Shown here in pieces: positions 1 to 42,387 of a DNA stretch of 42,387 nt. The DNA is from a virus, in the IMG/VR virus record IMGVR_UViG_3300031399_000380, positions 1 through 42,387 of that record. One strand, 5' to 3'. Position numbers and translations under genes: made by a program. Below the pieces are notes generated by a model. It ran no database searches, was not told where the DNA came from, and saw nothing but the letters and a program-made list of their open reading frames with translations. Within the stretch, counting starts at the first letter, position 1; every line of letters begins with the position of its first letter.

Positions 1-20
1 CAAGCGCGGAGGTCTCTGCC

Positions 21-1046
21 ATGAGCCATGCCGCCACCAACTGGGCCATCCAGCAGCGCGGGCTCAAGCCCACCACAAAGATCGTGCTGTGGCATCTCTG
101 CGACCGGTTCAACCCGGATTACGGCTGCTTTCCCTCGCAGGAGAGACTGGCGCATGACTGCGAGATCAGCCGCTCGACGCTGAACGAGCATCTCGGTCGG
201 TTGGAGGTGGCCGGCCTCCTGCGACGCGTGCCGCGCATTCATCCCGTCACGAAGCGGCAGATGCCCACGCGCTACATTCTGGGGTTCGAGCCGGGCATTG
301 CACCAGATGATCCGACCCCGTGTCCGAAAACCGGACGCGGCGATCAGGACCCCGGAGATCCTTTCCCGGAGGCCGAGGGCGGTGCGGACGAAACGATCGG
401 GGCGCCGGAGCCGTGTCCGGAAACAGGACACGGAATCGAGGCCGGAGCCGTGTCCGATTTTTCGGCTGACCCGTGTCCGGAAAACGCCCTGACCCGTGTC
501 CGGAATCCGGACACTAACCCTGTAAGGGAACCTTTAAGGGAACCAGTAAAGGAGGAGGAGGGCGCGCCGGAGCGCGAGGCGATCCTCGATGAGTTTTTTG
601 AAGACCTGCTGGGCGCGCTGGGCCTCGATCCAGGTGGCGCCTTGCCCGGCTGGTGGCAGGGCTGGCCCGCTCAGACGCATGTGCGCCGCTGGATCGACGA
701 TCTCGGGCTCTCGACGGATCGGATCATCGAGGTGGCCCTCCAGTCCCGGCACGACCACCCGGATCCGCCCGATGGGCCCAAGGCGCTGGACCGCGCCATG
801 CAGCGCGCCGCCCAGCGCGATGGGCAGGCCGCCCAATCCGGTGGCAGCAGTCGAAACTCCAAACGGCGAGGCAAGCGCGATACCGGCCCGCGGCCCAGCG
901 AGGACGAGCTGGCGGAGTTCTACGCCGATCTGGTGAACTCCGACCAGTTCCTTCCACCAAGCATGATCAGCAACGCCATGTGCGCCGCCATGCTGGCCCG
1001 CGGGCTGGTCACGCCAGAGCGCCTGCAGGCCAGGGGGGTGCAGTGA
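21..1046 (+). CDS. Winged-helix replication-initiator-like phage protein
   Basis: 341 aa, ATG preceded by GGAGG 7-8 bases upstream. Residues about 30-95 form a helix-turn-helix/winged-helix domain of the HTH_36 type (FPSQERLAHDCEISRSTLNE is the recognition part). The middle (about 98-180) is low in complexity, proline-rich and encoded by a cluster of DNA repeats; residues 195-341 look like a separate C-terminal domain ending in a short helical tail. This layout (N-terminal DNA binding, repeat-encoded linker, C-terminal partner-binding domain) matches phage replication initiators such as lambda O, and the gene sits in an early position before a methyltransferase. Initiator function is inferred from this layout; the family is often annotated only as helix-turn-helix protein. 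The stop overlaps the GTG of the next gene (GTGA), so translation is probably coupled. Confidence 0.75.
   Translation: MSHAATNWAIQQRGLKPTTKIVLWHLCDRFNPDYGCFPSQERLAHDCEISRSTLNEHLGRLEVAGLLRRVPRIHPVTKRQMPTRYILGFEPGIAPDDPTPCPKTGRGDQDPGDPFPEAEGGADETIGAPEPCPETGHGIEAGAVSDFSADPCPENALTRVRNPDTNPVREPLREPVKEEEGAPEREAILDEFFEDLLGALGLDPGGALPGWWQGWPAQTHVRRWIDDLGLSTDRIIEVALQSRHDHPDPPDGPKALDRAMQRAAQRDGQAAQSGGSSRNSKRRGKRDTGPRPSEDELAEFYADLVNSDQFLPPSMISNAMCAAMLARGLVTPERLQARGVQ
317..514. repeat. Iteron-like repeat cluster inside the initiator gene (candidate origin)
   Basis: Five copies of CCGTGTCCG lie at 318-326, 411-419, 448-456, 471-479 and 494-502. Two are halves of perfect palindromes: CCGTGTCC at 411-418 with GGACACGG at 426-433, and GTGTCCGGA at 496-504 with TCCGGACAC at 506-514 around a single central A. 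The copy at 318 is also a near-palindrome. They read through as repeated PCPxTGxG in the protein. Lambda places its iterons in the same place, inside gene O between the two domain-coding parts. Origin function is an inference. Confidence 0.6.
523..544. repeat. Direct repeat TAAGGGAACC x2 beside the iteron-like cluster
   Basis: TAAGGGAACC occurs at 523-532 and again at 535-544, starting 9 bases after the last palindrome of the repeat cluster. The stretch 515-560 is clearly richer in A and T/purines than its surroundings. In lambda the iterons are followed by an AT-rich melting region; this is the corresponding position, but the AT content here is modest. Confidence 0.45.
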
Positions 1047-2293
1047 ATGGCCTGGTGTCACGTCCCTGGCACGGACTGTCCCTCTGCGCAGGCGGCGGAG
1101 GCCTTGATCTGGGCCTCATGCTTTCCGAGCCCGGCTATCACACCCGATGCTTTGTCGAGTGGGAGGATTGGCCCCGAACTGTGCTCATCGCCGCCCAGCG
1201 CGCGGGCTACTTCGCCCCAGCCCCGATCTGGGACGATCTGCGCAGCTTCGACACCCGGCCCTTCCGCGGAGCCTTTGACGCCGTCCTCACCGGATATCCG
1301 TGCCAGCCGTTCAGCGCCGCGGGCAGACGCGGTGGGGCCGACGACCCCCGCCACCTCTGGCCCGACGTCGCCCGCGTCATCGCCGAGTGTCGCCCCGAAT
1401 GGGTCTTCGTCGAGAATGTCGCAGGCCATGTCAGCCTCGGGCTTGAAACCGTCCTGCGAGAGTTTTGGGAATTGGGCTACACGCCTGCGGCGGGTCTGTT
1501 CAGCGCGGCAGAAGTCGGCGCGCCGCACCAGCGGCTGCGGATCTTCATCCTGGCCCACACCGATGAGCCTGCATCCCGGCACGGCAAGCTACAATCCGGC
1601 CGGGAACAGCGACTTTACCCGCAAGGCGGAAGCGCTGGCGCTGGGCATCACCAACTGGTCGACACCGAAAGCGACGGATGGCGCGAAGGGCGGGCCGAGC
1701 CAGAGCTATGGCTCGGGCGGAACGCCACCCCTACCGGCGCAGGCGGCGCAATGGCAAACGCCGGTGGCGGACGACCAGATGGACAGGCTGCGCGGCAAGA
1801 TCAACAGCCGCGGCGAGCCGAAGCTGTCGGCGCAAGCGCTGCAATGGCCCACTCCGGCGGCGCAGAACTGGAAGGGCAGCAGCCCGGACAGCGTCACCCG
1901 TGCCGATGGCAAGTCCCGGATGGATATCCTGCATTACCGGGCGGAACAGGGATTCACCCACCCGGACCCGGCGACCATGCCGCATGGGCAGCGATCCTCG
2001 CCGCACGCCCCGATCTCGCGCCCGCTCTGGGCCTATCTGATTGCCTCGCATGGGCGGGTCGTCTCGCGGCGCATCCTGAAGGCCCGGGTACGGCGACGGC
2101 TCAATCCGATCTTCGTCGGATGGCTGATGGGCTGGCCCATCGGGCACGCGCTTTGCGCCTGCTCGGCAACGGCGTTCACCCGCTGGCAGCGGCACATGCG
2201 TGGCGCGCTCTTGCAGCTGCCCATGGCCTCCGGCCCGTGGATCTGGCGGCCGATGGACGGACCAGAGGGCCCAGCGCAGATGGATCTGTTTGA
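1043..2293 (+). CDS. C5-cytosine DNA methyltransferase (Dcm family), phage-type
   Basis: 416 aa starting at a GTG that overlaps the upstream stop (GTGA) behind a GGGGGG purine run. Transfers a methyl group from S-adenosylmethionine to C5 of cytosine in DNA. Motif I (SAM binding) is LCAGGGGLDLGL at about residues 14-25; motif IV has the catalytic cysteine, GYPCQPFS with C87; motif VI is VFVENV (E124-V126); motif VIII is QRLRIF at 163-168; motif X is LLGNGVHPLAA near 374. The region between motifs VIII and X (about 175-300) is low in complexity, with MANAGG- and MAHSGG-type repeats, and carries the target recognition part. Likely protects phage DNA from host restriction. The same DNA is open in a second, conserved-looking frame (see the next entry), so the C-terminal half of the product is less certain than the first 170 residues. 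Confidence 0.85.
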   Translation: MNGLVSRPWHGLSLCAGGGGLDLGLMLSEPGYHTRCFVEWEDWPRTVLIAAQRAGYFAPAPIWDDLRSFDTRPFRGAFDAVLTGYPCQPFSAAGRRGGADDPRHLWPDVARVIAECRPEWVFVENVAGHVSLGLETVLREFWELGYTPAAGLFSAAEVGAPHQRLRIFILAHTDEPASRHGKLQSGREQRLYPQGGSAGAGHHQLVDTESDGWREGRAEPELWLGRNATPTGAGGAMANAGGGRPDGQAARQDQQPRRAEAVGASAAMAHSGGAELEGQQPGQRHPCRWQVPDGYPALPGGTGIHPPGPGDHAAWAAILAARPDLAPALGLSDCLAWAGRLAAHPEGPGTATAQSDLRRMADGLAHRARALRLLGNGVHPLAAAHAWRALAAAHGLRPVDLAADGRTRGPSADGSV

Positions 2294-2309
2294 AGGAGTG
2301 CAGCCATGA
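1551..2309 (+). other. Second conserved-looking frame over the methyltransferase 3' half
   Basis: In the +1 frame relative to the methyltransferase the DNA is open from 1047 to a TGA at 2309. From 1551 on it reads like a known type of phage methyltransferase C-terminus: WPTP at 1551, WSTPKATDG at 1656, WQTPVADD at 1752, WPTPAAQN at 1845, then LNPIFVGWLMGWPIG from 2100 and an end in DLFEGVQP. The WxTP motifs are spaced 93-105 bases apart. The stop of this frame overlaps the ATG of the next gene (ATGA at 2306-2309), the same coupling used at nearly every junction in this phage, whereas the methyltransferase frame stops 13 bases earlier. Either this frame is translated (by a +1/-2 shift or a separate start) or it is an ancestral frame kept open. 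I see no obvious slippery site. Confidence 0.45.
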
Positions 2310-2959
2310 GCGTGCAGGGAAGGATCAGCCGCGCAGGTGGCGGACGGGTGAAACGCGCGCTGGGCGTGCAGGCGGCGCTGGAATGGGCGTTTCGGGTGGA
2401 AAAGGCGCAGCTGGAGTTGCCTCCGCCCCAAGACGTGTCGGAGGAAAGCTCGGGCTTCGGACTAGAATACGTCCTGATGCAACGCGCAGCACTGGGCTGC
2501 AAGGTTGACGGTGGCCAGTACAAGATGGGCAGCTACACCCATGCGGATGCAGAAGTGATCGCCGCAACCGTCGCCGGGATGCCCGACAGCCTCGGCGGCA
2601 AGCGCATGGCGATCCGTGTGGCCGAACTGGCGCGCGCGGGGATGACCCCCGACTGGATGCCCGGTGCTGTGCCCCGCTGCGTTCCAGTCGAAATCAAGCG
2701 CAATCGGCACGGGGACCACGCTGTGACGGAAGTCGTGGGCACCGTGCGGGTGCAGGTGCGCGGCAAGTGGCGGACCGTCGAGGTCCGTGCCTGTCCGGTC
2801 AGATTCTCCCCGGACTCAAGGCAGATCGAAGCTGCGCGACGCGCATATGACGACTGGTGGCAAGCGCTGGGCTGGATCCGCGATGGGTTGATCGACGGGG
2901 GCATGTTGCGCGAGATCGAGCTGACGGGGGCAATGCCGAAGGTTAGGCCGTGGGAGTAG
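2306..2959 (+). CDS. Hypothetical phage protein
   Basis: 217 aa. ATG at 2306 with AAGGAG 7-8 bases upstream and an ATGA overlap with the alternative methyltransferase frame. I do not recognise a domain. The protein is basic at its N-terminus, has no membrane segment or signal peptide, and ends in an aromatic-rich helix (YDDWWQALGWIRDGL at about 188-202). By position (after replication and methylase genes, before the late genes) it could be an early regulator or DNA-metabolism protein, but nothing in the sequence settles this. It is the last gene before the restriction-modification block, and its stop is followed by an AT-richer 146-bp gap. Confidence 0.7.
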   Translation: MSVQGRISRAGGGRVKRALGVQAALEWAFRVEKAQLELPPPQDVSEESSGFGLEYVLMQRAALGCKVDGGQYKMGSYTHADAEVIAATVAGMPDSLGGKRMAIRVAELARAGMTPDWMPGAVPRCVPVEIKRNRHGDHAVTEVVGTVRVQVRGKWRTVEVRACPVRFSPDSRQIEAARRAYDDWWQALGWIRDGLIDGGMLREIELTGAMPKVRPWE

Positions 2960-3105
2960 CTTTTCATACACATGTCGAGGAAGGTCTGTCGCATTTCAAA
3001 CGCCATTTCAGCAATCCAATGCTGCGACAGGTTGAAAAATATTGTTTGCTTTCGATGACCTCGTGATTTCTGTATCACCCGGAAAAACGTAGGGAAAAGC
3101 GCGGC

Positions 3106-5545
3106 ATGGCCATCAAGAAAAGCGACATCTACCGGTCCCTCTGGGAAAGCTGCGACCAGCTGCGCGGCGGCATGGATGCCTCGCTCTACAAGGATTACAT
3201 CCTCACGCTGCTCTTCGTGAAATACGTCTCGGACCGCGCAGGCCAGCCTGACGCGCTCATCGAGGTGCCGGCCGGGGCATCTTTCGCGGACATGAAAGCC
3301 CTGCGCGGGACCAAGAATATCGGGGAGGGTATCGACACGATCATCGCCAGCATCGCCGAGGAAAACGACCTGAGCGGTGTGATCGATCGGGCCTTCTTCA
3401 ACGACCCCGAGAAATTCGGGCGCGGCACTAAGATGATCAATACCCTGACCGCGCTGATCAACATATTCAGCCGGGAAGAACTGAACTTTTCCAGGAACCG
3501 TGCCGGTGGCGACGACATCTTGGGCGATGCCTTATTACTTGATGCGCAACTTCGCGACCGAGGCGGGCAAATCCAAGGGCCAGTTCTATACCCCGGCCGA
3601 GGTCTCCCGCGTCGTGGCGGCGGTGGCGGGGGTCAGCCGCGCGGCCAGCCCGAAACAGGCGGTTTATGATCCGACCTGCGGGTCCGGATCTCTGCTGCTC
3701 AAGGCCGCGGAATACGCCGATGTGCCCATATCGATCTTCGGGCAGGAGATGGATATCGCCACCCGCGGCCTCGCGCGGATGAACATGATCATGCACAACC
3801 GCGAAACCGCTGAGATTGCGCAGGGCGATGTGATCGCCGAGCCGCATTTCATGGCTGGCGACCAGACGCTCCAGACATTCGATTTCGTGGTGGCCAACCC
3901 GCCCTTCTCGGCCAAGGCTTGGGCCTCGGGCCTGACCGAGGATACGAAATGCGGGCGCTTCGATGATGGCGAGCCGCCCGCCAAGAATGGTGATTTCGCG
4001 TTCCTGCTGCACATACTCGCCTCGATGAAGGCCACAGGCTCCGGCGCGGTGATCCTGCCGCATGGCGTGTTGTTCCGCGGCAATGCTGAATCCCGCCTGC
4101 GCGAGAAGATCCTCAAGCGCGGCTACATAAAGGGCATTATCGGCCTGCCCCCGAACCTGTTCTATGGCACCGGCATTCCCGCCTCGATCATCGTGCTGGA
4201 CAAGTCGGCAGCCTGCGAAAATCGACCCGTCTTCATGATCGATGCCTCCAAGGCCTTCATCAAGGACGGCAACAAGAACCGCCTGCGGGCACGCGACATC
4301 CACAAGATCACGGACGCCTTTACCAAGGCGCTCGAAATCCCCGGATATTCGCGGCTTGTCCCCTTTGCCGAGATCGCCCGCAACGACTTCAACCTGAACA
4401 TCCCGCGCTACATCGACGGGTCCGACCCCGAAGATCTGCAGGACATCACGGCGCACCTGCATGGCGGCGTGCCGGAACGCGATATCGATGCGCTTGCTGA
4501 TTTCTGGGATGTCATGCCCACCCTGCGCGCCACGCTTTTCGGGCCAAACCCGCGCAGCGGTTACGCCGACCCGCTGGTTGCTCCCGAGGAGGTACGCACC
4601 ACCATCCGCAATCACCCCGATTTCGCGGCGTTCCGGGCGACCATCCAGACCATCCTCGACGGCTGGATCACTGCGAACACGCCTGCGTTGACCGGCATCG
4701 AGACAGGCGACCGCCCCAACCATCTGATCCACAGCATCGCCGAGGATATACTGGCTTGCTTCGCTGCCGCCCCGCTGATCGACAAATACGAGGCCTATCA
4801 GCGTCTGATGTCCTATTGGGTGGAAACCATGCAGGATGATGTGTTCATCATCGCGGGCGCAGGCTGGGGCGCGGCACGAGAGTTGCGCGAGGCGCGCAAG
4901 GAAACCGGCACGGACGGCAAGACCAAATGGCTGGAGGATGGTGATCTGACGGTGAACAAGGTGCGCCTTGTGGCCGATGTCATCCCGCCCGCATTGATCA
5001 CCGCACGGTTCTTTCCGGATCTGCAAGAAGAGATCGACACCGCCAAGGCACGGGCCGAGGAACTGGGCCGCGAGATCGAGGAACTGAGCGAGGAGCACGG
5101 AGCCGAGGGCGGACTGCTGGAATTGGCCCTGACCGATGCCGGCAAACTGACCGCCGCATCGGTCAAGGCGCGCGACAAATCAGACGAGGCGGATGCCGAG
5201 GAACGCCCGCTGCTGAAACAGGCCGCCAAGCTGATCGCGGCCGAGGCGGCAGCGAAGAAAGCTGCGAAAGAGGCCGAGGCGCGACTGACCGAGGCGGTGC
5301 TGAAAAAATATCCCGAGCTGACCGAAGACGAGATCCGCGCGCTTGTGGTGCAGGACAAATGGCTGGCTGACATCGCGGCGGCCATCGGGGCCGAGGTCGA
5401 GGCGCGGACCGAGGGGCTGACCGCCCGCGTGCGGGTGCTGACCGAACGCTATGGCCAGACCCTACCGCAAATCATGGAGAATCTGGAGGCGCTGGAGGCG
5501 CGGGTGGCCGGGCATCTGGCGGCGATGGGGGTAGCGCATGAGTAA
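3106..5545 (+). pseudogene. hsdM: Type I restriction-modification system methyltransferase subunit HsdM, frameshifted
   Basis: HsdM normally forms an M2S complex with HsdS and methylates adenine N6 in the target. The first frame (3106 on) gives the HsdM N-terminal helical domain up to DDILGDA; the second frame (open to 5545) continues with YYLMRNFATEAGKSKGQFYT. The family usually reads DILGDAYEYLMR here, so about two bases are missing near 3531-3536. The second frame holds motif I (DPTCGSG, about 3668) and motif IV (NPPF, 3896), then an extended C-terminal coiled coil rich in Glu, Lys and Ala. Combined length would be about 813 residues, longer than typical HsdM because of that coiled coil. 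A GTG at 3500 could restart translation and give a 681-aa catalytic fragment, so a split but active protein is possible. The 146 bp upstream are AT-richer; I could not fix a promoter. Confidence 0.8.
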
Positions 5546-6689
5546 GAATATATTCCCACTTCGAAAGGTGAACGAAGTTTGTAAGGTCGTCCGCGGCGGA
5601 TCCCCGCGCCCTGCTGGTGATCAGCGATTCTTCGGTGGCTCATATATACCTTGGCTGACTGTGGCGGCGCTCACCAACGTGAGCGACTCTAACTTAACAA
5701 TAACCTCTGCGCTTGGTTTTCTCACTGAAGAAGGGTCCAAGCGGAGTCGGAGGTTAAGCACTGGCACAGTTATTATCTCGAACAGTGGAGCGACGCTGGG
5801 CGTCGCAAAGATCCTTGGTTTCGATTGCTGCGCGAACGACGGAATAGCTGCACTCGATGGCGTTTCTGGAGTTTCCCCAGAGTATTTTTGCTACTGGCTG
5901 AACACTCAAACGGAGGTACTCAGGACGAGAACTGCAACTGGGAATGGGCAGCCCAACCTCAACACAACGATGATCAGTAACCTTTCATTTCCCTGCCCCC
6001 CGGTTCACGAACAAAAGGCCATCGCCGCCGCGCTGTCGGATGCGGATGGGGTGGTGGCCGGGTTGGAGCGGGTGATCGCCAAGAAGCGCCTGATCAAGCA
6101 GGGCGCGATGCAAGACCTGCTCACCGCCCGCCGCCGCCTCCCGGGTTTCTCGAAGGAGTGGGAGGTGAAGACGTTGGGGGATGTTGCGCGAGTTACTACA
6201 GGCGGACGCAATAACCAAGATAAAGACCCTATGGGGGAATATCCGTTTTTTGTGCGGTCTGACACTGTAGAGAAAATTCGGAGCTATTCTTACGATTGCG
6301 AGGCGATCCTCGTCCCCGGTGAGGGCCGAATTGGTGAAATCTTCCATTACACAAATGGAAGGTTTGATGTTCACCAAAGAGTTTATTGCATCTCATCGTT
6401 CTCTGAAGAGATTAGCGGCCGGTTCATCTATTTCGTATTGCGCCAATTCTTTGGGGTGCACGCGATGATCAACACAGTAAAGGCGACAGTTGACTCGCTT
6501 CGGCGGCCAACTTTTACCGGTTTCGAATTTAAGTTCCCGCCTGCGCTGGACGAACAAACAGCCATCGCCGCTATCCTGTCTGACATGGATGCCGAAATCC
6601 AGACTCTCGAGTCTCGCCTCACCAAGGCGCGCGCCGTGAAGGAGGGGATGATGCAAAACCTTTTGACAGGGCGTGTCAGGCTGGTCTGA
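5538..6689 (+). CDS. hsdS: Type I restriction-modification specificity subunit HsdS
   Basis: 383 aa; ATG lies 8 bases inside the end of hsdM, so the two are translationally coupled. HsdS chooses the bipartite DNA target for both methylation and restriction. Two target recognition domains (about 1-160 and 205-340) are each followed by a helical conserved repeat: EQKAIAAALSDADGVVAGLE... ending in MQDLLTARRRL, and EQTAIAAILSDMDAEIQTLE... ending in MQNLLTGRVRL. These repeats form the antiparallel spacer that sets the gap in the target. Both recognition domains (about 5550-6000 and 6180-6540) are visibly richer in A and T than the flanking hsdM and hsdR and than the spacer repeats, as expected if they were exchanged by recombination. 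Length is normal for the family. Confidence 0.93.
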   Translation: MSKNIFPLRKVNEVCKVVRGGSPRPAGDQRFFGGSYIPWLTVAALTNVSDSNLTITSALGFLTEEGSKRSRRLSTGTVIISNSGATLGVAKILGFDCCANDGIAALDGVSGVSPEYFCYWLNTQTEVLRTRTATGNGQPNLNTTMISNLSFPCPPVHEQKAIAAALSDADGVVAGLERVIAKKRLIKQGAMQDLLTARRRLPGFSKEWEVKTLGDVARVTTGGRNNQDKDPMGEYPFFVRSDTVEKIRSYSYDCEAILVPGEGRIGEIFHYTNGRFDVHQRVYCISSFSEEISGRFIYFVLRQFFGVHAMINTVKATVDSLRRPTFTGFEFKFPPALDEQTAIAAILSDMDAEIQTLESRLTKARAVKEGMMQNLLTGRVRLV

Positions 6690-6722
6690 CTGGGGCCATT
6701 CAGTTTCGAGGGGTATCCAGGG

Positions 6723-9700
6723 ATGCAGATCGGCGATCCGGAACGGGCCACACAAGACCGCATGATCGCCCAGATATGCGGCGATACCGCAGACGGCACC
6801 GGTGGCCTTGGCTGGCGATATCTCGGTGATTGGCAGAAACGCGCGGGCAATTCGAATATCGAAACCAGTCTGCTGCGCCCTTGGTTGATCGATCGCAGTT
6901 ACACGCCCGAGGTCGCAACCAAGGCCATCGCCGAACTGCAACGCGTCGCCCGCATAGATGGCGACAAGCTTTACGAGGCGAACCGCGCTACCTACGAGAT
7001 GCTGCGCTATGGTGTCCAGGTCACGCCCGGCCCCGGCGAGGCACCTGTGACCGTGCGCTTTGTCGATTGGGACACCCCGGACGCCAATGATCTGGGCGTC
7101 GCCGAAGAGGTGGCGGTCAAATCCAAAAACCCCAAGGCCTATAACAAGCGTCCCGATCTGGTGCTGTATGTGAACGGGATCGCCATGGGGGTGGTGGAGC
7201 TGAAGAAATCCACCGTTGAGGTGGGGGAAGGTATCCGCCAGACGCTCGACAACCAGCGGTCGGAATTCATCCGGCATTTCTTCACGACCGCACAGATCAC
7301 CTTCGCGGGGAATGAAATCCAGGGACTGCGCTATGCCGCGATCCAGACGCCGCAACCCTACTGGCTGGCCTGGAAGGAAGACAGCAGCATCACCGCGCCC
7401 CTGGAACGCGATGTGGCGCATATGCTGACCCCGGCGCGGTTTCTGGAGATCATCAACGATTTCACCCTCTACGACGCCGGCATCAAGAAGATTGCCCGCC
7501 ACAACCAGTATTTCGCGGTAAAGGCGGCGCAGGACTCGGTCCGCGCGCGCAAGGGCGGGATCATCTGGCAAACCCAGGGTTCGGGAAAAAGCCTGATCAT
7601 GGTGATGCTGGCCCGCTGGATCCGCGAGGATCGCCCCGATGCGCGGATCCTGGTGGTGACCGATCGCAAGGAGCTGGACGAGCAGATCGAGGCGGTTTTC
7701 GGCAACACGGGCGACAAGGTGCGCCGCGCAAGATCGGGTGCTGATCTGCTGGCCGCACTGGCCGACCCGAAGGAACGGGTGGTGTCGTCCCTGGTGCATA
7801 AGTTCGGCCGCCGCGAAGAGGACGAGATGGGGAGCATGGTCGCCGAGATCCAGCGCGGTCAGGTTGGTGCCCCCGTGGGTGAATTCTTCGTCTTCATCGA
7901 CGAGGCGCACAGGACGCAATCGGGCAAGCTCGCCCGGGCCATGCGAATGATCCTGCCGGACGCGATTTTCATCGGTTTCACGGGAACGCCGCTGCTGAAG
8001 TCGGATAAACAAACCTCGCTCGAGACCTTCGGGCCATATATCGGCAAGCCCTATCGCTTCAACGAGGCGGTCGAGGACGAGGTGGTGCTCGATCTGCGCT
8101 ACGAGGCGCGCGACATCGATCAGCGGATAGGCTCCCCCAAGAAGATCGACGAGTGGTTCGAGGCCAAGACCAAGGGGCTTACCCCGGTCGCGAAGGCGAC
8201 CCTGAAACAACGCTGGGGCACCCTGCAGCGTGTCTTGTCATCGAAGGACCGGCTGGAACAGATCGCCAATGACATCATCATGGACATGGAGATGAAGCCG
8301 CGCCTGAAATCGGGTCGCGGCAACGCCATGCTGGTGGCGGGTTCGATCCCTGAGGCTTGCCGGTTCTTCGAGATATTCAGGAATTCCGGGTCAGAGCTTA
8401 CCAAGAAATGTGCGATCGTCACGTCCTACACGCGCAACGCCTCGGAACTGACCGGCGAAGAGGCGGGGATGGGCGAGACGGACAAGCAGTACGTGTATCG
8501 CGTCTATGACCGCCTGATGACCGATCTCGGCACGGATGAAGAGGCGTATGAAGCAGACGCCCTGCGTAAGTTCCGCAAGGAACCTGCGCAGATGAAGCTC
8601 CTGATCGTCGTCAGCCGGTTGCTGACCGGGTTCGACGCGCCGACCGCGACGTATATCTACATCGACAAGCAGATGCGCGATCATGGGTTGTTCCAGGCCA
8701 TATGCCGGGTGAACCGGCTGGACGGTGAGGACAAGGATTTCGGATACGTCGTCGACTACAAGGATTTGTTCAAGAACATCGAAGCGGCTGTGGACGACTA
8801 CACCTCCGAGGCGTTCGATGCGTTCGATGCGGAGGACGTTGAGGGGCTGATCTCGAACCGAGCCGAAAAAGCCAGCAGCGACCTGACGACAGCACGAGAT
8901 GCCTGGTTCGGGCTGCTCGATCCGGTAGAGCAGCCAAAGGGAGATGATCAGATCCTCGCGTATTTCTCCAGCCCGCATGGTTGGGACGCTGATCCCGATG
9001 CCGAGGAGAAGGCGCGGCGCCGCCAAGCGCTGTACAAGCTTGCCGGCGCCTATGCGCGAGCCTTTGCGGCTGTTGCGGAGGATCCGGCCGCCAGTGGCGT
9101 GAATGATTTGCAGCTGACGCAATATCGAGGTGAAGTCGAGCATGCCATGTCCTTGCGGGATGCAGTGCGGCTGCACAGTGGTGACGCGGTCGACATGAAG
9201 CAGTTCGAGCCGGCAATGCGGTATCTGATTGACAGCTACGTCAAGGCCGAGACGTCCGAGGTGATATCGCATCTGGATGACATCAGCCTGATCGATCTGG
9301 TGGCAAGCAAGGGTGCCGCTGCGGAAGATGCGCTGCCAAAGTCGCTCAAGAACAAGCGCGAAAACGTTGCCGAAGCCATCGAGAACAACGTCCGCCGGCT
9401 GATTATCGACGAAAGCCCCGTGAACCCGAAGTTCTATGAGCGCATGTCAGAATTGCTGACAGACCTTGTTCAAAAGCGCCGCGACGATGCAATCGCTTAT
9501 GCAGAATACCTCGAGAAGATCGCCGATCTCGTCCGATCGGTGAAGGCGGGTCATGGTGGAGAGTATCCGTCATCGCTAGCGAGTTCAGGGAAGAAGGCGC
9601 TCTACGACAACCTGGATCAGGACGAGGAAAAAACTTTGTCCATAGATCAAGCAGTACGTGAAACCGCGCAGACCGGATGGCGCGGCAACAAAATGAAGGA

Positions 9701-9794
9701 ACGGATGCTTAGACGGAAACTTGCCGAGTTCCTCGACAGCAATGAGACTATTGACCGCATATTGGAGATCATCAGGTCACACGATGAATACTGA
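6723..9794 (+). CDS. hsdR: Type I restriction endonuclease subunit HsdR
   Basis: 1023 aa, the usual length. ATG 34 bases after hsdS. HsdR adds ATP-dependent translocation and cleavage to the M2S complex. The N-terminal PD-(D/E)xK nuclease shows D145 in RPDLVLYV and E159-L-K161 in VVELKKS. The helicase core follows: Walker A TQGSGKS (285-291), DEAH box (394-397), GFTGTPL (motif III), RLLTGFDAP (motif V) and QAICRVNR (motif VI). The C-terminal third is helical and would dock on HsdM/HsdS. The frame is intact. In type I systems HsdR cannot recognise DNA without M2S, so the frameshift in hsdM would silence it without self-restriction. Its stop overlaps the start of the metallopeptidase gene. Confidence 0.95.
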   Translation: MQIGDPERATQDRMIAQICGDTADGTGGLGWRYLGDWQKRAGNSNIETSLLRPWLIDRSYTPEVATKAIAELQRVARIDGDKLYEANRATYEMLRYGVQVTPGPGEAPVTVRFVDWDTPDANDLGVAEEVAVKSKNPKAYNKRPDLVLYVNGIAMGVVELKKSTVEVGEGIRQTLDNQRSEFIRHFFTTAQITFAGNEIQGLRYAAIQTPQPYWLAWKEDSSITAPLERDVAHMLTPARFLEIINDFTLYDAGIKKIARHNQYFAVKAAQDSVRARKGGIIWQTQGSGKSLIMVMLARWIREDRPDARILVVTDRKELDEQIEAVFGNTGDKVRRARSGADLLAALADPKERVVSSLVHKFGRREEDEMGSMVAEIQRGQVGAPVGEFFVFIDEAHRTQSGKLARAMRMILPDAIFIGFTGTPLLKSDKQTSLETFGPYIGKPYRFNEAVEDEVVLDLRYEARDIDQRIGSPKKIDEWFEAKTKGLTPVAKATLKQRWGTLQRVLSSKDRLEQIANDIIMDMEMKPRLKSGRGNAMLVAGSIPEACRFFEIFRNSGSELTKKCAIVTSYTRNASELTGEEAGMGETDKQYVYRVYDRLMTDLGTDEEAYEADALRKFRKEPAQMKLLIVVSRLLTGFDAPTATYIYIDKQMRDHGLFQAICRVNRLDGEDKDFGYVVDYKDLFKNIEAAVDDYTSEAFDAFDAEDVEGLISNRAEKASSDLTTARDAWFGLLDPVEQPKGDDQILAYFSSPHGWDADPDAEEKARRRQALYKLAGAYARAFAAVAEDPAASGVNDLQLTQYRGEVEHAMSLRDAVRLHSGDAVDMKQFEPAMRYLIDSYVKAETSEVISHLDDISLIDLVASKGAAAEDALPKSLKNKRENVAEAIENNVRRLIIDESPVNPKFYERMSELLTDLVQKRRDDAIAYAEYLEKIADLVRSVKAGHGGEYPSSLASSGKKALYDNLDQDEEKTLSIDQAVRETAQTGWRGNKMKERMLRRKLAEFLDSNETIDRILEIIRSHDEY

Positions 9795-10494
9795 ACTGAT
9801 TGAGGTTGCGGGCCTCTCGATTGAGTTGGTCCGAAAGCCTATCAAGAACCTGCATATCGGCGTTTACCCACCGGCAGGACGCATTAGGGTCGCGGTGCCT
9901 CCAGCGGTCAGCGAGGATGCCGTTCGAGTCGCCATCGTGACACGCCTTGGCTGGATCAGGCAAAAGCAACGCGAGTTCGCGGGACAGGCCCGGGAATCTC
10001 AGCGTAAATACATCTCCGGAGAAACTCATTACGTCTTTGGGAAAGCGCTTCGTTTGAAGGTCCGTTCCCAATCTGTACGCCGCGTTTCAATCGCTCTGGA
10101 GGGCACGGATAGATTACTGATGTTGGTCCCAGAGAAAGCGACTGCCGCCCAAAAAGAAGAATGGCTTTCCCGATGGTATCGCGGCCAACTTAAAGAACGG
10201 GCTGCTACTCGGATCGAGAAATGGGCAGTCCACTTGAGTGTGCCTGAACCGAGGTGGGGCGTGCGCCGCATGCGCACAAAATGGGGCAGCTGCAATCCGG
10301 ACAAAGGGCTTGTCTGGCTGAACCTCGAACTTGCGAAAAAGCCGCTGACGGCTCTCGATTACGTCATTCTGCATGAAATGGCGCATTTTGTGTCGCGCAG
10401 GCACGACGATGTTTTTCTCGGCATTCTGGATCGCAACATGCCCGGATGGCGTCAGGTGAGGGGGGACCTGAACGCGTTGCCGCTCGCGGCATGA
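9784..10494 (+). CDS. YgjP-like zinc metallopeptidase (M48/DUF45 type) of the restriction cassette
   Basis: 236 aa; the ATG at 9784 lies 11 bases inside the end of hsdR, so it belongs to the same operon. The zincin motif is HEMAH (197-201) with a third probable ligand H207 in SRRHDDVF; the family signature WGSC is at 167-170 (TKWGSC). No signal peptide, so it should act in the cytoplasm. Genes of this family are commonly found directly downstream of type I hsdR genes; their job there is not established. Its role as an accessory or regulator of the restriction system is inference from position. An upstream in-frame extension exists but would lie fully inside hsdR and is not needed. Confidence 0.88.
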   Translation: MNTELIEVAGLSIELVRKPIKNLHIGVYPPAGRIRVAVPPAVSEDAVRVAIVTRLGWIRQKQREFAGQARESQRKYISGETHYVFGKALRLKVRSQSVRRVSIALEGTDRLLMLVPEKATAAQKEEWLSRWYRGQLKERAATRIEKWAVHLSVPEPRWGVRRMRTKWGSCNPDKGLVWLNLELAKKPLTALDYVILHEMAHFVSRRHDDVFLGILDRNMPGWRQVRGDLNALPLAA

Positions 10495-10509
10495 TGCCTC
10501 GCGACACCT

Positions 10510-11739
10510 TCAGACGGTCGGCACCGCGGGCGGCCGTGGTACGACCGGCTCGGCATCAGTGAACAGGTTCGGAAACAGGCGTTCCCGGTAATCCAGCGGG
10601 AACGCAATCCGGACGGGCCCCTTCGGCGTGGTCGATTTCAGAAACCCGCCTTTTGTCAACTCGCTCAGATCCTGTCGCGCGGCGCGATCTGACACACCGG
10701 TGACAAAGCGCGCATCACCGCGTGCCATTTCGCCATGTGAGAGCACGTGAATGATCAACTGCGGAAGGCGATCTTTCCCTGGATAGAGATCTTCCATGAG
10801 CCGGGCGTATCGTGTCTGGAGCGCGCGTAGATCGAACATAGCCTCGGTGAATCGGATCTGATCCAGCATGACGGTCAAGAACCATGCCGAGAATGTCGTC
10901 AGGGCGGAAAGCGACAGGTTTCCGCGGCCGTCACGGTCTCCGCGACGCGGCTGATCGGCGCCATCCATCTGCTCTTTGTACTCGGCCGGATCCGCGAGCC
11001 CGCGTGCCAATCCACGGCTGATCGACCACAGCCCATGCCCGCCGATGCCCGCGGCTTGGCACATGGCGTGCGACATCAGCCGGCTCACACGGCCGTTCCC
11101 GTCAAGGAACGGGTGGATATAGTTCAGTCGGTGATGCGCCGCGGGAATGGAAAGAATTTTGCCTGTGGCACCACGCGTGAGGCCGCGGTAGCGCTGGGCA
11201 AAGTGCTCCATGAACGCCGGCAAGCGATGCGCAGATGGCGGCAAATGACGCCCCACCGCCACTTCTTCGTCCTCCCCGCGGAAGGCACCGGGAACGACCG
11301 GCTTTGCAACACCCTTATGTTCAGTGACACGCAATTCTGCGGGCATGGCGTCATAGAAACGCCGGTGCAGATCTTGGATGAAATGCACCGAGGTCGTCTC
11401 AGGTAGCGCGCCATGCGCGAATTGTTGGTCGATCCAGGCCTGTACGCGGACATGAGCGGCGGCCTCTTCCGCCAGGGGGCGGCTTTCCACTTCATCGAGA
11501 TGACCTGCCAGCGCCGCCTCGATATCGCGCGGCCGCGTGTTGTGTCCCTCGATGAGGTTGGAGTAATACGCGTTCATGATACGGGTCATGCCCCGGAGTT
11601 CGGCGGCACTGTCAGGATGAAGGCGCCGTCCCAACGCTTCTGCGGCCGAGCGGATCTCCAGAATGAGGTCGGTCAGTGGCACGGGGATCGACTCTTCAAT
11701 CCCGCAAGGCTCGATGCGTGCCGGTGTTTCGAGGGTCAT
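10510..11739 (-). CDS. Fic-domain protein (probable AMP-transferase)
   Basis: 409 aa from the ATG at 11739. Fic proteins usually transfer AMP to a hydroxyl side chain of a target protein. The core motif HPFLDGNGR is at 209-217 and complete. The inhibitory-helix motif SNLIEG (S/TxxxE(G/N)) is at 60-65, N-terminal to the Fic core, so activity is probably self-inhibited (class II). The N-terminal part resembles the DUF4172/Fic_N type, and residues from about 320 form a winged-helix-like C-terminal domain (SDRAARQDLSELTKGGFLK). A TTG start at 11802 is also in frame, but it overlaps the -35 of a good promoter, so the ATG is preferred. It is convergent with the metallopeptidase (15 bp gap). Function in the phage or restriction block is unknown. 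Confidence 0.88.
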   Translation of the reverse strand: MTLETPARIEPCGIEESIPVPLTDLILEIRSAAEALGRRLHPDSAAELRGMTRIMNAYYSNLIEGHNTRPRDIEAALAGHLDEVESRPLAEEAAAHVRVQAWIDQQFAHGALPETTSVHFIQDLHRRFYDAMPAELRVTEHKGVAKPVVPGAFRGEDEEVAVGRHLPPSAHRLPAFMEHFAQRYRGLTRGATGKILSIPAAHHRLNYIHPFLDGNGRVSRLMSHAMCQAAGIGGHGLWSISRGLARGLADPAEYKEQMDGADQPRRGDRDGRGNLSLSALTTFSAWFLTVMLDQIRFTEAMFDLRALQTRYARLMEDLYPGKDRLPQLIIHVLSHGEMARGDARFVTGVSDRAARQDLSELTKGGFLKSTTPKGPVRIAFPLDYRERLFPNLFTDAEPVVPRPPAVPTV

Positions 11740-11742
11740 TCT

Positions 11743-11841
11743 GCCGATCTTTCGATACAAGATAATTGCGTGTTTATTAGCATTTAGCCGACTGTTGCGC
11801 AAGCTTCTGCCGATCTGTCGCGCCGATCGTCTAAGCCGATC
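11743..11841. repeat. Four GCCGATC repeats around the Fic promoter (possible operator)
   Basis: GCCGATC occurs at 11743-11749, 11809-11815, 11822-11828 and 11835-11841. The first two are part of a longer direct repeat, CTGCCGATCT followed by T/G and TCG, at 11741 and 11807, one on each side of the candidate promoter. Spacing of the last three is 13 bases each. Such spacing suits a regulator binding site, but no regulator gene is evident next to it. Confidence 0.4.
11774..11802 (-). promoter_or_regulatory. Candidate promoter of the Fic gene
   Basis: On the minus strand TTGCGC (11802-11797) is followed after 17 bases by TAATAA (11779-11774), in an AT-rich stretch. Transcription would begin about 30 bases before the ATG at 11739. 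This is a sequence match only. Confidence 0.4.
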
Positions 11842-12232
11842 ACTTGGCTTGCCGCATCCCCGTCAATCAACGTGCTACCCCCCTCCCAATGGTTCCTCCC
11901 GGGCGCGATCCGTATACGGGGGGGACGAGCGCGCCATTTCGCTAGCGACTGGATTCCTCACCGGGGAATCCACCCTGAAGCCACCTGCGGCAACGCCCGA
12001 AATTATTCTTCGTGATAACAGAAGTTTGCGCGGCATTTTTTCGTGGCCAAGGGTGGATTTTACTATTTCAGTCAAGAATCCACCTGAGCCAGTTTGAGGA
12101 GGCCACCTGCGCTGGAAGCCACCCCGTTTCAGCAGGTCTCAAGGGGCTGGACAGAACTTGTTGATTCCAGGTCAAAAAATGGTTTGACATTTCTAGCCCC
12201 CTTGACGTACCCCTTGATAATCGAGGAATAGC
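11842..12232. other. Non-coding gap with CCACC-rich repeats between Fic gene and methylase genes
   Basis: No convincing gene. GAATCCACC is at 11966-11974 and 12076-12084, each followed by CCACCTGCG (11981-11989 and 12103-12111); an inverted copy, GGTGGATT, is at 12052-12059. Two TTGAC-type hexamers (TTGACA 12184, TTGACG 12202) and GATAAT (12216) occur near the end, but their spacings do not make a standard promoter. The gap probably contains the right boundary of the restriction block. Confidence 0.5.
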
Positions 12233-12267
12233 GTCCGGAGGGAACTCCTCGCGGGCGTTTTCTTTTT
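12233..12267 (+). terminator. Intrinsic-terminator-like hairpin before the late genes
   Basis: The arm 12233-12241 (GTCCGGAGG) pairs with 12247-12256 around a 5-base loop, nine pairs including one G-U and with one bulged G. It is followed by G and TTTTCTTTTT (12258-12267). It lies 90 bases before the first ParB-domain methylase and no plus-strand gene ends near it, so it may stop read-through from the restriction block or be an attenuation/antitermination point. Confidence 0.5.
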
Positions 12268-12356
12268 CCCCATAACGCGGATCCCGACTCTGCCGCCGGC
12301 CATCCCGGCGGCGCGCATGCGTTTGTCCGCCTTGCCCCAAATCAGAGACCCGCCCC

Positions 12357-13619
12357 ATGGACCTTGTCTTCGCGCCAAGCGAGATCGAGACGTGGCCGAT
12401 CGACCGGCTGCGCCCCTATGCCCGCAATGCCAAGATGCACGGCGACGACCAGGTGGCGAAGATCGCCTCCAGCATGGCAAAGTTCGGCTGGACAGTGCCC
12501 TGCATGGTGGCCGACGATGGCGAGCTGATCGCCGGGCATGGCCGGGTGCTGGCGGCAACCATGCTGGGGCTGAGCGAGGTGCCGGTGATCCGGCTTGGTC
12601 ATCTCGACGAGGCGGAACGCCGGGCCTACCGGATCGCCGACAACAAGCTCACCGAGCTGGGCGAGTGGGACGAGGCTATGCTGCGCGACGAGATCGCGGG
12701 GTTGCTGGCAGAGGATTTCGACCTGACGCTGCTGGGCATCACCGACGAGGACCTCGATGCGCTGCTGCAGGACCCCGAGGCGCTGGGTGGGGATGGCCCG
12801 GTTGAGGGGGAAGACGATGTGCCGGAGGCTCCGGTCACGCCGGTATCTGTCGCGGGCGACCTTTGGCAACTCGGTGCGCACCGGCTGATCTGCGGCGACA
12901 GCACGTCCGCCGATGTGATCGGACAGCTGCTGGGCGATGTGAAACCTCAGCTGATGGTCACCGACCCGCCCTATGGCGTCGCGTATGATCCAGGCTGGCG
13001 CAACCAGGCGGGCGCGGCCAGCACCAAGCGCACGGGCAAGGTGCTGAACGACGACCGCGCCGACTGGCGCGAGGCCTGGGCGTTGTTTCCGGGCGATGTC
13101 GCCTATGTCTGGCATGGCGCGCTGCATGCCGGAGAGGTGGCCGACAGCCTGACCGCGTCGGGCTTCGCCATCCGGTCGCAGATCATCTGGGCGAAGGACC
13201 GGCTGGTGCTCAGCCGCGGCGATTACCACTGGCAGCACGAGCCCTGCTGGTATGCCGTGCGCGCAAAGGGAAAGGGGCATTGGGCGGGGGATCGCAAGCA
13301 GACGACGCTGTGGCAGATCGCCAGCCGCGATCAGGATGCCGAGACCGTGCACGGCACGCAGAAGCCAGTGGAGTGCATGCGCCGCCCGATCCTGAACAAC
13401 TCGGCCCCCGGTCAGGCGGTCTATGAGCCCTTCATGGGATCCGGGACCACGCTGATCGCAGTGGAAACCACCGGGCGCGTCTGCTACGGTGTCGAGCTGA
13501 ACCCGGCCTATGTCGATGTCGCCATCGAGCGTTGGCAAGCCTTCACCGGCGAGGACGCGGTCCTGACGGAGACCGGCGAGAGTTTCGTGGCGCTGAAGGC
13601 GAAGAGGCTTGCCGCATGA
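12357..13619 (+). CDS. ParB-domain DNA methyltransferase, DPPY type (first of a tandem pair)
   Basis: 420 aa. Residues 10-125 are a ParB/Srx-like N-terminal domain (RPYARNAKMH, GELIAGHGRV, YRIADNKLTELGEWDE). Residues about 165-415 are an amino-DNA methyltransferase of the PF01555 type: catalytic motif IV DPPYG near 202-206 comes before the SAM-binding motif EPFMGSGTTLIAVE near 360-373, the order of the beta class. It should methylate adenine N6 or cytosine N4 in DNA; DPPY favours adenine. Typical of Rhodobacterales prophages, where it sits before the terminase genes. Its role (protection from restriction, or marking DNA for packaging) is not known. The stop overlaps the start of its paralogue (ATGA). 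Confidence 0.9.
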   Translation: MDLVFAPSEIETWPIDRLRPYARNAKMHGDDQVAKIASSMAKFGWTVPCMVADDGELIAGHGRVLAATMLGLSEVPVIRLGHLDEAERRAYRIADNKLTELGEWDEAMLRDEIAGLLAEDFDLTLLGITDEDLDALLQDPEALGGDGPVEGEDDVPEAPVTPVSVAGDLWQLGAHRLICGDSTSADVIGQLLGDVKPQLMVTDPPYGVAYDPGWRNQAGAASTKRTGKVLNDDRADWREAWALFPGDVAYVWHGALHAGEVADSLTASGFAIRSQIIWAKDRLVLSRGDYHWQHEPCWYAVRAKGKGHWAGDRKQTTLWQIASRDQDAETVHGTQKPVECMRRPILNNSAPGQAVYEPFMGSGTTLIAVETTGRVCYGVELNPAYVDVAIERWQAFTGEDAVLTETGESFVALKAKRLAA

Positions 13620-14995
13620 CTGTGCCCCTTCTGCCGGGCCAGATCGCGCAGTGGCCGTTGGCCAGTCTCAAACCCTATGCGCGCAATGCCAAGACCCACG
13701 ACGCCGACCAGGTGGCGCGGATCGCCGCAAGCATGGCCGAGTTCGGCTGGACGGTACCCTGCCTTGTGGCTGCGGACGGCGAGTTGATCGCAGGCCATGG
13801 CCGCGTCCTGGCCGCCGCACAGCTGGGGCTGACTGAGGCGCCGGTCATCGTGCTGGACCATCTGACCGAGGCGCAGCGTCGGGCCTACCGGATCGCCGAC
13901 AACAAACTCACCGAGCTCGGCGGCTGGGACGAGGCGCTGCTGCTGGAAGAACTGCGCGGGTTGCTGGCCGAGGACTTCGATCTCGGGCTGATCGGCATTC
14001 CCGAGGACGAGCTGGACGCCCTGCTGCATGATGCCGATGTCGACGACCGCGCGCCCATCGACGATGACACCGCGGACACGATCCCCGAGCCCCCGGCCGA
14101 GCCGATCACGCGCCCGGGCCACATCTGGGCGTTGGGCGACCACCGGCTGATCTGCGGCGATGCCACCGATCCGGCGGTGGTGGCGCGGCTGATGCAGAAT
14201 GAGGCGGCCACACTGGTGTTCACCTCCCCGCCCTACGCGCAGCAGCGCGACTATGGCGCAGCAAAGGAGAATCTCGGCGATTGGGATGCGCTGATGCAGG
14301 GTGTCTTTGCCGCAGTTCCTGTCACGGGTTCCGCTCAGCTTCTGGTTAATCTCGGCCTGGTCCACCGCGATGGCGAGTGGATCCCGTACTGGGAGGGCTG
14401 GGTCGCCTGGATGCGCACGCAAGGGTGGAGACGGTTCGGCTGGTATGTGTGGGATCAGGGGCCGGGCCTACCCGGCGACTGGAATGGGCGGCTCGCGCCC
14501 TCGCACGAGTTCATCTTCCACTTCAACCGCGCGCCGCGCAAACCGCACAAGACCGTGCCCTCCAAGCACGCGGGCGAAACCCTCGGCGGCGGTGGGCTGC
14601 GCACGACGGAAGGCCAGGTCAGGCCCAAGACCGGCACCGGCAACGCGATCCAGAGCCACCGCATTCCCGACAGCGTCTTCCGCGTCATGCGCCACAAGGG
14701 CGGGCTGGGGGCCGCCGGAAAACACCCCGCGGTGTTCCCGGTGGCGCTGGTCGAGGCGGTGCTCACGGCCTTCACCGATCCCGGCGATCTGGTCTGCGAG
14801 CCGTTCTGCGGCTCGGGCAGCCAGCTGGTCGCGGCAGAGCGCGCCGGGCGACGCTGCTACGCGGTCGAGCTGGATCCGGCCTATTGCGATGTGGCCGTGC
14901 GGCGCTGGGAATTGGCGACCGGGCGAACAGCCAGTCAGATCCTCGAACAAGAGGAGGCAGTGAAACCTGCGCGCCGCAAGAGGACGCGCGCATGA
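13616..14995 (+). CDS. ParB-domain DNA methyltransferase, SPPY type (second of a tandem pair)
   Basis: 459 aa from the ATG at 13616 (ATGA overlap with its paralogue); an upstream in-frame extension is ignored because it lies inside the previous gene. The ParB-like domain (10-125) is closely similar to that of the first gene in both protein and DNA. The methyltransferase domain has diverged: motif IV is TSPPYAQ, typical of N4-cytosine enzymes, and the SAM motif is EPFCGSGSQLVAAE near 400. A C-terminal basic tail (KPARRKRTRA) may help DNA binding. So the pair looks like a duplication that kept the ParB module and changed the base or sequence specificity. The stop overlaps the next start (ATGA). 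Confidence 0.9.
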   Translation: MTVPLLPGQIAQWPLASLKPYARNAKTHDADQVARIAASMAEFGWTVPCLVAADGELIAGHGRVLAAAQLGLTEAPVIVLDHLTEAQRRAYRIADNKLTELGGWDEALLLEELRGLLAEDFDLGLIGIPEDELDALLHDADVDDRAPIDDDTADTIPEPPAEPITRPGHIWALGDHRLICGDATDPAVVARLMQNEAATLVFTSPPYAQQRDYGAAKENLGDWDALMQGVFAAVPVTGSAQLLVNLGLVHRDGEWIPYWEGWVAWMRTQGWRRFGWYVWDQGPGLPGDWNGRLAPSHEFIFHFNRAPRKPHKTVPSKHAGETLGGGGLRTTEGQVRPKTGTGNAIQSHRIPDSVFRVMRHKGGLGAAGKHPAVFPVALVEAVLTAFTDPGDLVCEPFCGSGSQLVAAERAGRRCYAVELDPAYCDVAVRRWELATGRTASQILEQEEAVKPARRKRTRA

Positions 14996-15207
14996 CGCAG
15001 TCGCGCCGCATGTCGCTCATCGAGGCAATAACCAACGTTGCGGTGGGTTATGCGTTGGCGGTCGCCTCGCAGATCGTGGTGTTCCCATGGTTCGGTGTGC
15101 AGGCGAGCCTCGGCGAGAACCTGGCGCTGGGCGGGGTCTTCACCGGCATATCGCTCCTTCGCAGTTACGCGCTGCGCAGGCTGTTCGAAGCCGCGCAAGG
15201 ACGATAG
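14992..15207 (+). CDS. Small membrane protein, DUF7220-like
   Basis: 71 aa, ATGA overlap with the upstream methylase. Two hydrophobic segments (about 14-33 and 40-58) separated by a short loop, with a basic start (TQSRRM) and a basic end (SYALRRLFEAAQGR). I recognise this as the small prophage protein family I know as DUF7220; the match is from memory. The function is unknown; a membrane location and translation coupled to the methylases are the supported points. Confidence 0.8.
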   Translation: MTQSRRMSLIEAITNVAVGYALAVASQIVVFPWFGVQASLGENLALGGVFTGISLLRSYALRRLFEAAQGR

Positions 15208-15536
15208 CGTGCGTCGGCAGTGCGGACAAAGCGGGCATTGGTCAGAGGCCCGGCGGCCTGATGATCGCAAACGCCCTCACGTTACCTAATGAACTTGCAA
15301 TCCTAACCTGTGTTAGTGGGACGCCACATTTTAAGCGGTATGAACCGCCTGTTTGCTGCGGTCGGAGGAGGGCTGCGGCGGGCACGACAGACGGAGCTCG
15401 TGCGCTTTTTACGAGAACCATTCAGTTGCGTCCAGGATTTGTAATTTTGCGATGTTTTCAAAAGTCATGTTCATGAGTTCCGTCGGTTGCCCCCCAAGGC
15501 AAGCTATTCGATGTCCTTGAATGGGAAGGGAATGAA
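15208..15536. other. Non-coding gap with a short hairpin, before a small gene
   Basis: No convincing gene. The second half is AT-richer than the phage average, which fits a promoter region for the gene at 15537, but no clear -35/-10 pair stands out. A short hairpin GCGGT-ATGA-ACCGC lies near 15335-15348. Confidence 0.4.
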
Positions 15537-15722
15537 ATGAACATTATTCAGTTGAATAGGCAGCTGATCGAGGTCGAGCGTCTGATTGCTTCGGATGGCT
15601 ATGAAGCGAAAACGCAAGGCATGGTTCTATTGCGCGATCTGATCGCCACCTCGACGCCGAGGCCCGTCCCCACGCTCCGATTGGTTGATGACGATAATCG
15701 TTTCAACAACAAGCCTGTGTGA
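15537..15722 (+). CDS. Small hypothetical protein
   Basis: 61 aa. ATG at 15537 has a good purine-rich ribosome site (GGGAAGGGAATGAA). The N-terminal half is amphipathic helix (LNRQLIEVERLIASD), the C-terminal end is short and polar. AT content is higher than in the surrounding phage genes, suggesting recent arrival or an accessory gene. No family recognised. It is convergent with the minus-strand DUF3489 operon; the 193 bp between them hold no gene. Confidence 0.5.
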   Translation: MNIIQLNRQLIEVERLIASDGYEAKTQGMVLLRDLIATSTPRPVPTLRLVDDDNRFNNKPV

Positions 15723-15915
15723 ACGCGGTCGATAGGAACCACGATTCACGAGACGACCGCTCGGCACCTTGCCGCTCCGGCCCGTTTGCGGCATAACGCC
15801 TCCTCAGTCTCATCTTGAAAAAAAGATCGATCAGGGCTCCAAGCCGTCACCTGACCCTTTTGGTCGGACTTGGCGGATCCCCAATCAGCCTGACCGGCGG
15901 CAGCGTGGGATCGTG

Positions 15916-16470
15916 TCACGCGATTCGATGCACCGTTCCTCGTCCTTGTTCCTTCGCTGAAGTGATCGCGAGACCGAGCTTCTTCTTGAGCCCGCCCGAG
16001 ATCATGCCTCTCGCTGAATGCGGCGCCCATCCCGTCACCTCGACGATCTCACCAATGGACGCCCCCTCGGGCCGCTGAAGCAGCGTGATGATCTGGGCCT
16101 GTTTCGTGCCTGCCCGGACGGCGACGGGTTTTGGGGCATCGGTCGATTGGGGCGTCGGCGCGGGATCCGGCCTGGCCTTGCGCGGATTGGTCACCGTGTT
16201 GGCCGCGACCGGCTCGATCCCGATCGCTTCGAGCCCGGCCTCGGTGGCGACGAGCGTGGTGCCATGACCATCGCCGGTCTCGCGCCAGAGCGGATCACCG
16301 CGGCGCAGGTCGGCCTCGACCTCTTGGAGCCAGCCGCGCGCGATCATCGCGGCGACAGACTTCTTCGCGGCGGCCCCGTGCAGCCCGTCGGGCAGTGGCA
16401 TGGCCAGATTGCCGGGACGGGTGGCCGCGCGGCTGAGGACGATGGACTGGGTATCGGTGAGTTTTGGCAT
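15916..16470 (-). CDS. DUF3489 protein (winged-helix C-terminus)
   Basis: 184 aa, last gene of a minus-strand operon, with GGAG before its ATG. Residues 1-75 form a small helical domain (KLTDTQSIVLSRAATRP, AAAKKSVAAMIARGWL) and residues 118-184 match DUF3489: TKQAQIITLLQRPEGAS, then GEIVEVTGWAPHSARG and an end in GRGTVHRI. Both halves look like winged helices. The family is common in alphaproteobacterial phages and is thought to bind DNA; no partner is known. Could be a regulator of this prophage, which is inference. Downstream of its stop the minus strand has a seven-T run at about 15820-15827 that might end transcription. Confidence 0.85.
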   Translation of the reverse strand: MPKLTDTQSIVLSRAATRPGNLAMPLPDGLHGAAAKKSVAAMIARGWLQEVEADLRRGDPLWRETGDGHGTTLVATEAGLEAIGIEPVAANTVTNPRKARPDPAPTPQSTDAPKPVAVRAGTKQAQIITLLQRPEGASIGEIVEVTGWAPHSARGMISGGLKKKLGLAITSAKEQGRGTVHRIA

Positions 16471-16527
16471 GGGAGCCTCTTGTGCTGACGGGGCGGCGCG
16501 GTATTGCGCGGCCTCCTACCGGGTGAA

Positions 16528-16545
16528 GCCCGCCAGTCGGCGGGC
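16528..16545 (-). other. Perfect 7-bp hairpin between two minus-strand genes
   Basis: GCCCGCC (16528-16534) and GGCGGGC (16539-16545) flank a 4-base loop, about 25 bases after the stop of the 101-aa gene and before the DUF3489 gene. There is no U-run after it on the minus strand, so it is more likely an mRNA-stability or processing element than a terminator. Confidence 0.4.
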
Positions 16546-16569
16546 CATCCGGGGTCAAAACCGGACGGG

Positions 16570-16875
16570 TTACTTTTCGTATTCACCCTCGCCGAAAGCG
16601 CTGTCTGTGATGCGCTTGAGCAAGCCGTTGTAGTGATCCAGCGTGCCGACCATCGCCCAGCCCACCTCGTCGGGATGGCAGTTGAAGTGGTCGTCGCTGA
16701 GTGCCTGCAGGCGCGCGAGCCTCTCGTCGATCTCTGCTTTCTTGCCGATGAAGGCGTTCAAAGCGTTCGACCGGTTCCTCGAACCGGTGGCGGAACCGGT
16801 CTCACCCTTGTTCCTTCGTGCCTTCTCGGCGCGCAGCTGGTGGCGGGGCGTGGTTTGCGGGTTCAGGCGGGTCAT
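16570..16875 (-). CDS. Hypothetical prophage protein
   Basis: 101 aa from the ATG at 16875, chosen because GGAG lies 9 bases upstream; a longer frame to 16962 lacks such a site. The first 40 residues are basic and disordered (RHQLRAEKARRNKGE), the rest is helical with a recognisable block (KKAEIDERLARLQALSDDHF, then DEVGWAMVGTLDHYNGLLKR). I have seen this block only in Rhodobacterales prophage proteins of unknown function. It lies in the same operon as the DUF3489 gene. Confidence 0.7.
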   Translation of the reverse strand: MTRLNPQTTPRHQLRAEKARRNKGETGSATGSRNRSNALNAFIGKKAEIDERLARLQALSDDHFNCHPDEVGWAMVGTLDHYNGLLKRITDSAFGEGEYEK

Positions 16876-16988
16876 GGTCTGGCTCCGTTGGGTGGGTTGC
16901 ATCGCTTCCGTAGCATCATGATCGCTCTGGCGGACCGGAAAGTGTAGGCAAATCAGCATCATAAGATTGCGTTCTGCCCCGGTTCTGA

Positions 16989-17207
16989 TCAGATCAGCCC
17001 CATGCCCGCCAGCACGGTGCTGGCGGCGGCAAGCTGACTGGTGGGCAGTTCGATCTTGAGATGCGAGATCACGTCCGACGCCTCGGCATCGATCCCGGCC
17101 TCGCGCAGCGCGGCCTCGATGGTGTCGGCGACGGCGTCGGGGTTCTTGCGACTCAAAGGGTCGGGCAGCGTGTCGTGATCGATGCGGATGGTGGTGATGG
17201 CGGTCAT
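16989..17207 (-). CDS. Small hypothetical protein
   Basis: 72 aa. Preceded by GGAG and overlapping the stop of the upstream gene (ATGA), so translation is coupled. Acidic, soluble, with alternating strand and helix (TIRIDHDTLPDPL, VADTIEAALREAGID). No family recognised. Confidence 0.65.
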   Translation of the reverse strand: MTAITTIRIDHDTLPDPLSRKNPDAVADTIEAALREAGIDAEASDVISHLKIELPTSQLAAASTVLAGMGLI

Positions 17208-17398
17208 GCGGTGTCTCCGTGCTGCTGTTCCATCATGGCCACGATGGCGCAGGCCATCCCGCCGAGGTATTCGCTGCGGCGAAAGACGATCTCGTCTATG
17301 TCGTTTGCCGTGGTGATCGCGGGATCGACCGCGAGGTCCTCTGCCATATGCGGCAGCAAGCGGGCGGCCTCGGTGTTGTAGCGTTGGGCGATGGTCAT
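17204..17398 (-). CDS. Small hypothetical protein, first gene of the minus-strand operon
   Basis: 64 aa from the ATG at 17398, which has GGAG 10 bases upstream; an in-frame extension to 17464 has no such site and would overlap the promoter region. Mostly helical, acidic in the middle (EDLAVDPAITTANDIDEIVF), methionine- and alanine-rich near the end. No family recognised. The gene order, spacing and repeated CGGAGACA/C-type ribosome sites show that it and the next small gene belong together. Confidence 0.6.
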   Translation of the reverse strand: MTIAQRYNTEAARLLPHMAEDLAVDPAITTANDIDEIVFRRSEYLGGMACAIVAMMEQQHGDTA

Positions 17399-17468
17399 GG
17401 GCGTGTCTCCGATCAGGCTGTGTTGTCCTGATCCGAGAATCGCTCCGATCCGGAGCGTAATCAACTGA

Positions 17469-17500
17469 ATTAGACGATCTTAACCGTTTATATTCAACGG
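17469..17500 (-). promoter_or_regulatory. Candidate promoter of the minus-strand operon
   Basis: On the minus strand TTGAAT (17497-17492) is followed after 17 bases by TCTAAT (17474-17469) in an AT-rich island 70 bases before the first gene. CCGTT (17484-17488) and AACGG (17496-17500) form an inverted repeat over the -35 side and could be an operator. The plus-strand terminase gene begins 21 bases away, so this gap separates two divergent units. Confidence 0.45.
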
Positions 17501-17521
17501 ACTAAGGGGGCGCATTGGGTC

Positions 17522-18076
17522 ATGGAAGGTCTCTCTGAGCGTGCCTATGCCGCGCATTCCAGGCTCTCGCGCGGGGCCGTGCAGAAAGCGCGCAAGACGG
17601 GGCGGCTGGTGCTGTATCCGGACGGCTCGATCAACGCGGCCGCCTCGGATGCGCGGCGAGCAGAGATGACGGATCCGGATCAGCAGCACAGGTCCGCGGG
17701 TGGTGTCGGGAATGGCGACACGGCTGGCGCGGTTTCCGGTCCCGGCGACAGCGCCTCGTATCTGAAGGCCCGCACAGCGCTGACGGTCTACCAGGCGCAG
17801 GAGCGTCAGCTATCGATCCAGCGCAAGAAGGGCGTTCTGGTGGATCGCGCGCGGGCCGAGACGCTGGTCTTCCGCCTCGCGCGGCAGGAGCGCGATGTCT
17901 GGGTGACCTGGCCCACGCGCGTGGCCGCCTTGATGGCCGCGCAACTGGCCGCAGAGATGGAAGCCGCATCAGGGGAGGCCGTGACGATCGAGACGGCGAT
18001 CCTGCAAAGGGTGCTGGAAGCGCATGTCCGAGAGCAGCTCACCGCCCTCGCAGACCTCCGGGTCTCGCTTGAATGA
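17522..18076 (+). CDS. Terminase small subunit, Nu1-like
   Basis: 184 aa. The N-terminus reads like a short winged-helix DNA-binding unit (ERAYAAHSRLSRGAVQKARK), and the second half is helical with a coiled-coil pattern (LTVYQAQERQLSIQRKKG, RARAETLVFRLARQERD). It sits just before the large terminase and overlaps it by 53 bases, the arrangement of lambda Nu1/A. It should bind the packaging site on concatemeric phage DNA and bring in the large subunit. The packaging site itself was not located. Confidence 0.8.
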   Translation: MEGLSERAYAAHSRLSRGAVQKARKTGRLVLYPDGSINAAASDARRAEMTDPDQQHRSAGGVGNGDTAGAVSGPGDSASYLKARTALTVYQAQERQLSIQRKKGVLVDRARAETLVFRLARQERDVWVTWPTRVAALMAAQLAAEMEAASGEAVTIETAILQRVLEAHVREQLTALADLRVSLE

Positions 18077-20066
18077 CGGACATCATGACGAGGGATTGAA
18101 CGGCGACGACCTGACCGCGGACCTTGATCTCGGCTTTGAGGGCGCCGAGGTCATCCTGCGCGCCTGGCGGCGCGGCCTAGGTCCCGATCCGGATCTGACC
18201 GTGTCGGGCTGGGCGGATGCGCATCGCTGGCTGTCGTCGCGCGCCTCGGCCGAACCCGGGCGGTACCGCACCGTGCGCACGCCCTACCTGCGCGCCATCA
18301 TGGATGCGCTGTCACCCGGCCACTCCGCACAGCGGATCTCGTTCATGAAAGCCGCGCAGGTGGGCGCGACCGAGGCCGGCAACAACTGGATCGGGTTCGT
18401 GATCCACCACGCGCCGGGGCCGATGCTGGCGGTGTTGCCCACGGTGGAAATGGCCAAGCGCAGCTCGCGCGGGCGGATCGATCCGCTGATCGAGGACAGC
18501 GCGGCGCTGAAGGAGCGCGTCAGGCCCGCGCGCTCGCGGGACGCGGGCAATTCGATGCTGTCCAAGGAGTTCCCCGGCGGCATCCTCGTGCTCACCGGGG
18601 CCAACTCGGCCACCGGCCTGCGCTCGATGCCGGCGCGTTACGTGTTTCTCGACGAGGTCGATGCCTATCCGGCCTCGGCCGACGAGGAGGGTGACCCGGT
18701 CACGCTGGCCGAAGCCCGCACCACCACCTTCGCGCATCGGCGCAAGGTGTTCATGGTCTCGACGCCGACCATCCGCGGGCTGAGCCGCATCGAGCGCGAG
18801 TTCGAGGCCAGCGACCAGCGGCGGTATTTCGTGCCGTGCCCGCATTGCAAGGCGATGCAGTGGCTGCAGTTCGAGCGGCTGCGCTGGGACAAGGACCAGC
18901 CGGAGACCGCAGCCTACCATTGCGAGGGCTGCGCGCGCCCCATCGCCGAGCATCACAAGACGGCGATGCTGGAACGGGGCGAGTGGCGGGCAACAGCGAC
19001 GGCGACGGACCCGACGGCCATCGGGTTCCACCTCTCGGCGCTCTACTCACCGATCGGCTGGAAAAGCTGGGCGCAGATCGCGCGCGACTGGCTGGCAGCA
19101 CAAGGCTCGGACGAGATGCTGCGCGCGGCGCGCAACACGCTGCTGGGCGAGACATGGGTCGAGAGCGGCGAGGCGCCGGACTGGCAGCGGCTCGCGGACC
19201 GGCGCGAGACCTATCCGGCACAGATCCCGGAACAGGGTCTGTTCCTGACCGCCGGCGCGGATGTGCAGAAGGATCGCATCGAGGTCGATGTCTGGGCCTG
19301 GGGTCGAGGTCTGGAAAGCTGGCTCGTGGATCACATCGTGATCCCGGGTGGGCCTGACGATCCCGCCTGCTGGGAGACGCTGACGGCACTGCTGGGCCGT
19401 ACATGGACGCACGAGAAGGGCGCGGTCATGACATTGGCGAAACTCGCCATCGATACCGGCTACGAGTCCGCCGCCGTCCATGCCTGGGCGCGTCAGCAGG
19501 GCACGGCGCAGGTGGCGCCGGTCAAGGGGCTGGAAGGCTTCAACCGGGCGACGCCGGTCTCGGGGCCGACCTTCGTCGATGCCACGGTAAACGGCCGCAA
19601 GCTGAAACGCGGCGCGCGGCTCTGGAGCGTGGCCACCGCCACCTTCAAGGCCGAGACCTATCGCTATCTGCGGCTGGAGCGCGCGACAGAGGAAGAGGCA
19701 CCCAACCCGGCCGGCACGATCCACCTGCCTGACTGGGCCGACAGCGAATGGCTGAAACAGCTGGTCGCCGAGCAGCTGGTCACGATCCGCAACAAGCGCG
19801 GCTACGCCCGGCAGGAATGGCAGAAGATGCGCGAGCGCAACGAGGCGCTCGATATCCGCATCTATGCAAGGGCTGCGGCGTGGATCCTCGGCGCGGACCG
19901 GTTCGACGCGCGGATGTGGCAGAGCCTCGAGAAACAGGCCGGGGTGGAGACCGCCACCCCCGAGCCGGACGCGGCACCCGAGACACCCACCGAGCCGCAA
20001 GCGGGGCGCGTGACCACACCCCGGCGACGCGGCTGGCGGGTGAGCACGCCCAAGTACATGGAATGA
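18024..20066 (+). CDS. Terminase large subunit, GpA family
   Basis: 680 aa; lambda gpA is 641. The packaging motor and nuclease: it translocates DNA into the prohead with ATP and cuts it. Walker A-like MKAAQVGATEAGNN is at about 108-121, Walker B VFLDEVDAY at about 211-219, a zinc-ribbon pair CPHC ... CEGC at about 272-300, and the nuclease domain begins with GADVQKDRIEVDVW near 413. The last 50 residues are a variable Pro/Thr-rich tail. The start overlaps the small subunit; a later start is possible but the N-terminal 30 residues are the only uncertain part. The stop overlaps the gpW-like gene (ATGA). Confidence 0.95.
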   Translation: MSESSSPPSQTSGSRLNDGHHDEGLNGDDLTADLDLGFEGAEVILRAWRRGLGPDPDLTVSGWADAHRWLSSRASAEPGRYRTVRTPYLRAIMDALSPGHSAQRISFMKAAQVGATEAGNNWIGFVIHHAPGPMLAVLPTVEMAKRSSRGRIDPLIEDSAALKERVRPARSRDAGNSMLSKEFPGGILVLTGANSATGLRSMPARYVFLDEVDAYPASADEEGDPVTLAEARTTTFAHRRKVFMVSTPTIRGLSRIEREFEASDQRRYFVPCPHCKAMQWLQFERLRWDKDQPETAAYHCEGCARPIAEHHKTAMLERGEWRATATATDPTAIGFHLSALYSPIGWKSWAQIARDWLAAQGSDEMLRAARNTLLGETWVESGEAPDWQRLADRRETYPAQIPEQGLFLTAGADVQKDRIEVDVWAWGRGLESWLVDHIVIPGGPDDPACWETLTALLGRTWTHEKGAVMTLAKLAIDTGYESAAVHAWARQQGTAQVAPVKGLEGFNRATPVSGPTFVDATVNGRKLKRGARLWSVATATFKAETYRYLRLERATEEEAPNPAGTIHLPDWADSEWLKQLVAEQLVTIRNKRGYARQEWQKMRERNEALDIRIYARAAAWILGADRFDARMWQSLEKQAGVETATPEPDAAPETPTEPQAGRVTTPRRRGWRVSTPKYME

Positions 20067-20278
20067 GCATGACCCTCGACGATCTCAAACGCCACCACGG
20101 CGCGCTGCTGACCGCGCGCTACAGCGGCACGCGCAGCGTCAGCTATGACGGCAAGACCGTGACCTATGGCTCGGACGCGGAACTGGCGGCCGCGATCGCG
20201 GATATCGAGCGGCGGATCGCGGCGCTGGACCGCACCGGCCGTCGCATCCTCCGCCCCCATGCCGCGAAGGATCTGTGA
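20063..20278 (+). CDS. Head-tail joining protein, gpW-like
   Basis: 71 aa, near lambda gpW (68 aa), in the same place between terminase and portal. Two helices around a short beta hairpin (TRSVSYDGKTVTYG), then ELAAAIADIERRIAAL. In lambda gpW closes the filled head and prepares it for the tail. Overlaps its neighbours at both ends (ATGA before, TGATG after). Confidence 0.88.
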   Translation: MSMTLDDLKRHHGALLTARYSGTRSVSYDGKTVTYGSDAELAAAIADIERRIAALDRTGRRILRPHAAKDL

Positions 20279-21810
20279 TGAGTGCGATTAACTGGCGGCA
20301 ACGCCTCGGCGCCTTCATCGGCGGGTTCGACGCGGGCCAGCACCACCGCCGTCTGCGCGGGTTCCGCGCCACCCGCGCGCATGTCAACGCGCTGATTGCG
20401 GCAAGTGGTCCCGATATCACGGCGCGCGCCCGGTGGCTGGTGCGCAATAACGGCTATGCGGTGAATGCCGTCGAAAGCTGGGCGGCCAATACCGCGGGAG
20501 ACGGGATCAAGCCGATCTCGAAGATCGCGGATCCAGCCCGCAAGGAAGAGCTGCAGCGGCTGTGGCTGGCCTGGACCGACGAGGCCGATGCCGAGGGGCT
20601 GACCGACTTCTACGGGCTGCAGCGCCGGGCGGCACGCGAGGTGTTCATCGCCGGTGAGGTGTTTTTCCGCATCCGGCCGCGGCGGGCGGGCGACGGGTTG
20701 AGCGTGCCGCTGCAGCTGCAGATGCTGCCCGCGGAAATGCTGCCGCTGGAACAGAGCGGCACCGCTGCGAACGGGAACGCAATCCGTCAGGGCATCGAGT
20801 TCGACCGGATCGGGCGTCGCGTCGCCTATCACTTCCTGCGCCGTCACCCGGGCGATAGCACGGAGCCGGGCCTTGCCGGCGAGATCACGCGAGTGCCGGC
20901 CTCCGAGGTGATCCATGTGATCGACCCGGTCGAGGGCGGTCAGCTGCGAGGCGTCTCGAAACTGGCGCCGGCCATCGTGAAGCTGTTCCTCCTCGACCAG
21001 TATGACGATGCCGAGCTCGACCGGAAGAAGGTCGCGGCGATGTATGCGATGTTCGTCACGTCGCCGGCGCCGGAAAACCCGCTGGCCCCGCCCGGCGACG
21101 AGGACGACCCGGGCGGCGTCGAGATCAGCCCCGGACAGGTGGTGCGGCTCGATCCGGGCGAGGATGTCACCGTCGGCCAGCCCGCCGATAGCGGCGCGAC
21201 CTACGAGCCGTTCCAGTACCGCACGCTGCTGCAGATCTCGGCGGCGCTGGGCATCCCTTATCCGTATCTGGCCAATGACATGGTGAAGGGAAACTTCTCG
21301 AACTCGCGCCTGGCCCTGATCGAGTTCCGCCGTCGCGTCTCGGCCTGGCAGCATTCGGTGATGGTGTATCAGCTTTGCCGCCCGGTCTATGCGCGCTGGA
21401 TGGATGCGGCCGTGCTGTCGGGGGCGCTGGCCCTGCCACGATACGAGACCAACCGATCCCGCCTGCTCACTGCCGACTGGCTGCCGACCAAATGGGACTG
21501 GGTCGATCCCCTGAAGGACGCCAATGCCGAGATCGCCCAGATCGAGGCGGGGCTCAAATCCCGCACGCAGGCCATCGCCGAGCGCGGCTTTGACGCCGAG
21601 CAGGTCGACCGCGAGATCGCCGCCGAACACGCCCGCGAGCGCGCACTGGGCCTCGATTTCCGCCGTCCGGGATCGCCCGCACAGGGCGCGGAGGGCGCAG
21701 CGGACGTGCCGGTTGACGGGGATGATCGAGACGGGACCCCGTCTGACGACGCCGACGACGATGACCACACCGCGGAGACCCGCCCGCGCCCAGACGAGGA
21801 CCAGCCCTGA
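20278..21810 (+). CDS. Portal protein, lambda gpB family
   Basis: 510 aa (lambda gpB 533). Forms the dodecameric ring at one capsid vertex through which DNA passes. The N-terminal part contains NNGYAVNAVESWAANTAGDG and the middle has QYDDAELDRKKVAAMYAMFV and PPGDEDDPGGVEISPGQVV, as in the family; the C-terminal 60 residues are acidic and disordered (DDRDGTPSDDADDDD). The ATG at 20278 is preferred over a GTG one codon before because of the TGATG junction. Confidence 0.93.
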   Translation: MSAINWRQRLGAFIGGFDAGQHHRRLRGFRATRAHVNALIAASGPDITARARWLVRNNGYAVNAVESWAANTAGDGIKPISKIADPARKEELQRLWLAWTDEADAEGLTDFYGLQRRAAREVFIAGEVFFRIRPRRAGDGLSVPLQLQMLPAEMLPLEQSGTAANGNAIRQGIEFDRIGRRVAYHFLRRHPGDSTEPGLAGEITRVPASEVIHVIDPVEGGQLRGVSKLAPAIVKLFLLDQYDDAELDRKKVAAMYAMFVTSPAPENPLAPPGDEDDPGGVEISPGQVVRLDPGEDVTVGQPADSGATYEPFQYRTLLQISAALGIPYPYLANDMVKGNFSNSRLALIEFRRRVSAWQHSVMVYQLCRPVYARWMDAAVLSGALALPRYETNRSRLLTADWLPTKWDWVDPLKDANAEIAQIEAGLKSRTQAIAERGFDAEQVDREIAAEHARERALGLDFRRPGSPAQGAEGAADVPVDGDDRDGTPSDDADDDDHTAETRPRPDEDQP

Positions 21811-23309
21811 TGCTTCACGCCCGCATTGCCGCGCGCGCGTTCAACACGCCGCTGCTGGTCGAGCCCGCCAAGGCCATGGCGTTCCTGTCGGGGCTTGGGC
21901 CTCGGATCCTCGGGCGGCAGGTGGAGATTGCGAATGAGGACGCGTTGGCGGGTGCGGCGCCGCTACCCGCCCGTGCCAGCATTCTGGCTGGTGGCCTTGC
22001 TGAAAGCCTGCGCCAGTACGGTGACGCGCCCTATCCGGTGGTCGACGGCATCGCGGTGATCGAGATCTCCGGCGTGTTGATCCACCGCGGTGGCTGGATC
22101 GGGGAGTCTTCGGGCCAGACCAGCTATGAGGGGATCGCCGCGCAGATCGAGGCGGCCGCCGGCGATCCTGCCGTCCGGGGCGTGGCTCTGGAGATCGACA
22201 GCTTCGGCGGCGAGGTCGCCGGCGTCTTCGATCTCGCCGACCGCATCCGCGCGTTGCGGCGCGCCAAGCCGGTCTGGGCCTTTGTGGCCGAACACGCCTT
22301 CTCGGCTAGCTACGCGCTGGCCTCCCAGGCAAACCGCATCCTGCTGCCGCGCACCGGCGCGGTCGGCAGCATCGGAGTTGTCGTCATGCATGCCGATCTG
22401 AGCGGACAGCTCGACCGGGACGGCGTGCGTGTGACGTTGATCCATGCGGGATCCCACAAGGTCGACGGCAATCCCTACGCGCCACTGCCCGACGCGGTCC
22501 GCGACGATATTCAGCGCGAGATCGACGTGCTGCGGTTTCTCTTCGCCGAGACCGTCGCCGCGGGTCGCGCCGGGGCCCTGAGCCAGGACGCCGCGCTGGC
22601 GACCGAGGCCGCGATCTATCGCGGGACCGATGCTGTCGCGGCGGGGCTGGCCGACGAGGTCACCGATCTCGCGCGCGGCTTTGCCAGTTTCCGCGCGCAT
22701 GTCGCCCCCGCGAACACGCTGCCGCGTCCGCGCGTGCAATTGGCTCAACCATCCCGATCCAGGACCCAAACCACCACACGAAAGGAGACCGCCATGGCCC
22801 AAGAGACCGACAATGACGACACCGCGCAGGAGATCACCACGGATGCGCAGGACCCGAAGGATACCGCTTCGAATGTCCCGGCCGATGGCTCGGTCAACGC
22901 CGAACATGATGACGCGCCGACCGCAGGGATGACCGCAGCGCCTGCCTCGGAGAGCCCGGCACCGCCCGCCGCACCAGTTGCCCCTGAAGCATCAACCACC
23001 ACCACGCCGGCAGCAACTCTCCCCGGCAACCTGGCCGAGCTCTCGGCGCAGCTGCGCCAGGAGGCGGCGGAGATCACCGAGATCGCCGCTCAGGCGGGCC
23101 GCCTCGGGATCGCCATCGACGCCGCTAAAGCCCTGCGTGAAGGGACAACCCCCGAGGCCCTGCGCAGCCTCGTGCTCCAACGCGCCAGCGCCGCTGCAGA
23201 TGCCCGCGATATCGTGGCGGCACCGCCCTCACCGGTCCTGCCACAGGCGACGGAAAGCCCGCTCATCGCGGCGGCAAAGCGGGACGCAGCCGCGGGCAAA
23301 CGCACCTGA
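21810..23309 (+). CDS. Head maturation protease, S49 (SppA/ClpP-like), lambda gpC type
   Basis: 499 aa. A Ser-Lys protease that processes head proteins during prohead maturation. The catalytic serine is probably S165 in HAFSASYALAS and the lysine K217 in AGSHKVDGNPY; GSIGVVVMHADLSG lies between them. Residues 1-310 are the protease; from about 329 to the end the protein is an acidic, Ala/Pro/Thr-rich scaffold-like region also made on its own from an internal start (see nested gene). Overlaps the portal stop by one base. Confidence 0.93.
   Translation: MLHARIAARAFNTPLLVEPAKAMAFLSGLGPRILGRQVEIANEDALAGAAPLPARASILAGGLAESLRQYGDAPYPVVDGIAVIEISGVLIHRGGWIGESSGQTSYEGIAAQIEAAAGDPAVRGVALEIDSFGGEVAGVFDLADRIRALRRAKPVWAFVAEHAFSASYALASQANRILLPRTGAVGSIGVVVMHADLSGQLDRDGVRVTLIHAGSHKVDGNPYAPLPDAVRDDIQREIDVLRFLFAETVAAGRAGALSQDAALATEAAIYRGTDAVAAGLADEVTDLARGFASFRAHVAPANTLPRPRVQLAQPSRSRTQTTTRKETAMAQETDNDDTAQEITTDAQDPKDTASNVPADGSVNAEHDDAPTAGMTAAPASESPAPPAAPVAPEASTTTTPAATLPGNLAELSAQLRQEAAEITEIAAQAGRLGIAIDAAKALREGTTPEALRSLVLQRASAAADARDIVAAPPSPVLPQATESPLIAAAKRDAAAGKRT
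22794..23309 (+). CDS. Nested capsid scaffold protein, lambda Nu3 type
   Basis: 171 aa, in frame with the protease and ending at the same stop. The internal ATG at 22794 has a strong ribosome site, AAAGGAG, 6 bases upstream in a stretch that is otherwise protease linker. The product is acidic, low in complexity (TAAPASESPAPPAAPVAPEA) and ends in a helical segment and a basic tail (AAAKRDAAAGKRT), as expected of a scaffold. Lambda C/Nu3 uses the same arrangement. Confidence 0.8.
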   Translation: MAQETDNDDTAQEITTDAQDPKDTASNVPADGSVNAEHDDAPTAGMTAAPASESPAPPAAPVAPEASTTTTPAATLPGNLAELSAQLRQEAAEITEIAAQAGRLGIAIDAAKALREGTTPEALRSLVLQRASAAADARDIVAAPPSPVLPQATESPLIAAAKRDAAAGKRT

Positions 23310-23358
23310 CGCCCAAGCTGCGCCTGGACCTACCTCCCGACAAACCAATGCCCGACCG

Positions 23359-23395
23359 ATCCCCCGCCGCACTCCCGGCGGGGGATGTCTTTTGT
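23359..23395 (+). terminator. Strong hairpin between scaffold and decoration genes
   Basis: ATCCCCCGCCG (23359-23369) and CGGCGGGGGAT (23376-23386) make a perfect 11-bp stem with a 6-base loop, followed by GTCTTTTGT. The shape is that of an intrinsic terminator but the T-run is short. Because essential head and tail genes continue downstream, it more likely gives partial termination or marks a 3' end/processing point that favours capsid mRNA. Confidence 0.6.
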
Positions 23396-23418
23396 CCCCC
23401 TGATACAGGATCGCCACC

Positions 23419-23799
23419 ATGCCCGTTCTGACCCAACCGCCCACGATGGGCGATGTCCTCAAATACGAGGTCAACCCGAACTACACCCGTGAAACCGTCC
23501 CGCTGCTGGAAGGCACCGCCTATCCGGTCGGGTCCGTGCTGGGCCGCATCACCGCCAGCGGCAAGTACAAGCTCGCCACCTCCGGCGGCACGGATGGCGC
23601 ACAGACCGCCGGGGCCGTGCTGCTCCATGCGGTCGATGCCACGCCCGGCGATGCCGTCGGCGTCGTGCTCATGCGCGGCCCCGCGATCGTGTCGCGCGCG
23701 GCGCTGGCCTATGACGGCACCGTCGATGACGCGACCAAGATCACCACCAAGATCAGCCAGCTGGCAGCCCTCGGGATCATCGTGCGCGACACCGCCTGA
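23419..23799 (+). CDS. Head decoration protein, lambda gpD type
   Basis: 126 aa (lambda gpD 110). Trimeric cap that strengthens the expanded capsid. Beta-rich with a Gly/Thr-rich middle and the typical pattern of the family (EGTAYPVGSVLGRITASGKY, then LLHAVDATPGD and MRGPAIVSRAAL). Comes directly before the major capsid gene as in lambda. Confidence 0.9.
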   Translation: MPVLTQPPTMGDVLKYEVNPNYTRETVPLLEGTAYPVGSVLGRITASGKYKLATSGGTDGAQTAGAVLLHAVDATPGDAVGVVLMRGPAIVSRAALAYDGTVDDATKITTKISQLAALGIIVRDTA

Positions 23800-23881
23800 T
23801 CGGGCCGCGAGCGCCGCCTCGTGCTGAGCACCGCCTCACGCTTCTGCCCTGTTTCCCGCCCCTCTTTCCCCGGAGATCTCC

Positions 23882-24904
23882 ATGACCCTTACCCGCAACC
23901 CGTTCGACGCGGGCGGCTATTCGCTCGCCGAGATGACGCAGGCCATCAACATCCTGCCCAATCTCTACACCCGCCTTGGCCAGATCGGCCTGTTTCGCTT
24001 CGAAGGCGTCACGCAACGCTCCATCGTCATCGAGCAGCGCGAGGGCGTCCTCAGCCTGCTGCCCTCGGTCCCGCTCGGCGCACCCGCCACCGTCGGCAAC
24101 CGCGAGCAGCGCTCCATGCGGAGCTTTGCACTCCCGTGGATCCCGCATGACGATGTGATCCTGCCCTCGGATATTCAGGGCATGCCGGCGCTTGGCGTCT
24201 CGGACACAGCCGATCCGCTGGTCGAGGTGATGAACCGCAAGCTCACGCTGATGCGCCGCAAGCATGCCCAGACCCGCGAATACATGGAGATGAACGCGCT
24301 GCGCGGCATCGTGAAGGACGGTGCGGGCAGCACGCTCTACGACTACTTCACCGAGTTCGGACTCACCCAGATCTCTGTCGACTTCGTCTTTGGCACGGCC
24401 GGCACTAATATCCAGGGCAAGGTCCGCAGCACCCTGCGCGCCATCGAGGACAACCTGCTGGGCGAGACCATGACCACCGCGCATGCGCTGGTCAGCTCGG
24501 AGTTCTTCGACAAGCTGATCAGCCACCCCAAGACCGAGGACGCCTACAAGTTCTACTCGGCCACCGGCGGCCAGCCCTTGCGCGAGGACATGCGCCGCGC
24601 CTTTCCCTTCGCGGGCATCCTCTTCGAGGAATATAACGGCTCGGTCACGCTGTCGAACGGCACATCGGAGCGCCTGATCCCCGCGGGCGAGGGCATCGCC
24701 TTTCCACTGGGGACATTCGAGACCTTCACCACTTATGGCGGACCCGCGAACCTGCTGGAGACCGCCAATACCGTGGGTCTGCCGCTCTATGCCCGGCAGA
24801 TGATCGATGCCAAGGGCCGCTGGATCGACCTGATGACGGAAGGATCGATACTGCCGGTCAACAAGCGCCCGCGGCTGGCGATCCGCCTGCACAGCTCGAA
24901 CTGA
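23882..24904 (+). CDS. Major capsid protein, lambda gpE type
   Basis: 340 aa, almost the length of lambda gpE (341). ATG at 23882 with GGAG 7 bases upstream. The shell protein with the HK97 fold. Recognisable stretches are NPFDAGGYSLAEMTQAINIL at the start, EQREGVLSLLPSVPLG, and AFPFAGILFEEYNG with a C-terminal end in GSILPVNKRPRLAIRLH. The upstream gap of 82 bases holds only the ribosome site. Confidence 0.95.
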   Translation: MTLTRNPFDAGGYSLAEMTQAINILPNLYTRLGQIGLFRFEGVTQRSIVIEQREGVLSLLPSVPLGAPATVGNREQRSMRSFALPWIPHDDVILPSDIQGMPALGVSDTADPLVEVMNRKLTLMRRKHAQTREYMEMNALRGIVKDGAGSTLYDYFTEFGLTQISVDFVFGTAGTNIQGKVRSTLRAIEDNLLGETMTTAHALVSSEFFDKLISHPKTEDAYKFYSATGGQPLREDMRRAFPFAGILFEEYNGSVTLSNGTSERLIPAGEGIAFPLGTFETFTTYGGPANLLETANTVGLPLYARQMIDAKGRWIDLMTEGSILPVNKRPRLAIRLHSSN

Positions 24905-24913
24905 CCGTTCAGC

Positions 24914-25225
24914 ATGTCAATCTTCGCCATTGCCATGGACACGCTCTTCGGTGATCCCAACATCGCCCGCGATGCGGTCTATATCTCGGATGTGGGTGCG
25001 CCCCGGCTCGTCCGCGTGGTCACCCGTCGCGCGGACGACATCACCGGCTTCGGCGACGCGCGCATCTGGTCGGAGACCACGCGGATCGATCTGCGCGTGG
25101 CGGAAGTGCCCGCCCCGCGTCCCGGCGACCGGGTCGAGATCGAAGACGAGGCGTTTCTCATTCAGGGCGAGCCGGTGCGCGACCGCGAGCGGCTCGTCTG
25201 GACCGTGGACCTGAGGCCAGCGTGA
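24914..25225 (+). CDS. Head-tail connector/completion protein (FII-like)
   Basis: 103 aa. Small beta-rich protein (VGAPRLVRVVTRRADD, DRVEIEDEAFLIQGEPVRD) directly after the capsid gene, the position of lambda FI/FII. It should sit at the head-tail interface. Family assignment rests on position, size and strand pattern. Its stop overlaps the next start (GTGA). Confidence 0.7.
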   Translation: MSIFAIAMDTLFGDPNIARDAVYISDVGAPRLVRVVTRRADDITGFGDARIWSETTRIDLRVAEVPAPRPGDRVEIEDEAFLIQGEPVRDRERLVWTVDLRPA

Positions 25226-25860
25226 TCCCCATGAAGCTCAAACTCGACATCACCCCCGACCTTGCCGCCATGATGGCCGCCGAGATCAAGGCGGGCGAGA
25301 AGGCTGTCACGGCGGCGACGCGCGAGGCCGGGACCAGCCTCAAGACCGCCTGGCGCAGCCAGATCACCGGCGCGGGGCTGGGCATGCGGCTGGCCCGCAC
25401 GATCCGAAGCGAGCAGTATCCGAAAGGCAATCCCAGCCTGAACGCCGCAGCCCTCGTCTGGTCGAAAGCGCCCAATATCGTCAGCGCCCACGACACCGGG
25501 CCGCTGATCCGCTCGCGCAAAGGCTTCTGGCTGACGATCCCGACGGCAGCCGCCGGCAAGTCGCGCCGCGGCGGCCGGATCAGCCCGGTCGAATGGGAAC
25601 GCCGCACGGGTCTGAGCCTGCGCTTTGTCTATCGCCGGTCCGGCCCAAGCCTGCTTGTCGCCGAGGGACGGCTGAACAAGGGGGGCCGTGCAGTTGCCTC
25701 GCGCTCGAAGACCGGGCGGGGCCTGACCACCGTGCCGATCTTCCTGCTGGTGCCGCAGGTGAAGCTGCCGAAACGGCTGGATCTCGATCGGGATACAGAG
25801 CGGGCACATGACAGCATGCCGGGGTTGATTGTGGCGAACTGGGTGGACGGGCGGCGATGA
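25222..25860 (+). CDS. DUF6441 protein, probable tail/neck completion protein
   Basis: 212 aa if the GTG at 25222 is used (GTGA overlap); an ATG at 25231 would remove three residues. I recognise the DUF6441 type: TREAGTSLKTAWRSQI near 35, ARTIRSEQYP near 61, and a conserved PTAAAGKSRRGGRISP loop near 112. Very basic. In Rhodobacterales prophages it lies between connector and tail genes, so a gpZ-like minor tail role is plausible but not shown. Confidence 0.75.
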   Translation: MIPMKLKLDITPDLAAMMAAEIKAGEKAVTAATREAGTSLKTAWRSQITGAGLGMRLARTIRSEQYPKGNPSLNAAALVWSKAPNIVSAHDTGPLIRSRKGFWLTIPTAAAGKSRRGGRISPVEWERRTGLSLRFVYRRSGPSLLVAEGRLNKGGRAVASRSKTGRGLTTVPIFLLVPQVKLPKRLDLDRDTERAHDSMPGLIVANWVDGRR

Positions 25861-25923
25861 TTGCTGACGGCGATGCGGAGAGATATCAGCACATGACCCG
25901 GTCGCCCGAGTCATCGGTGAGCC

Positions 25924-26238
25924 CTATCGGCGTCCCAGCTTGCCAAATTCGCTGTCCAGCAAGGCGCGAAGTTTTTTCGACGCGCCCCGCAGGGCTGCGT
26001 CCACATTGGCGTCATTGTGGGTGACGGTCTGCGGCTGCATCCCTTCGGGACGCGCTTCGACGGTGCAGTGAATGTCGTCGGCCCCGCCCTTGGCACCATT
26101 CACATCGGACAGATGCACCTCGATCCGTGACAGACGGTCGGTCAAATGCCCGAGTGCGGATGTGACAACCGTTTCGGCCACTTCGGCCAGGCGTTTGTCG
26201 CCTTCAATGTTGGCATCGGTATTCAGTTGAAACTGCAT
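25924..26238 (-). CDS. RaiA/HPF-like ribosome-associated protein (moron)
   Basis: 104 aa, minus strand between head and tail genes, with GGAG 8 bases before the ATG. It has the layout of the HPF/RaiA (S30AE) family: strand-helix-strand-strand-strand-helix, with SALGHLTDRLSRIEVHLSDV and ANVDAALRGASKKLRALLDS. Family members bind the ribosome and lower translation in stress or stationary phase. This copy is short and lacks a C-terminal dimerisation domain. As a moron with its own transcription it may be expressed from the prophage. Ribosome binding is inferred from the family. Confidence 0.8.
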   Translation of the reverse strand: MQFQLNTDANIEGDKRLAEVAETVVTSALGHLTDRLSRIEVHLSDVNGAKGGADDIHCTVEARPEGMQPQTVTHNDANVDAALRGASKKLRALLDSEFGKLGRR

Positions 26239-26366
26239 GTCGGTTCTCCTGTGTGAGTGCGTTCACCCTCGGTGACTGGGTCGAGGCCGAAGGGTCGCCC
26301 CCGGTTGATCTCCCAGTCGAGGGCGCGAACAGTCTGAAAGCAGGTGTCATCGCGATGGCGGTGCAT
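26223..26366 (-). CDS. Possible 47-aa upstream ORF overlapping the RaiA-like gene
   Basis: ATG at 26366, TGA at 26223, ending 16 bases inside the RaiA-like gene and running over its ribosome site. The peptide begins MHRHRDDTCFQTVRALDW and continues EINRGRPFGLDPVTEGER; most codons end in G or C, as in real genes here. No ribosome site is obvious before it. GACTGGG (26274-26280) and CCCAGTC (26312-26318) form an inverted repeat within it. Could be a small gene or a leader peptide that couples translation. Confidence 0.35.
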   Translation of the reverse strand: MHRHRDDTCFQTVRALDWEINRGRPFGLDPVTEGERTHTGEPTCSFN

Positions 26367-26408
26367 TGTAGTCTAACCGGCTTATTGTTCTTAGCTGAAA
26401 GGATTTCT

Positions 26409-26916
26409 CAACAGGTCCCATAATGGTTCTTCGAGAAGGAGCAGTATTCGGTTGCCTTGCCGCTTTCGATCATCGCTGCGGTGATGTCGCGTCCGTCTGG
26501 CAGGAAACACTGACCGACGATGCGCCCGTAGCGGTCGATGTCGCGCTGGCGGCACGTAAGTTCGTGGTCTGAGGTCAGCCGCGCAAGCTCGGCTGTGGCG
26601 GCAGCGCCTCCGGGCGCGGCGGTCTCCGGAGCGTCGAGCCCCAGATCCGGATCCGTACATCCTGACCACTGATCCAGAAGGTGTCGCCATCGACGATGCG
26701 AGTGACATGGCCGTTGAACCGGTTCGCGTCGGAGATCTCGGCAGGGTCGTTGTTGGCAACGTCGGCGCCGCTGAAGTCCGAGAGCATACTCTCAAGATCG
26801 CCACGATCGGCCAGCATGAAGAGGGCAACCAGGAGCGCGATTATCAGGGCGCCCGTGCGCAGCGGTTTGCGCTTGCGGTGCCGCGATCTGTGCCGCGATC
26901 GAACTTGCCGTGTCAA
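26409..26916 (-). pseudogene. Thermonuclease-family protein, frameshifted at a G run
   Basis: The 5' part starts at TTG 26916 with AAGGGAG about 9 bases upstream and has a basic start, a membrane anchor/signal (ALIIALLVALFMLAD at about 23-37) and the nuclease start RIVDGDTFWISGQDVRIRIW. It then leaves frame: four G (26642-26639, minus strand) stand where five are needed. With one more G the frame continues GLDAPETAAPGG ... CRQRDIDRYGRIVGQCFLP ... ESGKATEYCSFSKNHYG to TGA at 26409, a normal SNase-like end. As read, the product stops in a wrong frame at 26575. Either an inactivating deletion, a slippage site, or an error in the sequence. Confidence 0.8.
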
Positions 26917-27055
26917 TGTTGCTCTCCCTTACTACCCGGTGGTGTCTGGCACCCGGACTGGGTGCGCACAAGGACGATGTTTCCAGCGCTGAGGCACCCT
27001 CAATACGCTTGCTGCATCAGGTCAACCGACCTCGCCCACCTATCGGAGCTCTTTC

Positions 27056-27481
27056 ATGCCCTCGACCCGCGAGACGATCCTTGCAGCGCTGACGGCGCAG
27101 CTGGCCGCGCGCGCAGGCGCCGAGGTGCGGCGCAACGCGATGCTGCCGGAGCGGGTGCCGGCCGAAGGGCTGGTGATCCTGCGCGACGGCAATCCTGGCG
27201 AGCCGGATGTGACGCTGAGCCCGTGGCGGGCCTACTACCGCCACCGCGTGGAGATCGAGGCGTTCATGCCGCCGGGCGCGGCGGAGGCGGCGCTCGACGG
27301 GCTCTTGGCCCGCATCGGGGCCGCGCTGGCGCATGACGACAGCCTCGGTGGGCGGGTGGAGCTGATGACGCCCTCGGCGCCGGAGCTGCAGCCGGTGCCG
27401 GTGGAAGGCGGCGCGCCGTTTCTGGCGGCCGCGCTGGCGGTCACGCTGGAATACCAGGTCAGCGACCCGCTGAGCGGGTGA
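27056..27481 (+). CDS. Tail terminator/completion protein (gpU-like)
   Basis: 141 aa, ATG with GGAG 9 bases upstream. It resumes the plus-strand morphogenesis genes after the minus-strand morons. N-terminal helix (RETILAALTAQLAARAGAEV), then an alpha/beta part with RVEIEAFMPPGAAEAALDGL and a final strand TLEYQVSDPLSG. Size, order and fold pattern fit the protein that caps the tail tube at the head-proximal end. Confidence 0.7.
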   Translation: MPSTRETILAALTAQLAARAGAEVRRNAMLPERVPAEGLVILRDGNPGEPDVTLSPWRAYYRHRVEIEAFMPPGAAEAALDGLLARIGAALAHDDSLGGRVELMTPSAPELQPVPVEGGAPFLAAALAVTLEYQVSDPLSG

Positions 27482-27543
27482 GCGCGCCGGACAGGCGCGG
27501 CCATCTCGAGACATCACATCTGCACATCACAGGGAGGATCAGC

Positions 27544-28815
27544 ATGGGCAAGCAACGCGCCTATGGCGCCGATGCCACACTCAGGGCCGTGCGCGAGACG
27601 CAGTATGGCGGGGCCACCACGGGCCCGGTGCGGGCGCTCGACTTCAAGACGGCGGATCTGTCGGCGAGCATCCCGCTCGGCGACGACCCGCTGCTGGGGC
27701 GCGGGCGCAACGCGCAGGACCCGTATCGCGGGCTTGTCACCGATGAGGGCCAGCTGGAGATCCCGTTCGATCTGCAGGGCACCGGCTGGTGGATGACGGC
27801 GCTGTTCGGCGATCCGCAGACCACGTCGCAGGCAGCCGCGGGACGGATCACCTTCGCGGATAATCCTGTGCCGGGCGACACGCTCACGCTGAACGGCGTG
27901 GCCTGGACCTTTGTTGCCGGGGTTGCTTCGGGCGACGAGACCGAGATCGGCGCGACGCTGGCCGATACGCTCGCAGCGCTGGCCTCGGATCTCAACGCCG
28001 CCACTGATCCCGCCATCGCGGTCGCGAGCTACACGGTCGAGGATGACACGGCGCTGGTGATCACCCATGACGCCACTGGCCCCGACGGCAATGCCTTCAC
28101 GCTGGACGCCTCGGCCGCACAGCGCGCCACCCCCACGCTCACCGGTGGCGGCTATCGCCATGTCTGGCGCAGCGGGGCCGACAGCATCCCGTCCTTCCTG
28201 ATCGAGATCGGGCATCCCAAGCTCACCACCCCGGTCTTCTTTCGCCATGCGGGCGCGGTGCTGGAGGAGCTGTCGTTTCAGATGGGCCAGGAAGGACCGG
28301 CCAATGCCACCGTCTCGGTCGTGGCGCAGGGCGAGGAGACCGCGCATGCGACGCTGGACGCAAACCCCGCCGCCTTTGCGCTGCGCCGTTTCAGCCAGGG
28401 GCGCGGACGCATCGCGCGGGCAGGATCACCGCTGGCGGGGGTCACGGCCGGATCGCTGACCTTCTCCAACGGCATCGAGCGGGTGCGGTCGATCCGCGAG
28501 GATGGCCGCATCGATGGCGCCGATCCGACCCTTGCTACCTGCGAGGGATCGCTGACCGTGCGCTTCGATGGCGAGACGCTGATGGCTGAAGCCGCCAGCG
28601 GCGATCCGGTCGCGCTGGTCTACGGCTTTGCGATGGCCGAGGGCTATGCGCTCAGCTTCACCCTGCCGCGGGTCTACCTGCCCAAGCCGAAGTATTCGAT
28701 CACCGGCCCCGCCGGGGTCGAGGCGAGTTTCGACTGGCGCGCCGCCGCCGATGCGACCGGCGTGATGCTCGAGGTCGCGCTTCTCAACGATATCCCAACC
28801 CATGGAGACCCTTGA
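27544..28815 (+). CDS. Major tail tube protein with an inserted domain
   Basis: 423 aa from the ATG at 27544 (GGGAGG 7 bases upstream). Forms the tail tube through which DNA passes. It begins MGKQRAYGADATLRAVRETQ and ends ASFDWRAAADATGVMLEVAL, typical of tube proteins in this phage group. Residues about 103-220 are an extra domain (NPVPGDTLTLNGVAWTF ... GATLADTLAALASDLNAATD ... TGPDGNAFTLDASAA), an adhesin-like beta module probably displayed outside the tube. This makes the protein much longer than simple tube proteins. Confidence 0.88.
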   Translation: MGKQRAYGADATLRAVRETQYGGATTGPVRALDFKTADLSASIPLGDDPLLGRGRNAQDPYRGLVTDEGQLEIPFDLQGTGWWMTALFGDPQTTSQAAAGRITFADNPVPGDTLTLNGVAWTFVAGVASGDETEIGATLADTLAALASDLNAATDPAIAVASYTVEDDTALVITHDATGPDGNAFTLDASAAQRATPTLTGGGYRHVWRSGADSIPSFLIEIGHPKLTTPVFFRHAGAVLEELSFQMGQEGPANATVSVVAQGEETAHATLDANPAAFALRRFSQGRGRIARAGSPLAGVTAGSLTFSNGIERVRSIREDGRIDGADPTLATCEGSLTVRFDGETLMAEAASGDPVALVYGFAMAEGYALSFTLPRVYLPKPKYSITGPAGVEASFDWRAAADATGVMLEVALLNDIPTHGDP

Positions 28816-29264
28816 TGATCCGTCTCGACCTGTCCGCGTCGCCCGACTGGCTCGATCTCGGCCACGGTGTGCAGCTGCGCGTGGCCCCCATAACCACCTC
28901 ACTGATGAACCGGGCCCGCGAGGAGCCGATCCTCGCGGAGCTGCCGGAAGAGGCCAGCGCGAACCGGCGCGGCATAGCCCTCGCAAAGGCGCTGGCGCGG
29001 GTGGCCGTGGATGACTGGGCCGGCGTGCATGACGCCGAAGACGCGCCGGCCGAACTCACCCCCGAAGGGCTCGACGCGCTGCTGGAGATCGTGCCGATCT
29101 TCGAGGCGTTCCAGCTGCGCTACGTGGCGCCGGGCCTGCATCTGGAGCAGGAAAAAAACGCCTCAGCGCCCTCGCCGAGTGGCACTTCGGCGGGGGCGCG
29201 CAATACTGCAACAACTGCCCGCACATCTGCCAAGCCTGCCCGGCGCGGCAAAACGCGCCGCTGA
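28815..29264 (+). CDS. Tail assembly chaperone, short form (gpG-like)
   Basis: 149 aa from the ATG at 28815 (TGATG overlap with the tube gene). Lambda gpG-type chaperones bind tape measure and tube proteins while the tail forms. Residues 1-115 are the shared domain (LDLGHGVQLRVAPITTSLMN, ELTPEGLDALLEIVPIFEAF). After the slippery site near residue 113-115 the zero frame continues into a low-complexity Ser/Thr/Ala and basic tail with no conservation pattern, as expected if the main role of the distal DNA is in the other frame. Confidence 0.85.
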   Translation: MIRLDLSASPDWLDLGHGVQLRVAPITTSLMNRAREEPILAELPEEASANRRGIALAKALARVAVDDWAGVHDAEDAPAELTPEGLDALLEIVPIFEAFQLRYVAPGLHLEQEKNASAPSPSGTSAGARNTATTARTSAKPARRGKTRR

Positions 29265-29482
29265 CGCGCGAGGGCACACTGGCCTGGGATGTCGCGCAGG
29301 CGGCCACGGGACAGTTGCGGGTCGCCGAGGGCGCGGTGCTCGGCTGGGAGATGGGTGCGGTGCTGGCCATGGCCACGGCTGCCGGGCTCGATCCACGTGC
29401 GGCTGTCGAGCTGCTGCCGGTGATAGAGGTGGCGATGGCGCGCGCGGTCAACGCGCAGATCCGGGCGCAACGCCCGCAGTGA
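28815..29482 (+). CDS. Tail assembly chaperone, frameshifted long form (gpGT-like)
   Basis: Predicted 222 aa: 115 codons to 29159, then a -1 shift (base 29159 read again) and 107 residues to TGA at 29482. The -1 frame has no start codon of its own at its beginning, is open with high-GC third positions, and reads RLSALAEWHFGGGAQYCNNC, then PHICQACPARQNAPLTREGT and a helical end in VAMARAVNAQIRAQRPQ. The CxxC-x3-CxxC cluster could bind zinc. Gene order (tube, chaperone pair, tape measure) is where this frameshift is conserved in long-tailed phages. Confidence 0.8.
29144..29198 (+). promoter_or_regulatory. Programmed -1 frameshift signal of the tail chaperone
   Basis: Slippery heptamer A-AAA-AAC at 29153-29159, in the right phase (gaa aaa aac in the zero frame). 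Seven bases later a hairpin begins: CGCCCTCGCCGA (29167-29178) pairs with TCGGCGGGGGCG (29187-29198), 12 pairs with one G-U and an 8-base loop. GGAG (29144-29147) upstream could act as an internal Shine-Dalgarno stimulator. All three classical elements are present. Confidence 0.85.
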
Positions 29483-29525
29483 ACACACACGTCGTCAAAC
29501 TTGAACGAAATCGGGGGTCAGCAGG

Positions 29526-32051
29526 ATGACCAGCGCGACCAAACAGGTCACGGTGCGGCTGGCGGCCGAGGGCGGCCGGCAGGTGCGCGCCGAGCTCAGG
29601 GGGATCGGCGCGGACGGCGCCACCGCGTTCCAGCGGCTGAGCTCGGAAATGGAAGCCGCCAATGCGCGCGCCGACCGGTTCTTTCGCCGGCTGCGGATCG
29701 CGGCCGCGGCAGGTGCTGCGGCCGTGGGTGCTGCGGCCACGGCGATGATCCGCAGCGGGCTGCAGGTCGTCGACAGCCAGGCCAAGCTGGCGCAGTCGCT
29801 GGGCACCACGGTCGCCTCGATCCAGACGCTGGAGCGCGCGGGCGAGCTGGCGGGCGTGTCGATGTCGGGGATCGAGCAGGCCACCAAGGATCTGACGCGC
29901 CGTCTCAGCCAGGCCGCGGCAGGCACCGGTCCCGCGGCGGACGCGCTGGACCGGCTGGGGCTGTCGGCCACCGAGCTGATCGCGCTGCCGCTCGATGCGC
30001 GTGTGGGGGCGATCAACGCCGCCATCGAGGAGTTCGTTCCCGCTGCCGAGCGGGCAGCGGTGGCGGGCCAGCTCTTCGGCGAGGAAGGCTCCATCGCCAT
30101 GGGCCGGATCGACAGCGCCACGCTGCGCCAGGCGACGAAGGACGTGCGCGCCTTCGGGGTGGTGGTGTCTGCGCAGGATGCCGCACAGATCGAGCGGACC
30201 AACGATGCGATCTCGCGGCTGGGGCTGATCTGGCGCGGGCTGGCCAACCAGCTCGCGGTCGCGGCGGCCCCGGCGCTCGAGGCCGTGGCCGACGCGATGG
30301 AGGCACTCGCGGAACGCAGCGGCCCGGTGGGCCGGGCCATAGAGCTTGTTCTGGGCAATCTCGACCGGCTGGCGGCCACGCTCGCGGCCGTTGCGGGGCT
30401 GGTGGCCGGGCGCTTTGTCGCCGGGCTTGCGGTTGCAGCTGTCAGCGTGCGCGGGCTGGCCACGGCGCTGGCGCTGCTGCGCGGGGTGCTCATACGGCTG
30501 CCCTTCGTGGCGCTGGTGATCGGGGCACAGGAGCTGATCCTGCGCTTTGGCCGGTTGGTCGCGGCGGCGGGGAGCTTCTCCGACGCCCTCGATCTCATGC
30601 GCGGCGTGGCCAGGGATGTCTGGGACCGGATGGGCACTGGCGCTCGGGCGCTCGGGGCGACGGTGGCGGCAGTATGGGCGGGAATTCGCGCCAGCGTGGC
30701 CGACGGGGTGCAGGCCAGTCTCGATGCGGTCGCGCGCGGGGCCTCGCTGATCATCAACACCTGGCGCGGGGCGTTCGCGGCGATCCGCACAATCTGGTCC
30801 GATCTGCCGGTAGTGCTGGGCGAGGTCGTGACCGGTGCGGCCAATGCCATGGTACGCGGCGTGGAGCGAATGCTGAACGCGGTGATCGGGCGCGTGAACC
30901 GCTTCATCGCCGGCATCAACACGGTGCTTGGCGCATTGCCGGCATGGGCCGTGGGCGATGGCGGGCTGCGCATCGGGACGCTGGACGATGTCAGCCTCGC
31001 GGGATTCGAGAACCGGTTCGCGGGCGCGGCGCGCGATGCCGGCGGCCGGGCGGCCGAGGCGTTCACGCAGGCCTTCGAGAAGGACTACCGGATCCCGGAT
31101 CTGGGGCTCGGGGCCTATGCCGCGGACGCCCGCGCCACGCAGGACGCCCTGCGCGGGGTGGCCGACGAACTGCGCGCCGCAGCAACCGGGCCGCTGGAGT
31201 CGGTCGAGGCGATCCGGGAGGTGCTGGCGCAGACCTCGGAGGCTGCCGAGGGGGCGGCGGAGTCGGTGGCCGGGATCGGGGACGCCTTCGATGGCGTCTC
31301 CGGTGCTGGCAAGGACGGTGCAGCAGGCGGCAGCAGTTCTGGCGGCGCGGCTGGTCGTGCTGCCGAGGCCGCGACGACTGCCGGCAACGCGATTGCGGCG
31401 GCGAGCGAGACGGCGGCGCGGGGCTGGAATGCGGTCGCAGACAGCCTGCAGGGCTATGCCGACAGTGCGATGGAGACCGGCCGGCAGATCGGCGAGGCGT
31501 TGGTCAGCGCGTTTCGCGGCGCCGAGGACGCGCTTCTGACGCTGGTCACGAAGGGCAAGGTGGATTTCCGCGATCTGGCGAACTCGATCCTGGAGGACAT
31601 CACCCGCATCGCGCTGCGCTCGGCGGTGCTCGGCCCCCTCGCCAACTGGCTGGGCGGTGCGCTTGGCGGGATCGGGGGCGGTCTTGGAGGTAGCCTGGGC
31701 GGCAGCCTCACCGCGGCGGTGGCGCATTCCGGCGGCGTGATCGGCGTCTCGGCACTGCCGAAGCGGCAGGTGCCGGCCATGGCCTTCGCCGGGGCGGAGC
31801 GGTTCCATGGTGGCGGTTATCCCGGTCTTCGCCCCGACGAGGTTCCCGCGATCCTGCAGCGCGGCGAGCGGGTGCTGTCGCGCCGCGAGGTCGCCGAGGG
31901 GCAGCGCGGTGGTGACGGCGTCCGCGGCGATGGCGGTGTGACCGTCAACATGACGATCTCCACGCCCGATGCCGACAGCTTCCGCCGGTCGCAGGGCCAG
32001 ATCACCGCCGAGATGAGCCGCGCCATCGCGCGGGCGCGGCGGAATCGGTAG
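29526..32051 (+). CDS. Tail tape measure protein
   Basis: 841 aa. Sets tail length and is packed inside the tube. Helical throughout, with a coiled-coil start (LRGIGADGATAFQRLSSEME), hydrophobic segments in the middle (about 280-345, AATLAAVAGLVAGRFVAGLA) that may enter the host membrane, an Ala/Gly-rich part (600-660), and a C-terminal domain with DFRDLANSILEDITRIALRS, a glycine-rich stretch and GGGYPGLRPDEVPAILQRGE, the usual end of the lambda gpH/GTA-type family. Begins 44 bases after the chaperone stop. Confidence 0.93.
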   Translation: MTSATKQVTVRLAAEGGRQVRAELRGIGADGATAFQRLSSEMEAANARADRFFRRLRIAAAAGAAAVGAAATAMIRSGLQVVDSQAKLAQSLGTTVASIQTLERAGELAGVSMSGIEQATKDLTRRLSQAAAGTGPAADALDRLGLSATELIALPLDARVGAINAAIEEFVPAAERAAVAGQLFGEEGSIAMGRIDSATLRQATKDVRAFGVVVSAQDAAQIERTNDAISRLGLIWRGLANQLAVAAAPALEAVADAMEALAERSGPVGRAIELVLGNLDRLAATLAAVAGLVAGRFVAGLAVAAVSVRGLATALALLRGVLIRLPFVALVIGAQELILRFGRLVAAAGSFSDALDLMRGVARDVWDRMGTGARALGATVAAVWAGIRASVADGVQASLDAVARGASLIINTWRGAFAAIRTIWSDLPVVLGEVVTGAANAMVRGVERMLNAVIGRVNRFIAGINTVLGALPAWAVGDGGLRIGTLDDVSLAGFENRFAGAARDAGGRAAEAFTQAFEKDYRIPDLGLGAYAADARATQDALRGVADELRAAATGPLESVEAIREVLAQTSEAAEGAAESVAGIGDAFDGVSGAGKDGAAGGSSSGGAAGRAAEAATTAGNAIAAASETAARGWNAVADSLQGYADSAMETGRQIGEALVSAFRGAEDALLTLVTKGKVDFRDLANSILEDITRIALRSAVLGPLANWLGGALGGIGGGLGGSLGGSLTAAVAHSGGVIGVSALPKRQVPAMAFAGAERFHGGGYPGLRPDEVPAILQRGERVLSRREVAEGQRGGDGVRGDGGVTVNMTISTPDADSFRRSQGQITAEMSRAIARARRNR

Positions 32052-32059
32052 GAGTTCCG

Positions 32060-32662
32060 ATGACCGACTTTCACGATGTGCAGTTCCCCGCCACCATCGC
32101 CTACGGGGCCAGCGGCGGGCCGCGCTTCCTGACCGCGATCACCGCCACGCAGAGTGGCCGCGAGCAGCGCGTGGCACAATGGCAGCGATCTCGGGGCGAA
32201 TGGAACGTCTCGACGGGCATCCGCTCCCGCGCCGATGTCGCCGCATTCCTCGCCTTCTTCTACGCCCGCCGCGGGCGCGCGCACGGGTTTCGGTTCAAGG
32301 ACTGGACCGACTTTCGGGCGGCCGGGCAGCTGCTGGGGGTTGGCGACGGGGAGCAGACCGCGTTCCAGCTGGTCCGGGGGTACGACAGCGGTGGCGTGGT
32401 GCATGAACGGCGCATCACGCGACCGGTCAGCGGGACGGTCGTGGTGTATGTTGACGATATGCAGGTGAGCGCTGGCCTGTCCGTGGATCACGCCACCGGC
32501 CGGGTGACGTTCTCGACACCGCCGGATCCCGGCGTCGCGGTCACTGCAGATTTCGAGTTCGACGTGCCGGCGCGGTTCGACACGGATGCCGCCGATCTCA
32601 CCGTGGAGACCTTCGAGATGCAGCAATGGGGCCGCATCACCGTGGTGGAGATCCGCGAATGA
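32060..32662 (+). CDS. DUF2460 distal tail protein (GTA g12-like)
   Basis: 200 aa, GGAG 6 bases before the ATG. Family of distal tail proteins that join the tube to the hub; in the Rhodobacter capsulatus gene transfer agent it is g12. Recognisable: FHDVQFPATIAYGASGGPRF at the start, ADVAAFLAFFYARRGRAHGF in the middle, and the end TFEMQQWGRITVVEIRE. First of four genes in the same order as GTA g12-g15. Its stop overlaps the next ATG (ATGA). Confidence 0.93.
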   Translation: MTDFHDVQFPATIAYGASGGPRFLTAITATQSGREQRVAQWQRSRGEWNVSTGIRSRADVAAFLAFFYARRGRAHGFRFKDWTDFRAAGQLLGVGDGEQTAFQLVRGYDSGGVVHERRITRPVSGTVVVYVDDMQVSAGLSVDHATGRVTFSTPPDPGVAVTADFEFDVPARFDTDAADLTVETFEMQQWGRITVVEIRE

Positions 32663-33522
32663 AGGCGGTGTCATCTGAGCTGGCCGCGCATCTCGAGGGC
32701 GATGTGCTCACACTGGCCACCTGCTGGCGGCTTGCCCGCAGTGACGGTGTGGTGTTTCGCGCGACCGATCACGATGGCGATCTGGCGGTCGAAGGTGAGA
32801 TCTACCGCGCCCGGGCAGGGTATTCGCGCACCGCCGTGGCCTCCGAGGCCGGGCTGGCGGTCGGCAATGTCGATCTCGAGGGCGTGCTCGACGACGCCGG
32901 GCTCGACGCGGACGCGCTGCGTGCCGGTCTCTATGACGGCGCCGAAGTGCGGATCTTCGTGGTCAACTGGCAGGACCCGTCGCAAGGTATCCTCAGACTG
33001 CGCCGCGGCTGGCTGGGCGAGGTCATGCTGTCGAGCGAGGGGCAGTGGCGCACCGAGCTGAGGGGCATGTCCCAGGTGCTCGCACAGCGGCTGATCGAGC
33101 CCTACACGCCCGACTGCCGCGCCGATCTCGGTGATGCGCGCTGCGGCGTGGAGATCGGTGACCCGCAATGGACGCGACCGGGCCTCGTCACCGCACCGCT
33201 CGACGCGCTCTCGTTCACCGCCGTGATCGATGTGGAGGGCAAACCGAATGACTGGTTCACCGGCGGGGTCATAATTTTCACCTCGGGGCAGAACAGCGGC
33301 CGGGCCATCGAGGTGCGCGGTTCCGATCTGGCGACAGGCGATCTGGTGCTCTCCTTCCCGCCGCCCTTTCCGGTCGGAACGGGCGACGCGTTCGAGATCT
33401 ATCCGGGCTGCGACAAACGGCTCTCCACCTGCATCGACCGCTTCAACAATGTGCTCAATTTCCGGGGCGATCCCTTCGTGCCGGGCACCGACAAGCTGAC
33501 GGAGACGCCCAATGCACGGTGA
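32659..33522 (+). CDS. DUF2163 hub protein (GTA g13-like)
   Basis: 287 aa from the ATG at 32659. N-terminal DUF2163 domain with TLATCWRLARSDGVVFRATD and a C-terminal phage_BR0599-type domain with CRADLGDARCGVEIG and PGCDKRLSTCIDRFNNVLNF. The conserved cysteines (CRAD, RCGV, GCDKR, TCIDRF) in related GTA proteins bind an iron-sulphur cluster; they are all present here, so a metal site is likely. Acts at the tail tip between distal tail protein and hub. Confidence 0.92.
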   Translation: MKAVSSELAAHLEGDVLTLATCWRLARSDGVVFRATDHDGDLAVEGEIYRARAGYSRTAVASEAGLAVGNVDLEGVLDDAGLDADALRAGLYDGAEVRIFVVNWQDPSQGILRLRRGWLGEVMLSSEGQWRTELRGMSQVLAQRLIEPYTPDCRADLGDARCGVEIGDPQWTRPGLVTAPLDALSFTAVIDVEGKPNDWFTGGVIIFTSGQNSGRAIEVRGSDLATGDLVLSFPPPFPVGTGDAFEIYPGCDKRLSTCIDRFNNVLNFRGDPFVPGTDKLTETPNAR

Positions 33523-33973
33523 ATCAATGGATAGAGAGCCAGTGCACGATGCGCCAATGCGCGGTGACGATATCGTGACCGAAGCACGCCGCTGGATCGG
33601 GGCGCGCTGGAGGCATCAGGGCCGCGGGCCGGCCGGTGTGGACTGCATCGGGCTGCTGATCGTGGTCGCAGATGCGCTTGGCGTGCCGCATCACGATGTG
33701 ACGGGCTATGACCGGCGCGCGACCGGCACCAGGCTGCTTGCGGAGTTTGCCCGCGCGCTGAATCCGGTCGCAATGCCCGATGCGCGCCCCGGCGACATCC
33801 TGGTCTTCGCCGAGACGAGCTACCCGTGCCATGCCGGCTTTCTCACCAAACGGCACGGCGTCCCGCATCTCCTGCACGCGCATGCGCTGCGGCGCTGCGT
33901 GCTCGAGGAGCCGCTGATCGAGCCATGGCTGTCGCGCCGGCGCGCGGCCTGGCGCATCCCAGAGGTGGTCTGA
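33512..33973 (+). CDS. NlpC/P60 tail-tip peptidase (GTA g14-like)
   Basis: 153 aa, overlapping the upstream gene by 11 bases. Cysteine peptidase expected to cut peptide links in host peptidoglycan during entry. Catalytic C45 in GVDCIGLL, H107 in CHAGFLT, third residue probably H122 or H124 in LLHAHALRR. An internal ATG (codon 16, before RGDDIVTEARRW) is the start usual for the family, so the first 15 residues may not be translated. Overlaps the next start (TGATG). Confidence 0.93.
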   Translation: MHGESMDREPVHDAPMRGDDIVTEARRWIGARWRHQGRGPAGVDCIGLLIVVADALGVPHHDVTGYDRRATGTRLLAEFARALNPVAMPDARPGDILVFAETSYPCHAGFLTKRHGVPHLLHAHALRRCVLEEPLIEPWLSRRRAAWRIPEVV

Positions 33974-36900
33974 TGGCGGTGCTGGCCATCGCCGGCGCCA
34001 GCGCGCTCGGCAGCACCGCGCTCGGGCTCGGCTGGCAGGCCGGCTGGCTGATCGGCTCGACCGTCGGCTCGCTCCTGTTCGGTCCCGACCAGCCGGATAT
34101 CGAGGGCCCGCGGCTGCGCGATCTTTCCGTGACCTCCTCGGCCTGGGGCGCGCCGATTCCGCTGATCTACGGCACGATGCGCGCCTCCGGCAACGTGATC
34201 TGGGCGCCAGGGATCCGCGAGGAACGCCAAACCCGCAAGGGCGGCGGCAAGGGCGGCGGCGGTCAGCGCCAGACCACCTATGGCTACTACGCCTCCTTCG
34301 CGCTCGGCCTCGCCGAAGGCCCGGCCGGCGACCTCATCCGGATCTGGGCCGATGGCAAGCTCATCCATGATGCGCGCGGCACCAATCCGGACGTGTCGAT
34401 CCCCGGTCTGGAGTTCCGGTTTCACGAGGGCAGCGAGGACCAGCTGCCCGATCCGCTGATCGAGGCCGCGGAAGGCCACGGCCGGACGCCGGCCTTTCGC
34501 GGGCTGGCCTATCTGGTGTTCGAGGATCTGCCGCTGGAAAACTTCGGCAACCGCATCCCCAACATCACCGCCGAGGTGACGTTTAACGCGCAGGACGCCT
34601 ATCCGGCGCTCAAGAGCACCAACCTGCCGGGCGGCCCGCTCGACAGCGTGCTGACGAGCTACGGGGCCACCGACTTTCAGCGCCAGCGCCAGCTGATGCT
34701 GACCCCGGACGGTCTGCGGCTGTTCGATCTGCGCACGCTGGAGGAACTGGCGCAGGCACGGCCCGAGGATATGATTTCCGACGCGCTGGCCGAGGCGTTG
34801 AACCTCTACAAGGACAATTTCGGGTTCGATCACTGCTTCATCGGCGGCGACGGGTATGCCTACACTCAAGTCGGCATCAGCAACACCAAGCCGATCGTGA
34901 AGATCGATCTCGACGCGATGGCGATCGTGGACAGCTTCGGGCGCCGCAGCAGCAGCCTGAGCAACAACGCAGGCGGCTTCGTATCACTCACGACACTCGG
35001 CTGGATGCGCGCGCTCAGCCTGACCGGCCCTGTCGATGTCCTGATCGCCTCGGGGCGCTTCGGCGGCGGGCATGGCTGCGTGCGAGCCGACACCATGGAG
35101 TTCCTCGCCAATCTGCCGCGCATGGGGCCGGGGCCGACGAATGTCGAGAACATCGTTCAGGGGCGTGTGGGCGAGGGCCTCGGCGAGGCGTGGATCCTGC
35201 GCACGTCGAACACCGGCACGGCCAGCACCATTCCCATCGAACGGCTCCGCCTGCGCCCGGGCGCGCCTTTGCCCGTCGTCGAGAATGCCGGGCACTGGTC
35301 TCTCGCGCCGGCCGATATCCACCCCGAGGCGACAGGATTCACACACGAGCCGGCCGGCGCGGTCTACGATCCCGTGGATGACGCGCTGGTCTGGATCAGC
35401 GCGCTTGCGTTTCCGGACGCGCTCGGGGATCTCGCCGGGCGCTATGCGGTCAAATGGCGCCCGGATGACGGGGTGATCTGGGCGACGCGGCTGTCGCTGT
35501 TTGCGTTTTCCACGACACGCAAGGAGAACATGGCCATCGCGAAGTCCCGCACCGAGGGCCGGCGCATGGCCTGGCATCGCGAGCCGCAGGTCAGCCAGGT
35601 CGATCTGCGCACCGGCGCGGAGATCCTGTTCACCAAAGAGTTTGCCGCGGGCAGTATCTTCGGCGGCGGCGAGGCCGCGGGATATGATGCCCGCTCGGAC
35701 ACGCTCACGGGCTATGTGCAGACCGGCTCTGCGGTGACGCGGCTGTTTCTCAACCGCACCGCCGGCGAAGGGGTGACGCCGGGGGCAATCGTCGCGGATA
35801 TCTGCGCCCGCGTCGGGCTGGGGCCGGCCGATATCGATGTGTCCGAGATCAACGCGCCGGTATTCCGGGGCTACGCCATCGGCCGGCAGGGCTCGGCGCG
35901 GTCAGGCATCGAGCCGGTAGCGCAGGCCTTCTCCTTCGATGCCGTCGAATCCGATGACCGGATCCGGTTTGTGCCAAGGGCGCGGGATGCCTGGGACGCG
36001 CCGCTTCTGTCGTCGGACGATCTCGTGCCAGCCCGAGACAGCGGTCGCGTCGTGCAGCTCCAGCGCGTGCAGGAGACCGATCTGCCCGAGCGCATCACTG
36101 TCACCTACCAGGAGGCGGGCCAAGGGACAGGCGGCGACTACAATCAGGGCGCGCAGTCCGCCACGCGGGTCTCGCAGCCCGTCGCCACCATGGGCTCGCG
36201 CGACAAGCGCGACATGGAACTGCCCATGGCACTGGAGGCCACCGAGGCCCGCCGCATCGCCGAACGCCTCATGGCCTCCGCCTGGATCGAGCGCGATGCC
36301 GTTGAGTTTGCCCTTCGGCCGGGGTTTCTGCGTCTTGACCCGACGGATCTGCTGCGCGTGGAGGCGCCGGGTGGGACCGAGGTGGCAGTCCGGCTCACGC
36401 AGATCGAGATCGGCGCAGACTGGGAGCTGCGCGCCAAGGGCGTGCGCCATATCGGATCGGCCTATCTATCCGACGCCATCGGCGCGACCGGCGCCGGGGC
36501 CAGGCCATCGGGCGTGCTGGGCGATGTGCCCTCACGGTGGGTCGTCCCGCAGGTGCCGCTGCTGCGCGATCGCCATGACACAGGCGGCGTCGCCTCGCGG
36601 CAGTATCTCTTTGCCGCCCCGCGCGTCGCCGGGCCCTGGACCGGCCTGTCGCTCTTTCGCTCGCGCGACGGGGCGGACTGGGACATCCCGGCGCGCATCA
36701 GCGATCCGGCGCTGATCGGCACACTGCGCGCAGCGCTTGGCCCACCGCGGTCGCCATGGACATGGGATGATGCCAATGTCGTTGATGCGCGCCTGCGCGA
36801 TCCCGACGGCCAGCTCAGCTCGGTCTCGGACCTGCAGCTGCTCAACGGCCGTAACGCCGCGCTGGTGGTCGATGCGGGTGGCGGGGCCGAGCTGATCCAG

Positions 36901-37485
36901 TTCCGCGATGTCACACCGCTCGGCAATGATATCTACCGGCTCTCGACGCTGCTGCGCGGCCGGCGCGGCTCCGAGGCCCGGCTCGCGCATGCGCCCGGGG
37001 CGGTGATCGTGGTGCTCGAGGACGAAGGCGCGCTCTTCACCGAGCCGCTCGGGCTGGTCGGCCGGCCCTTGCGCTACCGCGGCGTCGGCCGGGGCGAGGC
37101 CTTCGACGAGGCGGACACGGTGACGCAAACCCTGCGCGGCACCGATCTCAAGCCCTACGCCCCGGCGCATGTGACGGGCGCGTGGACGGCGGCTGGCATC
37201 ACCCTGTCCTGGCTGCGGCGCACCCGGATTGGCGGCGACTGGCGCGACGGCACCGGCACCGTGCCCCTCGCCGAGGCCGCGGAGGCCTATGAGGTGGATA
37301 TCCTGAACGATGCCGGGGATGTCGTGCGGGTGCTGGAGACCCCCACGCCACAGGTTCTCTACACCGCAGCAGACGCGGAGGCCGATTTTGGCGCGATCCC
37401 GGACACGCTCACCGTCCGCGTCCATCAGATCAGCGCCGCAGTCGGGCGCGGTTTTCCCGCCACGGTTACAGTGCAGGAGACATGA
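33973..37485 (+). CDS. Tail hub/host-specificity protein (GTA g15-like)
   Basis: 1170 aa from the ATG at 33973; the preceding in-frame DNA belongs to the peptidase gene. Starts with a hydrophobic, glycine-rich segment (AGASALGSTALGLGWQAGWL), followed by DLSVTSSAWGAPIPLIYGTM and TTYGYYASFALGLAEGP, the signatures of tail tip proteins. A central beta-propeller-like part (about 225-570) replaces the TIM-barrel found in GTA g15, and the phage-tail_3-like hub follows (about 570-900; TAGEGVTPGAIVADICARVG). The C-terminal part includes GRRGSEARLAHAPGAVIVVL and a fibronectin-like end. It should trigger adsorption or carry the fibres. Confidence 0.88.
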   Translation: MAVLAIAGASALGSTALGLGWQAGWLIGSTVGSLLFGPDQPDIEGPRLRDLSVTSSAWGAPIPLIYGTMRASGNVIWAPGIREERQTRKGGGKGGGGQRQTTYGYYASFALGLAEGPAGDLIRIWADGKLIHDARGTNPDVSIPGLEFRFHEGSEDQLPDPLIEAAEGHGRTPAFRGLAYLVFEDLPLENFGNRIPNITAEVTFNAQDAYPALKSTNLPGGPLDSVLTSYGATDFQRQRQLMLTPDGLRLFDLRTLEELAQARPEDMISDALAEALNLYKDNFGFDHCFIGGDGYAYTQVGISNTKPIVKIDLDAMAIVDSFGRRSSSLSNNAGGFVSLTTLGWMRALSLTGPVDVLIASGRFGGGHGCVRADTMEFLANLPRMGPGPTNVENIVQGRVGEGLGEAWILRTSNTGTASTIPIERLRLRPGAPLPVVENAGHWSLAPADIHPEATGFTHEPAGAVYDPVDDALVWISALAFPDALGDLAGRYAVKWRPDDGVIWATRLSLFAFSTTRKENMAIAKSRTEGRRMAWHREPQVSQVDLRTGAEILFTKEFAAGSIFGGGEAAGYDARSDTLTGYVQTGSAVTRLFLNRTAGEGVTPGAIVADICARVGLGPADIDVSEINAPVFRGYAIGRQGSARSGIEPVAQAFSFDAVESDDRIRFVPRARDAWDAPLLSSDDLVPARDSGRVVQLQRVQETDLPERITVTYQEAGQGTGGDYNQGAQSATRVSQPVATMGSRDKRDMELPMALEATEARRIAERLMASAWIERDAVEFALRPGFLRLDPTDLLRVEAPGGTEVAVRLTQIEIGADWELRAKGVRHIGSAYLSDAIGATGAGARPSGVLGDVPSRWVVPQVPLLRDRHDTGGVASRQYLFAAPRVAGPWTGLSLFRSRDGADWDIPARISDPALIGTLRAALGPPRSPWTWDDANVVDARLRDPDGQLSSVSDLQLLNGRNAALVVDAGGGAELIQFRDVTPLGNDIYRLSTLLRGRRGSEARLAHAPGAVIVVLEDEGALFTEPLGLVGRPLRYRGVGRGEAFDEADTVTQTLRGTDLKPYAPAHVTGAWTAAGITLSWLRRTRIGGDWRDGTGTVPLAEAAEAYEVDILNDAGDVVRVLETPTPQVLYTAADAEADFGAIPDTLTVRVHQISAAVGRGFPATVTVQET

Positions 37486-38208
37486 ATGAGCACGCCCAAC
37501 CTCGCCATCTCCCATATACAGGCATCACAGGATCAGAAGGAGGTCACCGCGAACGCCGCCTTCGATGCGCTCGATCTCGCAATGACGGAATCGGGCCTTC
37601 TGGATGTCAGCGCCGGCGGCGTCATCACTGTGCCGTCCGCGCAGGCGCGCGGTCTCGTGCGGCTCGTGCTTACGGGCGCGCCCGGCGCCGGCGTCACGGT
37701 CGCCTTCCCGGCCGTGAAGCGCCTTGTCCTTCTGCGCAACGAGGCGGATGCCGTGGCCGTCATCACGCGTGCCGGTGGTGCCGGCGAGACGACGGTCGAG
37801 CCCGGCGATCAGCGCCTCCTCTACCTTTCGGGCGGTGGTGTTCAGCCCGCCGCGCGCGAGATCTACGATTTCGGGTTCGTGTCCATGGCGACACCCGGCC
37901 CGGGCGACGTCATCGGAAAGGTGGTGATGCCGCGCGATGTGCTTTTGCCGGCGGGCCTTAAAGGCGCGGTCGGGCATGTCGATGTGCCGCCCGACGCCGC
38001 GTGGTCGGTGGATGTCACGGTCGACGGGCTTTCCGTCGGCACGATCGGTGTGTCCACCGCCGGTGCCGTCACGTTCGCGACCGCGTCGCCGGATCCGGTG
38101 CAGATCGGCGCCGGATCGGTCGTACGGTTCATCGCGTCGACCGTCTCGTCTCCGGCCGAGACGTCGGTCGCGGGCACGGCCGTCACCTTGCGCGGCGCGG
38201 TGATCTGA
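37486..38208 (+). CDS. Tail fibre protein, DUF2793-like N-terminus
   Basis: 240 aa, starting directly after the hub stop. The start NLAISHIQASQDQKEVTANA resembles the DUF2793 N-terminus that attaches fibres to the tail tip. The middle is beta-rich (LVRLVLTGAPGAGVTVAFPA), with a hydrophilic loop structure like carbohydrate-binding fibres, and the C-terminal third is a Val/Thr-rich beta repeat. Likely part of the receptor-binding apparatus. Confidence 0.75.
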   Translation: MSTPNLAISHIQASQDQKEVTANAAFDALDLAMTESGLLDVSAGGVITVPSAQARGLVRLVLTGAPGAGVTVAFPAVKRLVLLRNEADAVAVITRAGGAGETTVEPGDQRLLYLSGGGVQPAAREIYDFGFVSMATPGPGDVIGKVVMPRDVLLPAGLKGAVGHVDVPPDAAWSVDVTVDGLSVGTIGVSTAGAVTFATASPDPVQIGAGSVVRFIASTVSSPAETSVAGTAVTLRGAVI

Positions 38209-38399
38209 TGCCGCTCTTGTTCACCGCCCTGTTCCTGTCCGGCGACGAGATCGATGTGAACGTGCAACAGTTCCCCGGAGCCTGGATCGACGCCAATGAC
38301 GCGGGCTCTCTCGCGCACTGGCGGGGACAGCCGGCCGGCAATGTCACCGATGGCGATCCTGTCGGGGTGGCCGAAAACCAAAGGGAGACCCTGGAATGA
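38208..38399 (+). CDS. Small hypothetical protein in the fibre operon
   Basis: 63 aa with stop-start overlaps on both sides (TGATG before, ATGA after), which strongly suggests it is translated. Begins with a short hydrophobic stretch (PLLFTALFLSG) and is acidic afterwards. No family recognised; perhaps a fibre chaperone or an accessory fibre part. Confidence 0.65.
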   Translation: MPLLFTALFLSGDEIDVNVQQFPGAWIDANDAGSLAHWRGQPAGNVTDGDPVGVAENQRETLE

Positions 38400-39379
38400 C
38401 CATTCTTGCGGCAACGAGCGAGTTCGACGGCTTTACCGAGCTGCCGGCGCTGTCGGCGCTCATCAGATATACCGACCTGACGGAAAGCGGCCCCAACTCG
38501 CGCGTGGGCAACGCGGTTCTCTATCCGACGCGCGCGCGTCTCGGGTTCACGCCGACGAACGGCGTCTGGCTGCACGCGCGCGTTCTGTCGCGGCAGAGCG
38601 CTAGCGCGCATGACGGACCGTCCTGGATCCTCGGGCTCGAGGACAGCGACGGCAACGTGATCTGCGGTCTGTGGAATCCGAGTTCCGGCTCGCAGGCCGA
38701 CGAGACGTTGTGGTTTCGCACCCATGCCGGTGTCGAGGAAGCTTTCCCGGTCTTCGGAGCGGCCAATATAGATATGTATGTGAAGATCGGCGATCCGGAC
38801 GGGGTCTTTCTGGCCTATATCGACGGGATCCTGCAATTCGTGCACGAGGGTACTCTCAAGCCGGGGACCTCGGAGGTCGTGGCATCGGTGCGGAACGAGG
38901 GCTGTTCGGATCGGACCAACGACTTCTACAATGTGCCTTGGGCCGAGCTGATCGTCGCGGATGTGCCGACCCTCGGATTCAGGCTGCACACCCTGCCTCT
39001 GGTCTCCGACGGCACGCCCGCAGCGTTCGCGGGGTCGGTCGCCAGCATCTCGGGCACCGCGTTTTCGGACGTCGCGGATGCCATGGTCGCGAGCACGGTC
39101 GGGCAGGCGCATGTGTTCAATCTCGCCGACACACCCGCTTTGCCTGCCGACACCGCCATCTTCGGGGTGTCGTTTGTCGCGGCCGCGTTCAGGAGCGGGG
39201 CCTCTCCGGTTCAGCGTTTCGACGGTCGGGCCGGTGCGGATCTGCTGGGATCGCCCGTCGATATCGGTGACGCGCTCGGCGCTGTCCGGTTCTTCTGGGA
39301 TGTGAACCCGGCAACCGGGGTCGCCTGGACGGCCTCGGAGATCGATGCGACGCAGTTCGGGCTCGAGGCGCTCGCGTGA
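38396..39379 (+). CDS. Tail-fibre/receptor-binding protein, probably lectin-like
   Basis: 327 aa. Beta-rich with aromatic and polar loops; residues 1-185 resemble a concanavalin-like sandwich (RLGFTPTNGVWLHARVLSRQ, WILGLEDSDGNVICGLWNPS, LAYIDGILQFVHEGTLKPG) and residues 200-327 a second beta domain that also occurs in other fibres (VNPATGVAWTASEIDATQFG at the end). I infer the fold from the strand pattern only. The last codons overlap the GTG of the next gene. Confidence 0.65.
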   Translation: MTILAATSEFDGFTELPALSALIRYTDLTESGPNSRVGNAVLYPTRARLGFTPTNGVWLHARVLSRQSASAHDGPSWILGLEDSDGNVICGLWNPSSGSQADETLWFRTHAGVEEAFPVFGAANIDMYVKIGDPDGVFLAYIDGILQFVHEGTLKPGTSEVVASVRNEGCSDRTNDFYNVPWAELIVADVPTLGFRLHTLPLVSDGTPAAFAGSVASISGTAFSDVADAMVASTVGQAHVFNLADTPALPADTAIFGVSFVAAAFRSGASPVQRFDGRAGADLLGSPVDIGDALGAVRFFWDVNPATGVAWTASEIDATQFGLEALA

Positions 39380-39918
39380 CCGACGATGCCGGGATCCGGA
39401 AATCCACGGCGTTCGTGGTGGCGGGTCTGGACACCGAAGGCAGATCCGCCGTGCGCAAGTCCACGGCCCATGTGGTGGCGGGGCTGGCAACGGAAGGCAA
39501 AACCGCCATTCGCCAGTCCGCGGCGTTCGTGGTCGCAGGTCTGGCAACAGCCACGACCTCCGCCATCCGGAAGGCGTCGGGCCATGCACTTGTTCGGGAC
39601 ATCTCGGACCTCTCGGGCGACATGTTCGGCTTCAAGGATCGGCCGGTCTACCGCGCCGGCACGGTCATGCCTTTTCTGGACTTCGGGGACGGGGCGGGGT
39701 TCAGCGTCACCATTCCGCGGGCGCAGGCCGGGACCTGGACGCTGATGATCTACCGACCGGACGACACGTTCACCGAGGACGTGATCCCGCTCTCGGCCGG
39801 GATCAATGCGCTCGGGCTGTCGGGGCATGCCAATCAGGTGATGCTGTTTCCCGGTGCGTTGGACAGCGCGACGCGCGACCACATCCACGCGGTGGCGCGC
39901 AACCGCGCCGCGATTTGA
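39376..39918 (+). CDS. Tail-fibre accessory protein with 19-residue repeats
   Basis: 180 aa, GTG start (GTGA overlap). The N-terminal 65 residues are three tandem 19-residue repeats and a partial fourth: IRKSTAFVVAGLDTEGRSA, VRKSTAHVVAGLATEGKTA, IRQSAAFVVAGLATATTSA, IRKASGHALV. The rest (about 68-180) is a beta-rich domain (YRAGTVMPFLDFGDGAGFS, TWTLMIYRPDDTF). The repeats probably form a rod or a docking segment. Function otherwise unknown. Confidence 0.65.
   Translation: MTDDAGIRKSTAFVVAGLDTEGRSAVRKSTAHVVAGLATEGKTAIRQSAAFVVAGLATATTSAIRKASGHALVRDISDLSGDMFGFKDRPVYRAGTVMPFLDFGDGAGFSVTIPRAQAGTWTLMIYRPDDTFTEDVIPLSAGINALGLSGHANQVMLFPGALDSATRDHIHAVARNRAAI
39394..39564. repeat. 57-bp tandem repeats, three copies plus a partial fourth
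   Basis: Copies at 39394-39450, 39451-39507 and 39508-39564, then about 30 bases of a fourth. They are similar but not identical at the DNA level (for example TCCACGGCGTTCGTGGTGGC, TCCACGGCCCATGTGGTGGC, TCCGCGGCGTTCGTGGTCGC), so the repeat is old enough to have diverged and keeps the protein period of 19 residues. Confidence 0.85.
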
Positions 39919-40039
39919 GCTGGGTTGCGGCCCGGATGCACGCGCATCTCCGTCCGTCGCCCGGTCCGCGGCGACCGGGACGGGGCTCGCGTCGCCAGCC
40001 GGAGTATTCCGGTACCATGCATCACCACAGGGAGGCGGG

Positions 40040-40348
40040 ATGCCCGACCGCGACAGCATTTCCAATCAGATCATCCAGGCCCTGCGCGAGCACGGGTTGG
40101 CCGCGGCCATCGGCGTGTGGTTCAGCCTCATTGCCGGGCTCGCCGCGGCCGTGACGCGCAAGGCGTTCACCAACGAGGCGCTGCTGCACAAACTCGAGCA
40201 GGAGCTCGAGTCCGAGCGCCTGCGCATCGAGAAGCGCCGCGACGAGGACCGCCGCATCGATCACGACCGGCTCGAACGCATCGAGCGCGACATCCACGAC
40301 ATGCGCAACCTGATGTTCGCCGCCTTCCAGCGCAAGAACGACGACTGA
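40040..40348 (+). CDS. Membrane protein with coiled coil, possible holin
   Basis: 102 aa from the ATG at 40040, which has GGGAGG 6-9 bases upstream. One hydrophobic segment (about 20-38, AAAIGVWFSLIAGLAAAV) and then a long charged coiled coil (LHKLEQELESERLRIEKRRD, then HDRLERIERDIHDMRNLMFA). Located just before the endopeptidase, so a holin or lysis-regulating role is plausible. A single membrane segment with a long cytoplasmic coil is unusual for a holin. Confidence 0.7.
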   Translation: MPDRDSISNQIIQALREHGLAAAIGVWFSLIAGLAAAVTRKAFTNEALLHKLEQELESERLRIEKRRDEDRRIDHDRLERIERDIHDMRNLMFAAFQRKNDD

Positions 40349-40475
40349 CAGCGCGCGCTCCGTGCACCGGAGCGCAACGCGACAGCTTCAAACCACCGAC
40401 AGCACAAATCCCAACTCTGCTGCCCCTCCGGCGGCAGCAGATCCCGTATGTCCGCAAACCCCAAGGAGACCCCAC

Positions 40476-41156
40476 ATGGCCGATCCCATCCGCAGCTTTC
40501 GCCATTTCCGCGATGTGCCGGACCAGCTCTGGCGCTGGCCCGACTTCTCGCCCGCCGAGATCGCCTGTCGTGGCACCGGGCAGCTGAAGCTGCAACCTGA
40601 GGCGCTGGACACCCTGCAGGCGCTCCGCGACCGGCTGGGCAAGCCGCTGATCGTGCGCTCCGCCTATCGCTCGCCGGAACACAACAGGGCTGTCGGCGGG
40701 GCCAGGGCCTCCAAGCACATGGATGGCACCGCCTTCGATATCGCCATGGCGAACCACGATCCCACGGCCTTCGAGGTAGCAGCCCGCGAGGTCGGGTTCC
40801 GCGGCTTCGGATACTATCCGCGCTCAGGGTTCATGCATGTCGATCTGGGGCCGGCGCGGTCCTGGGGCGACGCGTTTCCGAAACGGGCGACGCCGTTTGC
40901 CGCCGAGACCCCGCCCGCGCGCGAGGTCCTGGCGCAAAGCCGGACGCTGAAGGGCACGGGTGCGGCGGGGGCGGCCACCGTCGGGGCTGCCGGTGTCGAG
41001 GTCGCGGAGGAGGTCATAGCCGAGGCGCAGGGCGCCGTCCTGCCGCTGGTGCCGTATCTCGACACGCTTCGCTGGGTGTTCATAGCGCTGGCGCTCGGCG
41101 GGATCGGGATCGCCGTCTGGGCGCGCGTCGATGACTGGCGCAAGGGGCGGCGGTGA
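40476..41156 (+). CDS. Peptidase M15A endolysin with C-terminal membrane segment
   Basis: 226 aa, GGAG before the ATG. Zinc DD-peptidase of the M15_3 type that should cut peptidoglycan cross-links at lysis. Ligands H81 and D88 in SKHMDGTAFDI and H121 in FMHVD are all present; FSPAEIACRG at the start is the family motif. An Ala/Gly linker (150-180) leads to a C-terminal membrane segment (about 196-215, LRWVFIALALGGIGIAVWA) and a basic end. There is no N-terminal signal, so the tail anchor may keep the enzyme at the inner membrane. Its stop overlaps the next start. Confidence 0.9.
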   Translation: MADPIRSFRHFRDVPDQLWRWPDFSPAEIACRGTGQLKLQPEALDTLQALRDRLGKPLIVRSAYRSPEHNRAVGGARASKHMDGTAFDIAMANHDPTAFEVAAREVGFRGFGYYPRSGFMHVDLGPARSWGDAFPKRATPFAAETPPAREVLAQSRTLKGTGAAGAATVGAAGVEVAEEVIAEAQGAVLPLVPYLDTLRWVFIALALGGIGIAVWARVDDWRKGRR

Positions 41157-41413
41157 TGTGGGGCAGCCTGATGGCCGGAATCCTTGCCCGGCCATGGGCG
41201 CGGAAGGCGGCAGGTTTTGCCCTCGCCGGGCTCACCATCGCCCTCTTTCTTCTCAACCTTCGCCGGACGGGTGAGCGCGCGGGTCGCGCCGCGGAACGGC
41301 TCGACACACTGGAGCGCAGCCATGCCATTCACCGCCAGATGCTGGATGCAGCCGCAAACCGCCCTCGGGATCGCGACGCTCTTCTTGAGCGCCTGCGCCG
41401 GGGTCGGTTCTGA
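41156..41413 (+). CDS. i-spanin (Rz-like), inner-membrane subunit
   Basis: 85 aa from the ATG at 41156 (a GTG one codon earlier overlaps the previous stop). One N-terminal membrane segment (about 18-34, AAGFALAGLTIALFLLN), then a charged coiled-coil-like region (RTGERAGRAAERLDTLERSH). Together with the lipoprotein gene inside it, this has the structure of Rz/Rz1, which fuses inner and outer membranes in the last step of lysis. Confidence 0.7.
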   Translation: MWGSLMAGILARPWARKAAGFALAGLTIALFLLNLRRTGERAGRAAERLDTLERSHAIHRQMLDAAANRPRDRDALLERLRRGRF

Positions 41414-41576
41414 CACCTCGCCCAGCGGCTGTCCGCCGGTGGTGGTGTACAGCCAGGCCGAGCAATCGCGACTGGCAAGCGAGATCGCCGCGCTGCCGGA
41501 AGACACTCTGATCATCGACTGGCTGGCGGATTATGCCGTTCTGCGCGACCAGGCGCGGGCCTGCACAGGCCGATGA
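41322..41576 (+). CDS. o-spanin (Rz1-like) lipoprotein, overlapping the i-spanin gene
   Basis: 84 aa in a different frame, starting inside the i-spanin gene. ATG at 41322 has GGAG 7 bases upstream; a second ATG at 41346 would give a shorter signal. The signal ends in the lipobox LSAC (ATLFLSACAG), so the mature protein should be lipid-anchored in the outer membrane. A short proline motif (GCPPVVVY) follows and the rest is a helix (AEQSRLASEIAALPEDTLII). Overlapping genes of this type are usual for spanins. Confidence 0.75.
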   Translation: MPFTARCWMQPQTALGIATLFLSACAGVGSDTSPSGCPPVVVYSQAEQSRLASEIAALPEDTLIIDWLADYAVLRDQARACTGR

Positions 41577-41634
41577 GCTGGAACCGCCGTTCGGAATTGT
41601 GGCGCGGGCGCCCGGTTGCGGCTATTGTCGGGCG

Positions 41635-42000
41635 ATGAACAGGGACGACGAAAAGCGCATCGCGGCGAAGCTGGCCAGGATCATGGCCATGCTCTGCGTG
41701 CGCAACACGCATCTTGAGACCATCCATGCCGGCATGTCTCCGATTACAAGAACTGGCGATTATTCGGACGTGTTTGTCGTGGATGCCGATGGCCGGCGTA
41801 TTCTCTGGACGGACGTGTCACATATCAACGAGGATGAAATGCGCGACCTGATGCGCGATATCGTCAACCGCCTGTACACATTCCATCTCTGCGCTGACGA
41901 TCCCAAGCTCCAGGCACAGATCGAGCGCTGGATGGGTGTCTCGTCGAAATGGGACGAGCCGGAAATCGATCCCAGGATGATCAGTCGCAGCGCTGAATAA
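41635..42000 (+). CDS. Hypothetical protein
   Basis: 121 aa from the ATG at 41635; the upstream in-frame part runs through the o-spanin gene and is not expected to be translated. Helix (DDEKRIAAKLARIMAMLCVR), a beta part (YSDVFVVDADGRRILWTDVS) and a C-terminal helical part (DDPKLQAQIERWMGVSSKWD). No domain recognised. It follows the lysis genes and may be the last phage gene or an added moron. Confidence 0.65.
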   Translation: MNRDDEKRIAAKLARIMAMLCVRNTHLETIHAGMSPITRTGDYSDVFVVDADGRRILWTDVSHINEDEMRDLMRDIVNRLYTFHLCADDPKLQAQIERWMGVSSKWDEPEIDPRMISRSAE

Positions 42001-42148
42001 CGCTGCAATGCATCGACCGCGACCGCTGTGGTTTCGCCACCGAAGGCGCGGGCCTGTCATCACCCGCGGCAAGCCCACTGATATTCAACTGGACTATGCG
42101 CGCCCATCGCGCCTGTTGTCGTCCTGACCGACGCAAGGAACGCCCGCC

Positions 42149-42286
42149 ATGAAACCCAAGCACCCCGACATCACCGTCGAACTCGCTGGCCATGACGGCA
42201 ATGCCTTTTCCGTTCTCGGCCGCTGCCGCAAGGCGGCGCAGGAGGTCGGCCTGCCTGAGGCCCGCATTCCCCAAGTAAATCTATGA
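42149..42286 (+). pseudogene. Small conserved protein, 3' truncated at a junction
   Basis: Reads 45 codons from an ATG with AAGGAA upstream: MKPKHPDITVELAGHDGNAF, then SVLGRCRKAAQEVGLPEARI, and PQVNL before TGA. The first 40 residues resemble a small bacterial/phage protein of about 65-90 residues (VxLxGxDGNAFxILG...A...AG) that normally continues after this point. The last codons come from the AT-rich DNA that begins near 42270-42280, so the gene seems cut by an insertion or recombination. Confidence 0.55.
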
Positions 42287-42327
42287 TTTCGCTGTCCTGA
42301 ACTCATTATTTCCTATATAAATCATAG
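42281..42327. repeat. Perfect 9-bp inverted repeat in AT-rich DNA at the right end
   Basis: CTATGATTT (42281-42289) and AAATCATAG (42319-42327), 29 bases apart, in DNA much richer in A and T than the phage. It begins just where the preceding small gene loses its expected sequence. Could be a transposon end, an operator, or part of an attachment region. Confidence 0.5.
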
Positions 42328-42329
42328 TG

Positions 42330-42358
42330 TTGACGGCTGCGAGGGACGTGTTTTATGG
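42330..42358 (+). promoter_or_regulatory. Weak candidate promoter at the right end
   Basis: TTGACG (42330-42335), 17 bases, TTATGG (42353-42358), directly after the inverted repeat. It would drive a gene beyond the window. The -10 is poor. Confidence 0.25.
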
Positions 42359-42387
42359 ATCACCCAGAGGGTGCGGGTTCGGATCGA

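Follow-up and report, generated by a model that had tools for sequence, protein, structure and literature searches.

A lambda G/GT-type tail chaperone gene with a strongly supported programmed −1 frameshift and a predicted four-cysteine metal site in the frameshift product

The tail chaperone region and the four-cysteine site

The window analysed here is the whole of a virus record of 42,387 bases. Its genes follow siphophage order, with terminase (18024–20066), portal, protease and capsid succeeded by the tail genes. Elsewhere in the window three separate genes, at 1047–2309, 3500–5545 and 12357–13619, match phage DNA methyltransferase families, and the last of these has in addition a ParB-like nuclease part. 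The tail genes and frameshift elements described below are all on the plus strand. A tail assembly chaperone of 149 aa (28815–29264; phrog_313, E = 5.9e-18) is encoded between the gene for the tail tube protein (27478–28815; PF18906, Phage_tube_2, 5.8e-43), which overlaps the chaperone start codon by 1 base, and that for the tape measure protein (29526–32051; phrog_8462, 1.7e-148; PF09718, 4.5e-21). This is the position occupied by G/GT in lambda. The conserved domain of the G-like chaperone comprises its first 115 aa and the remainder is a non-conserved tail. The AF2 model of this domain has a pLDDT of 91.7, and its comparison with the PDB using VIA gave only two chains at Z ≥ 2, namely YqbN (3klu; Z 5.2, rmsd 4.5 Å, 95 aligned) and the HK97 tail assembly chaperone (2ob9; Z 4.2, rmsd 5.2 Å, 89 aligned). 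These matches to the model are weak and the values low, yet both proteins come from phage tail modules. The zero-frame stop lies just one codon past the slippery heptamer described below in 17 of 120 distinct contexts (in the window it is 34 codons on), which shows that the phage can do without this tail.

The −1 frame is open from 29033 to 29482. Read from the heptamer it gives a T-like extension of 107 aa (29159–29482), beginning RLSALAEWHFGGGAQYCNNCPHICQACPARQNAP..., and the predicted fusion has 115 + 107 = 222 aa. The AF2 model of the extension, made with no metal, has an overall pLDDT of 92.1, the cysteine loop (73–80) being its least confident part. The region 29324–29470 matches Pfam DUF7697 (PF24752) at 67.2 bits, well past the gathering cut-off of 27, as well as phrog_11212 (1.7e-16); all 55 of 55 family members match DUF7697. 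Both models begin 3′ of the cysteines and may well be truncated pieces of the frameshift product, originating from gene callers unable to join the frames. Six of 55 relatives also match DUF1799 (PF08809) at E ≤ 0.01. The window's own extension gives no match to this family at E ≤ 1, and on these comparisons we treat it as a distant relative of DUF1799 and not as a member. Its best fold match in BFVD is the chaperone of Enterobacter phage F20 (probability 1.00, TM 0.60, E 0.012). A PDB search yielded no sequence relatives, and the fold relatives proposed there by Foldseek and VIA were rejected as weak (best Z 4.3, AhpD-like, rmsd 7 Å). Two DUF1799-type extensions are themselves repetitive: that of L269 has a series of imperfect ENCLQ/ENCSQ pentapeptides, so that every fifth residue is a cysteine, and that of L271 has NTYQNTCQNTC repeats.

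The four-cysteine site, C-x2-C-x3-C-x2-C-P (29207–29239), belongs to the frameshift product only. In the numbering of the extension it reads C17-x2-C20-x3-C24-x2-C27, exactly the CxxC-x3-CxxC cluster noticed in the preliminary description, and the conservation check proposed there gave a clear answer: C17, C20 and C27 are present in all 125 distinct extensions and C24 in 124. Distant relatives keep the first CxxC and the final CP around a longer intervening loop (YCQGCQDEYAACSTRKLNPGDRPCP in L257, YCKACRRFNIEYKEDMCPQGSC in L260), and the spacing past the second cysteine ranges among relatives from 3 to about 13 residues. Since the CxxC and CP are kept while the length of the loop varies, the site would be well suited to binding a metal, and most likely the predicted Cys4 site holds one zinc ion in a structural role. 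A longer cluster with five cysteines, resembling CNNCTQICPQVCEACP, is seen in L015, L021, L029 and L031, which are closely related to the window.

It could also be that the frameshift is real and the cysteines hold an iron–sulfur cluster or form disulfides, although we regard this as unlikely. Some Fe–S motifs do resemble the compact CxxC-x3-CxxCP, and the lambda tail-tip protein gpL has been reported to hold a 4Fe–4S cluster. A spacing that varies from 3 to about 13 residues is, however, usual for a structural zinc site, and disulfides are improbable because the cytoplasm is reducing. We give little credence to a further idea, that tail initiation is metal- or redox-dependent, with only the metal-loaded G–T fusion starting polymerisation, and that the Cys4 site would thus switch assembly on and not simply hold a structural zinc. 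We found nothing relevant in the open-licence literature on cysteines or zinc in the extensions of tail chaperones. As far as we have found, two points are new: the Cys4 site distinguishes the DUF7697 branch within a wider T domain encoded through frameshifting, whose DUF1799/T1-like branch has the same heptamer and is without the site, and DUF7697 and phrog_11212 correspond to truncated parts of a frameshift product. The restriction of a Cys4 site to the frameshifted protein of a single T-domain branch may be undescribed.

The slippery heptamer, the stem-loop and the frame under selection

The heptamer A_AAA_AAC (29153–29159) is in the correct phase, as previously claimed, the zero-frame codons being GAA AAA AAC. 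By itself it proves little, since AAAAAAC occurs five times in the window against an expectation of 0.7. Relatives were gathered through the resemblance of their proteins to the extension (80 viral loci, 80 genome loci and records from a phage collection), the heptamer being outside the query except for its last base. Of 120 distinct contexts, 118 have a heptamer at the identical position, which is AAAAAAC in 96, GGGAAAC in 18, AAAAAAA in 3 and AAAAAAG in 1; the other two have GAAAAAC and a site containing an N. A check that used no peptide seed, in which a profile of the extension matched 12 of 289 alphaproteobacterial species genomes, gave 11 assessable loci of distant relatives, ten of which retain the heptamer (AAAAAAC 8, GGGAAAC 2). 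A second viral scan, by profile, recovered the same loci. At the eleventh locus, L260, a strong stem and four cysteines are kept and the heptamer is replaced by the non-canonical G_GGG_GAA. The alternation of GGGAAAC with AAAAAAC is what tandem slippage requires and we have counted it in favour of the frameshift.

The presence of a second tRNA-Lys in the hosts was considered as a reason why the second codon is AAC and not AAG. Of 8 host genomes, 6 matched a tRNA pattern, and ARAGORN confirmed tRNA-Lys(CUU) genes, but neither of the Rhodobacterales genomes tried had a match, and the idea was set aside. In E. coli, A_AAA_AAC shifts less readily than A_AAA_AAG (PMC5009743), so that the efficiency of shifting in the host of this phage is uncertain.

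Downstream of the heptamer and a spacer of 6 bases (29160–29165), within the 5–9 nt at which a stimulator is sought, lies a stem-loop (29166–29199) whose best fold has 14 bp and a 6-nt loop, the arms being 29166–29179 and 29186–29199. Its predicted energy is −30.2 kcal/mol (z −4.2), and none of 200 shuffled sequences was equally stable. The preliminary description had the same stem as a 12-bp hairpin with an 8-base loop and a 7-base spacer; the stem stands and its dimensions change, as the best fold adds one pair at each end. The alignment from heptamer to stem is free of gaps in 95 sequences, and pairing is possible at 91% of all positions in the 14-bp stem compared with 44–54% when the stem is slid by 1–3 columns. 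The covariation alignment that had been suggested as a test thus gave a positive result: all 500 of 500 shuffles had lower scores, and double changes are seen at 4 pairs. The RNAalifold consensus has 10 bp with a bulge, and there was no Rfam match within 28800–29600. Strong stems of differing sequence are found in distant relatives, for example L255, L259 and L260.

The stem-loop overlaps the WHFGGG motif of the extension (29180–29197), in which W, H, F and the two outer G are shared by all 125 distinct extensions and the middle G by 123. Most of the relatives were fetched by a query that included AEWHFGGG, and the raw conservation of the stem is therefore inflated by amino acid constraint. 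This was meant to be removed by a synonymous test, in which the sequence of each of 97 relatives was compared with synonymous recodings of its own peptide. The mean MFE is −26.9 against −18.7 for the recodings (mean z −2.45), with p ≤ 0.05 in 80% of the 97 relatives; for three control regions in the same gene the mean z is −0.02, −0.27 and −0.51. Individual codons show the same preference for pairing. Leu5 is encoded by CTC or CTT in 82 of 82 sequences and never by CTG, which makes up 52% of Leu codons elsewhere, and the Gly codon facing it is GGG in 72 of 97 compared with 17% elsewhere. Of the 13 sequences in which Leu5 is changed to Arg (CGC), 12 have GGC as the opposite Gly codon, so here an amino acid change is compensated across the stem by a silent one. 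The stem is, on the evidence of these sequences, far stronger than the encoded peptide requires, indicating that the RNA structure is under selection.

The E. coli dnaX cassette uses an upstream Shine–Dalgarno stimulator, which has no conserved counterpart here. The GGAG previously pointed out as SD-like is literally present (29144–29147), but only 11 of 92 distinct relatives have it at the same distance, and the anti-SD pairing upstream of the heptamer, at −4.55 kcal/mol, hardly exceeds the −4.23 kcal/mol obtained after shuffling the order of the codons. GGAG was therefore rejected as a stimulator and is probably incidental, and the cassette does not belong to the three-element dnaX type.

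Joining of the frames by transcriptional slippage, in which RNA polymerase stutters on the A run and adds or omits one A, seems to us very improbable. The window does have a run of seven A, and bacterial transcription is known to slip on such runs (PMC5009743). It was rejected because the 18 of 120 distinct relatives with GGGAAAC at the same position, and likewise the distant L256 and L259, have only three A in a row; moreover, slippage of the polymerase gives no role to the conserved RNA hairpin at its 6-nt spacing.

Nonsynonymous and synonymous codon differences were compared over the 17 codons that follow the heptamer; their ratio is 0.79 when these are read in −1 but 5.64 when they are read in the zero frame, which indicates that the frame under selection after the heptamer is −1. 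An absence of conservation of the heptamer or of the −1 frame had been named among the grounds for giving up the frameshift, and both are conserved. The observation that the product has no start codon of its own also holds, as the first ATG, GTG or TTG in the frame is the TTG at 29315, past the fourth cysteine, and only 1 of 120 distinct relatives has such a codon within −1 codons 1–28. These data bear on the suggestion that the −1 frame is a separate gene with an internal start, for example TTG 29315, and that the frames are never joined. In its favour, Nostoc phage Nsp-JY21 (L083) and Synechococcus phage Sc-Yong805-1 (L084) are annotated with two genes, and the Pfam and PHROG models span only the region past such a start. 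The most conserved part of the extension, WHFGGG and the four cysteines, nevertheless precedes any start codon and the first 17 codons already evolve as −1 frame protein, so that the suggestion was rejected as extremely improbable. In L084 the upstream tail gene carries the annotation ‘tyrosine recombinase XerD’, which the position of the gene makes doubtful.

That one continuous gene has been split by a mistake in sequencing or assembling the A run has a negligible probability, for while homopolymers are error-prone and the related locus L066/L097 (Chelatococcus sambhunathii) does have an extra A, the same relation of the frames in more than 100 independent contigs and genomes, including those with GGGAAAC, refutes it. 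The extra A in L066/L097 breaks the upstream zero frame and could be an assembly slip or a sign of a decaying prophage.

Proposed mechanism and its significance

The gene is very probably of the lambda G/GT type with a programmed −1 frameshift, which we infer here, leading to the 222-aa G–T fusion. The majority of ribosomes would translate 28815–29264 to give the 149-aa G-like chaperone. A minority would be slowed by the 14-bp hairpin with tRNA-Lys and tRNA-Asn on A_AAA_AAC and would slip back by one base, the pairing AAA-AAC becoming AAA-AAA, and reading in −1 would then give the fusion. By analogy with lambda, the G part would coat the tape measure protein, and recruitment of tail-tube subunits would fall to the rare T part. 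In this branch the T part opens with an amphipathic helix and the Cys4 site, most likely binding one zinc ion, which would fix the joint between the G and T domains. We infer the frequency of the shift, the roles of G and T and the zinc.

Overall, a real and selected programmed −1 frameshift of an ordinary kind is strongly supported, given the conserved heptamer and RNA stem, the selection on the −1 frame, the chaperone families and the gene order. One stretch is read as protein (WHFGGG) and at the same time selected as an RNA stimulator, and the locus is a clean and deeply conserved example of this. The analysis also connects two Pfam families of unknown function, DUF7697 and at a greater distance DUF1799, with the T domain that tail chaperones gain by frameshifting; this origin explains why members of such families resemble short ORFs without a parent gene and are divided or overlooked by annotators. 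As lambda T and the sister branch lack the invariant Cys4 site, it provides a specific and easily tested handle on the role of the T domain.

Comparison with known systems

Frameshifted G/GT tail chaperones are widespread (PMC5009743). The lambda pair is alike in lying ahead of the tape measure gene, in having a −1 shift near the end of the upstream ORF and in having a C-terminal domain with no start of its own. It differs in its heptamer, G_GGA_AAG, and its T domain has no sequence relation to the window's extension and no cysteines, in keeping with the initial impression that the zinc-like cluster is foreign to the lambda protein. E. coli dnaX shares the heptamer followed by a 3′ hairpin, its site being A_AAA_AAG (PMC5009743).

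The DUF1799-type extensions of Alphaproteobacteria prophages (L267, L268, L270–L277) lie in the −1 frame behind the same A_AAA_AAC, or once behind G_GGA_AAC. Nine such alphaproteobacterial loci were read (AAAAAAC 8, GGGAAAC 1) and have a zero-frame TGA or TAA directly after the heptamer, whereas in the window the stop is 34 codons on; these extensions have no CxxC pair. The ‘tape measure chaperone’ of the T1-like Enterobacter phage F20 is also behind A_AAA_AAC and contains TQWRIGMNGPTGLDYN without cysteines. Acinetobacter phage Loki has an AAAAAAC frameshift site in its tail chaperone gp12/gp13 (PMC5313236). There is a fold match to the window's extension, but the Loki site is directly at the gp12 stop codon and the extension is free of cysteines.

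The closest parallel is found in Rhodobacter phage RcKai and its relatives (RcBaka, RcDormio, RcOceanus and others), which have the same gene order, the stem and the four cysteines. Their zero-frame and −1-frame proteins are homologous to those of the window, at about 36% and 50% identity respectively, and in RcKai the heptamer is GGGAAAC in place of AAAAAAC. PMC8601537 mentions for these phages the programmed frameshift that is usual in tail chaperone genes and says nothing of the four cysteines. The public record of RcKai already joins the two frames of this pair into one annotated gene. So clear a cassette is thus less of a rarity than had been supposed at the outset, relatives such as RcKai having the joined gene in public records and AAAAAAC chaperone sites having been published for other phages (PMC5313236); since RcKai already carries the same cassette, the mechanism is not new.
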